Shown one piece after another: positions 1-64,000 of a DNA stretch of 64,000 nt. The translations under genes and the position numbers were made by a program. The notes beneath the pieces are model-generated. The model saw only the letters and a list, made by a program, of their open reading frames with translations. It made no database searches and had not been told where the DNA came from. Within the stretch, counting starts at the first letter, position 1. Every line of letters begins with the position of its first letter. This DNA comes from Streptomyces graminofaciens (GTDB lineage Bacteria > Actinomycetota > Actinomycetes > Streptomycetales > Streptomycetaceae), in contig NZ_AP018448.1 of the NCBI RefSeq assembly GCF_030294945.1, forward strand, positions 3,286,001 to 3,350,000, given 5' to 3'.

Positions 1-55
1 AAATGCCTCCAGGGAGGGGCCGGTCGTACGGAGGTGTACGGGTGTGTGCGGTACG

Positions 56-77
56 CCGGGGTGCGCCGTCACCCCGG
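56..77 (-). terminator. Probable terminator of the sugar operon
   Basis: A perfect 8-bp inverted repeat (CCGGGGTG / CACCCCGG, 6-base loop) lies about 35 bases past the stop codon of the sugar isomerase gene. There is no T-tract, as is usual in Streptomyces. The rest of bases 1-109 shows no gene. Confidence 0.55.
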
Positions 78-109
78 AGACAGAGGGAGAGCTGGGTGGG
101 CCCTGTGCC

Positions 110-1114
110 CTAGTCGTTGCCGCCGAACGCCGCGTCGAACGAGGCCGACGGCGGGTCGAAGTCGTACGCCTTGAGGCGGGTCAGGGCCTCGGGGGCGCCC
201 TGGAGCCGGTCCATGCCGGCGTCCTCCCACTCCACGGAGATGGGGCCCCGGTAGCCGATGGAGCGCAGCATGCGGAAGACGTCCTCCCAGGGGACGTCGC
301 CGTGGCCTGCGGAGACGAAGTCCCAGCCGCGGCGCGGGTCGCCCCAGGGGAGGTGGGAGCCGAGGCGGCCGTTGCGGCCGTCGAGGCGTTTGCGGGCCTC
401 CTTGCAGTCGACGTGGTAGATCCGGTCGCGGAAGTCCCACAGGAAGCCGACGGGGTCGAGGTCCTGCCACACGAAGTGACTCGGGTCGAAGTTCAGGCCG
501 AAGGCCGGGCGCCGGTCGACCGCCTCCAGCGCGCGCTGGGTCGTCCAGTAGTCGTACGCGATCTCGCTCGGGTGGACCTCGTGCGCGAACCGCACGCCCT
601 CGGCGTCGAAGACGTCCAGGATCGGGTTCCAGCGGGTCGCGAAGTCCTCGTAGCCGCGTTCGATCATCGACTCGGGGGCGGGCGGGAACATGGCGACGAG
701 GTGCCAGATGGCGGAGCCGGTGAAGCCGATGACGGTGTCGACGCCGAAGGCCGCCGCCGCCCGCGCGGTGTCGGCGATCTCGGCCGCGGCCCGCTGTCGT
801 ACGCCCTCGGGCTCGCCGTCGGCCCAGATGCGGGCGGGGAGGATGGCCCGGTGGCGTTCGTCGATGATGGCGTCGCAGACGGCCTGGCCGACCAGGTGGT
901 TGGAGATCGCCCAGCACTTCAGGCCGTACTTGTCGAGGAGTTGGTGGCGGGAGTCGAGGTACGAGGGGTCGGCGAGGGCCTTGTCGACCTCGAAGTGGTC
1001 GCCCCAGCAGGCGAGTTCGAGTCCGTCGTAGCCGAAGTCGCGGGCGAGGCGGCAGACTTCTTCGAGGGGCAGGTCGGCCCACTGACCGGTGAAGAGCGTG
1101 AAGGTGCGCGGCAT
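110..1114 (-). CDS. Sugar phosphate isomerase/epimerase (AP-endonuclease 2-like TIM barrel)
   Basis: This 334-residue protein matches the xylose-isomerase-like TIM-barrel superfamily, which isomerises or epimerises sugars, keto-sugars or inositol derivatives in the cytoplasm. Family hallmarks are visible: an N-terminal strand followed by [16 protein letters not shown], a mid-protein [11 protein letters not shown] segment, and a C-terminal [11 protein letters not shown] strand with metal-ligand-type Glu and Asp. A GAGGAGG ribosome site precedes the ATG. It begins only 15 bases after the oxidoreductase stop, so the two are co-transcribed and probably act in succession on one substrate. The substrate cannot be named from sequence. 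Confidence 0.88.
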
Positions 1115-1129
1115 TCTGTCTCGGCCTCC

Positions 1130-2920
1130 TCAGACCGCGATGGGCGTGTAGACGGAGTTCTTCTCGGCGCTCTCCTCGACGGCCGCGAGTACGCGCTGGA
1201 CCTGGAGTCCGTCGGCGAAGGAGGGCTTCGGCTCGCGGTGCTCGGCGATCGCGTGCACGAGGTCGCGGGCCTGGTGGACGAAGGTGTGCTCGTAGCCGAG
1301 GCCGTGGCCCGGCGGCCACCAGGCGTCCAGGTAGGGGTGGTCGGGTTCGGTGACGAGGATGCGGCGGAAGCCGGCGTGGGTGCCGGGTTCGGTGTGGTCG
1401 TGGTAGGCGAGTTCGTTGAGGCGCTCCAGGTCGAAGGCCAACGAGCCGCGTTCGCCGTTGAGTTCGATGCGCAGGGAGTTCTTGCGGCCGGTGGCGAAGC
1501 GGGTCGCCTCGAAGGAGGCGAGGGCGCCGGAGGCGAACCTTCCCGTGAACAGGGCCGCGTCGTCGACCGTGACGGCCGCCCGCCCGGGTGTGGAGCCGGA
1601 CGAGGTGAGGCCGCTCGACGCCCCGGCGGGCAGTGGCCGTTCGCGTACGAAGGTCTCGGTCATCGCCGACACCCCGACGACCGGCTCCCCGGCCAGGTAC
1701 TGGGCGAGGTCGACGATATGCGCGCCCAGGTCGCCGAGCGCCCCCGATCCGGCCAGTTCCTTGCGCAGTCGCCAGGTCAGTGGGAACCGGGGGTCCACGA
1801 GCCAGTCCTGAAGGTACGTCACCCGTACGTGCCGCAGGGCGCCGAGCCGTCCCTCGGCGATCATGCGGCGGGCGAGCGCGGTGGCGGGCACCCGGCGGTA
1901 GTTGAAGCCGACCATCGCCAACTGGCCGCGCGCGCGGGCCGCTTCGGCAGCCGCCGTCATCGACTCCGCCTCCTCGACGGTGTTGGCGAGGGGTTTCTCG
2001 CAGAGCACGTGCTTGCCGGCGGCGAGCGCGGCGAGCGCGATCTCGGCGTGGCTGTCGCCGGGGGTGCAGATGTCGACGAGGTCGATGTCGTCCCGGGCGA
2101 TCAGGTCCCGCCAGTCGGTCTCGGTCGTCGCCCAGCCGTGCCGGTCGGCCATGGCACGTACGGCCTCGCCGTCCCGGCCGCAGACGGCGGCGAGGACCGG
2201 GGTGAGCGGCAGCTCGAAGACCCTGCCCGCGGTGCGCCAGCCCTGGGAGTGGGCGGCCCCCATGAAGGAGTAGCCGACCATGCCGACGCGCAGCGGCGGT
2301 TTCCGGGGGCCGGTGCCCGCGGGGGTGGGTGTGATTCCGGGGTGGGTGACGGTCCTGGGCGCCGTTCCCGCGTCGAGCCCGGCCACGGAGCCTCCAGCTT
2401 CGGGCCCGGGCTCGGCAGCGCTCCCGGAGCCGCTTCCTGCGTCGGTCCCGCCCCTGGTCGACGAACTCGTGGCCCCGGGCGTCCGCCCAGCTTCGGACTC
2501 GGTCCCGACGCCGCCCTCGGCCTCGGCCGGCGAGCCTTCGGCAGCAGACACGATCCCGGCTCCGGTGCCAGGCCTCGCCCCGCCCCCAGCCCCGCCCTCT
2601 CCCCCGGCATCGAACCCGTCCCTGGCCCCGGCCACCGCCCCGACCGGGGCCCCACGCCCTCGGCCGCCGGCCACCAAGCCCGCGGCACCGGCCGCACCCC
2701 CCGCACCGATGCCGCTCTCACTTCCAGCCCTGTCATAACCCCCACCCCCGACCCCGGCCAACGCCCCGGCCAGGGCCTCCCTCCCCACGCCGGTGGCCCC
2801 GGCCGCCGAGCCTCCGGCAAGAGAGGTATCCCCGGCTCCGCTGCCGGCCCCGGCGGTGAGCCCCGCGGCTCGTGTGTCCGGCTCCGCCTCGGCCTGGTCG
2901 GGCTGCTGCGGGTGTCCCAT
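1130..2920 (-). CDS. Gfo/Idh/MocA-family oxidoreductase with long low-complexity N-terminus
   Basis: From about residue 210 the protein is a typical NAD(P)-dependent sugar or inositol dehydrogenase: Rossmann motif GMVGYSFMGAAH, the catalytic-loop motif CEKPLAN, and a C-terminal substrate domain. Its 596 residues are about 200 more than usual. The excess is an N-terminal stretch made almost only of Gly, Ala, Ser, Glu, Pro and Thr. I keep the start at 2920 because a strong GAGGAGG site sits 6-8 bases upstream of that ATG; no comparable site precedes the Rossmann fold. It lies between the binding-protein and isomerase genes of a sugar operon. The catalytic assignment is firm; whether the extension is stable in the cell is unknown. 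Confidence 0.85.
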   Translation of the reverse strand: MGHPQQPDQAEAEPDTRAAGLTAGAGSGAGDTSLAGGSAAGATGVGREALAGALAGVGGGGYDRAGSESGIGAGGAAGAAGLVAGGRGRGAPVGAVAGARDGFDAGGEGGAGGGARPGTGAGIVSAAEGSPAEAEGGVGTESEAGRTPGATSSSTRGGTDAGSGSGSAAEPGPEAGGSVAGLDAGTAPRTVTHPGITPTPAGTGPRKPPLRVGMVGYSFMGAAHSQGWRTAGRVFELPLTPVLAAVCGRDGEAVRAMADRHGWATTETDWRDLIARDDIDLVDICTPGDSHAEIALAALAAGKHVLCEKPLANTVEEAESMTAAAEAARARGQLAMVGFNYRRVPATALARRMIAEGRLGALRHVRVTYLQDWLVDPRFPLTWRLRKELAGSGALGDLGAHIVDLAQYLAGEPVVGVSAMTETFVRERPLPAGASSGLTSSGSTPGRAAVTVDDAALFTGRFASGALASFEATRFATGRKNSLRIELNGERGSLAFDLERLNELAYHDHTEPGTHAGFRRILVTEPDHPYLDAWWPPGHGLGYEHTFVHQARDLVHAIAEHREPKPSFADGLQVQRVLAAVEESAEKNSVYTPIAV

Positions 2921-2994
2921 GCGTGTGTCCTCCTCGTGGTCGCGGTGGAGTGGGGTCTGCCTCGGGTCCCCCGGCCGACCCGACCGGCCCGGTG

Positions 2995-3013
2995 TAACCG
3001 GTTTAACCGGTTA
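2995..3013. repeat. TAACCGGT tandem repeat, copy 1
   Basis: TAACCGGTTTAACCGGTTA contains two AACCGGTT palindromes spaced one helical turn apart. A second copy at 21129-21147 matches 18 of 19 bases. Both are intergenic. It may be an operator or a small dispersed repeat. Confidence 0.5.
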
Positions 3014-3053
3014 GCTCGGTCAGGCCGGTCCGGGAGGACTCCGGCAGGGTCCG

Positions 3054-4094
3054 TCACTTGAAGCCGGTGGACATGTACTGGTCGACGTTGGCCTTGTCGA
3101 CGACCGCCGAGTAGAGCGTGAGTGACGACGGGATCTCGAACTCGGCGAGGCCGCTCACTCCCTTGCCCTGGCCGAGTGCCCGGGCGAGGTCGATCGCGGA
3201 GGCCGCCATGGTCGGCGGGTAGAGGACGGTCGCCTTCAGCACTCCGTCGTCCTTCTTGATGGCCTGGAAGGCGGACAGCGCGCCCGCGCCGCCGACCATC
3301 AGGAAGTCGTCGCGCCCGGACTGTTCGATGGCGCGCAGCGCGCCCACGCCCTGGTCGTCGTCGTGGTTCCACAGCGCGTCGAACTTCGACTGGGCCTGGA
3401 GGAGCTGGGCCATCTTGGCCTGCCCGGACTCCACCGTGAACTCGGCGGCCTGCCGTGCCACCTTCTCGATGTTCGGGTAGTTCTTCAGGGCGTCGTCGAA
3501 GCCCTTGGTCCGCTGCTTGGTCAGCTCCAGGTTGTCCAGCCCGGCGAGTTCGATGACCCGGGCGTTCTTCTTGTCCTTGAGCTGCTCGCCGATGTAGTGA
3601 CCGGCGTTGAGGCCCATGCCGTAGTTGTCGCCGCCGATCCAGCAGCGGTACGCCTGCGGGGAGTTGAAGATCCGGTCCAGATTCACCACGGGGATGCCCG
3701 CGCGCATCGCCTTCAGGCCGACCTGGGTGAGGGCCTTGCCATCGGCCGGCAGGACGACCAGCACATCGACCTTCTTGTTGATGAGAGTCTCGATCTGACC
3801 GATCTGCTGGGCGGTGTCATTGGACCCCTCGGTGATCTCCAGGGTGACGTCCTCGTAGCTGCCCGCGCGGCTCTTGGCGTTCTCGTTGATGGCGTTGAGC
3901 CAGCCGTGGTCGGCCTGCGGCCCCGCGAAGCCGATGGTGACCTTCTTGCCGGGCTTGTCGTCGGCGGCCGGCCGGTCGTTCGCCGCCGCGTCGTCACTGT
4001 CGGACTCGTTGCTGGTGCAACCGGCGAGGAGGGCGCCGGCCGAGACGGCGGCGGTCCCGAAGAGCAGTCCTCTACGGCTCGTGAGGTGTGCCAT
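3054..4094 (-). CDS. Sugar ABC transporter substrate-binding lipoprotein (RbsB-like)
   Basis: A 346-residue periplasmic-binding-protein type 1 (ribose/LacI-like) protein that captures a sugar outside the membrane for the adjacent permease. The N-terminus SRRGLLF, a hydrophobic core and the lipobox LLAGC suggest a Tat-exported lipoprotein anchored at the cysteine near residue 26. An acidic spacer follows, then the fold from VTIGFAGPQADHGW onward; DLARALGQGK lies near the C-terminus. It follows the permease by 45 bases. The ligand is not evident; the operon's oxidoreductase and isomerase suggest a sugar or polyol. Confidence 0.92.
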   Translation of the reverse strand: MAHLTSRRGLLFGTAAVSAGALLAGCTSNESDSDDAAANDRPAADDKPGKKVTIGFAGPQADHGWLNAINENAKSRAGSYEDVTLEITEGSNDTAQQIGQIETLINKKVDVLVVLPADGKALTQVGLKAMRAGIPVVNLDRIFNSPQAYRCWIGGDNYGMGLNAGHYIGEQLKDKKNARVIELAGLDNLELTKQRTKGFDDALKNYPNIEKVARQAAEFTVESGQAKMAQLLQAQSKFDALWNHDDDQGVGALRAIEQSGRDDFLMVGGAGALSAFQAIKKDDGVLKATVLYPPTMAASAIDLARALGQGKGVSGLAEFEIPSSLTLYSAVVDKANVDQYMSTGFK

Positions 4095-4139
4095 GGCGAT
4101 GGGCCTTCCGTGTCGGGCGTACAGAAGTGATCAGGCGTC

Positions 4140-5159
4140 TCAGGTGGTGGTCGCCGTGCGCCGCTGGACCAGCACGGCCGCGACGATGATCGCGCCCTTG
4201 GCGATCTGCTGGACGTCGCTCTGTAGGTTGTTCAGCGCGAAGATGTTGGTGATCGTCGTGAAGATCAGGACGCCGAGCACGGAGCCGGTGATGGTTCCCC
4301 GGCCGCCGCTGAGCAGGGTGCCGCCGATGATCGCTGCGGCGATGGCGTCGAGTTCGTAGAGGTTGCCGTTGGTGTTCTGGCCGGAACCGGAGAGCACGAT
4401 CAGCAGGAACGCGGCGATGCCGCAGCACAGCCCGGAGAGCAGGTACAGATACAGCCGCTGCCGTCGGACGTCGATGCCCGCCAGCCGCGCCGCCTCCGCG
4501 TTGCCACCGACGGCGACCGTGCGCCGCCCGAAGGTCGTGCGGTTCAGCAACAGCCAGCCGATGGCGGTCACGACCGCGAAGACGAGAACGAGCGGCGGGA
4601 CGCCGAGGACATACGCGTCGCGTTCGCCGAGGTCCAGGATCGTGTCGACGCTGACGATCTGCGTGCTGCCGTCGGTGATCTGGAGGGCGAGCCCCCGGGC
4701 CGAGGCGAGCATGGCGAGCGTGGCGATGAAGGGGACGATCCCGCCGTACGCGATGAGCAGTCCGTTCACCAGGCCGCACCCGACGCCCACGATCACGGCG
4801 GTGAAGAGGATGCCCGCGAAGCCGTACTCCTGGGTGGCGACCGTGGTCGCCCAGACCGAGGCCAGTGCGACGATCGCGCCGACGGAGAGGTCGATGCCGC
4901 CGGAGGTGATGACGAAGGTCATGCCGACGGTGACGACACCGATCACCGAGGCCTGGGTGAGGACGAGTTGGAGATTGCGGGTGTCGAGGAACTCGTCCGG
5001 TTTGGTGATGCCGCCGATGACGATCAGGGCGGCGAGGACGCCGAGCAGCGAGAGGGTGCGGACGTCGGCGCGGAACACGAGGGTGCGCCAGGCGGGTGGT
5101 GCGCTGACGGGTGTCACCTTGTCGGTGCCGCCCCGGGGCGGGGACACGGGCTGCGTCAT
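4140..5159 (-). CDS. Sugar ABC transporter permease (RbsC-like)
   Basis: This 339-residue polytopic membrane protein belongs to the ribose/xylose/galactose permease family (BPD_transp_2). The segment from VGMTFVITSGGIDLSVGAI through the following helices is the family signature, and GGRGTITGSVLGVL lies near the C-terminal end. About eight to ten membrane helices are visible. It forms the channel for the binding protein downstream and the ATPase upstream. Its ATG overlaps the ATPase stop by four bases, which indicates translational coupling. Confidence 0.93.
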   Translation of the reverse strand: MTQPVSPPRGGTDKVTPVSAPPAWRTLVFRADVRTLSLLGVLAALIVIGGITKPDEFLDTRNLQLVLTQASVIGVVTVGMTFVITSGGIDLSVGAIVALASVWATTVATQEYGFAGILFTAVIVGVGCGLVNGLLIAYGGIVPFIATLAMLASARGLALQITDGSTQIVSVDTILDLGERDAYVLGVPPLVLVFAVVTAIGWLLLNRTTFGRRTVAVGGNAEAARLAGIDVRRQRLYLYLLSGLCCGIAAFLLIVLSGSGQNTNGNLYELDAIAAAIIGGTLLSGGRGTITGSVLGVLIFTTITNIFALNNLQSDVQQIAKGAIIVAAVLVQRRTATTT

Positions 5160-6697
5160 GACGCAGGGCTCCCTTCAACAGTCACGGGGCTTCCTTCCAT
5201 CACGAGGTCGAGCACGCGGTGCTCGTCGAGTTCACGGGCGGGCGCGGTGTGCACGACGCGGCCCTCGCGCAGTACGAGCACCCGGTCGGCGAGGCCGAGC
5301 ACCTCGGGGACCTCGCTGGAGACCAGCAGGACGGCCAGGCCCTCGTCGGCGAGGCGCCGCACGACCGCGTACAGCTCGGCGCGGGCGCCCACGTCGACGC
5401 CCCGGGTCGGCTCGTCGAGCAGCAGCACCCGGCAGCCGCGCAGCAGCCAGCGGGCGAGGACCGCCTTCTGCTGGTTGCCGCCGGAGAGGGTGCGTACCGG
5501 TACGGACGGGTTGTCGGGGCGCAGCGACAGTTCCCGGGTGGCGGCCCGTGCGCCCTTCAGCTCCGCTCCCCGGTCGATCCAGCCGCCGCGTGCGAAGCGG
5601 GACATGGACGACACGGAGACGTTTCTGGTGACGGACTCCAGCATCAGCAGCGCCTGCGCCTTGCGCTCCTCGGGGGCGAGCCCGAGCCCGGCGCGTACGG
5701 CGGCCGGTACGCTGCCGAGCCTCAACTGCCGCCCCGCTACCGATACTTGACCGGAAGTCGGCTTGCGGGCGCCGTAGATGGTCTCCAAGATCTCCGACCG
5801 CCCCGAACCGACGAGTCCGGCGAGGCCCACGATCTCACCGGGCCGGACCTCCAGGTCGAAGGGCTCGAACTCGCCGTCGCGGGCCAGCCCCCGTACCTCC
5901 AGCACAGGGGCGCCGGCCGTGGGTGGCGCAAGCGGGCGGTCCGGGAAGACGTACTCGACGTTCCGGCCGGTCATCAGCGCCACCACCTCGCGCGTCGGCG
6001 TCGACTTCGCGGGCAGCCCACCGGCCACGGCCCGGCCGTCCTTCAGCACGGTCACCCGGTCGCCGATGCGGCGGATCTCCTCCAGGCGGTGCGAGATGTA
6101 GACGACGGCGACCCCGTCGGCGGTCAGGTCCCCGACGATCCTGAACAGGTTGTCGACCTCGTCCGGGTCGAGCGCGGCGGACGGCTCGTCCATGACGATG
6201 AGCCGTACGTCGTGGGAGAGCGCCCGGGCCATCGACACGATCTGCTGCTGGGCGGCCGGCAACTCTCCGACCAGCCGGGCCGCATCGATCTCAGGATGCC
6301 CGAGTCGCCTGAGCAGTGCGGCAGTTGAGGAGCGCGCCGCCTTTCCCCGTACGACGAAGCCGGCGGCCGTGGGTTCGTGCCCGAGGTGGACGTTCTCGGC
6401 CACCGACAGGCCTTCCACCAGGTCGAGTTCCTGGTAGATGGTGGCGATGCCGAGGCGCATGGCGGCGATCGGGGACTTGAGGGTGACGGGCTCGCCCCGC
6501 CAGGTGATCGTGCCGCCGTCGGGCTGGTGGGCGCCGGCCAGGACCTTGATGAGCGTGGACTTGCCGGCGCCGTTCTGGCCTAACAGGCAGTGCACTTCTC
6601 CGGCCTGGACGTCGAGGTCGACGCCGTCGAGGGCCCGGACTCCGGGGAACGACTTGGTGATGCCGGACATGGTGAGCAGCGGTGGTTCTGGTGCCAT
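5156..6697 (-). CDS. Sugar ABC transporter ATP-binding protein, two ABC domains (RbsA-like)
   Basis: A 513-residue tandem ATPase that powers sugar import. The first half has a Walker A of the form GQNGAGKST, a variant signature LPAAQQQIVSMA and Walker B VMDEPSAAL. In the second half Walker A is degenerate (GLVGSGRSE), as in RbsA-type proteins, while the signature LSGGNQQKAV and Walker B LLDEPTRGVD are intact. Length and architecture are normal for the family. It is the first structural gene of the operon and is translationally coupled to the permease. Confidence 0.95.
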   Translation of the reverse strand: MAPEPPLLTMSGITKSFPGVRALDGVDLDVQAGEVHCLLGQNGAGKSTLIKVLAGAHQPDGGTITWRGEPVTLKSPIAAMRLGIATIYQELDLVEGLSVAENVHLGHEPTAAGFVVRGKAARSSTAALLRRLGHPEIDAARLVGELPAAQQQIVSMARALSHDVRLIVMDEPSAALDPDEVDNLFRIVGDLTADGVAVVYISHRLEEIRRIGDRVTVLKDGRAVAGGLPAKSTPTREVVALMTGRNVEYVFPDRPLAPPTAGAPVLEVRGLARDGEFEPFDLEVRPGEIVGLAGLVGSGRSEILETIYGARKPTSGQVSVAGRQLRLGSVPAAVRAGLGLAPEERKAQALLMLESVTRNVSVSSMSRFARGGWIDRGAELKGARAATRELSLRPDNPSVPVRTLSGGNQQKAVLARWLLRGCRVLLLDEPTRGVDVGARAELYAVVRRLADEGLAVLLVSSEVPEVLGLADRVLVLREGRVVHTAPARELDEHRVLDLVMEGSPVTVEGSPAS

Positions 6698-6833
6698 GAG
6701 GTCCCCTTGGCGGGCGTGCGGGCCGGTTTCAGGGCTATGCGCGTGCGTGGGCAGGCGGGTTCAGGGCAGGGCAGGGTGAAGAAGAGAGCAGAGCAGAGCG
6801 AAGTGGGGCGCTGAACTGGTGGTCTCTGCTGAC

Positions 6834-6867
6834 GAGTGGCTTACGCGGGCGAGTGGCTTACGCGGGC
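6834..6867. repeat. 17-bp tandem duplication at a stop codon
   Basis: GAGTGGCTTACGCGGGC occurs twice head to tail at 6834-6850 and 6851-6867. The second unit contains the last codons and TAA of the ROK gene, so the 3' end of that gene has been duplicated into the spacer before the transporter genes. Confidence 0.8.
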
Positions 6868-8039
6868 GAGAACAGGTGGTCGCTGATGAGCCGGGCGGCG
6901 CCGATGACTCCGGCGGTGGGGCCCAACTCCCCCAGGACGATGGGCAGGTTGCCGGTCGCGAGGGGAAGTGACTGGCGGTAGACCTGGGTGCGGATCGCGG
7001 CGAGCAGCGTGTGGCCGAGGCCGGTCACCCCGCCGCCGATCACCACCAGGCCGGGGTTGAAGAAGCTGACGAGTCCGGCGATGACCTGGCCGGTGCGATT
7101 GCCGCCCTCGCGTATCAGGTCGAGCGCGGTGGCGTCACCGGCGGCGGCGGCCGCGGCGACGTCGACACCGGTCAGGGTGCCGTTGGCCTCCAGGCGGGAG
7201 GCGAGTTGCGCCGAGAGGCCCTGCTGGGCGGCGTCCTTGGCGTCGCGGGCGAGCGCGGCGCCGCTGAAGTGGGCCTCCAGGCAGCCCCGGTTGCCGCAGG
7301 CGCAGGGGCGGCCGTCGGGTACGGCGAGGATGTGCCCGATGTCGCCGGCGCTGCCCGTCGTACCGCGGTGGACCTCGCCGCCGACGACGATGCCGCAGCC
7401 GATGCCGGTGCCGATCTTGACGCAGAGGAAGTCACCCACGGAACGGGCGACGCCCGCGTGCTGCTCCCCCATCGCCATCAGGTTCACGTCGTTGTCGACC
7501 ATGACCGGGCAGCCGAGTTCCTGGCTGAGCGCCTCACGGACCGGGAAGCCGTCCCAGCCGGGCATGATCGGCGGGGCCACGGGGACGCCTTCGGGGAAGC
7601 GGACCGGTCCGGGTACGCCGATGCCGGCGCCGTCGAACCCTTCCGCGAGCCCGGAGGCCTTCAGCTTGGCGGCCATGGCGAGGACTTGTTCGAAGACGGC
7701 GACGGGGCCGTCCCGGACATCGGTGGGTTGGTTGATGTGTCCGAGGATCTCCAACTCCGCGTTGGTGACGGCGACGTCGATGGAGGTCGCGCCGATGTCG
7801 ACGCCGAGGAAGCGGAGTGCGGGGGCGAGTCGGATGTTGTGCGAGCGGCGACCGCCGCGCGAGGCGGCGAGTCCGTCGGCCACGACCAGGCCCGTCTCCA
7901 GCAGTCGGTCCACCTCGACGGCCAGCTTCGAACGGGAGAGGTCGATCTGATCGCCCAGTTGGGCACGGGAGTTGGGGCCGCCGTCACGCAACAGCCGTAG
8001 CAGCCGGGCCTGGTGGGCGTTCGCAGGTCGAGCCGTCAT
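6858..8039 (-). CDS. ROK-family transcriptional regulator
   Basis: A 393-residue repressor-type ROK protein: an N-terminal winged helix (NAHQARLLRLLRDGG ... LSRSKLAVEVDRLLETGLV), the sugar-kinase-like fold (GVDIGATSIDVAV), and the ROK zinc motif CACGNRGCLEAH. I start it at the ATG at 8039, which follows GGAGGGG; an in-frame ATG at 8186 would add an atypical basic stretch. It lies directly upstream of the sugar transporter genes in the same direction, the standard position for a regulator of that operon. The likely inducer is the transported sugar or a phosphorylated form. Confidence 0.9.
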   Translation of the reverse strand: MTARPANAHQARLLRLLRDGGPNSRAQLGDQIDLSRSKLAVEVDRLLETGLVVADGLAASRGGRRSHNIRLAPALRFLGVDIGATSIDVAVTNAELEILGHINQPTDVRDGPVAVFEQVLAMAAKLKASGLAEGFDGAGIGVPGPVRFPEGVPVAPPIMPGWDGFPVREALSQELGCPVMVDNDVNLMAMGEQHAGVARSVGDFLCVKIGTGIGCGIVVGGEVHRGTTGSAGDIGHILAVPDGRPCACGNRGCLEAHFSGAALARDAKDAAQQGLSAQLASRLEANGTLTGVDVAAAAAAGDATALDLIREGGNRTGQVIAGLVSFFNPGLVVIGGGVTGLGHTLLAAIRTQVYRQSLPLATGNLPIVLGELGPTAGVIGAARLISDHLFSPA

Positions 8040-8313
8040 ACGTCTCACGAGCCCCTCCCATGCCTCAACCGGCCTGTGTCCACTGGGTTCCGGCCACCTG
8101 TGTGTGGCTTGCTTTCGCAGGGAACGTAGCAGTGACCGCCGAGTCTGGGAAGAAGTTACGCAGAGATTGCCGCCGACTTTCTCCACTCACAGGACAAAGG
8201 GCGACCCACGGTCAGGCGCGAGGACGAACCTTCACGGGTGGGAGCGGTGTCCGCGCCGGAACACGCGAAAGCGGCGGCCACCTCGGGCGCGGCCGCCGCC
8301 GAGATGAGCGCGG
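8040..8313. other. Intergenic region before the ROK gene
   Basis: These 274 bases between the GntR gene's stop and the ROK gene's start should hold the promoter of the ROK-sugar operon. I see no gene, and no convincing palindromic operator. Confidence 0.5.
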
Positions 8314-8988
8314 CTACTTCTCGCGCTCGTGGTACGTCTTCCGCGTGTGTTCCGTGTGCGCGCGCATCACCTCGGTGGCCCGCTGTTCGTCGCGGGCCGA
8401 GATCGCGGCGATCAGGTCGCGGTGCTCCACCCAGGACTGGTGGCCTCGCCGGCGGGCGACCGGGGTGTAGTACCAGCGGACGCGGCGGTCGACCTGGGCG
8501 GCGAGTTCGGCGAGGACCGCGTTGCCCGCCAGCTCCATGATCTTGGCGTGGAAGCGGGCGTTCATCGCGACCGCGCCGTCCACGTCGTCGGCGGCCACCG
8601 CGCGCTCGCCCTCGGCGCACAGCTCCTCCAGGACGGTGATCCCGGCGGTGCCCGCGTTGGCGGCGGCGAGCCGGGCGGCCTCTGCCTCCAACAGCGTGCG
8701 TACGGTGAGGAGTTGGTCGGCCTCCTCCTCCGTCGGCTCATGCACGAACGCGCCCTGGGCGGGCCGCAGATCGACCCAGCCCTCGGTGTTCAACCGCTGA
8801 AGTGCCTCGCGCACGGGCTGGCGGGACACCCCGAGGTGCCCGGCCAGCTCGCTCTCGACCAGGTGCTGGCCGGGGCGCAGGGCGCGCGTGGTGATGAGTT
8901 CGAGCAGGGCCTCGTAGACGCGGTCGCGGAGCGGACCGGGACGTTCGAGCTTGGGCACCGCCCCTTGCGGAAGTCCTGTCGACAACAT
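8314..8988 (-). CDS. GntR-family regulator, FCD (FadR) subfamily
   Basis: A 224-residue regulator. The N-terminal winged helix is typical (LRDRVYEALLELITTRALRPGQHL, then LAGHLGVSRQPVREAL), followed by an all-helical FCD ligand domain with Asp, Arg and His residues typical of a metal/acid-binding pocket (ARFHAKIMELAGN, HRDLIAAI). FCD regulators commonly bind carboxylic acids. The ATG at 8988 is chosen because GGAGGGG lies five bases upstream; an upstream in-frame ATG at 9063 lacks such a site. A half-site in its promoter recurs at the OFA transporter/PanE divergent promoter, so it probably controls the neighbouring oxalate/formate genes. Confidence 0.9.
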   Translation of the reverse strand: MLSTGLPQGAVPKLERPGPLRDRVYEALLELITTRALRPGQHLVESELAGHLGVSRQPVREALQRLNTEGWVDLRPAQGAFVHEPTEEEADQLLTVRTLLEAEAARLAAANAGTAGITVLEELCAEGERAVAADDVDGAVAMNARFHAKIMELAGNAVLAELAAQVDRRVRWYYTPVARRRGHQSWVEHRDLIAAISARDEQRATEVMRAHTEHTRKTYHEREK

Positions 8989-9081
8989 CGGATCCCCTCC
9001 AGAGCACCACCGGGTGTACTGCACACGGAAAGTCAACGGCCCGTACTGGAAAGTCGAAGTCAACAGCCAGTATGGATTGTC

Positions 9082-9094
9082 TTTCGTCTACAGT
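9082..9094 (+). promoter_or_regulatory. Candidate GntR half-site at its own promoter
   Basis: TTTCGTCTACAGT matches TTTCGTCGACAGT at 11881-11893 in 12 of 13 bases. The octamer CAGTATGG just upstream (9068-9075) is the reverse complement of CCATACTG at 11864-11871. The pairing suggests one regulator binding both promoters. Confidence 0.45.
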
Positions 9095-9160
9095 CTACGA
9101 CTCGTGTTGGCCAGGGAGCCGACGCGTATGCCTCGTCACATCGCCACGAACGGCCGCGGC

Positions 9161-10105
9161 TCACGGGCAGCGGACGACCTGGCCCGCGTAGGAGAGGTTG
9201 CCGCCGAAGCCGAAGAGCAGGACGGGGTCGCCCGTGGAGATCTCGCCGCGTTCGACCAGCTTGGAGAAGGCGAGCGGGATGCTGGCGGCCGAGGTGTTGC
9301 CGGACTCGGTGACATCGCGGGCGACCACGGCGTTCACCGCGCCGATCTTCTCCGCGAGGGGCTCGATGATGCGCAGGTTGGCCTGGTGCAGGACGACCGC
9401 GGCGAGGTCGGCGGGCGCGAGCCCGGCCTTCTCGCAGGCCGCGCGGGCGATGGGCGGCAGCTTGGTGGTGGCCCAGCGGTAGACGCTCTGCCCCTCCTGG
9501 GCGAACCGCGCGGGCGTGCCCTCGATGCGTACGGCGTGCCCCATCTCGGGCACCGAGCCCCACAGCACCGGGCCGATGCCGGGCACATCGGAGTCGGCGG
9601 CCTCGACGACCGCGGCGCCCGCCCCGTCCCCGACGAGGACGCAGGTCGTACGGTCGGTCCAGTCCGTGACCTCGGACATCTTGTCGGCGCCGATGACGAG
9701 GGCGCGAGTGGCGGCCCCGGCGCGCACGGCGTGGTCGGCGGTGGCGAGGGCGTGGGTGAACCCGGCACAGACGACATTGACGTCCATGGCGGCCGGGGAC
9801 GGGATGCCGAGCCGGTGCGCGACCCGGGCGGCCATGTTCGGGGAGCGGTCGACGGCCGTGGAGGTGGCGACGACGACCAGGTCGACGCTGTCGGCGCCGA
9901 GGCCGGCGGTGGCGAGTGCCTTGGCCGCGGCGTGCGCGGCCAGTTCGTCGACGGGTTCGTCGGGTCCGGCGATGTGCCGGGTGTTGATTCCGACACGGCT
10001 CCTGATCCACTCGTCACTGGTGTCGACCAGGCCCGCCAGGTCCTCGTTGGTGAGAACCTTGGCGGGCTGGTAGTGGCCGACGGCGGCGATGCGCGAGCCG
10101 TTCAT
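9161..10105 (-). CDS. Beta-ketoacyl-ACP synthase III-like (FabH-family) protein
   Basis: A 314-residue thiolase-fold enzyme that condenses an acyl-CoA starter with a malonyl thioester. The catalytic triad is complete: Cys113 in NVVCAGF, His240 in LHQANLRI and Asn270 in GNTSAASIP. The N-terminus (TSDEWIRSRVGINTRH) is the canonical FabH dimer region. It stands alone, without acp, fabD or fabF nearby, so it is not the housekeeping fab cluster gene. It lies downstream of the oxalate/formate transporter, 153 bases away. A role in a specialised acyl transfer is possible but not shown. Confidence 0.85.
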   Translation of the reverse strand: MNGSRIAAVGHYQPAKVLTNEDLAGLVDTSDEWIRSRVGINTRHIAGPDEPVDELAAHAAAKALATAGLGADSVDLVVVATSTAVDRSPNMAARVAHRLGIPSPAAMDVNVVCAGFTHALATADHAVRAGAATRALVIGADKMSEVTDWTDRTTCVLVGDGAGAAVVEAADSDVPGIGPVLWGSVPEMGHAVRIEGTPARFAQEGQSVYRWATTKLPPIARAACEKAGLAPADLAAVVLHQANLRIIEPLAEKIGAVNAVVARDVTESGNTSAASIPLAFSKLVERGEISTGDPVLLFGFGGNLSYAGQVVRCP

Positions 10106-10130
10106 GGGTGGATCCCCTCGTTTTGCCTAA

Positions 10131-10151
10131 GGTCAGCGGTCAGCGGTCAGC
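10131..10151. repeat. Three tandem GGTCAGC heptamers
   Basis: A 7-bp unit is repeated exactly three times in the leader of the FabH-like gene. It may be slippage or clustered protein half-sites. Confidence 0.55.
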
Positions 10152-10258
10152 GGGATTCACCAGTCTGATCAGTGACTCACGGGTACGAGGGCGGGTGAGG
10201 CGACAGGAAAGAGCAGCTCAGGTTGTGGGCTTCTGTCAGACCTCGGAAGGACGAACGC

Positions 10259-10396
10259 TCACCCGGTGAACAGTTGCGTGGCCTTGCGGACCAGTTCGTA
10301 CAGGCCGTACCCGAGTGGAATCCCCACCCAGAGCCAGGCCAGGACGATCAGTGGCCGCCGGTCAGGCGGATTCGGACTGCTTTCGCTCGACGACAT
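10259..10396 (-). CDS. MFS transporter small subunit (45 residues)
   Basis: A 45-residue protein with a polar, Pro/Ser-rich N-terminus and one membrane helix (IVLAWLWVGIPLGYGLYELV), ending in KATQLFTG. It matches the short proteins I know from actinomycete annotation as MFS transporter small subunits, found next to OFA-type transporters. Its ATG lies inside the transporter gene, overlapping that gene's last 35 bases in a different frame, so translation is probably coupled. It likely packs against the transporter in the membrane. Function beyond this association is not established. Confidence 0.75.
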   Translation of the reverse strand: MSSSESSPNPPDRRPLIVLAWLWVGIPLGYGLYELVRKATQLFTG

Positions 10397-11702
10397 CGGC
10401 TGCCTCCCTCGGGGACGGGATGTGGAAACGGGGGTGGACCGGCCGGACCAGCTCGTTGGCGACGAAGCCGATGGCGAGCAGGCCGATCATGATGAAGAAG
10501 GAGAGGCCGTAGAGGTCGGGGCCGTCCTTGCCCGCCTCCTCCTGTCGGTCGGCGATCCAGTTGACGATCAGCGGCCCGAGGACACCGGCCGTGGACCAGG
10601 CGGTGAGCAGCCGGCCGTGGATCGCGCCGACCTGGTAGGTGCCGAAGAGGTCCTTCAGATAGGCGGGGATGGTGGCGAAACCGCCGCCGTAGAAGGAGAG
10701 GATCACCAGGGCGCATACGATGAACAGCGGCTTGGAGGAGTCGCCGAACAGCGCGATCAGCAGATACATCAGCGCGCCGACGCCCAGGTAGACGCGGTAG
10801 ATGTTCTTCCGCCCGATCAGGTCGGAGGTGGACGACCAGACGATACGGCCGGTCATGTTGGCCGCGGAGAGCAGCGCGACGAAACCGGCTGCGGCGGTGA
10901 CGGAGACCGGGGTGGCGGACTTGGCGAAGAAGTCCGTGATCATCGGGGCGGCCTTCTCCAGGATGCCGATGCCCGCGGAGACGTTCATACAGAGGATGAC
11001 CCACAGACACCAGAACTGCGGGGTGCGGATGGCGTTGCGGGCGGAGACCTGCGGGCCCTCCAGGACGCTCGGTCCGCTGTCAGTGCTCACAGGGGCCTCG
11101 CCGCGCGGAACCCGCACCAGCAGCACGCCGAGCATCATGAACACGGCGTACGACAGTCCGTGCACGAGGAAGGCGAGGGCGATGCCGGAGGAGTCGGCGC
11201 CGAAGGACTCCAGCATCTGCGCGGACCAGGGCGAGGCGATCAGCGCACCGCCGCCGAAGCCCATGATCGCGATGCCGGTGGCCATGCCGGGCCTGTCCGG
11301 GAACCACTTGATCAGGGTCGAGACGGGCGAGATGTAGCCGATGCCCAGGCCGATGCCGCCGACGAAGCCGTAGCCGAAGACGATCAGCCAGTACTGCTCG
11401 GTGGCCGCGCCGAGCGAGGCGAGCAGGAAGCCGGAGGAGAAGCAGATCAGGGCCACGGTCATGGCCCAGCGCGGGCCGTTGCGCTCCACGAGCGTCCCGC
11501 CGAACGCGGCGGACAGACCGAGCATGACGATGCCTAGCTGGAAGGGCAGCGCGCTCTGGGTGCCGCTCAGGCCGAGGGCGGCTTCGAGCGGCGGCTTGAA
11601 CACGCTCCAGGCGTAGGCCTGTCCGATGGAGAGGTGGACGGAGAGGGCGGCCGGGGGGACGAGCCATCGGCTCCAGCCCGGAGGGGCGACGGGGGGACTC
11701 AT
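10362..11702 (-). CDS. OFA-family MFS transporter (oxalate/formate antiporter type)
   Basis: A 446-residue, twelve-helix major facilitator. The N-terminal SIGQAYAWSVFKPPLEAALG and the run from FGYGFVGGIGLGIGYISPVSTLIKW are family hallmarks of the oxalate/formate antiporter group. The substrate is inferred to be formate, oxalate or a related carboxylate because genes for formate dehydrogenase are divergently transcribed next to it and a GntR-FCD regulator is near. The start at 11702 has only a weak ribosome site. A 45-residue membrane peptide overlaps its 3' end. Confidence 0.88.
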   Translation of the reverse strand: MSPPVAPPGWSRWLVPPAALSVHLSIGQAYAWSVFKPPLEAALGLSGTQSALPFQLGIVMLGLSAAFGGTLVERNGPRWAMTVALICFSSGFLLASLGAATEQYWLIVFGYGFVGGIGLGIGYISPVSTLIKWFPDRPGMATGIAIMGFGGGALIASPWSAQMLESFGADSSGIALAFLVHGLSYAVFMMLGVLLVRVPRGEAPVSTDSGPSVLEGPQVSARNAIRTPQFWCLWVILCMNVSAGIGILEKAAPMITDFFAKSATPVSVTAAAGFVALLSAANMTGRIVWSSTSDLIGRKNIYRVYLGVGALMYLLIALFGDSSKPLFIVCALVILSFYGGGFATIPAYLKDLFGTYQVGAIHGRLLTAWSTAGVLGPLIVNWIADRQEEAGKDGPDLYGLSFFIMIGLLAIGFVANELVRPVHPRFHIPSPREAADVVERKQSESA

Positions 11703-11869
11703 GATCCCGGACGGTAGGCAGTGACAGGGGAGTTGAGAAGGCGGCGCGTCGACCGTGTCCGATGAGCGGTATCCACCGCGCGCCGAACGGTCGCGGCCCG
11801 GCCACCTTCATGTCCGGGTAATGCCTTGTCCGGCCCGTGCGTGAACCCTTGTCGAGCCAACTTCCATAC

Positions 11870-11891
11870 TGTAGACAATATTTCGTCGACA
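11870..11891. promoter_or_regulatory. Candidate GntR operator between OFA and PanE/FDH promoters
   Basis: TGTAGAC-N8-GTCGACA is an inverted repeat with one mismatch, in the 246-base gap between the divergent transporter and reductase genes. Its right half extends to TTTCGTCGACAGT, nearly identical to a site before the local GntR gene. Confidence 0.5.
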
Positions 11892-11948
11892 GTGTTCGGC
11901 AGTGCGCCATCTCCGCGGTATCCCTCGACCGAACGGAGCTCCCTCACC

Positions 11949-12920
11949 ATGAAAGTCGCAGTTCTCGGCGCCGGTGCGATCGGCGCCTATGTCGGCGCCG
12001 CGCTCCACCGCGCCGGCGCGGACGTGCATCTCGTCGCCCGTGGACCGCATCTGGCGGCCATGAGGCGGGACGGGGTGCGTGTGCTCAGCTCGCGCGGGGA
12101 CTTCACCGCCCGCGCCCACTCGACCGACGACCCGGCCGAGATCGGCCCGGTCGACTTCGTCCTCCTGGGCCTCAAGGCCAACTCGTACGCGGCGTGCGGG
12201 CCGCTGATCGAGCCCTTGCTGCACAGCACCACGGCGGTGATCGCCGCCCAGAACGGCATCCCCTGGTGGTACTTCCACCGGCACGGCGGCCCCCACGACG
12301 GCCACCGTGTCGAGAGCGTGGACCCCGGCGGCGCGGTCAGTGCGGTGCTCGCGCCCGAACGGGCCGTCGGCTGTGTCGTCTACGCGGCGACCGAACTCGA
12401 AGGCCCTGGTGTCGTAAGGCACTTGGAAGGCACCCGGTTCTCCATCGGGGAACCGGACCGCACGGTCTCGGCGCGCTGCCGGGCGTTCAGCGAGGCCATG
12501 GTGGCGGGTGGCCTGAAGTGCCCGGTCGAGCCCGACATCCGGGGCGACATCTGGATCAAGCTGCTCGGCAACATCTCGTTCAACCCGATCAGCGCCCTGG
12601 CCCGCGCGACCATGCGGCAGATGTGTCTGCACGGCGGCACCCGCAAGGTCATCGAGACGATGATGGCCGAGACGCTGGCCGTCGCCGAGGCATTGGGCTG
12701 CGAGGTCGGTGTCTCCATCGAGCGGCGGATGGCGGGCGCCGAGCGCGTCGGCGACCACCGCACCTCCACGCTCCAGGACCTGGAGCGCGGCAAACCGCTG
12801 GAACTCGACGTACTCCTCGCCGCCGTCGTCGAGCTGGCGGACATCACCGGTGTCGAGGTGCCCACGCTCCGCACCGTGCACGCCATCTCGGACCTGCTCG
12901 CACTGAGGAGCGCCGCATGA
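11949..12920 (+). CDS. Ketopantoate reductase-family protein (PanE/ApbA-like)
   Basis: A 323-residue NADPH-dependent 2-oxoacid reductase. The Rossmann motif VLGAGAIGAYVG is at the very N-terminus, and the C-terminal ApbA domain has the typical LLGNISFNPISAL segment. Classical members reduce 2-dehydropantoate to pantoate for coenzyme A synthesis; many paralogues act on other 2-oxo acids. The ATG follows CGGAG by eight bases. It is the first gene of the formate dehydrogenase operon, overlapping the next gene by four bases, so a role with C1 or C2 acids is as likely as pantothenate synthesis. Confidence 0.85.
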   Translation: MKVAVLGAGAIGAYVGAALHRAGADVHLVARGPHLAAMRRDGVRVLSSRGDFTARAHSTDDPAEIGPVDFVLLGLKANSYAACGPLIEPLLHSTTAVIAAQNGIPWWYFHRHGGPHDGHRVESVDPGGAVSAVLAPERAVGCVVYAATELEGPGVVRHLEGTRFSIGEPDRTVSARCRAFSEAMVAGGLKCPVEPDIRGDIWIKLLGNISFNPISALARATMRQMCLHGGTRKVIETMMAETLAVAEALGCEVGVSIERRMAGAERVGDHRTSTLQDLERGKPLELDVLLAAVVELADITGVEVPTLRTVHAISDLLALRSAA

Positions 12921-14860
12921 GGAAACGTCAACCGAAGACCTACACCCGTCTCACCCACCCGTTGGTGCGGGACTCCCGCGACGAACCCTTCCGGCAGGCC
13001 GGCTGGGACGAGGCCCTGGACCGCGCCGCCCGGGGCCTGGCAGCCGCACGGGGTGCGTTCGGCATGTTCTCGTGCGCCCGTGCCACCAACGAGATGAACT
13101 ACGTGGCGCAGAAGTTCGCCCGGGTGGTCATGGGCACCAACAACGTCGACTCCTGCAACCGGACCTGCCACGCACCGAGCGTCGCCGGTCTGACCGCTGC
13201 CTTCGGATCCGGCGGCGGCACCTCCTCGTACGAGGAGATCGAGCACACCGACGTCATCGTGATGTGGGGCTCCAACGCCCGCTTCGCCCACCCGATCTTC
13301 TTCCAGCACGTGCTGAAGGGGATAAGGAACGGGGCCCGCATGTACGCGGTCGACCCGAGGCGGACGTCCACCGCCGAGTGGGCGGAGAGCTGGCTGGGGC
13401 TGAACGTCGGCACCGACATCCCGATGGCCCACGCGATCGGCCGCGAGATCATCCACGCCGGGCTCGCCAACGAGGCGTTCATCGAGCGGGCGACCAGCGG
13501 CTTCGACGAGTACAGGGCCCTCGTCGAGCCATGGACGCTGTCCCTCGCCGAGAAGGTGACGGGCGTACCGGCCGCCGCCATACGGCAGCTGGCGCACGCG
13601 TACGCCCGTGCCGAGCGCGCCCAGCTGTGCTGGACGCTCGGCATCACCGAGCACCACAACGGCACGGACAACGTACGCGCGCTGATCAATCTGTCGCTGT
13701 TGACGGGCCATGTGGGGCGTTGGGCCTCGGGATTGCAGCCCCTGCGCGGCCAGAACAACGTGCAGGGCGGCGGCGACATGGGCGCGATCCCCAACCGGCT
13801 GCCCGGCTTCCAGGACATCCTCGACCCCGACAGCCGGCTGAGGTTCGAGTCGGCGTGGGACACCGTCATCCAGCCGCACTACGGGCTGAACCTGACGGAG
13901 ATGTTCGAGGCCATGGAGAAGGGCTCGTTGAAGGCCGTGTACTGCATCGGGGAGAACCCGGCGCAGTCGGAGGCGGACAGCGAGCAGGCGGTACGGCGCA
14001 TGCGGCAGCTGGACTTCCTCGTCGTGCAGGACATCTTCCTGACCAAGACGGCGGAGCTGGCGGACGTCGTGCTGCCCGCGACCGCCGGGTGGGCGGAGAC
14101 GGACGGTACGACGACCAACAGCGAGCGCCGCGTTCAGCGGGTGCGCAGGGCGGTCACCCCGCCCGGCGAGGCGCGCGAGGACATCGACATCATCTGCGAC
14201 CTGGCCTCCCGGCTCGGGCACGAGTGGAAGTACGCCGACGCCGAGGCCGTCTGGAACGAGCTGCGGTCGGTGTCGCCGGACCACTACGGGATGACGTACG
14301 AGCGTCTTCAGGAGCACCAGGGCATCCAGTGGCCGTGCCCGAGCACGGAGCAGTTGGAACCGACCTATCTGCACGGCCGGTTGTGGGACCCCGACCCGGC
14401 GAAGCGGGGCAGGCTCGCCCCGTTCGGGATCGTCCAGCACGATCCGCCGGTCGATCTGACGGACGAGGAGTACCCGGTCCGGCTGACCACCGGGCGGCGG
14501 CTCGACTCGTACAACACCGGTGTGCAGAGCGGGGGTTACGCGTCCCCGCTGCGGCGCGGGGAGTACATCGAGCTGTGCCCGGAGGACGCGGAGCGCTACG
14601 GGGTCGTGGTCGGCGAGGAGGTTCGGGTGTCCTCGCGGCGCGGGTCGGTGGTGGCGCCGGTGTGGATCGACCTGGCCCTGCGGCCGGGCCTCGCCTTCAT
14701 GACCATGCACTTTCCCGACGAGGTGGACACCAACCAGCTGACGATCGAGGCGAACTGCCCGATCGCGGGGACGGCGGAGTTCAAGGCGTCGGCGATCCGG
14801 ATCGAGAAGCTGGTCGAGAAGCTGGCCGAGAAATCGCCCGCCACGGCCGTGAGGAGCTGA
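12917..14860 (+). CDS. Formate dehydrogenase large subunit, C-terminal (molybdopterin) half
   Basis: A 647-residue molybdopterin oxidoreductase with the core of formate dehydrogenase: TNNVDSCNRTCHAPSVAGL carries Cys84-His85 at the position of the catalytic selenocysteine-His pair, and LRGQNNVQGGGDMG holds the conserved active-site Arg and cofactor-binding segment. The C-terminal molydop-binding domain begins near LTTGRRLDSYNTG. The usual N-terminal CxxCxxxC cluster domain is absent; the protein begins exactly where that domain ends in E. coli FdhF, and the missing part ends the protein of the gene at 16992. It is therefore a Cys-type formate dehydrogenase expressed in two pieces. Close relatives oxidise formate to CO2 in the cytoplasm. 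Confidence 0.9.
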   Translation: MRKRQPKTYTRLTHPLVRDSRDEPFRQAGWDEALDRAARGLAAARGAFGMFSCARATNEMNYVAQKFARVVMGTNNVDSCNRTCHAPSVAGLTAAFGSGGGTSSYEEIEHTDVIVMWGSNARFAHPIFFQHVLKGIRNGARMYAVDPRRTSTAEWAESWLGLNVGTDIPMAHAIGREIIHAGLANEAFIERATSGFDEYRALVEPWTLSLAEKVTGVPAAAIRQLAHAYARAERAQLCWTLGITEHHNGTDNVRALINLSLLTGHVGRWASGLQPLRGQNNVQGGGDMGAIPNRLPGFQDILDPDSRLRFESAWDTVIQPHYGLNLTEMFEAMEKGSLKAVYCIGENPAQSEADSEQAVRRMRQLDFLVVQDIFLTKTAELADVVLPATAGWAETDGTTTNSERRVQRVRRAVTPPGEAREDIDIICDLASRLGHEWKYADAEAVWNELRSVSPDHYGMTYERLQEHQGIQWPCPSTEQLEPTYLHGRLWDPDPAKRGRLAPFGIVQHDPPVDLTDEEYPVRLTTGRRLDSYNTGVQSGGYASPLRRGEYIELCPEDAERYGVVVGEEVRVSSRRGSVVAPVWIDLALRPGLAFMTMHFPDEVDTNQLTIEANCPIAGTAEFKASAIRIEKLVEKLAEKSPATAVRS

Positions 14861-14868
14861 GACAGGAC

Positions 14869-16995
14869 ATGGATCTGCACTTCGGCGACAGCAAGCCCAC
14901 GGACAAGGAGAAGGCGGCCGTCGACGCGCTGCTCGGCCCGCCGGAATCCTCCTGGGAGGGCGCGGACCGCTCCGACGCGGACCTTCGCTGGGCGCGGGGC
15001 GGGCGGGCGGCCCGGGAGCGCCGCGATCTGCTGTTGCCGGGGCTGCACGCGATCAACGACCGGGTGGGGTGGATCAGCGAGGGTGCGCTGGACTATCTGT
15101 GCCGTCGGCTGACGGTGCCGCCGGCGGAGGCGTACGGGGTCGCCACGTTCTATGCGATGTTCTCGGTGAAGCCCCGGCCGGCGACCGTGCTGCAGGTGTG
15201 CACGGATCTGGCGTGCGCGGCGGCGGGCGCGGCTGAGCTGTGCGCGGGGGTCGAGGCGCGGCTGGGGCTCGGGAGTGGGGTGCGGGTCGAGCGGAGTCCG
15301 TGTCTGGGGTTGTGCGAGCGGGCGCCCGCGGCGTTGGTGGTGCGGGCGGGGGGCTCCGCGCCGGACGGGGATGTCGACACCGCCTCCCCTACCCGTCCCG
15401 TCCGCCAGGGGCCGCGCCCCTTCGACCCGCCACGGGGCTCCGCCCCGGACCCCGTTTCGGGGGCCGACCCCCGGCCCCCCGCTCCTCAAACGCCGGGGGG
15501 GCTGACATTCCCTGGACCTGGCTTGGACGATCGCCCGGGCCAGGCACCACCAGCCCGTCCGGCGTTTGCGGACGAGGCCGTTCAGGCCGATGAGGGGGGT
15601 CTGGGGGCGCAGCCCCCAGGGCTCGGGGATGGGAAGGGGCGGCGGGGGCGAATTCCCTCCCGGGTGACGGCCGTCGTCGCACCGGCCACCGTCGACACGA
15701 CCGTCGTCACCGCCACGCTCCCGGAAATGGCTGCTGCCGAACCCCCGGCCGCCATGGCCGTGCCCCAGGCGGGCGCCCCCTCGCTGATCCTGCTGCGCCG
15801 CGTCGGCGTCGTCGACCCCGCCTCTCTCGACGACTACCGCGCCCACGGCGGCTACACGGCCCTCCGCCACGCCTTCGCCCTGGGCCCCGCCGGAGTCATC
15901 CGCGAGGTCACCGACTCGGGCCTCGTCGGCCGCGGCGGCGCCGCCTTCCCCACCGGGCGGAAATGGCAGGCCACGGCGTCGCAGCCCGACCATCCGCACT
16001 ACCTCGTGTGCAACGCCGACGAGTCGGAGCCCGGCACCTTCAAGGACCGGGTGGTGATGGAGGGCGACCCGTACGCCCTCGTGGAGGCGATGACGATCGC
16101 GGCGTACGCGACCGGCGCCCACCAGGGGTATCTGTATCTGCGGGGCGAGTACCCGAGGGCCCTGCGGCGCATGGAGCACGCCATCTCACAGGCCCGCGCC
16201 CGCGGACTGCTCGGCGACGACATCCTCGGCCAGGGGTACGCCTTCGACATCGAGATCCGCCGGGGGGCCGGCGCCTACATCTGCGGCGAGGAGACGGCTC
16301 TCTTCAACTCCATCGAGGGGTATCGCGGCGAGCCACGCTCGAAGCCGCCCTTCCCCGTGGAGAAGGGCCTGTTCGGCAAGCCGACCGTCGAGAACAACGT
16401 CGAGACCCTCGTCAACGTCCTGCCGATCCTCACCCTGGGCGCCCCGGCGTACGCGACGATCGGAACCGGCCGCTCCACCGGGCCGAAGCTGTTCTGTGTG
16501 TCGGGCAGCGTGGACCGGCCCGGCATCTACGAGCTGCCGTTCGGCGCGACGCTGGGCGAGCTGCTGGAACTGGCCGGGGTGCGCGGCCGGCTGCGGGCCG
16601 TGCTTCTCGGTGGCGCGGCCGGCGGCTTCGTACGGCCCGACGAGCTGGACATTCCCCTCACCTTCGAGGGCACCCGGGAGGCGGGCACCACGCTCGGCTC
16701 GGGGGTGGTCATGGCCTTCGACGACACGGTTCCGCTGCCCCGGCTGCTGCTGCGCATCGCGGAGTTCTTCCGGGACGAGTCCTGCGGGCAGTGCGTGCCG
16801 TGCCGGGTCGGGACCGTACGGCAGGAGGAGGCGCTGCACCGGATCGTGGAGCGGACGGGTGCGGCGGCCGCCGAGGACATCACCCTGCTCAGGGAGGTCG
16901 GCCGGGCGATGCGGGACGCCTCGATCTGCGGTCTCGGCCAGACCGCGTGGAACGCCGTGGAATCCGCCATCGACCGTCTGGGGGCGTACGAATGA
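14869..16995 (+). CDS. Fused NuoE-NuoF diaphorase subunit of formate dehydrogenase
   Basis: A 708-residue fusion that passes electrons to NAD. Residues 1-160 are a NuoE-like thioredoxin fold with 2Fe-2S ligands Cys111, Cys116, Cys145 and Cys149. Residues about 300-708 are NuoF: FMN/NADH motif GRGGAAFPTGRKW (355-366), CNADESEPGTFKDR, GAGAYICGEET, and 4Fe-4S ligands Cys639, Cys642, Cys645 and Cys687. Between them, residues about 172-265 are Pro/Gly-rich and encoded by a palindromic intergenic-type repeat. It lies between the two halves of the dehydrogenase large subunit and overlaps the next gene by four bases. A second start for a separate NuoF cannot be excluded. Confidence 0.9.
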   Translation: MDLHFGDSKPTDKEKAAVDALLGPPESSWEGADRSDADLRWARGGRAARERRDLLLPGLHAINDRVGWISEGALDYLCRRLTVPPAEAYGVATFYAMFSVKPRPATVLQVCTDLACAAAGAAELCAGVEARLGLGSGVRVERSPCLGLCERAPAALVVRAGGSAPDGDVDTASPTRPVRQGPRPFDPPRGSAPDPVSGADPRPPAPQTPGGLTFPGPGLDDRPGQAPPARPAFADEAVQADEGGLGAQPPGLGDGKGRRGRIPSRVTAVVAPATVDTTVVTATLPEMAAAEPPAAMAVPQAGAPSLILLRRVGVVDPASLDDYRAHGGYTALRHAFALGPAGVIREVTDSGLVGRGGAAFPTGRKWQATASQPDHPHYLVCNADESEPGTFKDRVVMEGDPYALVEAMTIAAYATGAHQGYLYLRGEYPRALRRMEHAISQARARGLLGDDILGQGYAFDIEIRRGAGAYICGEETALFNSIEGYRGEPRSKPPFPVEKGLFGKPTVENNVETLVNVLPILTLGAPAYATIGTGRSTGPKLFCVSGSVDRPGIYELPFGATLGELLELAGVRGRLRAVLLGGAAGGFVRPDELDIPLTFEGTREAGTTLGSGVVMAFDDTVPLPRLLLRIAEFFRDESCGQCVPCRVGTVRQEEALHRIVERTGAAAAEDITLLREVGRAMRDASICGLGQTAWNAVESAIDRLGAYE
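15382..15664. repeat. Palindromic Streptomyces-type repeat inside a coding region
   Basis: Near-perfect 18-base inverted arms (15487-15504 and 15551-15568, 16 of 18 paired) flank a spacer; outer parts are GGGGC/GCCCC-rich. I recognise this sequence type, with AAACGCCGG...CCGGCGTTT arms, from Streptomyces intergenic regions. Here it is in frame within the NuoE-NuoF linker. Confidence 0.7.
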
Positions 16996-17852
16996 CCGTG
17001 ATACCGCTGGGAGTGCCGCGCCGCCTCCTGGAGTTCACCATCGACGGCGACGAGGCCCGGGTCCCCGAGGGCTCGACCATCCTCGACGCCTGCCGGGCGG
17101 CCGGGAAGGACATACCGACGCTCTGCCAGGGCGACACCCTCACCCCCAAGAACGCCTGCCGGGTCTGTGTCGTCGAGGTCGAGGGGGCCCGGACCCTGGT
17201 CCCGGCCTGCTCACGCAAGGCCGAGCCCGGTATGGAGGTGAGGACCGACACCGAGCGGGCCCGGCACAGCCGCAAGGTCGTGCTCGAACTGCTCGCCTCG
17301 TCGGTCGATCTGTCGACCACACCGAGAGTCGCGGAATGGCTCAAGGAGTACGAGGCCAAACCGGACCGTTTCGGCCCGGACGCGGCCCGCCTCAACGAGC
17401 AACCGAAGATCGACAACGACCTCTACGTCCGCGACTACGACAAGTGCATCCTCTGCTACAAGTGCGTCGACGCGTGCGGTGACCAGTGGCAGAACACCTT
17501 CGCGATCTCCGTCACCGGACGCGGTTTCGACGCCCGGATCGCCGTCGAGCACGACGCCCCGCTCACCGACTCCGCGTGCGTGTACTGCGGGAACTGCATC
17601 GAGGTGTGCCCGACGGGGGCGCTGTCGTTCAAGTCGGAGTTCGACATGCGGGCTGCCGGTACGTGGGACGAGTCGGCGCAGACCGAGACGACCACGGTGT
17701 GCGCGTACTGCGGTGTGGGCTGCAATCTCACTCTGCACGTGCAGGACAATGAGATCGTGAAGGTCACCTCTCCGCACGACAATCCGGTGACCCACGGCAA
17801 CCTGTGCATCAAGGGCCGCTTCGGCTACCAGCACGTACAGAACCGGGACTGA
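16992..17852 (+). CDS. Formate dehydrogenase iron-sulfur subunit: NuoG-like domains plus N-terminal cluster domain of FdhA
   Basis: A 286-residue iron-sulfur protein. A 2Fe-2S ferredoxin domain has ligands Cys45, Cys56, Cys59 and Cys73. Two 4Fe-4S clusters follow, C152-x2-C-x2-C-x3-C162 and C196-x2-C-x2-C-x3-C206-P. The last 50 residues are the cluster domain normally at the start of formate dehydrogenase: C237-x2-C240-x3-C244 with C272 in LCIKGRFG. This is the piece missing from the molybdopterin subunit encoded at 12917. It should wire the molybdenum site to the NuoEF subunit. It starts four bases inside the upstream gene (ATGA). Confidence 0.9.
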   Translation: MTVIPLGVPRRLLEFTIDGDEARVPEGSTILDACRAAGKDIPTLCQGDTLTPKNACRVCVVEVEGARTLVPACSRKAEPGMEVRTDTERARHSRKVVLELLASSVDLSTTPRVAEWLKEYEAKPDRFGPDAARLNEQPKIDNDLYVRDYDKCILCYKCVDACGDQWQNTFAISVTGRGFDARIAVEHDAPLTDSACVYCGNCIEVCPTGALSFKSEFDMRAAGTWDESAQTETTTVCAYCGVGCNLTLHVQDNEIVKVTSPHDNPVTHGNLCIKGRFGYQHVQNRD

Positions 17853-17908
17853 TCGGGACGGCCGACCGGGGCCGATGGGGACGAGGACGGAAAGAGGGGT
17901 AGGGACGC

Positions 17909-18772
17909 ATGGGACGAGTCACGGAACGACGGAAGGTGATCCGTATCCGGGACGGGGCTGTCTCCACCCGCCCGGACACCCTCGTCGCCGAGGAACCCAT
18001 GGAGATCCGGCTCAACGGCAAGCCCCTCGCGATCACCATGCGCACCCCCGGTGACGACTTCGCGCTCGCCGCCGGGTTCCTGGTGAGTGAGGGTGTGCTC
18101 GGCGCGCAGGCCGATCTGCAGAACATCGTGTACTGCGCGGGCGCCACGGTCGACGGCTCGAACACGTACAACGTGGTGGATGTGAGGACCGCGCCGGGGG
18201 TGGTGATCCCGGACATCACGCTGGAGCGGAACGTGTACACGACCTCGTCGTGCGGTCTGTGCGGCAAGGCCTCGCTGGACGCGGTCCGTACGACGGCCCG
18301 CTGGGCGATCGACGACACGCACGGCGGTGACACTCCCCCGGTGCGGGTGGACCCCGAACTGCTCGCCGGCCTCCCCGACCGGCTGCGCGCGGCCCAGCGG
18401 GTCTTCGACCGGACCGGGGGTCTGCATGCGGCGGCCCTGTTCAGCGAGGAGGGGGAGCTGCTCGACGTACGGGAGGACGTGGGGCGGCACAACGCGGTGG
18501 ACAAGCTGGTGGGACGGGCTCTGCAGAGCGGCGATCTGCCGCTGTCCCGTGTGCTGCTGCTGGTCTCGGGGCGGGCCTCGTTCGAGCTGGCGCAGAAGGC
18601 GGTGATGGCGGGGATACCGGTGCTGGCGGCGGTGTCGGCGCCGTCGTCGCTGGCGGTGGACCTCGCGGTCGAGACCGGGCTGACGCTGGTCGGGTTCCTT
18701 CGGGGCACCTCCATGAACGTGTACGCGGGTGAGCATCGGGTCGCACTGCGGGCCGCGGCCGCCCAGGGCTGA
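17909..18772 (+). CDS. fdhD: Formate dehydrogenase accessory sulfurtransferase FdhD
   Basis: A 287-residue FdhD protein, which transfers sulfur from a cysteine desulfurase to the bis-MGD cofactor and is needed for active formate dehydrogenase. The essential CxxC is Cys115-Gly-Leu-Cys118 in TTSSCGLCGK. The C-terminal half has family segments DVREDVGRHNAVDKLVG and VSGRASFELAQKAVMAGIP. It is the last gene of the operon, 56 bases after the iron-sulfur subunit, with an AGGGG-type ribosome site. Its presence supports formate dehydrogenase activity rather than another molybdoenzyme. Confidence 0.96.
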   Translation: MGRVTERRKVIRIRDGAVSTRPDTLVAEEPMEIRLNGKPLAITMRTPGDDFALAAGFLVSEGVLGAQADLQNIVYCAGATVDGSNTYNVVDVRTAPGVVIPDITLERNVYTTSSCGLCGKASLDAVRTTARWAIDDTHGGDTPPVRVDPELLAGLPDRLRAAQRVFDRTGGLHAAALFSEEGELLDVREDVGRHNAVDKLVGRALQSGDLPLSRVLLLVSGRASFELAQKAVMAGIPVLAAVSAPSSLAVDLAVETGLTLVGFLRGTSMNVYAGEHRVALRAAAAQG

Positions 18773-18775
18773 CCG

Positions 18776-18817
18776 GCTCCCCGCGACACGGCGGCGGGGC
18801 CCCGACCGGCGGGGAGC
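18776..18817 (+). terminator. Probable terminator after fdhD
   Basis: GCTCCCCGC and GCGGGGAGC form a 9-bp stem immediately after the fdhD stop codon, with further GC pairing possible inside the loop. Confidence 0.55.
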
Positions 18818-18829
18818 GCCCCCTGCGCC

Positions 18830-19010
18830 GCGCAGGGGCTCCGCCTCTAGCTCCGCCCGGACGGCCGGGTGCCTTTTCGCCCCCGCCGCCCCTGCCCATC
18901 CCATCCACAAGCTGGGGGCTCCGCACCCAGGCACCCGGGCATGTGCGTCGGCCGCGGCCCAGGTGGGGGCTTGTCGCGCAGTTCCCCGCGCCCCTCGAAG
19001 CCCTCCCCGG
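18830..19010. repeat. GC-rich dispersed intergenic repeat
   Basis: The gap between convergent fdhD and transporter genes holds motifs such as GGGGGCTCCGCACCC and GGGGGCTTGTCGCGCAGTTC next to CCCGCGCCCCT. Related pieces occur near 37.9, 43.9, 59.2 and 61.3 kb. Confidence 0.45.
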
Positions 19011-19046
19011 TCACGTACGCCGGCGGGGCCTCGGCGCAGCTGAACA

Positions 19047-20087
19047 TCACGCGGAAGGTGTGCCTGTACCGACCGCGGTTCGTATCGCTTCGTCCCGCTC
19101 CTGGGTGGTCTCGGGCTCCAGTGGATCGAGGGAGCGGCGCTTGGCGATGACCGCGCAGACCATGAGCTGCATCTGGTGGAACAGCATCAGCGGCAGTACG
19201 GCGAGGGAGGCCTCGGCGCCGAACAGGACGCTCGCCATGGGCAGCCCGGAGGCGAGGGACTTCTTCGAGCCGGCGAACTGGATCGCGATCCGGTCGGCCC
19301 GGTCGAAGCGGAGCGCCTTCGCGCCGTACCAGGTGAGCGCCAGCATCACGGCGAGGAGGACGGCCTCGACGCCCAGCAGCCCGACGAGCCGCAGGGGGCT
19401 GACCTGGCTCCAGATGCCGCGGATCATGCCCTCGCTGAAGGCGACGTAGACGACGAGGAGGATCGAGCCGCGGTCGACGAGGCCGAGGACCTGCTTGTGG
19501 CGGGTGAGGAAGTCGCCGATCCAGCGGCGGGCGATCTGCCCGGCGAGGAACGGCACCAGCAGTTGGAACACGATCTTGACGAGCGCGTCGGCGGAGAAGC
19601 CGCCCACGCTGCCGCCGAGCAGGGTCGCGGCGAGCAGTGGAGTGATGACGATGCCCGCGAGGGAGGAGAAGGAGCCCGCGCAGATCGCGGCGGGGACGTT
19701 GCCGCGGGCCATCGAGGTGAAGGCGATCGAGGACTGGATGGTCGACGGGACGAGGGTGAGGAAGAGCAGACCGGTGTAGATGGAGTGCGTCAGGAACACC
19801 GGTTCGAGGGCCCGGGCGGCCAGGCCGAGCAGCGGGAAGACGACGAACGTGCAGGCCAGGACGGTGATATGGAGGCGCCAGTGCTTGAGACCGTCCACGG
19901 CCTCGCGGGTGGAGAGCCGGGCGCCGTAGAGGAAGAAGAGGAAGGCGATCGCGGCCGTGGAGGCGCCCGAGGCGACGTCGGCGGTGACGCCCCGCGCCGG
20001 CAGGAGTGCCGCGAGACCGACCGTCGCGAGCAACAGCAGGATGTACGGGTCGATCGGCATCCAACCGGGCCACTGCAGGCGTTTCAC
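19047..20087 (-). CDS. Bile acid:sodium symporter family (BASS/SBF-like) transporter
   Basis: A 346-residue, about ten-helix membrane protein of the SBF-like family, importing or exporting organic anions with sodium or protons. Typical segments include FLFFLYGARLS near the first helices, LVPSTIQSSIAFTSMARGN and AAICAGSFSSLAGIVITP, where conserved polar residues break the crossing helices. GTG at 20087 follows GTGGAG. It is divergently transcribed from a LysR gene with 140 bases between, the usual layout of a regulator and its target. The substrate is unknown. Confidence 0.85.
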   Translation of the reverse strand: MKRLQWPGWMPIDPYILLLLATVGLAALLPARGVTADVASGASTAAIAFLFFLYGARLSTREAVDGLKHWRLHITVLACTFVVFPLLGLAARALEPVFLTHSIYTGLLFLTLVPSTIQSSIAFTSMARGNVPAAICAGSFSSLAGIVITPLLAATLLGGSVGGFSADALVKIVFQLLVPFLAGQIARRWIGDFLTRHKQVLGLVDRGSILLVVYVAFSEGMIRGIWSQVSPLRLVGLLGVEAVLLAVMLALTWYGAKALRFDRADRIAIQFAGSKKSLASGLPMASVLFGAEASLAVLPLMLFHQMQLMVCAVIAKRRSLDPLEPETTQERDEAIRTAVGTGTPSA

Positions 20088-20193
20088 GGTGCTCCACGTA
20101 CGTTCGATGGGGGTGCGTCGGGGGCCGGAGAGCCCCTCTCCATCGTCCTCTCCCGGCCCGTGATCGGGAATCCGTCATACCGTTCTGACTGCG

Positions 20194-20208
20194 ATCGCAC
20201 ATCGCGAT
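20194..20208. promoter_or_regulatory. Candidate LysR binding site (T-N11-A palindrome)
   Basis: ATCGC-ACATC-GCGAT is a perfect inverted repeat that fits the LysR T-N11-A rule. It lies 20-34 bases before the LysR ATG, in the divergent promoter region shared with the transporter gene. Confidence 0.5.
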
Positions 20209-20215
20209 AACTGGA

Positions 20216-20221
20216 TACGGT
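20216..20221 (+). promoter_or_regulatory. -10-like hexamer of a leaderless LysR gene
   Basis: TACGGT lies exactly six bases before the ATG of the LysR gene, which has no Shine-Dalgarno sequence. The ATG is then the likely transcription start. Confidence 0.45.
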
Positions 20222-20227
20222 GTCGGT

Positions 20228-21103
20228 ATGTATGACCCCTCGCAGTTGCGGACCTTCCTCGCCGTGTCCCAGACCCTGAGCTTCACCCAGGCGGCCCGGC
20301 GGCTCGGGCTGCGCCAGTCCACGGTCAGCCAGCATGTGCGCCGGCTGGAGGACGCGACCGGGCGGCAGCTGTTCTCCCGGGACACGCACTCGGTGGAGCT
20401 GACGGAGGACGGCGAGGCCATGCTGGGCTTCGCGCGCCGACTCCTGGAGGTGCACGAGCAGGCGACGGCGTTCTTCACGGGGACCCGGCTGCGCGGGCGG
20501 CTGCGCTTCGGCGCCTCGGAGGACTTCGTGCTGACCCGGCTGCCGGAGATCCTGGAGGGCTTCCGGCTCGACCATCCCGAGGTGGACCTGGAGCTGACGG
20601 TCGAGCTGTCGGGCACGCTGCACGAGCAGCTCGCGGCGGGCAAGCTCGATCTGGTGCTGGCCAAGCGGCGCCCTGAGGAGCCGCGCGGTGAGCTCGTCTG
20701 GCACGACCGTCTGGTGTGGATCGGCGCCGAACGGCTCCGGCTGGACGCCGACCGCCCGGTGCCGCTGATCGTCTTCCCGCCGCCCGGCATCACCCGTGCC
20801 CTCGCCCTGGAGGCCCTGGAGCGCGAGGGCCGCGCCTGGCGCATCGCCTGCACCAGCGGCAGCCTCAACGGCCTGATCGCCGCCGCCCGCGCCGGGCTCG
20901 GCGTCATGGCCCACTCGCGGCGCCTGGTGCCGCCGGGGCTGGTGCGGATGCCGGAGCGGGCCGGGCTGCCGGAGCTGGGCGAGGTCGACTTCGTGCTGGT
21001 CCACGGGCGGCGGCCGGGAGCGGCGTCGAGCGCGGCCGACGCCCTCGCCGCCGCGATCCTCTCCGGCGGGGACCGGCTGCACGGCGGCGCCCGGGGCGTC
21101 TGA
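20228..21103 (+). CDS. LysR-family transcriptional regulator
   Basis: A 291-residue LysR regulator. Residues 1-60 are the winged helix (LRTFLAVSQTLSFTQAARRLGLRQSTVSQHVRRLE); the rest is the two-lobed effector domain. It is divergent from the BASS transporter gene, with a T-N11-A palindrome between them, so it most likely controls that transporter and itself. There is no ribosome site before the ATG; a TACGGT hexamer six bases upstream suggests a leaderless transcript. Confidence 0.92.
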   Translation: MYDPSQLRTFLAVSQTLSFTQAARRLGLRQSTVSQHVRRLEDATGRQLFSRDTHSVELTEDGEAMLGFARRLLEVHEQATAFFTGTRLRGRLRFGASEDFVLTRLPEILEGFRLDHPEVDLELTVELSGTLHEQLAAGKLDLVLAKRRPEEPRGELVWHDRLVWIGAERLRLDADRPVPLIVFPPPGITRALALEALEREGRAWRIACTSGSLNGLIAAARAGLGVMAHSRRLVPPGLVRMPERAGLPELGEVDFVLVHGRRPGAASSAADALAAAILSGGDRLHGGARGV

Positions 21104-21128
21104 GAGCCGGGGTACGACAGCCGAGTTG

Positions 21129-21147
21129 TAACCGGTATAACCGGTTA
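21129..21147. repeat. TAACCGGT tandem repeat, copy 2
   Basis: TAACCGGTATAACCGGTTA, one base different from the copy at 2995-3013. Confidence 0.5.
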
Positions 21148-21238
21148 GGCCGCTGGAACAGGCATCGACCCCCGACACCCCCGACCGGTATCGCTGGGGC
21201 CGGCATGAAGCGGCGCGCCCCGGCCCCACCGGGGCCCG

Positions 21239-21259
21239 AACGCGAAATTTGTTCGCGTT
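21239..21259. promoter_or_regulatory. 8-bp inverted repeat, possible terminator or operator
   Basis: AACGCGAA-ATTTG-TTCGCGTT is a perfect stem with a 5-base loop, 136 bases past the LysR stop codon. It could end LysR transcription or bind a repressor. Confidence 0.4.
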
Positions 21260-21337
21260 CACCCGGATCAGGTCTATTGAGGGGACGCGCACCGCAATCG
21301 GGACGTACAGATTCGGTGGAGATTACGGTGCCGAAAC

Positions 21338-21355
21338 TTACTGAGGCGTCAGTAA
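21338..21355. promoter_or_regulatory. TetR-type operator before the acyl-CoA ligase
   Basis: TTACTGAGGCGTCAGTAA is a perfect palindrome with 7-base arms and a GGCG centre. It resembles operators of TetR-family repressors of fatty-acid degradation. It lies 157 bases upstream of the ligase start. Confidence 0.5.
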
Positions 21356-21511
21356 TTGCGTCGGATACCTCCCTGTCCACGTAGATTTTCCGGCGCCACG
21401 CCGTGCCGTCGATACTGTTCGGTGCTGGTTCGTCCCCTCCGCACCCCCTCCCGCCCGATCTCGTGGTGAGGTAGCTTTCACGCGCTGTGCGGAGCGCCAC
21501 GAGGAGCGGGT

Positions 21512-23338
21512 TTGCGCGAGTTCACCAACCCTTCGTTGGCGTCGGCGCCGCCGGTGGGCGGCCTGGCCGACGTCGTCTTCGAGCACGCCCAGGACGACCC
21601 CCTGTACATCGCCCTCGGCCGCAAGGACGAGCACGGCGAGTGGCGCGATGTGACCTGTGCCGAGTTCCGTGACGAGGTGCTGGCGCTGGCCAAGGGGCTG
21701 CTGTCGCAGGGCATCCGGTTCGGCGACCGGGTCGCCATCATGTGCCGTACACGCTACGAGTGGACCCTCTTCGACTACGCCCTGTGGACCATCGGCGCGC
21801 AGGTCGTCCCGATATACCCCACGTCGTCGGCCGAGCAGGTCTTCTGGATGCTGTACGACGCGCAGTGCACGGCGGCCATGGTCGAGCACGAGGACCACGC
21901 GATGACCATCGCGACGGTCATCGACCGCCTGCCCCAGTTGCAGCGGCTGTGGCAGCTGGACGTGGGCGCGGTGCAGGAGCTGTACGAGTCGGGGGCGCAT
22001 CTCGACGACGACGTGGTGCACCGCCACCGCAAGGCGGTCACGCCCGACTCGATTGCGACGATCATCTACACGTCCGGCACCACGGGCCGCCCCAAGGGCT
22101 GTGTGATCTCGCACGGCAGCTTCATGTTCGAGGCGGAGACCGTCATCGAACGCTGGTCGCCGCTGTTCAAGTCCCGCAGGGGCGACGAGGCGGCGACCCT
22201 GCTGTTTCTGCCCCTCGCGCATGTCTTCGGGCGGATGGTGCAGGTCGCCGGGATCCGCGGCAAGGTCAAGTTCGGACACCAGCCACAGCTCAACGCGGCC
22301 GTGCTGCTGCCGGACCTCGCCGCCTTCCAGCCGACGTTCTTCCTGGCCGTGCCGTACATCTTCGAGAAGGTGTTCAACGCGGCCCGGCGCAAGGCCGAGC
22401 GGGAGGGCAGGGCGGGGCCGTTCGAGAAGGCCGTCGAGGTCGCGGTGAAGTACGCGGACGCGATGGAGGCCAAGGCCTGGGGCATCGGGCCCGGCCCGTC
22501 GGCGGGGCTGCGGATGCAGCACCAGTTCTTCGACAAGGTCGTCTACGCCAAGATCCGGGAGGCGATGGGCGGCCGGATCAAGTACGCGATGTCCGGCGGC
22601 TCCGCGATGGACCGCCGGCTCGGACTGTTCTTCGCGGGCGCCGGCGTCCACATCTTCGAGGGGTACGGCCTCACCGAGTGCACGGCGGCCGCGACCGCCA
22701 ACCCGCCCGAGCGCACCCGTTACGGCACGGTCGGCCAGGCCATCCCCGGTATGACCGTGCACATCGCGGACGACGGCGAGATCTGGCTGCGCGGCCCCAA
22801 CGTCTTCCAGGGCTACCTCAACAACCCCAAGGCCACCGACGAGACCCTCCAGGACGGCTGGCTCGCCACCGGCGACCTGGGCTCACTCGACGAGGACGGC
22901 TACCTCACGATCACCGGGCGCAAGAAGGAGATCCTGGTGACCTCCGGCGGCAAGAGCGTCTCGCCCGCGATCCTGGAGGAACGGGTGCGCGACCATCCGC
23001 TGGTCGCCCAGTGCATCGTCGTCGGCAACGACCGGCCGTACATCGCGGCCCTCGTCACCCTGGACGGCGAGGCCGTCGAGCACTGGCTCCAGATGCACGA
23101 CAAGCAGAAACTTTCCCCGGCCGAGCTGGTGCGCGACCCCGAACTGGAGACCGAGGTCCGGCGGGCCGTGGTCGCCGCGAACACGCTGGTGTCGCAGGCC
23201 GAGTCGATCCGCACGTTCCGCATCCTGGCCCATCAGTTCACCGAGGAGCACGGGCTGCTCACGCCCTCGCTGAAGCTGAAGCGGAAGGCGATCGAGAAGA
23301 CGTACGCGAAGGAGGTGGAGGCTCTCTACCGGGCCTGA
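21512..23338 (+). CDS. Long-chain fatty acyl-CoA synthetase (AMP-forming, FadD-like)
   Basis: A 608-residue adenylate-forming ligase that activates fatty acids with ATP and coenzyme A. Motifs run in order: the P-loop TIIYTSGTTGRPKGC near residue 187, GYGLTECTAA, the adenylate-binding WLATGDLG and the hinge ITGRKKEILVTSGGKSVSP. The TTG at 21512 is chosen because GAGGAG lies six bases upstream. A perfect TetR-type palindrome in the leader suggests repression linked to fatty-acid degradation. A short hairpin (23341-23359) follows the stop. Confidence 0.93.
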   Translation: MREFTNPSLASAPPVGGLADVVFEHAQDDPLYIALGRKDEHGEWRDVTCAEFRDEVLALAKGLLSQGIRFGDRVAIMCRTRYEWTLFDYALWTIGAQVVPIYPTSSAEQVFWMLYDAQCTAAMVEHEDHAMTIATVIDRLPQLQRLWQLDVGAVQELYESGAHLDDDVVHRHRKAVTPDSIATIIYTSGTTGRPKGCVISHGSFMFEAETVIERWSPLFKSRRGDEAATLLFLPLAHVFGRMVQVAGIRGKVKFGHQPQLNAAVLLPDLAAFQPTFFLAVPYIFEKVFNAARRKAEREGRAGPFEKAVEVAVKYADAMEAKAWGIGPGPSAGLRMQHQFFDKVVYAKIREAMGGRIKYAMSGGSAMDRRLGLFFAGAGVHIFEGYGLTECTAAATANPPERTRYGTVGQAIPGMTVHIADDGEIWLRGPNVFQGYLNNPKATDETLQDGWLATGDLGSLDEDGYLTITGRKKEILVTSGGKSVSPAILEERVRDHPLVAQCIVVGNDRPYIAALVTLDGEAVEHWLQMHDKQKLSPAELVRDPELETEVRRAVVAANTLVSQAESIRTFRILAHQFTEEHGLLTPSLKLKRKAIEKTYAKEVEALYRA

Positions 23339-23340
23339 GT

Positions 23341-23359
23341 CCGCCCGCGTACCGGGCGG
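23341..23359 (+). terminator. Short hairpin after the acyl-CoA ligase gene
   Basis: CCGCCCG-CGTAC-CGGGCGG, a 7-bp perfect stem starting two bases after the stop codon. Confidence 0.4.
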
Positions 23360-23423
23360 GGAGCGGGCCCGAGCCGCCATCTCCTCGGAACTGACGGTTC
23401 ATCACATCCTTGACGGCGGTTAT

Positions 23424-23436
23424 TGACGATCCGTCA
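23424..23436. promoter_or_regulatory. Palindrome before the branched-chain-type ABC operon
   Basis: TGACG-ATC-CGTCA is a perfect 5-base inverted repeat 45-57 bases before the binding-protein start, in the expected promoter region. It has the look of a TetR-family operator. Confidence 0.4.
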
Positions 23437-23480
23437 GATCTGCCGCAGTCTTTCGGTCACCCGACGAAGGGGGACCGACC

Positions 23481-24734
23481 GTGTCGCGCCCGATCCGCGT
23501 CATCACCGCCGCCGTGGCCGCCCTCGTCCTCGCCACCGCCTGCAACTCCGCCTCCACCGCCGGGAGTTCGGACAAGCCGGGCAACGCGGTGCGCGGGGTG
23601 AGCGACGACTCGATCAAGGTCGGCGGCATCGTCTCGATGACGACCAGTACGGGGTACTCGAAGAAGGACACCGACCTCGGGGCGAAGGCACGGTTCGACC
23701 GGGCCAACGCCGAGGGCGGGGTCAACGGGCGTCGGATCGAGTATCTGGGCGCGGAGGACGACGGACAGGACCCGGCGAAGAACCTCGCGGCGGCCCGCAA
23801 GCTGGTGCAGCGCGACGAGGTGTTCGCGGTGGTGCCGATGAGCTCCACGACCTTCTCGGGCGCCGACTTCCTCCAGCAGCAGAAGGTACCGACCTTCGGC
23901 TGGGGCACCCTCCCCTCCTTCTGCGGCCCGGCCTACATCTACGGCTTCGGCGGCTGTATGGTCCCCTCCCCCGGCGGCACCATCTCCCAGACCTGGCCGG
24001 AGGGGCTGAAGCAGGTGATGGGCGGCGCGAAGGGCAGGTCGGTCGCGATCCTCGCCAACGACAGCGAGGCCGGTACGTTCGCCGTCCGCACCTACAGCCA
24101 GAGCTTCGAGGCGGCGGGCTTCGAGGTCGCGTACGCCAAACCCGCCGTGCCCGCAGGTTCGGTGCCGAGCGACTGGTCGGCGTACACGAAGGCGCTCCTG
24201 CGCAGCGACGGCGGGAAGGCGCCCGACGCGGTCGTCTCCGTGATGCAGACGCCGTACAACATCGGCCTGTTCACGGCGCTCAAGCGGACCGGCTACGACG
24301 GTGTCCTCACCGATCCCACGGACTACGACCCGGCGCTGCTCGCCAAGGACGCGACCAGGCAGGCGCTGGACGGGGTGCACATCCTGCTGTCGTTCCAGCC
24401 GTTCGAGCAGGCAAGCGCGGAGATGCGGCAGTTCGAGGAGGACATCCGGAAGGCGGCGGGGAAGGGCGTCGCCTTGAACATGCACATGGTCACCGGGTAC
24501 ATGTCTGCCGATCTGTTCCTGGCCATTGCCGAGAAGGCGGGCGAGGACCTGACCGTGGCCTCCTTCCAGAAGGCGGCGAAGGGCTTCTCGGACAAGGGGA
24601 CGCTGGTCGGGGACCGGGCCGAGCCCCGGGGACAGAAGGAATCGTTCGGGTGCGGGGCGCTCGTGCAGCTCAAGGGCGGGAAGTACGTGGTGTCGGCACC
24701 CTTCGCGTGCTATCCGCCCATCCCCTTCAAGTAG
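23481..24734 (+). CDS. Branched-chain-type ABC transporter substrate-binding lipoprotein (LivK-like)
   Basis: A 417-residue type 1 periplasmic binding protein. A signal peptide with lipobox LATAC (Cys21) anchors it outside the membrane. The mature fold has family segments DLGAKARFDRANAEGGVNGRRI and DDGQDPAKNLAAARKLVQRD. Relatives bind branched-chain amino acids, amides or urea, and many actinomycete paralogues have unknown ligands. GTG at 23481 follows GGGGG. It is the first gene of an operon with a fused permease/ATPase and LivG. Confidence 0.9.
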   Translation: MSRPIRVITAAVAALVLATACNSASTAGSSDKPGNAVRGVSDDSIKVGGIVSMTTSTGYSKKDTDLGAKARFDRANAEGGVNGRRIEYLGAEDDGQDPAKNLAAARKLVQRDEVFAVVPMSSTTFSGADFLQQQKVPTFGWGTLPSFCGPAYIYGFGGCMVPSPGGTISQTWPEGLKQVMGGAKGRSVAILANDSEAGTFAVRTYSQSFEAAGFEVAYAKPAVPAGSVPSDWSAYTKALLRSDGGKAPDAVVSVMQTPYNIGLFTALKRTGYDGVLTDPTDYDPALLAKDATRQALDGVHILLSFQPFEQASAEMRQFEEDIRKAAGKGVALNMHMVTGYMSADLFLAIAEKAGEDLTVASFQKAAKGFSDKGTLVGDRAEPRGQKESFGCGALVQLKGGKYVVSAPFACYPPIPFK

Positions 24735-24764
24735 CCGACGGGCAAGGGGACTTGGGGGCTGGAG

Positions 24765-27689
24765 ATGGCCGATCTGTTGGGGTTCGTGCTGAGCGGGCTG
24801 GTCTCGGGCGCGCTGTACGCGCTGCTGGCGACCGGGCTGGTGCTGTCGTACTCGGCCTCGGGCCTGTTCAACTTCGCGCACGGCGCCACCGCCTACCTGT
24901 GCGCGCTCGCCTTCTACGAGCTGCACTCGGGCTTCGGCTGGCCCGCCGTGCCGACCGCCGTGCTGCTGGTGTGCGGGATGGCGCCCGCACTGGGCTGGGG
25001 TCTTGACCGGCTGATGTTCCGGAAGCTGGCGCGGGTCGGGGAGACGGCTCAGATCGTGGCCACGATCGGGCTGCTGGTGGCGCTGCCCGCGCTGGGCCTG
25101 TGGGTGGTGGAGCTGCTGGCGGACGCGGGGGCGTCGGTGAAGCCCGCCGAGAACCAGTTCGGGCTGCCGGGCGTCGGGCCGAGTCCGGCGGTGTCCTGGC
25201 AGCCGGTGGCCGGGGTCGGCGTCGACTCCGACCAGGTGATCACCTGGGTGGCGACCGCGGTGGTGGCGGGCGGGCTGTGGGTGCTGATGCGGCACACCCC
25301 GCTCGGGCTGCGGCTGCGGGCGACCGTGGACAACCGGACGCTGGTCGAGCTGCGCGGGATGAGCGCGGACCGGCTGTCGTCGATCGCGTGGATGCTGTCG
25401 AGCGGCCTCGCGGGGCTGGCCGGTGTCCTCGCGACTCCCCTGCTCGGACTGTCCGCCCATGACTTCACCCTGTTCCTGTTCGTCTCGGCGACGGCCGCCG
25501 TGCTCGGCCGCTTCGCCTCCGTGCCGCTGGCCTTCGCGGGCGGGCTGGGGCTCGGCGTGCTGCAGAACCTGGTCGCCGGATACGCGTCCTTCGCCGAGCG
25601 GATCACCGGCTTCCGTACGGCGGTGCCGTTCCTGATCCTCTTCGCCGGGCTGCTGGTGCTGACCCGGCGGCGGCGGACGGCGGGCACGGCCGCGGTCGAC
25701 GCGCCGCCGGTCGACTATCTGGCCGGGCGGTCCTGGGCCAGGCGCTGGGGCCCGTGGGCGGCGGCGGCCGTACTACTGGCGGTGGCCTTCTACACGGTCA
25801 CCACGCCCTTCTGGAGCGGAGTGCTCGCGCAAGGGCTCGCGATCTCCCTGGTGTTCCTCTCGTTCACCGTCGTCACGGGGCTGGGCGCGATGGTGTCGCT
25901 GGCGCAGGCGACCTTTGTGACCGGGGCCGCGCTGGTGGCGGGGCTGTTGATGAGCCACGGCTGGCCGTTCGTGGCCGCCGCGCTGGTCGGGACGTGCGGG
26001 GCGGCGGTGCTGGGCGCGCTGGTGGCGCTGCCCGCGCTGCGGCTCGGCGGCCGTACGCTGGCCCTCGCGACGCTGGCACTGGCCTTCCTCGCCGACCAAG
26101 TGCTGTTCCAGATGGGCTGGCTGCGGAACGGCGACACCGGCTGGGCGGTCCCGCGGCCCGTGTTCGGCCCGGTGGACCTGAACGACGACCGGGCGATGGG
26201 CGTGGCCGTGCTCGTGCTCGTCACGCTGTTCGTGGCGGCCCTCGGCGCGCTGCGCGACTCGCCCTCCGGACGCGCCATGCTCGCCGTGCGGTCGGCTCCG
26301 GCTGCGGCCATGGCCTCGGGTGTCTCGGTCGTCCGGACCAAGCTGACGCTCTTCACGCTGTCCGCCGGGCTCGCCGGTTTCGGGGGCGTGCTCTACGCCT
26401 CGTACAGCACCCGGATCACGGCCACCGACTTCACCGCGATGACGGGGCTGGTGTGGCTCGCGGTGGTCGTGGCGGCCGGGCTGCGCCGACCGCAGTACGC
26501 CGTGGTGGCGGGGCTGGTGTACGCGGTGGTGCCGCATGTCGTGGCGGACTACGTCACCGAGTCGGCGCAGCTGCCGGTGATCCTGTTCGGGCTGGCGGGG
26601 CTGGCCCTGGCGAACGACCCGGACGGGTACTGCGCGGCACTGCCGGTGCGGTGGCAGCGGAGGGGGTTGGGGCGGGGTGCGGTGGCGGAGGTGCGGGCGC
26701 CGTCGGGGTCGCCGGCGGGTGAGGCCGTCGTCGGGGGAGGCACCGGCGCTGCCCTGAAGAACGCTGCCGGGGCCGCACCCGAAGCCGCCCTGAAGACCAC
26801 CACCGGGGCCACCCGCGCGGCCGCCGACGCCGCCGTCCCCGAAGCCGCCGTCCCCGAAGCCGCCTCGAAGACCACCGTCGAAGCTGCCCGCGGCGCCGCC
26901 CTCAAGACCACCCCCGGCTCGCCCCTCAAGACCACCCCCGGCGCCGCCCTCGACCTGCGTGCCGTGCGTGCCGGATACGACGGCGCACCGGTCGTGCACG
27001 GTGTCGACCTCGCCGTGCGCCCCGGTGAGATCCTCGCCCTGCTCGGGCCGAACGGGGCCGGGAAGTCGACAGTGTGCGGGGTCGCCGCCGGGCTGCTGGC
27101 GCCGCTGGACGGGCAGGTGTACGTGGCCGGGCGGGACGCCACCCGGCAGGGTGCCGTCGGGCGGTCGCGGGCCGGGGTGGTGCTGGCACCCGAGGGACGC
27201 GGGATCTTCCCCTCGCTCACCATCGAGGAGAACCTCGCCCTGCGGCTGCGCTCCCGTCCCGAACGCGAGGCCGTGTACGCCCGCTTCCCGGGGCTCGCCG
27301 CGCGGCGCGGGGTCGTCGCCGGTTCGCTGTCGGGCGGCGAGCAGCAGCTGCTGGCGCTCGCCCCGCTGCTCCAGCGACCGCCCGCCGTGCTGATCGCCGA
27401 CGAGCCGTCCCTGGGGCTCGCGCCCCGGGTGGTCGACGAGGTCTTCGCGCTGCTCACCGAACTCCGGACCGCCGGTACCGCGTTGCTGCTCGTCGAGGAA
27501 AAGGCGGCCGAGGTCCTCGGCGTCGCGGACACGGTCGCCTATCTCGCCCAGGGGCGGGTCAGATGGTGCGGGCCACGTGCCGAGGTGGCGCAGGACCGGC
27601 TCACGGAGGCGTACCTGGGGATCGGCGGCAAGGGGAACCCCCACCCCGCTGACCGGGAGCGACACGCCAAAGGGGTGACCCGGCCGTGA
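24765..27689 (+). CDS. Triple fusion LivH-LivM-LivF of a branched-chain-type ABC transporter
   Basis: A 974-residue protein joining three subunits normally separate. Residues about 1-300 are a LivH permease (GLVSGALYALLATGLVLSYSASGLFNFAHGA). About 320-625 are a LivM permease (GLGAMVSLAQATFVTGAA; LFTLSAGLAGFGGVLYA). About 725-960 are a LivF ATPase with Walker A GPNGAGKST, signature LSGGEQQLLAL and Walker B LIADEPSLGLAP. The last joint, about 650-722, is a repetitive Ala/Lys/Thr/Pro linker with recurring ALKTT and PEAA units. The gene overlaps livG by four bases. LivH and LivM in one chain fix the permease heterodimer. Confidence 0.92.
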   Translation: MADLLGFVLSGLVSGALYALLATGLVLSYSASGLFNFAHGATAYLCALAFYELHSGFGWPAVPTAVLLVCGMAPALGWGLDRLMFRKLARVGETAQIVATIGLLVALPALGLWVVELLADAGASVKPAENQFGLPGVGPSPAVSWQPVAGVGVDSDQVITWVATAVVAGGLWVLMRHTPLGLRLRATVDNRTLVELRGMSADRLSSIAWMLSSGLAGLAGVLATPLLGLSAHDFTLFLFVSATAAVLGRFASVPLAFAGGLGLGVLQNLVAGYASFAERITGFRTAVPFLILFAGLLVLTRRRRTAGTAAVDAPPVDYLAGRSWARRWGPWAAAAVLLAVAFYTVTTPFWSGVLAQGLAISLVFLSFTVVTGLGAMVSLAQATFVTGAALVAGLLMSHGWPFVAAALVGTCGAAVLGALVALPALRLGGRTLALATLALAFLADQVLFQMGWLRNGDTGWAVPRPVFGPVDLNDDRAMGVAVLVLVTLFVAALGALRDSPSGRAMLAVRSAPAAAMASGVSVVRTKLTLFTLSAGLAGFGGVLYASYSTRITATDFTAMTGLVWLAVVVAAGLRRPQYAVVAGLVYAVVPHVVADYVTESAQLPVILFGLAGLALANDPDGYCAALPVRWQRRGLGRGAVAEVRAPSGSPAGEAVVGGGTGAALKNAAGAAPEAALKTTTGATRAAADAAVPEAAVPEAASKTTVEAARGAALKTTPGSPLKTTPGAALDLRAVRAGYDGAPVVHGVDLAVRPGEILALLGPNGAGKSTVCGVAAGLLAPLDGQVYVAGRDATRQGAVGRSRAGVVLAPEGRGIFPSLTIEENLALRLRSRPEREAVYARFPGLAARRGVVAGSLSGGEQQLLALAPLLQRPPAVLIADEPSLGLAPRVVDEVFALLTELRTAGTALLLVEEKAAEVLGVADTVAYLAQGRVRWCGPRAEVAQDRLTEAYLGIGGKGNPHPADRERHAKGVTRP
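26743..26950 (+). repeat. Degenerate coding repeats in the ABC fusion linker
   Basis: Recurrent units coding ALKTT and VPEAA appear between the LivM and LivF parts. The unit length is variable, which suggests slippage growth of a linker. Confidence 0.55.
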
Positions 27690-28465
27690 GCGGAGCCGCC
27701 CCCGTGCTGGAGGCCGTCGGCGTCGGTGTCCGCTTCGGCGGGGTGCGCGCCCTCGACGGGGTGGATCTGGCCCTGCGCCCGGGTGAGGTGTGCGGGCTGA
27801 TCGGCCCGAACGGGGCCGGCAAGACGACCCTGTTCGACGTACTGTCCGGTATCCGCCGCCCCGACACGGGCCGTGTGCTGCTCGGCGGCGCGGACGTCAC
27901 CCGCCGCTCCCCCGTCTGGCGCTCCCGCCACGGGATGCGGCGCACCTTCCAACGGCAGCAGCTCTTCGGCCAGTTGACGGTGGCCGACAACCTGCTCGTC
28001 GCCCAGGAGTGGCGGGGCGGCGGAGGCGTCCTCGTGGCCGATCTGCTGGCGGCGCCGACCCGGCGCGGATACGAGAGGGCGCGTCGGGAGCGGGCGGCGG
28101 AGGTGCTGCGGATGTGCGGCCTGGACACGGTGGCCGAGGTGTACGCGGGGGCCCTGCCCGTCGGGCGGGCGCGGATGCTGGAGCTGGCGCGGGCGGTGGT
28201 GGACGGGGCGGAGGTGCTGCTGCTGGACGAGCCCGCGGCCGGGATGACGGCCGACGAGCACCGGCAGCTGTCGTCCGTCATCCGCCGGCTGACAGCGGAA
28301 CACGGCTGTTCCGTACTCCTTGTGGAGCATGACGTCGCCTTCGTCATGGACCTCTGCGCCCGTGTCACCGTCCTCGACCTGGGCCGGGTGCTCGCCACGG
28401 GAGCGGCGGCCGAGGTCCGGGCGGATCCGAGGGTGCGGGAGGCCTATCTCGGCGCGAGGGTGTAG
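27686..28465 (+). CDS. Branched-chain-type ABC transporter ATP-binding protein (LivG-like)
   Basis: A 259-residue ABC ATPase of the LivG type: Walker A GPNGAGKTT near residue 40, the long family insert after RRTFQRQQLFGQLTV, and the C-terminal extension ending LGARV. The expected signature LSxGQ is replaced by ALPVGRARMLEL, and Walker B is LLLDEPAAGM. It pairs with the LivF domain of the upstream fusion protein to form the ATPase heterodimer. GTG at 27686 overlaps the preceding stop. Confidence 0.92.
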   Translation: MSGAAPVLEAVGVGVRFGGVRALDGVDLALRPGEVCGLIGPNGAGKTTLFDVLSGIRRPDTGRVLLGGADVTRRSPVWRSRHGMRRTFQRQQLFGQLTVADNLLVAQEWRGGGGVLVADLLAAPTRRGYERARRERAAEVLRMCGLDTVAEVYAGALPVGRARMLELARAVVDGAEVLLLDEPAAGMTADEHRQLSSVIRRLTAEHGCSVLLVEHDVAFVMDLCARVTVLDLGRVLATGAAAEVRADPRVREAYLGARV

Positions 28466-28637
28466 CGCGGAACGGGACTGCGGCGCGGTCCGACAGGCGG
28501 ACGCCAACGCTCCATTTCCGGCCATTCTGTGGATCGGCGGCCGGGACGCGTGCCCGGGAAGGCGTTCAGGAATGCACGAGGGGTTCTGATCGTTGACGAT
28601 GGGAGGTACCACCCGACGACTGAAGGATCGAGAGCTC

Positions 28638-29474
28638 GTGAGCAGCAAGGTCCCCCCGATCATCCTGAACAACGGCGTCGAGATGCCCCAGCTGGGCTTC
28701 GGCGTGTGGCAGGTGCCGGACGACGAGGCCGAGCAGGCGGTCACCACCGCCCTGGAGGCCGGCTACCGCAGCATCGACACAGCCGCGATCTACGGCAACG
28801 AAGCGGGCACCGGCAAGGCCATCGCCGCCTCCGGCGTCCCCCGCAAGGACCTCTTCGTCACCACCAAGCTCTGGAACAGCGACCAGGGGTACGACTCCAC
28901 GCTCCGCGCCTTCGACGCGTCCCTGGACAAGCTCGGCCTGGAGTACGTGGACCTGTATCTGATCCACTGGCCGCTGCCGGCCCGGGGCACGTTCGTCGAC
29001 TCGTACAAGGCGTTCGAGAAGCTGTACGCGGACGGCCGCGCGAAGTCCATCGGTGTCTCCAACTTCCTCCCGGAGCACCTGGAGACGCTGATCGAGGCCA
29101 CGAACGTCATCCCGGCCGTCAACCAGATCGAGCTGCACCCGCACCTCCAGCAGCGCGCGGCCCGTGAGTACCACGCGGAGCAGGGCATCGCCACCGAGGC
29201 CTGGTCGCCGCTCGGCCAGGGCAAGGGCCTGCTGGAGGTCCCGGCGATCATCGCCATCGCCCAGAAGCACGGCCGTACGCCGGCCCAGATCGTGCTGCGC
29301 TGGCATCTCCAGCTGGGCAACGTGGTCATCCCGAAGTCCGTGACCCCGGCCCGGATCAAGGAGAACATCGAGGTCTTCGACTTCACCCTGGACACCGAGG
29401 ACATCGCCGCGATCAGCGCGCTGAACGAGGACCGTCGCATCGGCCCCGACCCTGCCGCCTTCGACGTGGTCTGA
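28638..29474 (+). CDS. Aldo/keto reductase (2,5-diketogluconate reductase-like)
   Basis: A 278-residue NADPH-dependent TIM-barrel reductase of aldehydes or ketones. The catalytic tetrad is complete: Asp47 and Tyr52 (SIDTAAIYGNE), Lys77 (TTKLW) and His110 (LIHWPLP). The C-terminal coenzyme-binding segment VIPKSVTPARIKEN is canonical. I choose the GTG at 28638, from which the protein starts like its relatives; a GAAGGA site lies upstream with wide spacing, and an in-frame TTG at 28593 is an alternative. It appears monocistronic, between livG and a strong convergent terminator. Confidence 0.93.
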   Translation: MSSKVPPIILNNGVEMPQLGFGVWQVPDDEAEQAVTTALEAGYRSIDTAAIYGNEAGTGKAIAASGVPRKDLFVTTKLWNSDQGYDSTLRAFDASLDKLGLEYVDLYLIHWPLPARGTFVDSYKAFEKLYADGRAKSIGVSNFLPEHLETLIEATNVIPAVNQIELHPHLQQRAAREYHAEQGIATEAWSPLGQGKGLLEVPAIIAIAQKHGRTPAQIVLRWHLQLGNVVIPKSVTPARIKENIEVFDFTLDTEDIAAISALNEDRRIGPDPAAFDVV

Positions 29475-29494
29475 GGGCCGCCCCGAACGGCCGC

Positions 29495-29530
29495 GAACCG
29501 CCCGCCCCGGCGCGCTCCGGCGGGCGGTTC
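29495..29530. terminator. Bidirectional terminator between AKR and methyltransferase genes
   Basis: GAACCGCCCGCC and GGCGGGCGGTTC form a perfect 12-bp stem with a 12-base loop, between convergent genes. Confidence 0.8.
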
Positions 29531-29574
29531 ACGTGTGCGCCGCGTCTCCGGCACCTCGGTCGGGCTGTGCCCGC

Positions 29575-30477
29575 TCACCCCACCGGCCGCGCCTGCCCCG
29601 TATGCACCGTGTGGGCCGCGAGGACGAAGACGTCCGGGCGGTGGTGCAGGCTCGACTTGTCGTCGGGGTCGAGGAGTTGGTCCAGGGTGGCGAGGTCGCC
29701 GGCGTCGAGGAGGTCCTCGAAGCTCTCCCTGCGGCGCCGGAACGTGGCCACGGCGTAGGCGCGGGCCGCTTCCCCCACCGGGGCCGGAAGGTCGAGCAGG
29801 AAGGTGCGTGACGTGGCGTGCCGCAGGCCCACTCCGGTGAGCAGCGCGGCCCAGTCCTCCGCCTCCCCGACGCTTCCGGGCAGCGCGGCCCGCATCTCGC
29901 CGAACCACGCCTCCTCGGCCGCGTCGAGCCGGGACTGCAACCCGGGGCGGCCGATGCCGATGTCGCGCGGCAGGAAACGCGCGGGCAGACCGCCCTCCAC
30001 GAGCGCCACCACACCGCCGGGCGCGAGCCGTTCGGCGAAGGCGGCGAGGCCGGCCCGCTGGTCCCCGAGATGGTGCAGGCTGCGTCCCGCCCAGAGCAGA
30101 TCCGCCGGGTACTCCAAATCGGCCAGCCCCGAGGGAAGTTCGACTTCGAGCGTGCCGAACCGGTCGGCGAGGCCAAGGCGTTCGGCGCGGTCCCGGGCCC
30201 GTTCCAGCAGGGGGCCCGAGCCGTCGACGGCGACCACCCGGGCGCCGGGGAACTCGTCGGCCAGCAGACAGCTCACCACGCCCGGGCCGCTGCCCACGTC
30301 GACGACCAGCCCCGGCTCGGGCTGCTGCGTGGCGACCCAGGCGGCGGCCTTGCGGTACAGCGGCGCGAACAGCTCCGCCTGCTCCTCCAGGTGTTCGGCC
30401 ATGTCGGCCCAGTCGATGTCCGTGCGGTTCTGATGGTCGCCGTGGTGGTGATGACCGTGCTGGTGGTCGTGTGCCAT
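29575..30477 (-). CDS. Class I SAM-dependent methyltransferase with His-rich N-terminus
   Basis: A 300-residue methyltransferase of unknown substrate. Motif I is VVDVGSGPGVVSCLLAD, followed by an acidic ribose-binding VVAVDGS and LLWAGRSLHHL. The first 17 residues (M-A-H-D-H-Q-H-G-H-H-H-H-G-D-H) are rich in His, an unusual feature that could bind nickel, zinc or copper. The ATG at 30477 is preferred, with AGAGAGG upstream. Its nearest upstream neighbour on the same strand is a RibD-C/DHFR-like gene; a functional link is not evident. Confidence 0.85.
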   Translation of the reverse strand: MAHDHQHGHHHHGDHQNRTDIDWADMAEHLEEQAELFAPLYRKAAAWVATQQPEPGLVVDVGSGPGVVSCLLADEFPGARVVAVDGSGPLLERARDRAERLGLADRFGTLEVELPSGLADLEYPADLLWAGRSLHHLGDQRAGLAAFAERLAPGGVVALVEGGLPARFLPRDIGIGRPGLQSRLDAAEEAWFGEMRAALPGSVGEAEDWAALLTGVGLRHATSRTFLLDLPAPVGEAARAYAVATFRRRRESFEDLLDAGDLATLDQLLDPDDKSSLHHRPDVFVLAAHTVHTGQARPVG

Positions 30478-30581
30478 GGGAACGAGCCTCTCTTCCGGAT
30501 GCCGCCAGCCTGCGCCGACGCACCGGACGGGGGCCACTTCCGTTGCCGTAACGGCAAAATCCGCGACGGCGGGACCCGGGG

Positions 30582-31178
30582 CTACTCGCTCGCGGTCACC
30601 CGATACGTGCACACGTTCGCGCCCGCTTCGTTGGTGACCGTGGAGAGCAGCTCCAGCGTGTGCTCGGCGCCGTCACCGGGGAAGATCGTCTTGCCGCCGC
30701 CGAGGATCACCGGCATCACGATCAGCACCAGCTCGTCGACCAGGCCCTCGCCGATGAGTGTGCGCGCGAGCGTCGGGCTACCCATGACCAGCAGGTCGCC
30801 GCCGTCCGCCTCGCGCAGCTTGCGGAGGTGGGCGACGGCCTCCTCGCCGGGGATGCGGGTGGTGTTGTCCCAGGTCAGGTCGGAGTCGCCGAGGGTGGTG
30901 GAGACGACGTACTTGGGGATGGCGTTCATCCGGTCCGCGAAGGGGTCGCCCGCCCGCTCGGGCCAGGCCCCGGCCATCGCCTTCCAGGTGCGCCGCCCGA
31001 ACAGCAGCGCGTCCGCCTTGCGCAGCGCGCCGTCCCAGGCGCCGCCCACCACCTCCGGGTCGAAGAAGGGGTGCGTCCAGCCGCCGTGGGCGAAGCCGCC
31101 GTCGGTGTCCTCCTCGGGACCGCCGGGCGCCTGCACGACGCCGTCCAGGCTGATGAACTCGCAGATCACGATGCGCAT
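30582..31178 (-). CDS. Dihydrofolate reductase-family / RibD C-terminal domain protein
   Basis: A 198-residue protein of the RibD_C/YyaP group, NADPH-dependent reductase folds of mostly unknown substrate. The start MRIVICEFISLDGVVQAPGG, the central LLFGRRTWKAM and DLLVMGSPTLARTL, and the C-terminal PVILGGGKTIF are all family segments. The ATG at 31178 has a GAGGAG site nine bases upstream. It is probably not a true folate enzyme. Confidence 0.88.
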   Translation of the reverse strand: MRIVICEFISLDGVVQAPGGPEEDTDGGFAHGGWTHPFFDPEVVGGAWDGALRKADALLFGRRTWKAMAGAWPERAGDPFADRMNAIPKYVVSTTLGDSDLTWDNTTRIPGEEAVAHLRKLREADGGDLLVMGSPTLARTLIGEGLVDELVLIVMPVILGGGKTIFPGDGAEHTLELLSTVTNEAGANVCTYRVTASE

Positions 31179-31301
31179 GGGGTCACTCCTCGTTCCGTTC
31201 ACAGGCTTTACGGCAAGACAGACCGCCGCGCCGCCCGGAACTCATCGCATTCATCCACCTCCATCATCGTGACGTGGGTCACACAAGCCCGCTACCGAAA
31301 C

Positions 31302-31333
31302 GGCCGCCCCGCTCCGGCTGGAGAGGGGCGGCC
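31302..31333 (-). terminator. Terminator of the GH5-GH6 operon
   Basis: GGCCGCCCC and GGGGCGGCC form a perfect 9-bp stem, 19 bases past the GH6 stop codon. Confidence 0.75.
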
Positions 31334-31351
31334 AGATCTGCCGGGGACGCG

Positions 31352-33097
31352 TCAGAGCGCCGGGTAGGCGTTCTGCATCAGCTGCTGGAACTGGGCGGAG
31401 AACCAGTGCCCGGACAGCGGAGCGTTCGGCAGGGAGCCGGACATGCTGTTGCCGTTGCGCGGGTTGCCCGTGTAGGTCGGGTCGCACATGCGGTCGAAGC
31501 CCTTGCCCTCGTCGTTCGCGATGGCGGAGCTGGACCCGTCGGACTCACCCGGGGGCTTCATCCACACATAGGCGTCGATCCCGGTCGCGGGCGCCGCCTG
31601 CGGACGCTCGCCGAGCCCGGCACCGGCCTGGTTGCACCAGTTGCCGATGTGGATGCGGCGGTCGTAGCGGCCACCGTTGACATAGGTGTCGACGCTGGTC
31701 GTGGCACCGGGGCCGGACGGCCGCGCGGAGCCGCCCCAGCCGTTGCGGGAGGTGTCGATCAGCATGCCGATGTTCGAGTTGAACCCGACCGAGACCAGCT
31801 GGTTGCGGAAGGCCTGGGCGAAGGACAGCTCGTCGACGTACCGGTTCCAGTCCACCCACTTCGACTCACGGACCGACTTGCCGGCCACGTTGTCGTTGAT
31901 GGTGTAGTTGTTCTCCTTCAGGGCGCTGTAGTTCGCCGTGTTGGTGATGAAGCCGTGGACGTCGTTGACCGTGGCGCCCTCGGCGGTCGCCGCCTCCTTG
32001 AACGTGTTGGCGGAGGCCCCGAAGTTGTCGTCCCAGCCGATCCAGCCGTGGTGGCCGGCGTCGATGTAGTTGTAGACGTTGGCGACGTCACCGAGCTTGT
32101 TGAGCGCGTAGCCGACGCCCTTGACGTAGTTGCCGTTGGCCTTCATCACATCGCACTGCGGGGTGGCCGTCGGACGGCTGCCGGTGTTGGTGACGAGGTT
32201 GGGCAGCGAGTCGATCTCGACGGTCGTGACGATCCGCAGCGAGGCGTACTTCGAGTCGGCGAGGATGGCCGCGATCGGGTCGATGTACTGTGACTTGTAC
32301 TTGTCGATCTCCGTCGGGCCCAGCTCACCGTTGGACGCGAGGGCCGCGCAGTCACGGCCGGGCAGGTTGTAGATCACCAGCTGGACGACGAGCTGGTCGG
32401 AGCCCTTCTGCCGCAGCGCCTCGTCGAGGTGGTCGCGCAGCCCCATGCCGCTGCCGACACCCTCGATGGCGGCGATCCGGTCCAGCCAGACGCCCGTGGG
32501 CTGGTTGGCGATCCGGCTGCCGCCCGTCTCGGCGGCGGCCTTCGCGGACCACTCCGGGTTCACGTACACCTTGGCGCCGGAGTACGGGTTGTCGACCTTG
32601 GTACCCGGCGTGCCCGGGCCCGGGTTGGTGGGACCGCCACCGCCGTCGTCGACGTTGCAGGTCACACCGTCGAGCGTGAAGGTCGTCGGGACGGCGTTGG
32701 TGCCGCTGTACGAGCCGTTGAAGCCGAAGCTCACCGAACCGCCCGTGGGGAGCGACCCGTTGTACGTCTCGTTGGCGGCCGTCACGGCCGTCCCGCTCTG
32801 GGTGATCTTCGCGTTCCAGCCGCTGGTGACCTTCTGGTTCCCGGCGTACGACCACTTCGCGGCCCAGGACGACTTGGCCGCGCTGTTGTTGGTGATCGTG
32901 ACGGCGACGGTGAAGCCGGTGTCCCACTGGTTCTGGATCTTGTAGTCGACCGTGCAGGGGATCGCCTTGACGCCGCTCGCGTCCGGATCCGCCGCGACGG
33001 CGGTCCCGGCGGCGCCGGCGACGAGCGACAGCGCGGCGAGCGTGGTCGCCGTCTTCGTGCGCGTGCTACTTCTGGTACGGCTTGCGGTACGGCTCAT
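31352..33097 (-). CDS. Secreted GH6 cellobiohydrolase with N-terminal CBM2
   Basis: A 581-residue secreted cellulase. A signal peptide (about 1-35, ending TAVAA) precedes a CBM2 module (about 46-148), a Pro/Gly linker and a GH6 catalytic domain. Catalytic candidates are Asp in NLPGRDCAAL and the proton donor Asp in VEIDSLPNLV; the substrate-channel segments YIDAGHHGWIGW and WMKPPGESDG are intact. Size and module order match the exo-acting Cel6B type, which releases cellobiose from non-reducing ends. It starts 41 bases after the GH5 gene and is probably co-transcribed with it from the CebR-controlled promoter. Confidence 0.93.
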   Translation of the reverse strand: MSRTASRTRSSTRTKTATTLAALSLVAGAAGTAVAADPDASGVKAIPCTVDYKIQNQWDTGFTVAVTITNNSAAKSSWAAKWSYAGNQKVTSGWNAKITQSGTAVTAANETYNGSLPTGGSVSFGFNGSYSGTNAVPTTFTLDGVTCNVDDGGGGPTNPGPGTPGTKVDNPYSGAKVYVNPEWSAKAAAETGGSRIANQPTGVWLDRIAAIEGVGSGMGLRDHLDEALRQKGSDQLVVQLVIYNLPGRDCAALASNGELGPTEIDKYKSQYIDPIAAILADSKYASLRIVTTVEIDSLPNLVTNTGSRPTATPQCDVMKANGNYVKGVGYALNKLGDVANVYNYIDAGHHGWIGWDDNFGASANTFKEAATAEGATVNDVHGFITNTANYSALKENNYTINDNVAGKSVRESKWVDWNRYVDELSFAQAFRNQLVSVGFNSNIGMLIDTSRNGWGGSARPSGPGATTSVDTYVNGGRYDRRIHIGNWCNQAGAGLGERPQAAPATGIDAYVWMKPPGESDGSSSAIANDEGKGFDRMCDPTYTGNPRNGNSMSGSLPNAPLSGHWFSAQFQQLMQNAYPAL

Positions 33098-33137
33098 CTG
33101 TGCGGGTTTCCTCTCCGTGGGGACGGCCAGATGGGGA

Positions 33138-34646
33138 CTAGCCGTTGAGGGAGCGCAGGTGATCGCGCAGCCCGATACCGAACGACGTGGGAGTTCCGTC
33201 GTAGTGGGAGATCAGGGCGGGCCCGGAGCCGCAGTTCCATGTGTTCCAGGTCCAGCCCAGATAGGAGAGCTTGCGGGCGTCGAACCACGTCATCACGCGG
33301 TCGATGAAAGAGTGGGCGCAGGTGTTCTCGCCGATCTCGCCCGCGACCAGCGGGACCTGAGCTGCGACCGGTGCGAGTGTGGAGTCCCAGCAGCTCTCGT
33401 TCGAACAGGTGTTGAAGTTGTAGACGTGCCAGGCGGCGGCCAGATTGCCCTTGGGGTCGGTGGGCTTGTACTGGAGCCACTGGCTGAGGTCGTTCGAGTA
33501 CGCGAGCCCGCCGGCCAGGATCACGTTCTCCGCGCCCGTGCCGCGGATCGCGTCGATCAGGTCCTGCATCCCGGCGACCTGGTAGGTGATGCCGGGGCAG
33601 CTGCCGCCGTCCCGCCAGCAGGTCCAGGCCTGGGTGGCCGTGGAGGTCGCGCGGTCCGGGTAGGGCTCGTTGAACAGGTCGAACACCACGTGCCTGTCGT
33701 TCTTGAAGGTGTTCGCCACCGAGGTCCAGAAGGAGGGGGTGTACTCCATGTTGGGCATCGGTTTCTGGCAGCTGGCGTGCACGTCGGAGCAGCCGGCCGA
33801 GTTGCCCGTGTACTGGCCCCAGGACCAGTGCAGTTCGACCATCGGCGTCATGCCGTGCGCCTCCACCTTCGCCACCAGGTCCTTGACGGCGTTGATGTAG
33901 TTGGCGCCCGCGTACTCGGGCCTGATGTTGGACAGCCCGAGCCAGCACTCCTCGTTGAGCGGGATGCGTACGGTGTTGACGTTCCAGTCCGCGATCGCCT
34001 TGACCGAGGCGTCGTCGACCGGCCCGTCCCAGATGCCGTTGCCCTGGACGCACGCGAACTCGCCGCCCGAGCGGTTGACGCCGAGCAGCCTGCGGGTCGC
34101 GCCGGTCTCGTCGACGAGCTTGTTCCCGGACACCTTGAGCACCGGCGGCCCGTCACCGCTCGGCGGCGGATCCGTCGGCCCAGGGTAGGTCGGTCCCGGG
34201 TCGGTCGGCCCCGGATCCGTCGGCCCGCTGTCCACATTGCACGTCGTGCCGTTGAGCTTGAACGCCGTGGGGACGGCGTTGCTCCCCGACCACGACGCGA
34301 TGAACCCGGCGCTGAGGCTCGCGCCGGTGCCCAGCGAGCCGTTCCAGCTCTCGTTGGCCGCGGTGACCGTCGTACCGGACTGGGACCATCGGGCGTTCCA
34401 GCCCTGGCTGACCTTCTGACCGCCGGCGAAGGCGAAGGTCAGGGACCAACCGCTGAGCGCCGCCTGGTTGTTGGTGATCTTCACGCCGCCCTGGAAGCCG
34501 TCCGCCCACTGGCTGGTGACGGAGTACTCCACCGTGCAGGCGGGTGCGGCTCCCGAAGCGGTGACCACCGGGACGATCGCGGTGGCCACGAGGGCCAGCC
34601 CGGCCGCCCCGGCGAATAAAAGACCTGAACGCGCGGGGTGTCGCAT
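33138..34646 (-). CDS. Secreted GH5 endoglucanase with N-terminal CBM2
   Basis: A 502-residue secreted enzyme: signal peptide (about 1-33), CBM2 (about 36-137), a Pro-Gly-Thr-Asp linker, then a GH5 barrel. The acid/base Glu is in DLFNEPYP and the nucleophile Glu in LVAGEIGENTC. The catalytic start GVNRSGGEFACVQGNGIW resembles GH5 cellulases of a subfamily-1-like type; subfamily assignment is tentative. The ATG at 34646 is chosen for its AAGGAG site and the signal peptide. The gene is divergent from GH48 and shares its promoter region. Confidence 0.9.
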   Translation of the reverse strand: MRHPARSGLLFAGAAGLALVATAIVPVVTASGAAPACTVEYSVTSQWADGFQGGVKITNNQAALSGWSLTFAFAGGQKVSQGWNARWSQSGTTVTAANESWNGSLGTGASLSAGFIASWSGSNAVPTAFKLNGTTCNVDSGPTDPGPTDPGPTYPGPTDPPPSGDGPPVLKVSGNKLVDETGATRRLLGVNRSGGEFACVQGNGIWDGPVDDASVKAIADWNVNTVRIPLNEECWLGLSNIRPEYAGANYINAVKDLVAKVEAHGMTPMVELHWSWGQYTGNSAGCSDVHASCQKPMPNMEYTPSFWTSVANTFKNDRHVVFDLFNEPYPDRATSTATQAWTCWRDGGSCPGITYQVAGMQDLIDAIRGTGAENVILAGGLAYSNDLSQWLQYKPTDPKGNLAAAWHVYNFNTCSNESCWDSTLAPVAAQVPLVAGEIGENTCAHSFIDRVMTWFDARKLSYLGWTWNTWNCGSGPALISHYDGTPTSFGIGLRDHLRSLNG

Positions 34647-34694
34647 GAGCGACTCCTTACAGATCGGACGGTCCGGGACGGACGCGTCGACTGT

Positions 34695-34708
34695 TGGAAC
34701 CGCTCCCA
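34695..34708. promoter_or_regulatory. CebR-type box, imperfect
   Basis: TGGAACCGCTCCCA matches the CebR palindrome TGGGAGCGCTCCCA in 12 of 14 bases and lies 49-62 bases before the GH5 start. Confidence 0.7.
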
Positions 34709-34847
34709 CTGGTGCTGGTGAAGGTAGCGCCAAGTATCGGTAAAAGACAGAGGTGTTGCGTTATTGCACGCCTCGAATCTTTTTCGCCCTCGTCGAATCT
34801 TTTCGACTCTTCAAGCACCTTGACCGCTTGCACCCGTCTCCTCAATA

Positions 34848-34861
34848 TGGGAGCGCTCCCA
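34848..34861. promoter_or_regulatory. CebR-type box, perfect
   Basis: TGGGAGCGCTCCCA is identical to the 14-bp palindrome bound by the cellobiose-responsive repressor CebR in Streptomyces. It lies 72-85 bases before the GH48 start. No cebR gene is in the window, so control must come from elsewhere. Confidence 0.9.
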
Positions 34862-34932
34862 CTGGTTCAAGGCTTGTTGTTGCTGCTCCGCCCCCCCCAC
34901 CTTCGCAAGAGCCGCACGGAAGGAACCAGAGC

Positions 34933-37848
34933 ATGCACCCCAGACGGAGACGCCGTGCCATTCGGCGTCTTTGGACCGCCGTAGTGGCGGCCATGGCACT
35001 CCCCTTGACGATGCTCTCGACCGGCTCGACCCCCGCCAGCGCGGCGGCCGTCGCCTGCAATGTCGACTACAAGACCAACGACTGGGGTTCGGGCTTCACC
35101 GCCGACCTCACGATCACCAACCGCGGTACCGACGCCATCAGCGGCTGGACCCTGACATACGCCTACGCGGGCAACCAGACGCTCTCCAACGGCTGGAACG
35201 GCACCTGGTCGCAGTCCGGGAAGACGGTCACGGCGAAGAACGCGTCCTGGAACGGCACGATCGCCGTCGGGGCCGCGGTGACCACCGGCGCGCAGTTCAC
35301 GTACAGCGGCACGAACGCGGCGCCGACGAGCTTCGCGATCAACGGCACCGCGTGCGTGGGCGCCCATCAGCCGCCGATCACCGTGCTGACCAGCCCGACC
35401 GCGGGCGCCACGTACTCGCAGGGCGACGCGGTGCCGCTCGCCGCGACGGCCGCCGCGGCGGACAGCGCGACCGTCACGAAGGTCGAGTTCTACGACGACA
35501 CCACGCTGCTGGGCACGGACACGACGTCGCCGTACACCTTCTCGGCCACCGGTCTGTCCGTGGGCAGTCATTCACTGGTGGCCAAGGCGTACGACAGCCT
35601 GGGCGCGTCGGCGGACTCCGCGCCGGTCGGCATCACCGTCGCCTCGGGTCCCGCCGTGGTGGCCACGCCGACCCAGCTGGGGGTACAGCAGGGCAAGACC
35701 GGCACGTACGACGTGAAACTCTCGACCCAGCCCTCGGGCAACGTGACCGTGACGACCGCGCGGGCGAGCGGCAACTCCGGCCTCTCCGTCACCGGCGGCG
35801 CCTCGCTCACCTTCACCCCGCAGAACTGGAGCACCGCCCAGAAGGTGACCATCACGGCCGCCTCCTCCGGCACCGGCTCGGCGGTCTTCGAGTCGACGGC
35901 CACCGGACACGCCAAGGCCGCGGTGACCGTGACCCAGCTGGCCGCGTCCAAGACGTACGACGCGCGCTTCCTGGAGCTGTACGGCAAGATCACCAACCCG
36001 GCGAACGGCTACTTCTCCCCCGAGGGCATCCCGTACCACTCGGTGGAGACGCTGATCGTCGAGGCGCCGGACCACGGCCATGAGACCACCTCGGAGGCGT
36101 ACAGCTACCTCCTGTGGCTCCAGGCGATGTACGGCAAGGTCACGGGCGACTGGACCAAGTTCAACGGCGCCTGGGAGATCATGGAGAAGTACATGATCCC
36201 GACCCACGCCGACCAGCCGACCAACTCCTTCTACACGGCGAGCAAGCCGGCGACCTACGCGCCCGAACACGACACCCCCAACGAGTACCCTGCGCAGCTG
36301 AACACCGGGGTCTCGGTCGGTCCGGACCCGATCGCCGCCGAGCTGAAGAGCGCGTACGGCACGGACGACGTCTACGGCATGCACTGGCTGCAGGACGTCG
36401 ACAACGTCTACGGCTACGGCAACTCGCCCGGCAAGTGCGAGGCGGGCCCGGCCGACACCGGCCCGTCGTACATCAACACCTTCCAGCGCGGTCCGCAGGA
36501 GTCGGTGTGGGAGACCGTCCCGCAGCCCACCTGCGACCAGTTCAAGTACGGTGGCAGGAACGGCTATCTGGACCTGTTCACGGGTGACGCCTCGTACGCG
36601 AAGCAGTGGAAGTTCACCAACGCGCCGGACGCCGACGCGCGGGCCGTGCAGGCCGCGTACTGGGCGGACATCTGGGCGAAGCAGCAGGGCAAGGGCTCGG
36701 ACGTCTCCGCGACCGTCGGCAAGGCCGCGAAGATGGGCGACTACCTGCGCTACGCCATGTACGACAAGTACTTCAAGAAGATCGGCAACTGTGTCGGGGC
36801 CACCTCCTGCCCGGCCGGTACCGGCAAGGACGCCTCCCACTATCTGCTCTCCTGGTACTACGCGTGGGGCGGCGCCACCGACAGCAGCGCGGGCTGGGCC
36901 TGGCGCATCGGCTCCAGCCACACGCACGGCGGCTACCAGAACCCGCTGGCCGCGTACGCGCTGGCCAACTACGCCCCGCTGAAGCCCAAGTCCACCACCG
37001 GGCAGGCGGACTGGGCCAAGTCGCTCGACCGGCAGATCGAGTTCTACCGCTGGCTGCAGTCCAACGAGGGCGGTATCGCGGGCGGCGCGACCAACAGCTG
37101 GGCGGGTCGCTACGCCACTCCCCCGACCGGTACGCCGACCTTCTACGGCATGTTCTACGACGAGAAGCCGGTGTACCACGACCCGCCGTCCAACCAGTGG
37201 TTCGGCTTCCAGGCGTGGTCCATGGAGCGGGTCGCCGAGTACTACCAGCAGACGGGGAACGCCGCCGCGAAGACGGTCCTCGACAAGTGGGTCGACTGGG
37301 CGCTGTCCAAGACCACGATCAACCCGGACGGCACGTACCGGATTCCCTCCACGCTCCAGTGGTCGGGCACCCCGGACACCTGGAACGCCTCGAGTCCCGG
37401 CTCCAACGCGGGACTTCACGTCACCGTCGCCGACTACACCGACGACGTGGGCGTGGCGGCCGCGTACGCCAAGACCCTGACGTACTACGCCGACCGCTCG
37501 GGGGACGCCGACGCGGCCCGGGTCGCCAAGGCACTGCTCGACGGCATGTGGGACCACCACCAGGACGGGCTCGGCATCGCCGTACCGGAGACCCGCGCGG
37601 ACTACAACCGGTTCGACGACCGGGTGTACGTCCCGAGCGGGTGGACGGGCACGATGCCGAACGGTGACGCGATCAACTCGACGTCGACCTTCGATTCGAT
37701 CCGCTCGTTCTACGAGGACGATCCGGCCTGGTCGAAGATCGAGGCGTATCTCGCCGGGGGCGCGGCGCCGTCGTTCACGTATCACCGGTTCTGGGCTCAG
37801 GCGGATATCGCCTTGGCCATGGGTTCTTACGCGGAGTTGTTGGAGTAG
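34933..37848 (+). CDS. Secreted GH48 cellobiohydrolase with CBM2
   Basis: A 971-residue reducing-end cellobiohydrolase, usually the most abundant exo-cellulase of cellulolytic actinomycetes. Order: Arg-rich signal peptide (about 1-38), CBM2 (about 39-140), an Ig-like domain (about 145-240), a second beta-rich domain (about 240-340), then GH48. The catalytic acid Glu is in [20 protein letters not shown]-terminal GH48 segments such as [15 protein letters not shown] and [15 protein letters not shown] are intact. The ATG at 34933 with AAGGAA upstream gives a clean signal peptide. Adjacent CebR boxes point to cellobiose induction. Confidence 0.95.
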
Positions 37849-37924
37849 CTCCCGGTCGCAGATCGGCCGCGGGTAGTCCGTGGCTGGTCACGCCCAAGCG
37901 GCGGTAGCCGCAGATCGACACGGC

Positions 37925-37954
37925 CCCGCGCCCCTCAAAGAACTGGGGCGCGGG
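37925..37954 (+). terminator. Hairpin between GH48 and GH74
   Basis: CCCGCGCCCC and GGGGCGCGGG form a 10-bp stem with a 10-base loop, part of a dispersed GC-rich repeat. It may end GH48 transcription, giving GH74 its own promoter, or attenuate it. Confidence 0.6.
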
Positions 37955-38007
37955 TTCTGTGCCATGTCCCCCTGCCTTTCCCCCCACCTTGAAGGAGAGG
38001 ACCCACC

Positions 38008-40671
38008 GTGCGAAGAACCCGCGTCCTTACCGCCGTGCTGGCCCTCTCGGCCGGTCTCCTCGCGGGCTCCCCACCCGTGTTGGCCGCCCAGAAGGCCGAG
38101 AAAACCGTGTCGATCGCCGCCGACACCTACACCTGGAAGAACGCCCGTATCGACGGCGGCGGCTTCGTGCCGGGCATCGTCTTCAACCGCAAGGAGAAGA
38201 ACCTCGCGTACGCCCGCACGGACATCGGCGGCGCCTACCGCTGGGTGCAGTCGTCGAAGACCTGGACCCCGCTGCTCGACTCGGTCGGCTGGGACAGCTG
38301 GGGGCACACGGGCGTCGTGAGCCTCGCCTCCGACTCCGTCGACCCGAACAAGGTGTACGTGGCGGCCGGCACGTACACGAACAGCTGGGACCCGGGGAAC
38401 GGGGCGATCCTGAGGTCGTCCGACCGGGGCGCCAGCTGGGCGAAGACCAATCTGCCGTTCAAGCTGGGCGGGAACATGCCGGGCCGGGGCATGGGCGAGC
38501 GTCTGGCGGTCGACCCGAACAAGAACAGCGTGCTGTATCTGGGCGCGCCCAGCGGCAAGGGCCTGTGGCGGTCGACGGACTCGGGCGTCAGCTGGTCGCA
38601 GGTGACGAACTTCCCGAACGTCGGCAACTACGTGCAGGACGCGAGCGACACGTCCGGCTACGCGTCCGACAACCAGGGCATCGTCTGGGTCACCTTCGAC
38701 GAGTCGACTGGCACCTCCGGGAACGCCACGAAGACGATCTACATCGGGGTCGCCGACAAGGACAACGCCGTGTACCGCTCGACGGACGCGGGCGCGACGT
38801 GGTCGCGGGTCGGGGGCCAGCCGACGGGCTATCTGGCCCACAAGGGCGTCCTGGACGCGACGAACGGCTATCTGTATGTGCCGTACAGCGACAAGGGCGG
38901 GCCGTACGACGGCGGCAAGGGCCAGCTGTGGCGGTACGCGACGGCGACGGGCACCTGGACGAACATCAGCCCGGTGGCGGAGGCCGACACGTACTACGGC
39001 TTCAGCGGGCTGACGATCGACCGGCAGAAGCCGGGTACGGTCATGGCGACGGCGTACAGCTCCTGGTGGCCGGACACCCAGATCTTCCGGTCGACGAACA
39101 GTGGCGCCACCTGGACCAAGGCGTGGGACTACACGTCGTATCCGAATCGCTCCAACCGCTACACCATGGACGTCTCGTCCTCCCCGTGGCTGACGTGGGG
39201 CGCGAACCCGTCACCGCCCGAGCAGACACCCAAGCTCGGCTGGATGACGGAGGCGCTGGAGATCGATCCGTTCGACTCGAACCGGATGATGTACGGGACG
39301 GGCGCGACGATCTACGGCACCGAGAACCTCGGAAACTGGGACAGCGGCGGCCAGTTCAGCATCAGACCGATGGTGCAGGGCCTGGAGGAGACGGCGGTCA
39401 ACGACCTGGCCTCGCCCCCGTCCGGTGCCCCGCTGCTGAGCGCGCTCGGTGATGTCGGCGGCTTCCGTCACACGGATCTGACGAAGGTCCCGTCGATGAT
39501 GTTCACCTCCCCGAACTTCACGACGAGCACGAGCCTGGACTACGCGGAGACCAGCCCCGGCACGGTCGTCCGGGTCGGCAATCTGGACTCGGGTCCGCAC
39601 ATCGCGTTCTCCACGGACAACGGCGCCAACTGGTTCGCCGGGACCGACCCGTCGGGTGTCAGCGGCGGCGGCACGGTCGCGGCGGCCTCGGACGGCAGCC
39701 GGTTCGTGTGGAGCCCGGCGGGCACGGGCGTGCAGTACACGACGGGCTTCGGTACGTCGTGGCAGGCGTCGAGCGGGATACCGTCCGGCGCGATCGTCGA
39801 GTCCGACCGGGTCGACCCGAAGACCTTCTACGGCTTCAAGTCCGGGAAGTTCTACGTCAGCACGGACGGTGGCGCGACCTTCACCGCGTCGAACGCGAGC
39901 GGTCTGCCGAGCGGCGACAGTGTGCGCTTCAAGGCGCTGCCCGGGGGGAAGGGCGATGTGTGGCTGGCGGGCGGTGCGACCGACGGCGCGTACGGCCTCT
40001 GGCACTCGACGGACAGCGGGGCCACCTTCACCAAGCTCTCGAACGTCGAGCAGGCCGACACGATCGGCTTCGGCAAGGCGGCGTCCGGCGCCTCGTACCA
40101 GACCCTCTACACCAGCGCCAAGATCGGCGGCGTACGCGGCATCTTCCGCTCGACGGACAAGGGCGCGACCTGGACCCGAATCAACGACGACGCCCATCAG
40201 TGGGGTTGGACGGGCTCGGCGATCACGGGTGACCCGCGTGTCTACGGGCGGGTGTACGTCGCGACGAACGGCCGGGGTGTCATCTACGGCGATTCCTCGG
40301 ACACCGGGGGCGGTGGAGGTGGCGGCACCGATCCGACCCCGACACCGACCGGCGCGTGCGCGGTGACGTACAAGATCACCAGCGAGTGGTCGGGCGGCTT
40401 CCAGGCGGACGTGCAGCTCGCCAACACGGGCACGAGCGCCTGGACCGGCTGGTCGCTGGGCTGGTCGTTCCCCAACGGCCAGGCCGTCTCGCAGATCTGG
40501 AACGCCGACTTCACCCAGTCGGGTTCGTCGGTGACGGCGAAGAACGTGAACTGGAACGGGAACGTGGCGGCGGGCTCGTCCGTGAGCTTCGGCTTCACGG
40601 GCAGCTGGTCGGGCACGAACGGCAAACCGGCCGCCTTCAAGCTGGGTGACCAGTCCTGCACGGTGACCTGA
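38008..40671 (+). CDS. Secreted GH74 xyloglucanase with C-terminal CBM2
   Basis: An 887-residue secreted enzyme that cuts xyloglucan, the hemicellulose coating cellulose. After a signal peptide (about 1-26) come two beta-propeller domains rich in RSTDxGxTW-type repeats (WRSTDSGVSWS, YRSTDAGATWS, FRSTNSGATWT). Catalytic Asp candidates lie in YARTDIGGAYRW and LGDVGGFRH. A glycine-rich linker near residue 770 leads to a CBM2 module, placed at the C-terminus unlike its neighbours. GTG at 38008 follows AAGGAG. It lies 159 bases downstream of GH48, with a hairpin between. Confidence 0.95.
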   Translation: MRRTRVLTAVLALSAGLLAGSPPVLAAQKAEKTVSIAADTYTWKNARIDGGGFVPGIVFNRKEKNLAYARTDIGGAYRWVQSSKTWTPLLDSVGWDSWGHTGVVSLASDSVDPNKVYVAAGTYTNSWDPGNGAILRSSDRGASWAKTNLPFKLGGNMPGRGMGERLAVDPNKNSVLYLGAPSGKGLWRSTDSGVSWSQVTNFPNVGNYVQDASDTSGYASDNQGIVWVTFDESTGTSGNATKTIYIGVADKDNAVYRSTDAGATWSRVGGQPTGYLAHKGVLDATNGYLYVPYSDKGGPYDGGKGQLWRYATATGTWTNISPVAEADTYYGFSGLTIDRQKPGTVMATAYSSWWPDTQIFRSTNSGATWTKAWDYTSYPNRSNRYTMDVSSSPWLTWGANPSPPEQTPKLGWMTEALEIDPFDSNRMMYGTGATIYGTENLGNWDSGGQFSIRPMVQGLEETAVNDLASPPSGAPLLSALGDVGGFRHTDLTKVPSMMFTSPNFTTSTSLDYAETSPGTVVRVGNLDSGPHIAFSTDNGANWFAGTDPSGVSGGGTVAAASDGSRFVWSPAGTGVQYTTGFGTSWQASSGIPSGAIVESDRVDPKTFYGFKSGKFYVSTDGGATFTASNASGLPSGDSVRFKALPGGKGDVWLAGGATDGAYGLWHSTDSGATFTKLSNVEQADTIGFGKAASGASYQTLYTSAKIGGVRGIFRSTDKGATWTRINDDAHQWGWTGSAITGDPRVYGRVYVATNGRGVIYGDSSDTGGGGGGGTDPTPTPTGACAVTYKITSEWSGGFQADVQLANTGTSAWTGWSLGWSFPNGQAVSQIWNADFTQSGSSVTAKNVNWNGNVAAGSSVSFGFTGSWSGTNGKPAAFKLGDQSCTVT

Positions 40672-40689
40672 CAACCCGCGCGGGACGAA

Positions 40690-40727
40690 GAAGGGCGGCA
40701 CGTGCCCTGGGCCACGTGCCGCCCTTC
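40690..40727. terminator. Bidirectional terminator between GH74 and PL11
   Basis: GAAGGGCGGCACGTG and CACGTGCCGCCCTTC form a perfect 15-bp stem with an 8-base loop between convergent genes. Confidence 0.9.
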
Positions 40728-40743
40728 GCCGTACTCGGTCAGG

Positions 40744-42609
40744 TCAGGGCGTGTACACCGTCGGGCGGGGCGCCGTCGGCATGCCGGCGCCGATGAAGAA
40801 GCTGGTGTGCGGGGGCTGGTTGTAGGCGGTGTTCTGCCAGGCCAGGCCCGTGCGGTACATCGTGTCGTGGAGCAGGGTGGTGATCTTCGTGCCGGTCTCG
40901 ACCGGCGTCGAGTAGATCCTGAGGGCCGTGTTGTCGCTGGTGCGCCAGACGACCTCCTCGCGCCAGTCGCCGAGGATGTCGCCGGAGAGGGCCGGGGTCG
41001 ACTTGGTGCCGTTGTTGGAGGAGACGCCGGAGCCGGTCAGGAGGCGGGTGTCGGAGGAGGTGCCGTACTTGTCGATGCGGGTGCCGTCGAGGAGTTCGCG
41101 GACCGGGTCGCCGTCCCACCAGGACAGGAAGTTGACGGAGGAGGGCTCGCGGCCCTTCGTCGCGCCCGCCTCGTCGCGGATGGAGGAGTCGGAGGCGGAC
41201 CACATCTCGGGGCCGTCGTTGCCGGCGTAGATGTCACCGGCCACGCCCCGCCCGTTGTCGCAGCAGGCGGCGAGCTGCCAGCGGATCGCGCCGTTCGCGG
41301 GGTTGATGTACAGCTCGGCGGGCTGGGAGGTGGACTCGGAGACCTTGAAGTACTCCAGTCCTGACGTGGACGGGTCGAGGTCGCCCAGATGCTGTGCGTC
41401 CCCGTGGCCGGTCCTGGTGGTCCACAGCCCGTTGCCGTTGTCGTCCACGGCCATCGCGCCGTACACGATCTCGTCCTTGCCGTCGCCGTCCACGTCACCG
41501 ACGGACAGACTGTGCGAGCCCTGGCCGTCGTACCCCTTGCCGGAGTTGGTGGACGAACTGGTGTCGAAGGTCCAGCGCCGGGTGAAGGAGCCGTTGCGCC
41601 AGTCCCAGGCGGCGATGACGGTACGGGTGTAGTAGCCGCGCGCCATGATCAGCGAGGGGCGGGCGCCGTCCAGATACGCCGTGCCGGCGAGGAAGCGGTC
41701 GACCCGGTTGCCGTACGAGTCGCCCCATGACGAGACCGTGCCGCGCGCCGGGACGTAGTCCACGCTCTGCATGGCCTTGCCGGTCTGCCCGTTGAACATG
41801 GTCAGGTACTCGGGGCCGGACAGCACGTAGCCGCTGGAGTTGCGGTGGTCGGCGGACGAGCTGCCGATGACCGCGCCCGTGCCGTCGACCGTGCCGTCCG
41901 CCGTCTTCATGGCGATCTCGGCCTTGCCGTCGCCGTCGTAGTCGTACGCCTGGAACTGGGTGTAGTGGGCGCCCGAGCGGATGTTCCGGCCGAGGTCGAC
42001 ACGCCACAGACGGGTGCCGTCGAGCTTGACGCCGTCGATGATCGTGTTGCCGGTGTAGCCGGACTGGGAGTTGTCCTTGGCGTTGGTCGGCTGCCACTTG
42101 AGGACGAAGTCCAGGGCGCCGTCGCCGTCCAGGTCGGCGACGGAGGCGTCATTGGCGTCGTACGTGTACGCCACGCCGTCGGGGGTCGTACCGCCGGCGG
42201 GCGCGCTGATCGGGACGTCCTTGTACCCGGTGCGGAGCTGGACCGCGTGGACGGAGTCGCCCTGCTCGACGCCCCCCACCACCGCCCGGACCGTGTAGTC
42301 GGCCTGGGCCGGGGCGCCGGAGTGGAAGTAGTTGGTGGAGCCGGTGACCGGGGTCGAGTTGACCTTCGTGCCGGCGCGGTAGACGTTGAACGACACGTCG
42401 TTCGGGTCGGTGCCGAGCCAGCGCCAGCTGACCAGGTTGCCGCTGTCGGTGTGCACACTGACCACACCTCGGTCGAGCTTCTCGACCTGGCGGGCGGTGG
42501 CGGCATGGGCGGGGGTGCCGGTGAGGGTGGTGAGTCCGGCGGCGACGAGGGCCGCTGTCACCGCCGAGCGGAGGACCTGGCGTCTGCGGTGCCTGTGCGG
42601 GTGCTGCAC
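40744..42609 (-). CDS. Secreted rhamnogalacturonan endolyase, PL11
   Basis: A 621-residue family 11 polysaccharide lyase that cleaves the rhamnogalacturonan I backbone of pectin by beta-elimination. A signal peptide with RRRQVLRS (possibly Tat) precedes the propeller fold. Calcium-site repeats DLDGDGALDF, DYDGDGKAEI and DVDGDGKDEI are typical, as are the N-terminal LDRGVVSVHTDSGNLVSWRWLG and C-terminal LAWQNTAYNQPPHTSFF. I choose the GTG at 42609, eight bases after GGAGG. No carbohydrate-binding module follows the lyase domain, unlike the four neighbouring glycosidases. Confidence 0.95.
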   Translation of the reverse strand: MQHPHRHRRRQVLRSAVTAALVAAGLTTLTGTPAHAATARQVEKLDRGVVSVHTDSGNLVSWRWLGTDPNDVSFNVYRAGTKVNSTPVTGSTNYFHSGAPAQADYTVRAVVGGVEQGDSVHAVQLRTGYKDVPISAPAGGTTPDGVAYTYDANDASVADLDGDGALDFVLKWQPTNAKDNSQSGYTGNTIIDGVKLDGTRLWRVDLGRNIRSGAHYTQFQAYDYDGDGKAEIAMKTADGTVDGTGAVIGSSSADHRNSSGYVLSGPEYLTMFNGQTGKAMQSVDYVPARGTVSSWGDSYGNRVDRFLAGTAYLDGARPSLIMARGYYTRTVIAAWDWRNGSFTRRWTFDTSSSTNSGKGYDGQGSHSLSVGDVDGDGKDEIVYGAMAVDDNGNGLWTTRTGHGDAQHLGDLDPSTSGLEYFKVSESTSQPAELYINPANGAIRWQLAACCDNGRGVAGDIYAGNDGPEMWSASDSSIRDEAGATKGREPSSVNFLSWWDGDPVRELLDGTRIDKYGTSSDTRLLTGSGVSSNNGTKSTPALSGDILGDWREEVVWRTSDNTALRIYSTPVETGTKITTLLHDTMYRTGLAWQNTAYNQPPHTSFFIGAGMPTAPRPTVYTP

Positions 42610-42747
42610 GTGACGAACCTCCAGATGAGGACGGACGGATTCCGCACACTCAGTCGCCACCGGACCCGGCCACGTTGCCGCCACTGTCGGCCAAGTCAGA
42701 GTATTTTTCAGCCAGTTCGGCCACGGTACGGGCGATCGCCTCGCAGC

Positions 42748-43488
42748 TCAGCTCTTGCGGAACGCCCGCAGCTCGAACTCCGGGTCCGGGCGCGGACGGT
42801 CCTGGTCGGGGAGGGCCTCGAGGCGGGCCGCGAAACCGTCGGCCAGCGGATGGCCGGGCGGGAGCGTGACGAACCAGCCGCGTCGCAGGTCGGTGAGGGC
42901 GCGGCGGGGGCTGCGGCCCTGGCCGCGCCCCCGGAAGCGGGTTCGGCCCGCCGGGGCGAGGCCGTGCTCGGCGGCGTACGCCTCGACGGTCGCCGCCGCG
43001 TCCAGGGGCGTCAGGCGTGGGCGCGGGGCGAGAACCGCGTCGATGTCGCTGCCGACATTGTGGGAGGCGGCCTTGTCGACGGTGGTGACGTAGACGCCGC
43101 CCGGGCGCAGCACCCGCGCGCACTCGCCGACGGCGGCCCGGACGTCCTCGGGTCCGGCGAGCAGATGCAGCAGCCAGACGCTGGTGACCGCGTCGAACTC
43201 GCCGTCCCGGAAGGGGAGTCGGCGGCTGTCGGCGAGCACGATCGCGCCCGGCAGCCGGGCGGCGGCCCGGCTCGCCATCCCGTGCGTCAGGTCGACGCCG
43301 GTCACCCGCGTCCCCTGTCGTGCGGCGGCAAACCGGCGGGTGACGATGCCGGTGCCGCAGGCCACGTCGAGGAGGCTGCGGGTGGCCTCGGGGACGAGTT
43401 CGAGCACGGCCTCGGCGGCGGCCTCGGCCCGGGGCTCGCCGCCGCGCAGGGCGTCGTACTCGACCGCCTCCTTGTCGTAGTCCAGCAC
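42748..43488 (-). CDS. Class I SAM-dependent methyltransferase
   Basis: A 246-residue methyltransferase of unknown substrate, with the N-terminal YDKEAVEYDALRGG and motif I LLDVACGTGIVTRRFA seen in UbiE-like and small-molecule methyltransferases. GVDLTHGMASRA and DAVTSVWLLHLL are motifs II and post-II. GTG at 43488 begins five bases after the pterin dehydratase stop, so the two share a transcript, although no pathway connection is apparent. Confidence 0.88.
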   Translation of the reverse strand: MLDYDKEAVEYDALRGGEPRAEAAAEAVLELVPEATRSLLDVACGTGIVTRRFAAARQGTRVTGVDLTHGMASRAAARLPGAIVLADSRRLPFRDGEFDAVTSVWLLHLLAGPEDVRAAVGECARVLRPGGVYVTTVDKAASHNVGSDIDAVLAPRPRLTPLDAAATVEAYAAEHGLAPAGRTRFRGRGQGRSPRRALTDLRRGWFVTLPPGHPLADGFAARLEALPDQDRPRPDPEFELRAFRKS

Positions 43489-43493
43489 CTAGC

Positions 43494-43799
43494 TCAGCTC
43501 GCCCCGTGGCCGGGCGCGAGCGCCTGAACCCTGCGGGCCAGCTCGAAGTCCTGCTCGGTGACCGCGCCGCCCGCGCTGTGGGTGTTCACGGTGAGCGAGA
43601 CGGTGTTGTAGCCGAGGGTGAGGTCGGAGTGGTGGCCGAGTTCCTCCTGCACCTGGGCGATGTGCACCACCAGCGCGGTCGCCGCGAGGTGCGAGGCGAG
43701 CCGGTAGGAACGGGCGATCCGGTCCCCGTCGAGCGACCAGCCGGGCAGCTCCGCGAGCCGGTCCTGGATCTCCTTCGGCGACAAGGGTTCGACAGGCAT
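43494..43799 (-). CDS. 4a-hydroxytetrahydrobiopterin dehydratase (pterin-4a-carbinolamine dehydratase)
   Basis: A 101-residue dehydratase that recycles the pterin cofactor of aromatic amino-acid hydroxylases; in bacteria it can have other roles. The active-site motif ELGHHSDLTLGYNTVSLTVNTHSAGG is complete with its paired His residues. The ATG at 43799 has an AAGGAG site seven bases upstream; a start at 43856 would add an atypical stretch. No aromatic amino-acid hydroxylase gene is nearby. Confidence 0.92.
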   Translation of the reverse strand: MPVEPLSPKEIQDRLAELPGWSLDGDRIARSYRLASHLAATALVVHIAQVQEELGHHSDLTLGYNTVSLTVNTHSAGGAVTEQDFELARRVQALAPGHGAS

Positions 43800-43869
43800 G
43801 ACGCACTCCTTCCGCGACGTCCCCTCGCTGACACCCGGTCCCTCCCAGCGTGCCACAGGGAGAGCCGCC

Positions 43870-43950
43870 GCGTTCGCTGGTCAGGGCCTGCGCCCCTGAA
43901 GAGGCGCGGGGCTGCGACATGTGCGGCTCCGCCGCGTGGGCGTGCGACAA
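43870..43950. repeat. GC-rich dispersed intergenic repeat
   Basis: Contains GCGCCCCTGAAGAGGCGCGGGGCTG, a small hairpin, followed by GCGGCTCCGCCGCGTGGGCG and GCGACAAGCC. The GCGCGGGGCTG and GCCGCGTGGGCG parts recur at 61335-61370. Confidence 0.5.
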
Positions 43951-44048
43951 GCCGCGCACAGACCGCAGACCGCCCGACAACCGCTCTCCCCGAGCTCTCG
44001 GGCGGACGTCGGCCTCCGTCGAACGCGCCGCTCCCCGAGCACCTCGAC

Positions 44049-44054
44049 TACGTT
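44049..44054 (+). promoter_or_regulatory. -10-like hexamer of a leaderless XRE gene
   Basis: TACGTT lies exactly six bases before the ATG of the XRE regulator gene, which has no Shine-Dalgarno sequence. Confidence 0.5.
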
Positions 44055-44060
44055 CTCCGT

Positions 44061-44903
44061 ATGACCGTCTCCCCGACCACCACCGGCGTCTCGCCGAAAC
44101 CCCCGCCCGACCAGCGCATCGGCCCCCTGCTGAGGGCCTGGCGGGAGCAACGCCGGGTCAGTCAACTGGAGTTGGCAATCAGAGCCGGGTCCTCGGCCCG
44201 GCACATCAGCTTCGTCGAGACCGGCCGGTCACGCCCCAGCGAGGACATGGTGCTGAGGCTCGCCGAGCACCTGGACGTCCCCGTGCGGGAGCGCAACGCG
44301 CTGCTCCTCGCCGCCGGTTATGCCCCGCGCTACCCGGAGACACCGCTCGACGACCCGACGATGGCCTCGCTGCGGGAGGGCATGGAGCGGCTCATCCAGG
44401 GTTACGAGCCGTACCCGGCGGTGGTGGTCGACGCCACGTACAACGTGCTGGCCGCGAACCGGGGCATCGCCATGCTGCTGGACGGCGTTCCCGAGGCCCT
44501 GCTCGCTCCTCCGCTCAACGCGATGCGGCTGGCCCTCCACCCCGAGGGCCTGGCCCCGCGCATCCGCAACCTGCGGGCCTGGCGCGGCCATCTGCTGGGG
44601 CAGATGGAACGCCAGATCGCCCTGCGCCGCTCCGAGCCGCTGCGCGCGCTGTACGAGGAGGTCGCGGCGTATCCGGTGCCGGCGGACGCGTCGGACGAGG
44701 ACCCCGACGAGGAGGACGGCACGGCGGCCACGTACTTCGCGCTGCCGATGCGGATCGAGCACGAGGGCCGGGTGCTGTCGTTCATCTCGTCGATCTCCAC
44801 GTTCAACACCCCCATGGACGTGACCGTCGCCGAGCTGGCCATCGAGACGTTCCTCCCGGCCGACCCGGCGACGGTCAAGTACTTGCAGTCTCTGCCGAGT
44901 TGA
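44061..44903 (+). CDS. XRE-family regulator with MmyB-like ligand domain
   Basis: A 280-residue regulator. The helix-turn-helix (IGPLLRAWREQRRVSQLELAIRAGSSARHISFVETGRSRPSEDMVLRLAEHLDVP) is near residues 21-75, and the remainder is an MmyB-like PAS-type domain (YPAVVVDATYNVLAANRGIAMLL ... AGLW-like helices ... TFNTPMDVTVAELAIETFLPAD) that in relatives binds a fatty acyl ligand. In many actinomycetes such proteins regulate a neighbouring short-chain dehydrogenase or transporter; here the only neighbours are a pterin dehydratase gene and a convergent small membrane protein gene. The gene seems leaderless. Confidence 0.9.
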   Translation: MTVSPTTTGVSPKPPPDQRIGPLLRAWREQRRVSQLELAIRAGSSARHISFVETGRSRPSEDMVLRLAEHLDVPVRERNALLLAAGYAPRYPETPLDDPTMASLREGMERLIQGYEPYPAVVVDATYNVLAANRGIAMLLDGVPEALLAPPLNAMRLALHPEGLAPRIRNLRAWRGHLLGQMERQIALRRSEPLRALYEEVAAYPVPADASDEDPDEEDGTAATYFALPMRIEHEGRVLSFISSISTFNTPMDVTVAELAIETFLPADPATVKYLQSLPS

Positions 44904-44910
44904 CCTGTGC

Positions 44911-45327
44911 TCAGCCCCTGGTCGAGCGCAGGGACACGTACTGCGCCGCCGCGAACCCGGCGACGGTCAGCGCCTGGAGCACGGTCCACACCGCGCCGGC
45001 CGTGCTCGGCGTCAGCCACAGCGCGAGGGCGACCAGGCTGAGGACCGCCCAGGCGAGGTTCGCCTCGACGACGGCCCGCACGGCCGGCGCCGGCGGGCGG
45101 CCGCGCGAGGCCAGCAGGGCGACGGCGCCGGCGTACACCGTGAGGAACGCGCCGAGGGCGAGCAGCAGCCCGGAGCCGACCCCGAGGAACCGGCCGAGCG
45201 GGCCGGAGGCGACGAGATAGGCGAGGCCGTTCGCGCCGGTCACAACGGCGTCCAGGGCGAGGAAGCGGCGCAGCATGGTCCGGGGGTCGGTCGTCCGGGC
45301 GAGGGTGGCGAACTGGGCTGCGGACAT
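44911..45327 (-). CDS. Small membrane protein with four predicted helices, unknown function
   Basis: A 138-residue protein that I do not assign to a named family. Four hydrophobic segments are visible (about 20-45, 50-72, 84-106 and 112-132), separated by short basic or proline-rich loops such as ASRGRPPAPAVR. The layout resembles small SPW- or DoxX-like membrane proteins without their signature residues. It is convergent with the XRE/MmyB gene, with only seven bases between stop codons. A large hairpin lies 44-81 bases upstream of its start. Confidence 0.75.
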   Translation of the reverse strand: MSAAQFATLARTTDPRTMLRRFLALDAVVTGANGLAYLVASGPLGRFLGVGSGLLLALGAFLTVYAGAVALLASRGRPPAPAVRAVVEANLAWAVLSLVALALWLTPSTAGAVWTVLQALTVAGFAAAQYVSLRSTRG

Positions 45328-45631
45328 GGCGGATCAGCCTCCGTCGAGGTCGGGGTGCAGGGGTGGGTTGACCGGTTCCCGGGCCTTCACGCCGGTCCGG
45401 GAACCGGTGGACACCACCTTGCCGCGCACGCCCCGTCACGGTCGATTACCTCTGAGGTCATGCCACCCCGTACCCTCTGTGGTCGTCGTGTCAGCAATAA
45501 GTCAGGATGGGCGCGTCGCCCGGCGGGGCACCCTGGGCGTCGGATTCCGGCCGACCCCGTGGACCGACTCCGTGAGAGGTCCACCGGAACATGACAGACT
45601 GTTGGCATATCGGCGCGTGGGGAGGCGTGGC
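45328..45631. other. 304-base divergent intergenic region with a 12-bp hairpin
   Basis: No gene seen. It should hold promoters for the small membrane protein and the DUF5753 regulator. The main structure is the perfect inverted repeat at 45371-45408. A GGGAGG ribosome site ends the region. Confidence 0.6.
45371..45408. promoter_or_regulatory. Perfect 12-bp inverted repeat in a divergent promoter region
   Basis: ACCGGTTCCCGG and CCGGGAACCGGT are exact reverse complements separated by 14 bases. Neither flanking gene ends here, so it is not an obvious terminator; it may be a leader hairpin or an operator. Confidence 0.5.
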
Positions 45632-46495
45632 GTGAGTGAGCGGCGGGCCGCGCCCACCGTGGGCCAGGTGGTACTGGGCAGGCGGCTGCAGGAGCTGAGG
45701 GAGACCTCCGGGCTCCGGCGCGAGGAGGCCGCCCGTGTCCTGCGGGTCGCCCCGGCGACCGTACGGCGCATGGAGACCGCCGAGGTCGCGCTCAAGATCC
45801 CGTACGTACAGGTGCTGCTGACGACGTACGGCGTGGCCGAGACGGACGTGGCCGCGTTCGTGAGGCTCGCCGAGGAGGCGAACCGGCCCGGCTGGTGGCA
45901 GCGCTTCCACGACGTGCTGCCCGAGTGGTTCAGCATGTACGTCAGCCTGGAGGGGGCCGCGCGGCTGATCCGGCAGTACGAGCCGCACTTCGTGCCGGGG
46001 CTGCTCCAGACCGAGGACTACGCGCGCGCCGTGATGGAGGCGGGGACCGTCGGGCAGGCGGGGGCGGAGACGATCGAGCGGCATGTGTCGCTGCGGATGG
46101 CCCGGCAGAAGCTGCTCGCCCGGGAGGATCCTCCGCATCTGTGGGTCGTGATGGACGAGACGGCGCTGAAGCGGCCGGTGAGCATCCGCTCCGAGGTGAT
46201 GCGGGACCAGCTCGACCGGCTGCTGGAGGTGACGGAGAAGGACCACGTCACGCTCCAGGTCGCCGAGTTCGCCGCCGGCCCGCATCCGGGCACGTACGGG
46301 CCCTTCTGCCTGTTCCGGTTCGGTGAGCCCGAGCTGCCCGACATGGTCTACAGCGAGTACCTCACCGGCGCTCTCTACCTCGACTCACGCCACGAGGTCT
46401 CCATGCACCTGGAGGTGCTGGACCACATGGCGGCGCACGCGGCGTCCGCCGAGCGGACGCGGGAGATCCTGCGCGGCTACCGCGACAGGTACTGA
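45632..46495 (+). CDS. XRE-family regulator with DUF5753 (Scr1-type)
   Basis: A 287-residue regulator typical of Streptomyces. The helix-turn-helix (LGRRLQELRETSGLRREEAARVLRVAPATVRRMETAEVAL) is near residues 15-55, then DUF5753 with FVPGLLQTEDYARAVM and LWVVMDETALKRPV. Such proteins usually sit directly before a small DUF397 gene, forming a Scr1/Scr2-like pair. No DUF397 gene follows here: the next 95 bases hold only a hairpin before the convergent dnaK. GTG at 45632 follows GGGAGG by five bases. Confidence 0.9.
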   Translation: MSERRAAPTVGQVVLGRRLQELRETSGLRREEAARVLRVAPATVRRMETAEVALKIPYVQVLLTTYGVAETDVAAFVRLAEEANRPGWWQRFHDVLPEWFSMYVSLEGAARLIRQYEPHFVPGLLQTEDYARAVMEAGTVGQAGAETIERHVSLRMARQKLLAREDPPHLWVVMDETALKRPVSIRSEVMRDQLDRLLEVTEKDHVTLQVAEFAAGPHPGTYGPFCLFRFGEPELPDMVYSEYLTGALYLDSRHEVSMHLEVLDHMAAHAASAERTREILRGYRDRY

Positions 46496-46546
46496 CCGCG
46501 GGGCTGCCGCGCAGGGAACACGGGCTCACGGCGGGCAGGAACAGGC

Positions 46547-46581
46547 TCGCGGCCGGTTCGGCACCACCGACCCGGCCGCGA
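46547..46581. terminator. Bidirectional terminator between XRE and dnaK genes
   Basis: TCGCGGCCGG and CCGGCCGCGA form a 10-bp stem with a 15-base loop between convergent genes. Confidence 0.7.
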
Positions 46582-46590
46582 CCACGCTCC

Positions 46591-48447
<1,857 letters not shown>

Positions 48448-48511
48448 CGTCTGTCCCCTTCCGCCGGTCCCGCGAGGAATCCACCCGGGGGTCCCACACT
48501 CCAGCACAAAA

Positions 48512-48532
48512 CTTGAGTGCCCTCTTGTCAAG
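48512..48532. promoter_or_regulatory. HAIR-like element (HspR operator)
   Basis: CTTGAGT-N7-TGTCAAG matches the HspR-associated inverted repeat CTTGAGT-N7-ACTCAAG at all seven bases on the left and five of seven on the right, with exact spacing. It lies upstream of the isolated dnaK. Confidence 0.75.
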
Positions 48533-48564
48533 GGAGCATGGGTGCACAGGGGGCGGAAACACAG

Positions 48565-48600
48565 CGGTGCCGCGGCCCGTGGGAACGGACCGCGGCACCG
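48565..48600 (-). terminator. Terminator after the OsmC gene
   Basis: CGGTGCCGCGG and CCGCGGCACCG form a perfect 11-bp stem 19 bases past the OsmC stop. Confidence 0.75.
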
Positions 48601-48618
48601 GAGGACGGCGTACGGGCG

Positions 48619-49044
48619 TCAGGCCAGCTCGGCCGTCAGCGTGATCGTCGTACCCGTGAGGGCCTGGCTGACCGGGCAGTTCTTCTTGGCGTCCTCGGCG
48701 GCCGAGGCGAAGGCGTCGGCGTCCAGGCCGGGCACCTCGCCACGCACGGTGAGGTGGATGCCGGTGATGCCCTCACCGGGCTGGAAGGTCACGTCGGCCT
48801 TGGTCTCCAGCCGGGTGGGCGGGGTGCCCGCACCGGCCAGACCGTGCGACAGCGCCATGGAGAAACAGCTGGAGTGGGCGGCGGCGATCAGCTCCTCCGG
48901 GCTGGTCTTGCCGTTCGCCTCCTCGGCGCGCGACGGCCACGACACCGGCTGCGTCCCGATACCGGAGGAGTCGAAGGTGACGTTACCGCTGCCGGCGAGG
49001 AGGTTGCCTTCCCAGACGGTGTGTGCGGTGCGCGTGGTAGCCAC
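48619..49044 (-). CDS. OsmC-family peroxiredoxin
   Basis: A 141-residue OsmC protein that reduces organic hydroperoxides with two cysteines: Cys60 (AAHSSCFSMAL) and Cys123 (KNCPVSQAL), both in conserved contexts. Arg/Glu around KTSPEELIAAAHSSC complete the active site. I choose the GTG at 49044, since AAAGGA lies six bases before it; an ATG at 49050 overlaps that site. It seems monocistronic, ending at a strong hairpin next to the dnaK promoter. Confidence 0.92.
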   Translation of the reverse strand: MATTRTAHTVWEGNLLAGSGNVTFDSSGIGTQPVSWPSRAEEANGKTSPEELIAAAHSSCFSMALSHGLAGAGTPPTRLETKADVTFQPGEGITGIHLTVRGEVPGLDADAFASAAEDAKKNCPVSQALTGTTITLTAELA

Positions 49045-49117
49045 GGTCATTCCTTTCGCAAGGGGGCCCGTTTCCGGGTTGCGGACCCTATCCGATCACA
49101 CTCCGGCGCACTCCTGC

Positions 49118-50932
49118 TCATCGCACACGGAACACCGGCCCACGCGCCGTGAACGGCAGCCGCGCGCCCTGCGGAACGAGGTAGGCGTGCTCGCGCCGCA
49201 CCCGCAGCACATCGCACCAGCCGTCCGTGATGACGAGCACCGGCGCGCCCGGCGGGAAGTCGTCCGCCCGTTGCAGCAGGTCGATCCCGGGCTGCAGCAC
49301 CGTGCCGCCGCGCCCGTGCACCCGTACCCGCCCTGCGATCTCGGTGACCGGCACGAAGCCCGCGTCGTGCGGGGCCGCGTCGCAGAACACGACCCGCGCG
49401 GCCGGTACGTCACGGGCCTCCGCGTACGAGGCGATCGCGCCCAGCGCCTTGCCGAGCAGCGTGCGGTCCATGGAGCCGGAGGTGTCCAGGACGACGCCGA
49501 AGGTGCAGCGGGCGATCTCCTCGGGCGGGAAGTACCGTCCGGCGCGCGGGATGTCCGGGGTGGACGCCTGGCGGCGCGAGGGGCGCGCGTAGGTCCGCAG
49601 CGGTTCGGGGCGGGGCACGAACTCGTCGAACCAGCGGGCGAGTTGGGCGTCCCAGGGCAGCGGAGGGTGGACCAGCGCGCGGATCTCCTCGACCAGGCCG
49701 CCGGGGAGGTAGCCGCGCTCCTGCCGCTGGTGCAGGTCGAGGCCCTGGCCGAGGCCGCGGCGGTAGAACTCGTCGAGGTCGACGTAGTCGCGGGGCGGGC
49801 CGAGGGGGCCGCCGAGGATGTCGCCGGCGCCCTTGCCGCGCAGGGTGGCCAGCCGCCGTGTCCGCCGCAGGTCGGCGGCGATCCGGTCGTAGACCTCCTC
49901 GGCGGACAACCCGGCGAGCGCCGGGTCGTGGAGCAGCCCCTCGGGCATCGTGCCGACCTGCATCTCGCGCAGCCAGCCGTTGATGACGTAGTCGGCGGCG
50001 ATGTTGAACAGGAACGGATCGCGGGGGCCGCAGCGGTCGCCGTGGCGCAGGGCGGCGTGCAGCATCTCGTGGGCGAGGACGAACCGCCACTCCTCGTCGT
50101 CGAAGCGGCACAACGGGTTGATGTAGATCTCCCCGGCCTCGGCGTTCACCGCGGCGATGTCGATGCGGTAGGCGTGGGCGAGTTCGAGGTCGGCGACGAT
50201 GGTGATGCCGGCCGCGAGACCGCCGAGCAGCGGATACGAGGAGACGAACCACTCCAGCGCCCGGTCCCAGGGCTGCCTGGGCAGCGCCTCGCCGCTCATG
50301 GAGTCCCGGCGGCCGCCCGCCATGTCCATCGCCGTGGCCATCGCGCGGGTCAGGGCGTGCGCGAACGCGAGCTGGTGGTCCGGCGGGTTCCCCATCCACT
50401 TGCTCCAGGGCATCAGGAGCTGGTCCGGCTCGTCGCCCGCCGTGCCGCAGCGCTCGTACGCGGCCGGGATGCCGTCGCGTCGCCAGCGCGCGGCGAGCCG
50501 CTCCTCGTCGCCGTCGGGATAGGAGTCCGGGAGGTGCTCCGGGGCGCGGCCGACCTGGAAGGTGAGCAGGAAGCGGTTGACGACGACGCAACGGGCCGCG
50601 AGGTCGAAGCGGTCGGGCTGCACTCGGCGGCCGGTCGCGGCGGGGACATGGCCGAAGCCGAGGTGGATGAGGGCGTGCGCGACGGCCCAGGCCCATTCCT
50701 TCGGGTCGGCGAGGCGGGTCGGGTGGGCGTGCAGCACGCCGTCGGAGTCGACGCGGACGAGGCCGGCGTCCGGCGCGTGGGCACAGGTGTCCTTGCTCCG
50801 GCACATCGTCGCGTTCAGCGCGGCGAGCGCGGAGTTGGCCGACACGAGCGCCAGCCCGCCCGTGAACGCCTCGGTGGCCGGGTCCGGCTTTGCCTGCTCG
50901 TCGGCGGCCTTCTTGCGCGTACGCCCGCTCAT
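49118..50932 (-). CDS. Metallopeptidase-like/VWA protein (DUF2201 type), partner of MoxR ATPase
   Basis: A 604-residue protein. The N-terminal half is a putative zinc-peptidase domain with FVLAHEMLHAALRHGDR, where His288-Glu-x2-His292 is an intact HExxH motif. An earlier VAHALIHLGFGHV (His86 to His90) resembles the same motif with Glu replaced by Ala. The C-terminal domain is VWA-like, with a MIDAS sequence FGVVLDTSGSMD and VLVITDGWCDV. It follows the MoxR gene by 25 bases with a strong GGAGGGGG site. MoxR/VWA pairs act as chaperone-like assembly or metal-insertion systems; the target is not known. Confidence 0.88.
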   Translation of the reverse strand: MSGRTRKKAADEQAKPDPATEAFTGGLALVSANSALAALNATMCRSKDTCAHAPDAGLVRVDSDGVLHAHPTRLADPKEWAWAVAHALIHLGFGHVPAATGRRVQPDRFDLAARCVVVNRFLLTFQVGRAPEHLPDSYPDGDEERLAARWRRDGIPAAYERCGTAGDEPDQLLMPWSKWMGNPPDHQLAFAHALTRAMATAMDMAGGRRDSMSGEALPRQPWDRALEWFVSSYPLLGGLAAGITIVADLELAHAYRIDIAAVNAEAGEIYINPLCRFDDEEWRFVLAHEMLHAALRHGDRCGPRDPFLFNIAADYVINGWLREMQVGTMPEGLLHDPALAGLSAEEVYDRIAADLRRTRRLATLRGKGAGDILGGPLGPPRDYVDLDEFYRRGLGQGLDLHQRQERGYLPGGLVEEIRALVHPPLPWDAQLARWFDEFVPRPEPLRTYARPSRRQASTPDIPRAGRYFPPEEIARCTFGVVLDTSGSMDRTLLGKALGAIASYAEARDVPAARVVFCDAAPHDAGFVPVTEIAGRVRVHGRGGTVLQPGIDLLQRADDFPPGAPVLVITDGWCDVLRVRREHAYLVPQGARLPFTARGPVFRVR

Positions 50933-50957
50933 CGCGCCCCCTCCCCCAGCGCCGTGA

Positions 50958-52019
50958 TCACCGGCGGGCCTCGACCAGCCGGGGCATGTCCCGCGCCGCC
51001 TCGACCAGGAACCAGGCGGGCAGGACGGGGTTGCCGTCGGCGTCGGAGGCGATGACGCTCTGGGCGACCTCGACGGAGATCTCGGCGAGCTGCACGAGCA
51101 GGGACTTGGCGCGGTACGCGGTCTGCCGCCCGTTCGCCGACAGATGCCCCTTGCCGGCGGGCAACTCCTTGATGAGACGGCCGCGGAAGGACTCGGCGAG
51201 GTAGTACAGCAGGTCGCGGTCCTCCATGCGGTGGGGCCAGCGGGCGTCGCCCTTGATGATGGCCTCGATGCCGTACTGGCTGCGCACGATCTTGACGTAG
51301 CCGCAGAAGGCGACCGCGTGCGCGGGCGTCAGCGTGCCGTGGGCGAGGACCTTCAGGGTCTGCTCGTCGAGCGCGCGCCCGAAGGAGTGCAGCGCGTCGG
51401 AGAGCATGTGCCACGAGCGGGGCGTGGAGAACGGCTCCTCGGTCTTCGGCGGTTTCGACCACAGGTGGTCGGGGCGGTCGGTGAGGTGGTCGAGGATCCA
51501 CGGGTGGATGCCGTTGCCCGCCGCCCAGACCAGCCAGTCCTTCGGGGAGGCCTCCAGATGGACGTGGGCGAGCCGGTTGACCAGCGCGGAGGCGATGGGG
51601 CGGGCGAGCGCGTTGTCGGTCGCCCGGTTTCCGGCGCCGATGACGATCGAGCCCTTCGGCAGCTCGTAGTTGCCGATACGGCGGTCGAGGATGAGCGAGT
51701 AGAAGGCCTTCTGGACGTCCGGGGTGGCCGCGTTCAGCTCGTCGAGGAAGAGGCAGTACGGCTCGTCGCGGGCGATCGCCTCCGGCGGGCAGAACACGGA
51801 CCGCCCGTCGCGGATCTGGGGTACGCCGATGAGATCCTCCGGGGCGAGCTGCGTCCCCAGCAGACTCACGCACTCCAGGCCCAGCGACTCGGCGAACTCC
51901 CTGACCAGGGAGGACTTTCCGATGCCGGGGGCGCCCCAGATGAAGACGGGCCGCACGGTGGCGAGGCCGAGCAGCAGTTCCGGGATACGGGAAGGCGTGA
52001 CAGCGGTGGCAGCCTGCAA
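50958..52019 (-). CDS. MoxR-family AAA+ ATPase
   Basis: A 353-residue ATPase. Walker A is GAPGIGKSS (29-37), Walker B is LFLDELNAA, and sensor segment IVIGAGNRATDNALARPI follows; the C-terminal lid region is helical. It likely remodels a client together with the metallopeptidase/VWA protein encoded next. I choose the TTG at 52019 because AGGAG lies eight bases upstream, while the in-frame ATG at 52094 would add a basic N-terminus with no ribosome site. Confidence 0.88.
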   Translation of the reverse strand: MQAATAVTPSRIPELLLGLATVRPVFIWGAPGIGKSSLVREFAESLGLECVSLLGTQLAPEDLIGVPQIRDGRSVFCPPEAIARDEPYCLFLDELNAATPDVQKAFYSLILDRRIGNYELPKGSIVIGAGNRATDNALARPIASALVNRLAHVHLEASPKDWLVWAAGNGIHPWILDHLTDRPDHLWSKPPKTEEPFSTPRSWHMLSDALHSFGRALDEQTLKVLAHGTLTPAHAVAFCGYVKIVRSQYGIEAIIKGDARWPHRMEDRDLLYYLAESFRGRLIKELPAGKGHLSANGRQTAYRAKSLLVQLAEISVEVAQSVIASDADGNPVLPAWFLVEAARDMPRLVEARR

Positions 52020-52181
52020 GGCAGCAGCTCCTGGAGGGTGGCGAGAAGAAAAGCGCGGACGCGCGGCGACGGTACGGAGGCGGGGCGCGCGCATGCGCCC
52101 GAGCCCGGCCTCGACAGTGTGTGCGGCCGGGCCCGCGCACCGCAGCCCATTTTTCGCGGCCCCACCTGAACCGGGTCCGGC

Positions 52182-54320
52182 TCAGGCGGCCCGCCGGTCC
52201 TCCTCGCGGGCCGTCAGCGGCACCTGCGGCCCGTCCGACTCGCGCAGCCAGCGCCGCAGTACGCGGTGGACGTGCTCGGCGCCGACCAGTTCGGTGCCGT
52301 CCCCGACCGGCTCGGACAGCGCGAGCGGCGACAGCAGGAAGGGGCGGCCCTGGGCGCCGCCGAGCCCGCCGTGCGAGCCGATCTGCTCCTCGAACGCGAG
52401 GACTTCGCCGTCGGCGGGGTCGAACCAGGAGTTGACCATGATGTCGGCGACATGCGGGAACGTGTGCGTGCGGCGTACGGCGTCGGCGGCGCCCGGCCCG
52501 AAGTCGGCGAGCGGGCCCGGTTGTTCGTCGCTCAGCTCGTCGACGGGGATCTCGGCACCGTGCGCACCGAGGACGAGCCCGCCGTGCTCCGCGCTGCGCA
52601 CGAGGACGAAGCCGATGCCCGGGTGGTTGGCGAGGGTGGACAGCAGCGCGGGGTGCCGGGCGTCGATCTCCTCCTTGCTCATCCGGTGCGGTACGTCCGG
52701 GAAGGAGACGAGGCCGAGGTTCCCTGAGGCCAGCACGATGGGTTCCGAGCGGCGCGAGGGCCGGTGCTGTTCGGCGCCCTCCTCGACGCGCAGGCGCAGC
52801 GCGGCCCGTACGGCGGCCCGGGCCTCGGCGCCGCTGTGGGTGCGCTGCGCCTTGCGCGGTACGGGCAGTCCGCAGCCGGCTCGGACCAGGTTGCCGAGGC
52901 TGAGGCCGTAGCGGCCGAGGAAGGTCTCGCCGGGGCTCTGGCCGTGGTCGGAGAGCAGGACGATGCGGTAGGCGCGCGGGGCGTGTTCGGCGACCTGGGC
53001 GATCAGCGCGAGGGAACGGTCGAGGCGTTCGAGGACCTGGGCGGCGTCCCGGCTGCCCGGCCCGGAGTGGTGCGCGACCTCGTCGTAGGCCACCAGGTCC
53101 GCGTAGACGGCGGAGCGGCCCGCGAGCATGTCGCCGATGACCGCGGCGACGACGACATCGCGTTCGACGACGGTCGCGAAGGCCCGGATGAACGGGTAGA
53201 GCCCGCCGCGCTTGACGCGGGGCCGCTGCTTGCCGATCCGGGCCCGGGTGGACTGCCCGATCTCCCGCAGCACATCGGCGACGAACGACATGGCCGTACG
53301 CACGGCGTTGGCGGGGTCGCTGAAGTAGGCGAAGTACCCGGCGCGGGAGCGGTTGCGCCGGCCTCGGCGGGCCGCGATGGACAGGACCAGGGCGAGCTGG
53401 TCGGCGCCGCCGCTGAAGAGGTTGCCGCGGCTGGCGCCGTCGACGGTGAGGAGGCCGCCGTCGCCGGTGCGCTCGATGGCCCGGCGCTGGAGTTCGGCGG
53501 CGCTTGAGGGCCGGTTGCAGACCATCACCTCCCGGCTCTCCTTCTCGTACCAGCGGAAGGCCGGCACATCGTGGTTGGAGCCGTGCAGGATGCCGAGCTG
53601 GCTGGCGCCGGTCTGGCTGGACCAGTCGGTGCGCCACGGGGTGAGCCGGTGGGTGGGGCGGTGGGTGGGGCGTCCGTCCACCACGTCGCCGAGCCAGCGG
53701 GCGACGGTCGGCATGAGGCCGTCGGCCACGGCCTGCCGCAGTGATTCGTGGCCGACGCCGTCGAGTTGGAGGAAGACGATGCCGGGACCGACCGGCCCCG
53801 GACCGCCGTCGGCGCGCCTGCGGCGACGGTCGGCGAGCCGGTAGAGCCGCCGTCGGTACGCGTCGTCGTCCCGCACGGCGAGGGCGCCGCCGGTGGCGGA
53901 CGCGACGGCGGACATCGCGGCGGCGACGACCACGGCGGTCTCCGGTGCGGCCTCACCGTGCCCGACGGGGTTGACCCACAGCGCGACGAGCAGCAGCGAC
54001 CCGTTCAGGAAGAAGACGAGCAGCCCGAGCACGAGAGCGGGCACGAGCAGCAACGCCCGTACGAGCAGGGGCCACACGAGGGAGGACAGCAGACCGAAGA
54101 CGCCGGCGCCCACGGCGGCGGTGACGGCGATCCGGGTCGCGCTGTCACCGTCGACGGACTGCAGCCGGAAGTCGGGCAGCGCCCCCGCGAGCACCAGCAT
54201 CGTCACGGCGGAGACGGCCCACACGGCCAGCATCCGCCAGACCCCGCTCAACACCCTCCGCCAACGCCCGCCGCCCACGCCCGTCCACCTCACGTCCCGG
54301 TCCTCGGACCAGCCTGTCAC
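52182..54320 (-). CDS. Membrane holin-4-like domain fused to alkaline-phosphatase-superfamily hydrolase
   Basis: A 712-residue fusion. The first 160 residues hold four membrane helices resembling the phage_holin_4_2 (mycobacterial/Streptomyces) domain. From about 185 it is a nucleotide-pyrophosphatase/phosphodiesterase-like domain: metal Asp in VFLQLDGVGHES, a candidate nucleophile in TGASQLGILHGSN, YADLVAYDEVAHHSG and LLSDHGQSPG with Asp-His metal ligands. It probably hydrolyses phosphate esters at the membrane. The GTG at 54320 has no clear ribosome site, so the exact start is uncertain. Proteins of this design recur in Streptomyces with unknown roles. Confidence 0.82.
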   Translation of the reverse strand: MTGWSEDRDVRWTGVGGGRWRRVLSGVWRMLAVWAVSAVTMLVLAGALPDFRLQSVDGDSATRIAVTAAVGAGVFGLLSSLVWPLLVRALLLVPALVLGLLVFFLNGSLLLVALWVNPVGHGEAAPETAVVVAAAMSAVASATGGALAVRDDDAYRRRLYRLADRRRRRADGGPGPVGPGIVFLQLDGVGHESLRQAVADGLMPTVARWLGDVVDGRPTHRPTHRLTPWRTDWSSQTGASQLGILHGSNHDVPAFRWYEKESREVMVCNRPSSAAELQRRAIERTGDGGLLTVDGASRGNLFSGGADQLALVLSIAARRGRRNRSRAGYFAYFSDPANAVRTAMSFVADVLREIGQSTRARIGKQRPRVKRGGLYPFIRAFATVVERDVVVAAVIGDMLAGRSAVYADLVAYDEVAHHSGPGSRDAAQVLERLDRSLALIAQVAEHAPRAYRIVLLSDHGQSPGETFLGRYGLSLGNLVRAGCGLPVPRKAQRTHSGAEARAAVRAALRLRVEEGAEQHRPSRRSEPIVLASGNLGLVSFPDVPHRMSKEEIDARHPALLSTLANHPGIGFVLVRSAEHGGLVLGAHGAEIPVDELSDEQPGPLADFGPGAADAVRRTHTFPHVADIMVNSWFDPADGEVLAFEEQIGSHGGLGGAQGRPFLLSPLALSEPVGDGTELVGAEHVHRVLRRWLRESDGPQVPLTAREEDRRAA

Positions 54321-54344
54321 AACGGGCGGGGACGAGGCTCTGGA

Positions 54345-54797
54345 TCAGCGGCCGTCGTAGCCCGCCGTCGGCATCGACAGACGTCGGTGGACGCTGGCCT
54401 TCATCTGGGCGTCGTACGCGGGTTCCGCGCGACCCACGGTCTCGACGCGGACGCCGCGCCGGGCACACTCGGCGGTGAAGTCGTCCACGGAGGTGAGGGC
54501 GCGTTCGAGGACGCGGCGGCTGGGGGCGACGAACAGGTCCACGAGGCCGGCGTCGACGTCGCCCCACAGGGCGCAGTGGTCGGAGCGCAGACCGCCCACG
54601 AGCAGTTCGCGGGTCACCACATAGCCGCGCTCGGCGGCCCAGCGGGCGCACATCGCGTGCTGGCTGCGGGAGTCGACGAGGAAGGGCTCCTCGTCGAGTT
54701 CCTCCAGCGGCGTCAGGCTGGCTATGGCCGCGACCCGTACGACATCGGAGTCGACATCGGCGTCGACATCGACAGAGGCGCCACTCGTGTCTCCCAT
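54345..54797 (-). CDS. Hypothetical protein resembling a serine-recombinase N-terminal domain
   Basis: A 150-residue protein. The start VDVDADVDSDV is a short Val-Asp repeat. After that, VDSRSQHAMCARWAAERGYVVTRELL and VDLFVAPSRRVLERALTSVDDFTAECARRGVRVETV recall the layout of the resolvase N-terminal domain (sequence-number Cys/Arg helix, then a strand VDxxVxxxxxRxxR). The catalytic Tyr-Ser start and the DNA-binding part are missing, so it is unlikely to recombine DNA. The ATG at 54797 follows GAGGGG. It is only 24 bases upstream of the holin-phosphatase gene on the same strand. Confidence 0.6.
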   Translation of the reverse strand: MGDTSGASVDVDADVDSDVVRVAAIASLTPLEELDEEPFLVDSRSQHAMCARWAAERGYVVTRELLVGGLRSDHCALWGDVDAGLVDLFVAPSRRVLERALTSVDDFTAECARRGVRVETVGRAEPAYDAQMKASVHRRLSMPTAGYDGR

Positions 54798-54916
54798 GGT
54801 GTCCCCCTCACCTCCGGGTTCAGCGCCGGGCCACCGGATCATGCCGGACGAGCCCTGGCCGCAGACCCTACTCCAGCCCGTAGGCTCGGGGGAGTAGCGC
54901 GAAGGAGGCGAACGGA

Positions 54917-55690
54917 GTGCCGGTGGACATCACCTGGTGGGGTCATGCCACCTGTACCGTCGAGGACTCGGGGGTTCGCGTGCTCACCGACCCCCTTTTC
55001 GCGCGTCGGCTCGCCCATCTGCGCCGGCGTCGTGGGGTGCCGCCCCCGGCGCAGGCGACGGTCGCGGACGTGGCGCTCGTGTCGCATCTGCACGCCGACC
55101 ATCTACACGTCCCGTCGCTGGCCCGGCTCGCCCCGGGCACCCGTCTGCTGGTGCCGAGGGGCGCCCCCCGCCAGGTGCCGGGGCTGCGCAGACTCACGCG
55201 TCTACGACTCGTCGAGGTGGCGCCCGGGGACGAGGTCCAGGTCGGTGACCTGGTCGTTCGTGCCGTGCCCGCGCGGCACGACGGGCGGCGCCTCCCGGTC
55301 GGCCCGCACCGGTCGCCCGCGCTCGGGTATGTGATCGAGGGCGAGGCGCGGACGTACTTCGCCGGGGACACCGGGCTGTTCGAATCGATGGCCGAGGACG
55401 TCGGGCGGATCGACGTGGCGCTGCTGCCGGTCGGCGGCTGGGGACCGTATCTCGGCGAGGGGCATCTGGACGCGGGGCGCGCGGCTCAGGCCCTTGCGCT
55501 CCTCGCGCCCCGAAGCGCCGTGCCGGTGCACTACGGGACGTACTGGCCGATCGGCCTGGACGCCGTGCGCCCCCATGAATTCCACTCCCCCGGCGAGGAG
55601 TTCGTGCGCCTGGCCGCCACGCACGCCCCCGAGGTGGCCGTGCACCGGCTGGGGCACGGGGAGTCCGTGCGGCCGGAGGTGACGCGGTGA
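54917..55690 (+). CDS. MBL-fold metallo-hydrolase (UlaG/YcbX-like)
   Basis: A 257-residue metallo-beta-lactamase-fold hydrolase. The metal motif SHLHADHLH gives His57, His59, Asp61 and His62; PARHDGR, YFAGDTGLF and VPVHYGTYW supply further ligands, in the order seen in lactonase/phosphodiesterase-like UlaG and N-acyl-phosphatidylethanolamine-hydrolase-like proteins. The substrate is unknown. GTG at 54917 follows a clear GGAGG site. It precedes a DedA-family gene by 34 bases and is probably co-transcribed. Confidence 0.88.
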   Translation: MPVDITWWGHATCTVEDSGVRVLTDPLFARRLAHLRRRRGVPPPAQATVADVALVSHLHADHLHVPSLARLAPGTRLLVPRGAPRQVPGLRRLTRLRLVEVAPGDEVQVGDLVVRAVPARHDGRRLPVGPHRSPALGYVIEGEARTYFAGDTGLFESMAEDVGRIDVALLPVGGWGPYLGEGHLDAGRAAQALALLAPRSAVPVHYGTYWPIGLDAVRPHEFHSPGEEFVRLAATHAPEVAVHRLGHGESVRPEVTR

Positions 55691-55724
55691 GGCGTCGGCG
55701 GAGCGCGGTCGCGGAGGGCACCCG

Positions 55725-56345
55725 GTGATGGTCCTGTCCGCGGCGGGCACCACCCTGCCGCACGAGTCCACCCAGCAGGCGGTCGGCTATCCGACGCTGT
55801 TCATGCTGGTGCTGATCGGCGCGCTCGTGCCGGTGGTGCCGACGGGCGCGCTGGTCAGTTCGGCGGCCGTGGTGGCCTTCCACCAGACGGCGCCGTTCTC
55901 GCTGCTGCTGGTGTTCGTGACGGCGTCGCTGGCCGCGTTCCTCGGGGACATCGCGCTGTACTGGCTCGGCCGGCGCGGCATGGGCTCGAAGAACGGCTCC
56001 CGGTGGCTGGAGGCGATCCGCCGCCGGGCGCCGGAGGACCGGCTCGCCCGCGCCCAGGAGCGGCTCGACGACCACGGGGTGACCGTCCTGGTGCTGTCCC
56101 GGCTGGTGCCGGCCGGGCGGATTCCGGTAATGCTGGCGTGTCTGCTGGCGAAGATGCCGATGCGGCGCTTCGCACGAGGGAACCTGCCGGCCTGCTTGGC
56201 GTGGGCGGTGACGTATCAGCTGATCGGCATTGTGGGCGGGTCGCTGTTCAGCGAGCCTTGGGAGGGTGTGGTCGCGGCGGTCGCGCTGACCCTGGTGATC
56301 AGCGTGGCGCCCGGTGTGTGGCGGCGGGTTCGGTCTGCCGGGTGA
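55725..56345 (+). CDS. DedA/VTT-family membrane protein
   Basis: A 206-residue VTT-domain membrane protein. Signature segments include FLGDIALYWLGRRGMG, the conserved helix-loop SRLVPAGRIPVMLACLLAKMPMRRFARGN with its essential Arg-Pro-x-Gly-like pattern, and a closing helix before WRRVRS. Family members are linked to lipid (undecaprenyl or phospholipid) scrambling and proton-motive-force homeostasis. GTG at 55725 follows GGAGGG; an ATG three bases later is an alternative. It is the second gene of a pair with the MBL hydrolase. Confidence 0.88.
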   Translation: MMVLSAAGTTLPHESTQQAVGYPTLFMLVLIGALVPVVPTGALVSSAAVVAFHQTAPFSLLLVFVTASLAAFLGDIALYWLGRRGMGSKNGSRWLEAIRRRAPEDRLARAQERLDDHGVTVLVLSRLVPAGRIPVMLACLLAKMPMRRFARGNLPACLAWAVTYQLIGIVGGSLFSEPWEGVVAAVALTLVISVAPGVWRRVRSAG

Positions 56346-56442
56346 CGGTGCATCGTGGAGTGCGGCTCCGTTGTGGCTGATCGCGGGTCAGCGGCTCCAC
56401 TCGGACTGTTGCGTCATGGTCTCTTCATCCCCGCCGCCCCTC

Positions 56443-57741
56443 TTATCCGTCTCGCCCGTCTCGCCCGTCCTGCTCGTCTCGTTCGTCTAGTTCGTCTCGC
56501 CCGTCTCGTTCGTCTCGTTCGTCTTGCCGAAGATCCTCGAAGGCCGTTCCGAAGGAGATCAACGCTCGTTCCACGTGCGGGAGTTCCAGCGGGTCGGGTG
56601 CCGTGAGCGCCGCCATGCGCTCGGCGGCCGTCGCGCCGAGCAGCGGGCCCGTCGACAGGCGGACCCGCAGCGCCCCGAGGTCGTCGCCGAAGCGGTGGCC
56701 GCCGGGGGCGGGCATGCCGAGCCGGGCGGTGAGGAAGTCCTCCAGTTCCTGGGCGTCGCCGACACCGTGCGCGGTGAGCGCGGAGCGCAGCGGGCTGAGG
56801 TCGGCATAGAGGTGCCGCCCGGCGCGCGGGGGGAGGGCGAGCGCCCCGGCGGTCGTCACGGCGCGGTGCGCGGCGGTGGCCACGCGCGCGTGCAGCCGTA
56901 CGGCGGCGGCGAGCCGCTCGGTGACGGGGGCGGGCTCGTCGAGCGCGTACCCGGCGGCCACCGCGACCGGGGTGGCGATCCGGGCGCCGAGCGCGGTGAG
57001 GACGTCGAGGACGCGGGCGTGCAGCTCCGCTCCGGCCGCGTTCGCCGGGAAGCGGGCGACGGCGGCGGGCCAGCCGGGCGGCAGCTGGGCACCGGCCAGG
57101 TCGGTGACGACGGTGACCCGGTCGGGCATCATCTCGGCGGGGCTGAGCAGCACGGTCTCCCGCGGCTCGTGCAGGGTGTCGCGCCAGGTCTCGTCGCTGA
57201 CCAGGTGCAGCCCCTCGCCCGCGGCGGCCTCCATGGTCTCGTGCACCAGCTCGGGCGGCGCCACGGTGGCGGTCGGGTCGTCGGCGACGCACAGCACGAG
57301 CAGCCGCGGATCACCGCCTTCGGCACGGATCCGCCGCACGGTCTCCAGCAGGGCGTACGGGTCCGGGACGCCCCCGCAGTCGGCCGGGGTGCCCACATGG
57401 AAGACGGATCTGCCGAGCGCCCTCGCCTCGGGCTCCCACCAGGCGGCGCACGGCCGCGGGAGCAGGACGTCACCGCCGAGCGCGGCGGTCAGCGCCAGCA
57501 GCAGGACGGGGCCGCCGGGGGCGGCGGCGACCCGGTCGGGTTCGGTGGGCAGACCGCGCCGCTCCCAGTAGCCGCAGGCGGCGTCGAGGAGCGCGGGAGG
57601 GCCACCGGGGGGTACGGCGTCGGAGCGGTCCGCGGCGGCCGCGAGTACGGCGGCGAGTTCGGGCAGGACCGGCAGGCCCTGATCGGGTGGGGGCGGCCCG
57701 TAGCGAACGGGACCGTGACCTTCGGGATCCGTCCGCCGCAT
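56443..57741 (-). CDS. Aminotransferase class I/II-fold protein lacking any lysine
   Basis: A 432-residue fold-type I pyridoxal-phosphate-like protein. Retained features: Asp183 in LHLVSDETWRD, where the cofactor-pyridine Asp sits; an AADDPTATV-like site in the place of NPNNPTG; and the C-terminal LRVRLSTGPLLG holding the carboxylate Arg. The Schiff-base Lys is missing: the expected SxSK region reads VVTDLAGAQLPPGW (about 212-224), and no Lys occurs anywhere in the protein. The tail is a run of Asp-Glu-Arg, Asp-Gly-Arg units encoded by nine 9-bp repeats. The ATG follows GGAGG. It probably does not transaminate. Confidence 0.85.
   Translation of the reverse strand: MRRTDPEGHGPVRYGPPPPDQGLPVLPELAAVLAAAADRSDAVPPGGPPALLDAACGYWERRGLPTEPDRVAAAPGGPVLLLALTAALGGDVLLPRPCAAWWEPEARALGRSVFHVGTPADCGGVPDPYALLETVRRIRAEGGDPRLLVLCVADDPTATVAPPELVHETMEAAAGEGLHLVSDETWRDTLHEPRETVLLSPAEMMPDRVTVVTDLAGAQLPPGWPAAVARFPANAAGAELHARVLDVLTALGARIATPVAVAAGYALDEPAPVTERLAAAVRLHARVATAAHRAVTTAGALALPPRAGRHLYADLSPLRSALTAHGVGDAQELEDFLTARLGMPAPGGHRFGDDLGALRVRLSTGPLLGATAAERMAALTAPDPLELPHVERALISFGTAFEDLRQDERDERDGRDELDERDEQDGRDGRDG
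56448..56528 (-). repeat. Nine 9-bp tandem repeats encoding a charged tail
   Basis: Units of CGTCTCGCC/CGTCTCGTT are repeated nine times with a few changes. On the coding strand they give Asp-Glu-Arg, Asp-Gly-Arg and similar triplets that end the aminotransferase-like protein. Confidence 0.85.
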
Positions 57742-58097
57742 GTGTGCCTCCGCGCAGTGAGGTCGGGTCGTCCGGCGCTCGGAGTGACTCCGGGGGAGCT
57801 TCGAGACGACTTGGCTGTGCGCCGATTGTGCTCCGTGACGCCTCGGGGGGTGCCACGGAGCACCTCCACCCTGCCAGTACCCAGACGTACGCGCCGCCAT
57901 GGGCACCCGGACGGGTTGGGTCGACCGCAGTCGAAGCCGCAGTCGAAGTGGACGCGGGGGAAGGGGCGCTGTCGAAGTGGACGCGGGGGAAGGGGCGCGG
58001 TCGCGCCATGCGAGGGGAAACGATCGCGGTCGTACCGGCCGAGACGTACACAACCGGGCTGTGCCGGGGCCAGGGAACCGGTCGCCCCTCTGCCGGC
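57742..58097. other. 356-base intergenic region with direct repeats
   Basis: No gene seen. It holds a 28-bp sequence twice (57942-57969 and 57971-57998, starting GTCGAAGTGGACGCGG) preceded by degenerate CGCAGTCGAAG units, and a CTCCGTG...CACGGAG hairpin at 57835-57864. It should contain the promoter of the aminotransferase-like gene and the end of the surface-protein transcript. Confidence 0.6.
57942..57998. repeat. 28-bp direct repeat, two copies
   Basis: Two identical 28-base units separated by one base. Confidence 0.8.
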
Positions 58098-59054
58098 TCA
58101 CTCCCGGCGGCGCAGCCGGTGCACGGCGGCGCCGAGCGCGCCCACGATGAGGAGTCCGCCGGCGACGAGCGCGGGCACGGAGTCGGTGAAGGCTCCGCCA
58201 CCACCCGCGTGGACGCCCTGCGGGATCACGGCGGGGTGGTGGGTGGGCTGACGGTCGGCCTGGTGATCGGCCTGAGGATCGACCGGGTGGGCAGGCTGCT
58301 GATCGGCCGGGTGGTCGGCCTGAGGATCCACCGGGTGGGCAGGCTGCTGATCGGCCGGGTGGTCGGCCTGCGGGTCCACCGGGTGGGCAGGCTGCTGATC
58401 GGCCGGGTGGTCGGCCTGTGGGTCTGCCGGGTGGGTGGGCTGCTGGTCTGCCTGCTGACCGGGCTGCTCGACGGCCTGCTGATCGGCCTGCTCGACGGCT
58501 TGCTGATCGGCCTGATAATCGGTGTGCTGGTCGGCCGGTTGATCGGCCTGTAGATCTGCCGGTTGATCGGCCTGCGGGTCTGCCGGGTCGGTGGGCTGAT
58601 CGTCTGCCGGGTGGTGGGCGGAGCCGCCGAGGGGCACGGTGAAGGTCCCGCTCCACTCCTTGCCCGCGCCGCCGGGCGCCGCCGGGCAGGTGCCGTCGAC
58701 GCCCCACTCGGTGGAGTCGGCGCTCGCGTCGGCGCCGGTCTCGAGGTCGGCGGCCGGCGCGAGGCGGGCGGTGCCGTTGTAGGAGGGGCCGCCCTGCTCT
58801 CCCTCGTCGTCGTTGGCGGGGACCCGTCGCAGTTGGACGCTGCCCTGTTCGAAGGCCTCGGATCCGGCTTCGATCGTCTCGGGTACGGGGCCGCCCGTCG
58901 GGTCGCAGGCGACGGAGATGGTGATCGTGCCGCCGGGCTCGACGGAGTGCGGGTTGACCTCCACGCCCGATTCCGCCGCCGCGAGCGGCGCGGCGGCGCC
59001 CAGGGCGGCACCGATGAGCACGGTGGCGGACAGGACACGGGCACTGCGGGGCAT
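58098..59054 (-). CDS. Secreted cell-surface protein with Pro/Ala/Asp/Gln/His repeats
   Basis: A 318-residue surface protein that I do not assign to a characterised family. A signal peptide (about 1-26) precedes a beta-rich domain starting VEVNPHSVEPGGTITISVACD with two paired cysteines. Next is a long repeat region, PADQQPAHPVDPQADH in tandem plus shorter QADQQAVEQ and PADLQ units. The C-terminus has a membrane helix (VPALVAGGLLIVGALGAAV) and RRRE, anchoring the protein without an LPxTG motif. AAGGAG precedes the ATG at 59054. The repeats look like a stalk that lifts the N-terminal domain through the wall. Confidence 0.8.
   Translation of the reverse strand: MPRSARVLSATVLIGAALGAAAPLAAAESGVEVNPHSVEPGGTITISVACDPTGGPVPETIEAGSEAFEQGSVQLRRVPANDDEGEQGGPSYNGTARLAPAADLETGADASADSTEWGVDGTCPAAPGGAGKEWSGTFTVPLGGSAHHPADDQPTDPADPQADQPADLQADQPADQHTDYQADQQAVEQADQQAVEQPGQQADQQPTHPADPQADHPADQQPAHPVDPQADHPADQQPAHPVDPQADHPADQQPAHPVDPQADHQADRQPTHHPAVIPQGVHAGGGGAFTDSVPALVAGGLLIVGALGAAVHRLRRRE
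58230..58480 (-). repeat. 48-bp tandem repeats in the surface-protein gene
   Basis: About five units of near-identical 48-base sequence (for example CTGCTGATCGGCCGGGTGG within each) code for a 16-residue repeat. Shorter degenerate units continue to about 58600. High identity suggests recent expansion. Confidence 0.75.
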
Positions 59055-59300
59055 GAGTGGGGCTCCTTCGGCCGACTGCGGGGCGAGTTCGCCCCGCGGG
59101 TCCATCAGAGCCCCGTACCGCGCGCTGCGCGCGCGGCCGGGCACCATTCGCGGGATGGGGGGCGGCCGTGTGGGTGACCTTGCGACGGTCGGGGTGAACC
59201 GTCGAGAGCTCGGGGGCCCGCTGTTCATCGCGGGGTGCGGGTTCATCGTGGCTGATCACGCAGTTCCCGCGCCCTTGAGGTCGTTCGACGCCGCCGGGAG
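59055..59300. other. Intergenic region with a dispersed-repeat fragment
   Basis: These 246 bases hold the promoter of the surface-protein gene and, near 59225-59285, a fragment of the GC-rich repeat (CGTGGCTGATCACGCAGTTC then CCGCGCCCTTGAGG). No gene seen. Confidence 0.5.
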
Positions 59301-60107
59301 TCAATCGGCCACGGACGCCAGCTCACGCTCCAAACCCCTGCCCCTCCTGTCCACCACAGCCGCGGCTACGTCGGACAGCTTGCGGTTCGTGGTCTGGGAG
59401 ATGCGGCGCAGGACCGTGAACGCGGCGTCCGCGTCGCAGGCCAGTACGTGCATGACGATGCCGCAGGCCTGGTCGACGACCGGCCGGGTGCGCAGCGCGG
59501 TGCCCAGCTGGTCGAGCTCGGTGAGCGCGGCGCGGTAGGAGCGGTCGCGCACCAGACAGGTGGCGGCGAGGTCGCCCAGTGCGCGGGCGGGTCCGTGCGG
59601 GGCGTCCTCGAGTGCACCGGGCCGGAAGCTGTAGAGGCTGAGGGTGACGGTCAGGCCCGAACGCCGGAAGGGGATCGTGACACTGGACCGTACGCCCGCG
59701 TCGAGGGCCACGGCCCGGTACTCCGGCCAGCGTTCCTCGTGCAGCAGGTCCGTCGAGTCGACGGGTTCGCCGCGTTCCAGCGCGGTGGGGATCGGCCCGT
59801 CCCCCGAACACAGTTGCACCGAGACGAGCCCGGCGAGATCGGGATGGGTGACGGCGGCGGGCCGTTCCGCGCCTGCCCCGAACCCGCTTCCTAAACTGCT
59901 TCCGAGACCGCCCCCGCTCTCCCTGTCACTCCCGCGGTCGACCCCGAACGCGCCCTCGGAACCGCTCTCGGACACCATGCTGCTGGCGCCGCAGCAGTCG
60001 TTGGTGCAGCGGGCGGCCTGCTCGGCGAGTTCCGACAGCCTTCTGCCCGGCAGGGCCGACTCCGGTGACTCCGCGCCCAGTAGGCCGAGGTGTTCGGTAT
60101 CCGGCAT
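59301..60107 (-). CDS. GAF-ANTAR RNA-binding antiterminator-type regulator
   Basis: A 268-residue regulator. The C-terminal ANTAR domain (about 200-262: LGTALRTRPVVDQACGIVMHVLACDADAAFTVLRRISQTTNRKLSDVA) binds paired RNA hairpins to prevent termination. The N-terminal part is a GAF-like sensor with CGASSMV at its start and RSSVTIPFRRSGLTVTLSLYS. A Gly/Ser-rich stretch of about 38 residues (about 48-85) interrupts the GAF domain. GGAGG precedes the ATG at 60107. It is divergent from a PAS-GAF protein gene, 112 bases away. Confidence 0.9.
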   Translation of the reverse strand: MPDTEHLGLLGAESPESALPGRRLSELAEQAARCTNDCCGASSMVSESGSEGAFGVDRGSDRESGGGLGSSLGSGFGAGAERPAAVTHPDLAGLVSVQLCSGDGPIPTALERGEPVDSTDLLHEERWPEYRAVALDAGVRSSVTIPFRRSGLTVTLSLYSFRPGALEDAPHGPARALGDLAATCLVRDRSYRAALTELDQLGTALRTRPVVDQACGIVMHVLACDADAAFTVLRRISQTTNRKLSDVAAAVVDRRGRGLERELASVAD

Positions 60108-60207
60108 GCTTCACGCCTCCTCTCTCAGGTCGCCTTCCCGCTCACCCGGGCGGAAAACGAACATGGCCGGTTCCGTATGCTCCACTCCCTCGCTCCCGTG
60201 CACGGGT

Positions 60208-60213
60208 TACGTT
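60208..60213 (+). promoter_or_regulatory. -10-like hexamer of a leaderless PAS-GAF gene
   Basis: TACGTT lies exactly six bases before the ATG, as at the XRE gene at 44061. No Shine-Dalgarno sequence is present. Confidence 0.5.
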
Positions 60214-60219
60214 CGTCGT

Positions 60220-61329
60220 ATGACCCTGACGGACGAATTCGGTGAGGAACTTGCGGACTTCGTGCGCCGCGTCGCGGAACTCAAGGCGGCCCGTTCGATG
60301 CCGGCCGACGATCTGCCGACCGTGCTGGACGCCGCGATCTTCGAACTCGACCATGTGGCCGACCAGTTGTGGCCACAGTACGAACGGCTCAGCACCTCGG
60401 GGCCGGCCCGTACCGGCTCCCCCACCGCCCAGGAGAACCAGCTGCTGAAGGCCGTCTTCCAGTGTCTGCCGCTGCCGGTGGTGCTGGTGGACCGCGAGAC
60501 CGTGGTGCGCAGGCTCAATCCGTCGGCGACCGCCTTCACCGGCGTACGCGCGGGCTATGCGACCGGCAGACCGCTGACCGGGTTCCTCGCGCATGCCGAC
60601 CGGGTCGCGTTCCGTACCCAGGCGGCGGCCGTGGCGCGTGGTGACGGCGATCGCAGCCTCACCGTCCATCTCCAGCAGCGCCCCGCGACACCGGTGCGCG
60701 CGACGCTCACCGCGCTGCGCCCCAGCGGCGAGCCGCGCAACACCGTCCTCGTCGTCCTGCAGCCGACGGGCACCCGGGTCCCCGCGGTCGAGCCCCCGTC
60801 CCGCCCGCTCCCCGACCTCACCGAGGCGACCCGGCACGCGGCGCTCATGGACCTGGTGGACGCGATGACCACGGCCCTGCTGACGGCGCCCGCCGCCGAG
60901 GCGCTGGACCGCGCGGCCCATGTGCTGCACGACCGTTTCGCGGACTGGGTGATCGCCGACGCCGCCGCCCCCGCACTGGCTCGTACGACCGTACTGGCCC
61001 CCTCGGAGCAGGAGGCGAAGCTCCTGGCGACCCAGGACCCCACCACCTGCCCCCTCGTGGTCGAGGCGGCCCGCGGCGGCTCGACGTCCCTCCAGATCCG
61101 CCCCCAGAACCCGGACGCCTTCGGCCACGACTCGACGGGCGCGCCCGTACTCGTACGGGCGGACGTGACATCCCTGCTGTCCGTGCCTCTCACCACGGCC
61201 GACGGCCGCGTCAGGGCCGTCCTGACCCTTTTCCGCTCAGGCGCCAGACTGGCGTTCTCCATGGCGGAGGCCCGGGTGATGGACACGATGGCCCGCCACA
61301 TAGCCGTGGCGATGAGCAGCGCTCCCTGA
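60220..61329 (+). CDS. PAS-GAF sensory protein
   Basis: A 369-residue cytoplasmic sensor with a helical N-terminus (residues 1-60), a PAS domain (about 78-180: QCLPLPVVLVDRETVVRRLNPSATAFTG) and a GAF domain (about 205-369: LLSVPLTTADGRVRAVLTLFR near the end). No kinase, phosphatase, ANTAR or DNA-binding module follows, so it must act through a partner. The divergent GAF-ANTAR protein is a natural candidate. Start is at the ATG at 60220; the transcript appears leaderless. Confidence 0.85.
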   Translation: MTLTDEFGEELADFVRRVAELKAARSMPADDLPTVLDAAIFELDHVADQLWPQYERLSTSGPARTGSPTAQENQLLKAVFQCLPLPVVLVDRETVVRRLNPSATAFTGVRAGYATGRPLTGFLAHADRVAFRTQAAAVARGDGDRSLTVHLQQRPATPVRATLTALRPSGEPRNTVLVVLQPTGTRVPAVEPPSRPLPDLTEATRHAALMDLVDAMTTALLTAPAAEALDRAAHVLHDRFADWVIADAAAPALARTTVLAPSEQEAKLLATQDPTTCPLVVEAARGGSTSLQIRPQNPDAFGHDSTGAPVLVRADVTSLLSVPLTTADGRVRAVLTLFRSGARLAFSMAEARVMDTMARHIAVAMSSAP

Positions 61330-61422
61330 GGAACGCGGGGCTGTGTCGGTCACGGCGGCGCCGCGTGGGCGCGAGCAACAGCGAGCAACCCGCAGTCGCC
61401 GGATCCCCGCGCCCCGACGGCG
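61330..61422. repeat. GC-rich dispersed intergenic repeat
   Basis: Contains GCGGGGCTGTGTCGGTCACGG and GCGCCGCGTGGGCGCGAG, then CCCCGCGCCCCGACGGCG, all shared with other intergenic regions of this window. It separates convergent genes and may act as terminator. Confidence 0.45.
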
Positions 61423-62223
61423 CTACGCCACATCCCGCATGACTTGATCCCGCACCCGATCGCAGCACCGGCTGATCAACCGGGACACATGCATCTGCGA
61501 GATCCCCAGCTCATCGGCGATCCGGCTCTGCGTCATGTCCCCGAAGAACCGCATGTACAGAATCGTCCGCTCCCGCTCCGGCAGCGCGGCGAGCCGGGAC
61601 TTGACGGCCTCGCGGTCCACCACCGTGTCGAGGGCGGGGTCGGGCGCCCCCAGCGCGTCGCTGAGGGAGTACCCGTCCTCGCTCCCCGGCAGCTCCGCGT
61701 CGAGAGACAGCGCGGTGAAGCTCTCCAGGGCCTCCAGGCCGGCCTTGACGTCCGCCTCGCTCATGTCGGCGTGCTCGGCGATCTCCGCGACGGTGGGCCT
61801 GCGGCCCGACACGGTCTGGGACAGGTCCTGGCTGGCGAACCGCACCCGGTTGCGCAGGTCCTGCACACGGCGCGGTACGTGCAGGGTCCACATGTGGTCG
61901 CGGAAGTGCCGCTTGATCTCACCGGTGACGGTGGGCACGGCATAACTCTCGAACGCGTTGCCGAGCTCCGGGTCGTACCGGTCGACGGCCTTGACGAGGC
62001 CGAGCGCGGCGACCTGGCGCAGGTCCTCGTAGCTCTCGCCGCGGCTGCGGAAGCGGCCCGCGAGCCGCTCGGCCATCGGGAGCCAGGCCTCCACGATCTG
62101 TTCACGCAATGTGTCGCGCTCCTGCCCCGGAGGCAGCTTGGCGAGTGTCCTGAACGCCTCCGCGGTGTCGGGGGCGTCGTCGTGAGGGTGGTGCTTCGCG
62201 CTGGCCCTTGCCTGAGTACGCAT
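61423..62223 (-). CDS. RNA polymerase sigma factor, SigB/SigF/SigG group
   Basis: A 266-residue group 3 sigma factor. Region 2 (YEDLRQVAALGLVKAVDRYDPELGNAFESYAVPTVTGEIKRHFRD), region 3 (VSGRRPTVAEIAEHADMSEADVKAGLE) and region 4 (RERTILYMRFFGDMTQSRIADELGISQMHVSRLISR) are complete. Such factors direct stress or sporulation genes in Streptomyces and are held by RsbW-type anti-sigma factors, none of which is encoded nearby. The ATG at 62223 has AGGGAG 11 bases upstream. Confidence 0.95.
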   Translation of the reverse strand: MRTQARASAKHHPHDDAPDTAEAFRTLAKLPPGQERDTLREQIVEAWLPMAERLAGRFRSRGESYEDLRQVAALGLVKAVDRYDPELGNAFESYAVPTVTGEIKRHFRDHMWTLHVPRRVQDLRNRVRFASQDLSQTVSGRRPTVAEIAEHADMSEADVKAGLEALESFTALSLDAELPGSEDGYSLSDALGAPDPALDTVVDREAVKSRLAALPERERTILYMRFFGDMTQSRIADELGISQMHVSRLISRCCDRVRDQVMRDVA

Positions 62224-62557
62224 GGTGCGAGCAACTCCCTAGGTGGTGCTCTTGGGATGGACGGTCACCGTGGGAGAGTCGGGCCCTGCACAGGGGGTAC
62301 TGGGGCACACCCGTCGATCGGCGCATGGCCGGTCCCACGGACGTGCCTCCTGTCCGAAGCACTGTGTCTCGCCTGCCCCGGACCACACACGGCAAACACC
62401 CACGGAGCATGCTCGCGGGCGAACGCGCCGTGCGCTGTTGCCGCTTTTCAGGTTTCCCTGCGCCTAGTGGGTTTCCCCTGTGTCTGGTGGGTGACTCGGG
62501 GGGTGGTGGGCCACCCCCGGATGTCCAGTATGGGCGCAAATGCCGCCCTTCACATCC
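62224..62557. other. 334-base intergenic region upstream of the sigma-factor gene
   Basis: No gene seen. It carries the sigma gene's promoter region and the expansin terminator hairpin (62499-62518). I could not identify a convincing GTTT/GGGTAT-type promoter on the correct strand. Confidence 0.5.
62499..62518 (-). terminator. Terminator after the expansin gene
   Basis: GGGGGTGG-TGGG-CCACCCCC is a perfect 8-bp stem with a 4-base loop, 40 bases past the expansin stop codon. Confidence 0.7.
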
Positions 62558-63517
62558 TCAGCGTGCGGCGAACTGGACGCGCGTCGGCTGCACTGTGTCC
62601 GGCCGTACCGCGATCCCGTCGACGGTCAGCCGCTCGCCGTAGATGTCGGTGATCCTGAGCGCGCCGCCGCACCCCGCGCCCTGCTCGGAGAGGAAGTAGT
62701 TGTACTCGGTACGCGCCAGGCCGGTCCAGCCGCTGCCCGTGCGCACCTCCAGCCGCGCCAGTGGATTGCGGTGGCCGATCACCTGGATGCCGCACCAGTA
62801 TCGGCTGGACCCGGTCTTGTAGCGGATCGAGAGCGTGTCGGACTTCTGGGGGCTGAGCAGGCTCCAGGTGATCGGGATCCGGCCGGCCGAGAGCGGGGCG
62901 AGCTTGGCGAAGGCCTGGGTGCTGAGGTCCAGTTGGCCCGCCGCGCAGGGCGCCGGGCATTCGTTGACGATCCGGACCGTGACGGAGGCTCCGCCCGCCG
63001 CACGGACGAGGACGTACGCCCCGCACGCCTTGGACGTCTCGTAGTCGGCGGTGTTCATCGCCGCGATCATGAGGTCGTCACTGGGGCCGTACGAGCAGGC
63101 GCCGTCACCGTTCCCGGCGTCGTAGGAGGTGGCGACGCCCTGGCGGGCGGCGCCGGGCCGTATCCGTCCGGCGAGCGGTGCCGCGCCGGAAGCCGTCTGC
63201 GGGGCGCGAGGCGCCGACGACCGCGCCGCCGGGGTCTCCTCAGGGGCGCTCGGGGTGGCCTTGGCGGTGGTCTCGGTGGGCGTCGCGGTCGGGGACGCAC
63301 TGGACTGCTCGGGCGCCGACTCCGTGGCCGAGGGCGTGGGTGACTCGGACGCCTGACGGTCGGCACCCGAGGCGACCGTCCCCTTCCCGTCGTCGGACTC
63401 GTGACCGGGCAGGAACGCCACGACCAGGGACACGACGAGCACGACGGCCGCCACGGCGGCCGACACGAGAACAACGCGTCGCCCGCGGGGCGGACGGCGA
63501 CGGGAAGAGGACGCCAC
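62558..63517 (-). CDS. Bacterial expansin (EXLX1-type), membrane-anchored or secreted
   Basis: A 319-residue expansin-like protein that loosens cellulose-hemicellulose contacts without hydrolysis. A signal anchor (about 15-36) is followed by a Ser/Thr/Pro/Ala linker (about 45-110). Domain D1 (about 122-215) is a double-psi barrel with GVATSYDAGNGDGACSYG, ACGAYVLV and NECPAPCAAGQLDLSTQAFAKLA, the last holding the essential Asp. Domain D2 (about 216-319) is a CBM63-like module: RYWCGIQVIGHRNPLARLEVR and NYFLSEQGAGCGG. GTG at 63517 follows AAGGACC. It fits the cellulase island of the same window. Confidence 0.87.
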   Translation of the reverse strand: MASSSRRRPPRGRRVVLVSAAVAAVVLVVSLVVAFLPGHESDDGKGTVASGADRQASESPTPSATESAPEQSSASPTATPTETTAKATPSAPEETPAARSSAPRAPQTASGAAPLAGRIRPGAARQGVATSYDAGNGDGACSYGPSDDLMIAAMNTADYETSKACGAYVLVRAAGGASVTVRIVNECPAPCAAGQLDLSTQAFAKLAPLSAGRIPITWSLLSPQKSDTLSIRYKTGSSRYWCGIQVIGHRNPLARLEVRTGSGWTGLARTEYNYFLSEQGAGCGGALRITDIYGERLTVDGIAVRPDTVQPTRVQFAAR

Positions 63518-63752
63518 GGGTCAAGGTCCTTACGTTGTCCGAAGAACACGTGTTCGTCCGACGAACCGAACAAACACGTGTCGCGTACGAGACTCCAGTG
63601 ACGGAAGCCTCCCACTTCCCGTTGCCGCCGGGGGCGGAAATGGTTGCCGAGGACGAGCTGACGATGTCGCCTCGATCAACGCACGCCGACGGCGGCGGCG
63701 AGGGTGGTGAGGTCGCGTCCCCCCAAGGGCCACCCGTTCCGAACCGACCGGT
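63518..63752. other. Promoter region of the expansin gene
   Basis: No gene seen in these 235 bases. The only clear structure is the palindrome cluster at 63545-63581. Confidence 0.5.
63545..63581. promoter_or_regulatory. Palindrome cluster upstream of the expansin gene
   Basis: AACACGTGTT (63545-63554), GTTCGTC-C-GACGAAC (63552-63566) and ACACGTGT (63574-63581) lie 28-64 bases before the expansin GTG, where a repressor or activator would act. Confidence 0.6.
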
Positions 63753-63956
63753 TTACCGGCTGCCGAGCGCCGCCGCGCGCCGGTCGGCTTCTCGGGCCAG
63801 TTTCACGGCGGCCCGCTCCACGCGTTCCACGACCGCGGCCCGGGCCATCCGCTCGGCGAGGCGGTCGGCCCACCCGCGCAGTCCCCGGGTGTCGTCACCG
63901 TCACCGACGCCTTCGGTCTGGCTGTCGCCCAGGGCGACTTAGCGCAGCTCGGTCAT
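63753..63956 (-). pseudogene. SGNH/GDSL hydrolase remnant with early stop
   Basis: An ATG at 63956 with a good AGGGAG site opens MTELR, then TAA (63939-63941), then VALGDSQTEGVGDGDD and GLRGWADRLAERMA in the same frame. The latter is the N-terminal block of SGNH hydrolases, with the nucleophile Ser in GDSQTEG. The stop replaces the residue that is usually Tyr in LRYVALGDS. After RMA only about 29 codons remain to TAA at 63753, without catalytic blocks II-V. I infer a nonsense mutation plus a large deletion. Confidence 0.6.
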
Positions 63957-64000
63957 CTGATCTCCCTGTAGATAGACAACTAATACCCTACTCGCATTGT

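Follow-up and report, generated by a model that had tools for sequence, protein, structure and literature searches.

A predicted NAD-linked formate dehydrogenase of Streptomyces graminofaciens with its large subunit encoded by two complementary, order-permuted genes

Gene organisation of the locus

The window analysed was a stretch of 64,000 nucleotides of the Streptomyces graminofaciens contig NZ_AP018448.1, to which all coordinates refer. On its plus strand, genes for a molybdenum (Mo) subunit, a NuoE-NuoF fusion and an iron-sulfur (FeS) subunit are followed by fdhD. The Mo subunit P0001 (12917..14860, 647 aa) represents the C-terminal half of the formate dehydrogenase large subunit FdhA and contains the Pfam domains PF00384 (residues 11-431) and PF01568 (522-624); no PF04879 (FS0) domain was detected in it by the Pfam profile search. 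The FeS subunit P0002 (16992..17852, 286 aa) represents the N-terminal half. It consists of a Fer2_4 domain, a Fer4 domain with two clusters and a terminal PF04879 domain (Molybdop_Fe4S4, residues 232-284, encoded at 17685..17843 on the plus strand; profile positions 3-55 of 55) with Cys237, Cys240, Cys244, Cys272 and Lys274. PF04879 is thus confined to P0002, i.e. FS0 and the Mo domain reside in separate chains and in reversed gene order. The four cysteines as FS0 ligands as well as the coordinates and lengths of both halves agreed with the first-pass annotation.

NuoE and NuoF, previously described as two genes, are actually one frame of 708 aa (14869..16995, plus strand) with [2Fe-2S] thioredoxin-like, FMN-binding and NuoF iron-sulfur domains. 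The linker between both parts (15380..15670, same strand) contains in-frame dispersed GC-rich repeats of the genome, and the two matches lie 420 nt apart compared with 117-120 nt in 11 of 18 further listed loci from Streptomyces. The start ATG of P0002 shares an ATGA with the NuoF stop, and that of P0001 with the stop of a gene for a PanE-like reductase (2-dehydropantoate reductase family, 11826..12920, plus strand). FdhD, a formate dehydrogenase accessory sulfurtransferase of 287 aa (17909..18772, plus strand), was over the cut-off with both PF02634 and NF001943 (394 bits, cut-off 269). On the minus strand, an MFS transporter resembling lactate or oxalate-formate antiporters is encoded at 10362..11702; its profile scores were all below the cut-offs (316.9/320, 179.8/374.85 and 143.5/335).

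Complementarity of the two halves and position of the break

The proposed division of FdhA into two complementary halves was borne out by the Fdh-alpha profile TIGR01591 (672 positions), on which residues 235-286 of P0002 cover positions 1-52 and residues 10-629 of P0001 positions 52-672. With 54.4 and 611.6 bits, respectively, neither half alone reaches the cut-off of 666.25. The best sequence match of P0001 was HDCR FdhF (7qv7_S, E 3.9e-147), and its matches start at approx. residues 55-62 of the FdhH, HDCR FdhF and NapA chains. By fold, residue 5 of P0001 coincides with position 55 of E. coli FdhH (1fdi), which is where its beginning had been placed from the DNA. In HDCR FdhF (7qv7) and E. 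coli FdhH (1aa6, 1fdi), FS0 is the N-terminal part of the catalytic chain itself; neither enzyme is known to have a NuoG-like arm. Here, such an arm with a [2Fe-2S] and two [4Fe-4S] clusters is present on the separate chain P0002.

P0001 and P0002 were each modelled alone as single chains, and the predicted folds of both superposed on the same solved chains, in regions that adjoin each other. On FdsA (6tg9_A), P0001 covers residues 298-935 and P0002 residues 21-307; on the unbroken alpha chain of MeFDH1 from Methylorubrum extorquens (7vw6, 8j83), P0002 covers 69-343 and P0001 337-981. FdsABG of Rhodobacter capsulatus (6tg9) and RaFDH (9ktl) have the same domain set, and both halves superpose on their chain A. 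However, these enzymes have one FdhA chain that contains an N5-like segment in the alignment, while the enzyme studied here has two chains, and the N5-like motif CxxCx4-6C was absent from all 85 two-piece loci. The motif was found in 46 of 52 fused loci and in one of two loci with overlapping alignments; one further fused locus was not scorable. The earlier statement that nothing was lost holds at the break point but not for P0002 as a whole, in which the N5-like cluster segment of FdsA is missing too. In the FdsABG type, NuoE and NuoF are the separate subunits FdsG and FdsB (PMC13397495), whereas both were always fused in the two-piece loci.

Cys237, Cys240, Cys244 and Cys272 of P0002 were invariant in 46 aligned rows. 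In P0001, Cys84 (TGC codon at 13166..13168, plus strand, in the motif CNRTCHAPS) and Arg277 were invariant in 41 aligned rows, and His85 was present in at least 90% of them. We take these three residues to be the equivalents of catalytic and pterin-site residues. All of them lie on P0001, and the break falls between pterin and FS0, so the earlier wording of a Mo active site formed across two chains was too strong. What the two chains are predicted to share is the boundary between the pterin and FS0, with Lys274 on P0002, and not the Mo site itself.

Other molybdenum proteins in the genome

None of the ten PF00384 proteins in the genome, P0001 among them, was over the Fdh-alpha cut-off. A full-length FdhA elsewhere, which had been named as evidence against the split, was looked for among them and not found: the nine other proteins all failed this profile. 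They comprise two NasC-like proteins, a nitrate-reductase-like/CysJ fusion, a DmsA-like protein, NuoG of complex I, a member of the FdhF/YdeP family and three others, with the NasC, DmsA and CysJ assignments all below the cut-offs. Two other Mo proteins of the genome have FS0 before the Mo domain within one chain. A search of the genome with P0002 gave only one other place at E ≤ 1e-20.

Distribution and phylogeny of the two-piece form

Two homologue searches covered the best 120 of 7999 and the best 120 of 8000 matches. Loci with a fused FdhA and loci divided in the same way were both recovered, as the first-pass annotation had proposed. Altogether, 172 loci were collected, 32 of which were dropped before counting because one half was absent, short or not in frame, leaving 140 usable loci. 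The phylum set comprised 80 loci selected from the stronger P0002 matches, with two genomes contributing two each. Both locus collections overlap, as G316 and L202 as well as G296 and L143 are on the same contigs, judged by name or length.

The permuted order with the C-terminal half first was confirmed: order, strand and break point were identical in 85 out of 85 two-piece loci scored. These come from several phyla by record label, although the phylum names of bins may be wrong. The two-piece form is not peculiar to this genome. Short FeS frames of approx. 350-370 aa in distant Actinomycetota were considered as further splits and rejected; they end at the TGA catalytic codon of an unbroken FdhA and were consequently counted as fused.

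Breaks in single genomes often go back to sequencing errors, assembly rearrangements or broken genes, and some Streptomyces loci are truly decayed. As an explanation for the split, such an origin is hardly credible: the arrangement recurs in all 85 loci, no two of their Mo sequences are identical, both halves start in ATGA overlaps and dN/dS is 0.06-0.13 for both halves against five Streptomyces loci. A frame error or pseudogene was ruled out by the conserved arrangement together with dN/dS. As read from these sequences, the two-piece form is maintained by selection. Many soil bacteria retain it in the same version, so the break seems to be a long-established and functional design, not an accident of one genome.

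Both halves were present in 69 of the 199 Streptomyces genomes sampled and occurred together in 69 of the 76 genomes with either one (kinship is not taken into account in the Fisher test of co-occurrence). In trees of each half, built from 63 and then 48 selected loci of the 140 and without an inferred root, the two-piece loci formed one clade on one side of a single branch, apart from the fused relatives. These data bear on the question whether P0001 and P0002 are unrelated subunits, with P0002 and NuoE-NuoF serving as a general diaphorase or as part of another enzyme and P0001 using another iron-sulfur partner. Another use of P0002 is possible in G373 and G427, which have a full-length P0002 match but no intact Mo gene that could be found, and in the Chloroflexi bin G486, which has NuoE-NuoF and FeS but no Mo match at E ≤ 1e-100, bins being incomplete. 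For the locus as such, unrelated subunits are unlikely: P0002 ends in the FS0 domain of a Mo enzyme yet lacks a Mo domain itself, the halves together account for one chain with no gap, they co-occur, and both trees give the same division into split and fused loci.

Selenocysteine in related loci

The catalytic codon is TGA (selenocysteine) in 57 of the 85 two-piece loci and encodes Cys in the locus studied. In the phylum set, each of the 23 split loci from outside Streptomyces had TGA, and SelB was over the cut-off in 22 of these 23 TGA-type genomes, the exception being the Sec-type genome G022. It was over the cut-off in none of the five Cys-type Streptomyces genomes tested. The two-piece form thus appears to be kept mostly as a selenoprotein, with Cys instead in Streptomyces and its kin.

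That the locus encodes a split Mo enzyme of another kind, such as one resembling nitrate reductase or a different oxidoreductase, instead of a formate dehydrogenase is quite improbable. P0001 scored 611.6 bits with Fdh-alpha, its top NCBIfam match, and 404.6 bits with NasC. Cys84 and Arg277 are invariant and His85 nearly so, the TGA codons lie at position 84, FdhD adjoins, and a few actinomycetes have frc/oxc-like genes in the sequence retrieved around the locus.

Proposed enzyme and its origin

The locus very probably encodes an NAD-linked formate dehydrogenase that was permuted once and in which the step from pterin to FS0 crosses two chains. It would be a cytoplasmic Mo-bisPGD enzyme of three chains, namely P0001 with Mo, the NuoE-NuoF diaphorase fusion and P0002, which should combine the [2Fe-2S] and two [4Fe-4S] clusters of the NuoG-like arm with the proximal FS0 that elsewhere starts the catalytic chain. 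Formate would be oxidised at the Mo-Cys84 site. From the pterin, electrons would pass the chain boundary by way of Lys274 and FS0 on P0002 and, by homology, continue over its Fer4 and Fer2 clusters and the FeS and FMN of NuoF to NAD+.

A single origin is proposed, in which a NuoE-NuoF-[FeS-FS0-Mo] operon was circularly permuted and its new ends came to lie within the large gene, at the junction of FS0 and Mo; we infer both the direction and this mechanism. The reverse, an ancestral two-piece form from which FdhA arose later by fusion, would be compatible with trees without an inferred root. It is nevertheless unlikely: FS0 precedes Mo in the single chain of FdhH, HDCR FdhF and NapA, which makes a fused start simpler, and the two Mo proteins of this genome show the same order.

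The catalytic chain of FdhH-, FdsA- and Nap-type enzymes carries the cluster that comes directly after the pterin. A split bisPGD enzyme with more than one chain is formylmethanofuran dehydrogenase FwdB/FwdD, in which the separate piece is the C-terminal dinucleotide-binding domain. Here, in contrast, the N-terminal FS0 domain has moved to another subunit. No description of a split FdhA was found in the openly accessible literature searched, and the accessible parts of PMC10100899, PMC13397495, PMC7331816, PMC10478512, PMC7325909, PMC5029168, PMC8411744 and PMC10192776 describe none.

The enzyme is cut exactly at the point between pterin and first cluster, and in distant lineages selection has preserved both parts. 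It provides a natural system in which a catalytic module and an electron-transfer arm could be produced, loaded and investigated separately, with a bearing on cofactor insertion and on engineered CO2/formate enzymes. A tentative and rather doubtful extension is that the break turns the step from pterin to FS0 into a genuine interface between two proteins and that the Mo chain is loaded alone with cofactor (and selenium) and docks later on a ready diaphorase arm, so that the halves could be separately made, exchanged or switched. The Mo gene is apart from the other locus genes in Halopolyspora and on another contig in a Chloroflexi bin; if this extension were true, these would be independently regulated modules of one enzyme.

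Among the matches listed, the halves were mostly annotated as 'molybdopterin oxidoreductase' and '2Fe-2S iron-sulfur cluster-binding protein' and in few cases as 'formate dehydrogenase'. With such generic names, the enzyme is hidden in annotation despite its frequency in Streptomyces, and recognition of the two-piece FdhA helps to annotate it.

Genomic context and oxalate

In this Streptomyces, the enzyme may burn formate released by oxalate breakdown. Genes for frc and an oxc-like protein are located 29 kb upstream, outside the operon, and the oxc-like protein was below the TIGR03254 cut-off (247.8 vs 739.4). The MFS and PanE genes near the locus give only a hint of a link to oxalate. A PanE-like relative was present in 32 of the 111 loci searched, including those of Streptomyces, Streptosporangiaceae and Pseudonocardiaceae.

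Organisation of the formate dehydrogenase locus

Four genes run head to tail on the plus strand: P0001, the molybdenum chain (12917-14860), a NuoE-NuoF fusion (14869-16995), P0002, the iron-sulfur chain (16992-17852), and adjoining it fdhD (17909-18772), which the first-pass annotation had correctly placed at the locus. Pfam assigns only PF00384 and PF01568 to P0001, while P0002 carries Fer2, Fer4 pairs and, as its final domain, the proximal [4Fe-4S] domain FS0 (PF04879), with which other Mo-bisPGD chains begin. Two other molybdenum proteins of the same genome, used as controls, have PF04879 within their own chain. With PF04879 on P0002 only and the order Mo - NuoE-NuoF - FeS/FS0, the annotation was right in describing a split, order-permuted FdhA. 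Its interpretation was largely right. The enzyme belongs to a known class, of which it represents a widespread two-piece version. No description of the two-piece form was found in searches of an open-access library, a scope that most subscription journals lie outside.

The stop codon of a PanE-like gene overlaps the start of P0001 (ATGA), and that of NuoF overlaps the start of P0002 in the same way; therefore, judging from the sequence, translation of both chains is probably coupled to the upstream gene. The linker of the NuoE-NuoF fusion (15380-15670) contains in-frame dispersed GC-rich repeats with 46 matches in the genome, of which only the self match is full-length.

The domains, break point, order, residues and conservation of the split enzyme are direct observations. 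FS0 of P0002 would dock on the pterin face of P0001, and electrons may pass from formate via Mo, pterin, FS0, Fer4, Fer2, the NuoF FeS cluster and FMN to NAD.

Distribution of the two-piece form

A P0002 search gave matches at E ≤ 1e-20 in 233 of 296 Actinomycetota genomes, a figure that takes in fused FdhA and related arms and so cannot serve as a tally of split loci. Eighty loci of this phylum, chosen among the stronger matches, were read; 27 had separate frames ordered Mo - NuoE-NuoF - FeS/FS0 and 53 a single frame holding FS0 and Mo, so that both the split and the fused form, which the annotation had proposed to look for in actinomycetes, were found. In a scan of named genomes (best 80 of 565 loci), two-piece genera include Streptomyces, Amycolatopsis, Kutzneria, Nonomuraea, Herbidospora and Pseudonocardia. 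Two-piece bins among these best 80 of 565 are labelled Acidobacteria, Chloroflexi, Gemmatimonadetes, Planctomycetota, Bacillota, Chthonomonas (Armatimonadota) and Hyphomicrobiales, among others, and these labels may be wrong.

Together with 11 more Streptomyces loci and the window, 172 loci were available. Both halves were long enough in 140, namely 85 two-piece and 55 fused (53 plus two with two overlapping alignments). All 85 two-piece loci lie on a single strand with identical order of the four parts. The FeS chain ends between -4 and +37 residues from the P0002 end in 84 and at +71 in one; there is a start codon 1-39 residues ahead of Arg11 of the Mo chain in 84, the remaining locus being cut by a contig end. 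The Mo-to-NuoE gap is longer in L134 (4160-6142; 1982 nt, perhaps an inserted gene) and L142 (5605-6022; 417 nt).

In Halopolyspora (L219), the Mo gene (1416-3335, minus) lies ∼12 kb from NuoEF-FeS (15786-18634, plus) on the opposite strand; panE, NuoE-NuoF and FeS stay grouped, adjoining frc and an oxc-like gene. A Chloroflexi bin (L220) has its Mo gene on a separate contig, and the catalytic codon is TGA in both. In a second Chloroflexi bin (G486), the Mo gene was not found. Another Chloroflexi contig (L208) carries NuoE, NuoF and an FeS arm, and neither FS0 nor Mo gave a match over the stretch examined; it is perhaps a hydrogenase-type diaphorase. In a 1411-residue protein of this genome (L132, 1598-5830), a Mo part resembling nitrate reductase is fused to a CysJ-like flavoprotein.

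Origin and catalytic residue

In careful unrooted trees built from 48 rows, 29 of them two-piece and 19 fused, one branch set the two-piece rows apart with support of 98/97 for FeS and 100/100 for Mo. Quick unrooted trees of 63 rows gave the same division, and their nearest fused neighbours, on long branches, were not the same. NuoE-NuoF formed one frame in 85/85 two-piece loci versus 4 of 39 scored fused loci, plus one with overlapping alignments, and the N5-like motif, the cluster segment of FdsA, occurred in none of the 85 versus 46 of 52 fused loci. The two-piece form appears to have one origin. It may have arisen by circular permutation of an operon NuoE-NuoF-[FeS-FS0-Mo], either through tandem duplication with loss at both ends or through excision and re-insertion.

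The catalytic codon is TGA in 57 and Cys in 28 of the 85 two-piece loci, and the careful Mo tree shows a single Sec/Cys change within its two-piece part. In the phylum set, each of the 23 two-piece loci from outside Streptomyces has TGA, and SelB exceeded the cut-off in 22 of their 23 genomes, G022 being the exception; it did so in none of five Cys-type Streptomyces. A fused FdhA-like protein with neither Cys nor Sec at this position (L087, G254:C84) has a Sec-type FdhA (L086) ∼20 kb away; P0002-search matches of similar frame length (854-863 residues) occur in G102, G142, G122 and G005.

Possible link to oxalate metabolism

Adjacent frc and oxc-like genes (C1:3266725-3269668) lie in this genome outside the window, 29 kb upstream of the formate dehydrogenase genes. 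Frc scored over the cut-off (694.5 versus 504.2) and the oxc-like protein below that of TIGR03254. An OXC group composed of Actinobacteria has been reported (PMC10192776). PanE2 of M. extorquens was characterised as a putative oxalyl-CoA reductase (PMC8411744); for the PanE-like product here, this is a candidate role.

Selection and gene loss

Both halves are under purifying selection (dN/dS 0.06-0.13 against five Streptomyces loci). At the thresholds used, 69 of 199 Streptomyces genomes contained both, six P0002 alone, one P0001 alone and 123 neither (Fisher p 4e-45, kinship uncorrected). Two of the one-half exceptions are contig edges (G296, G426); in G412, G427, G373, G316 and G444 the Mo gene is wholly or largely gone, with a full-length P0002 match still present in G373 and G427. 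Five Streptomyces loci (L119-L123) are missing the Mo/NuoE end, either in full or through an internal deletion, and keep FeS remnants and FdhD, which suggests repeated loss from the 5' end.
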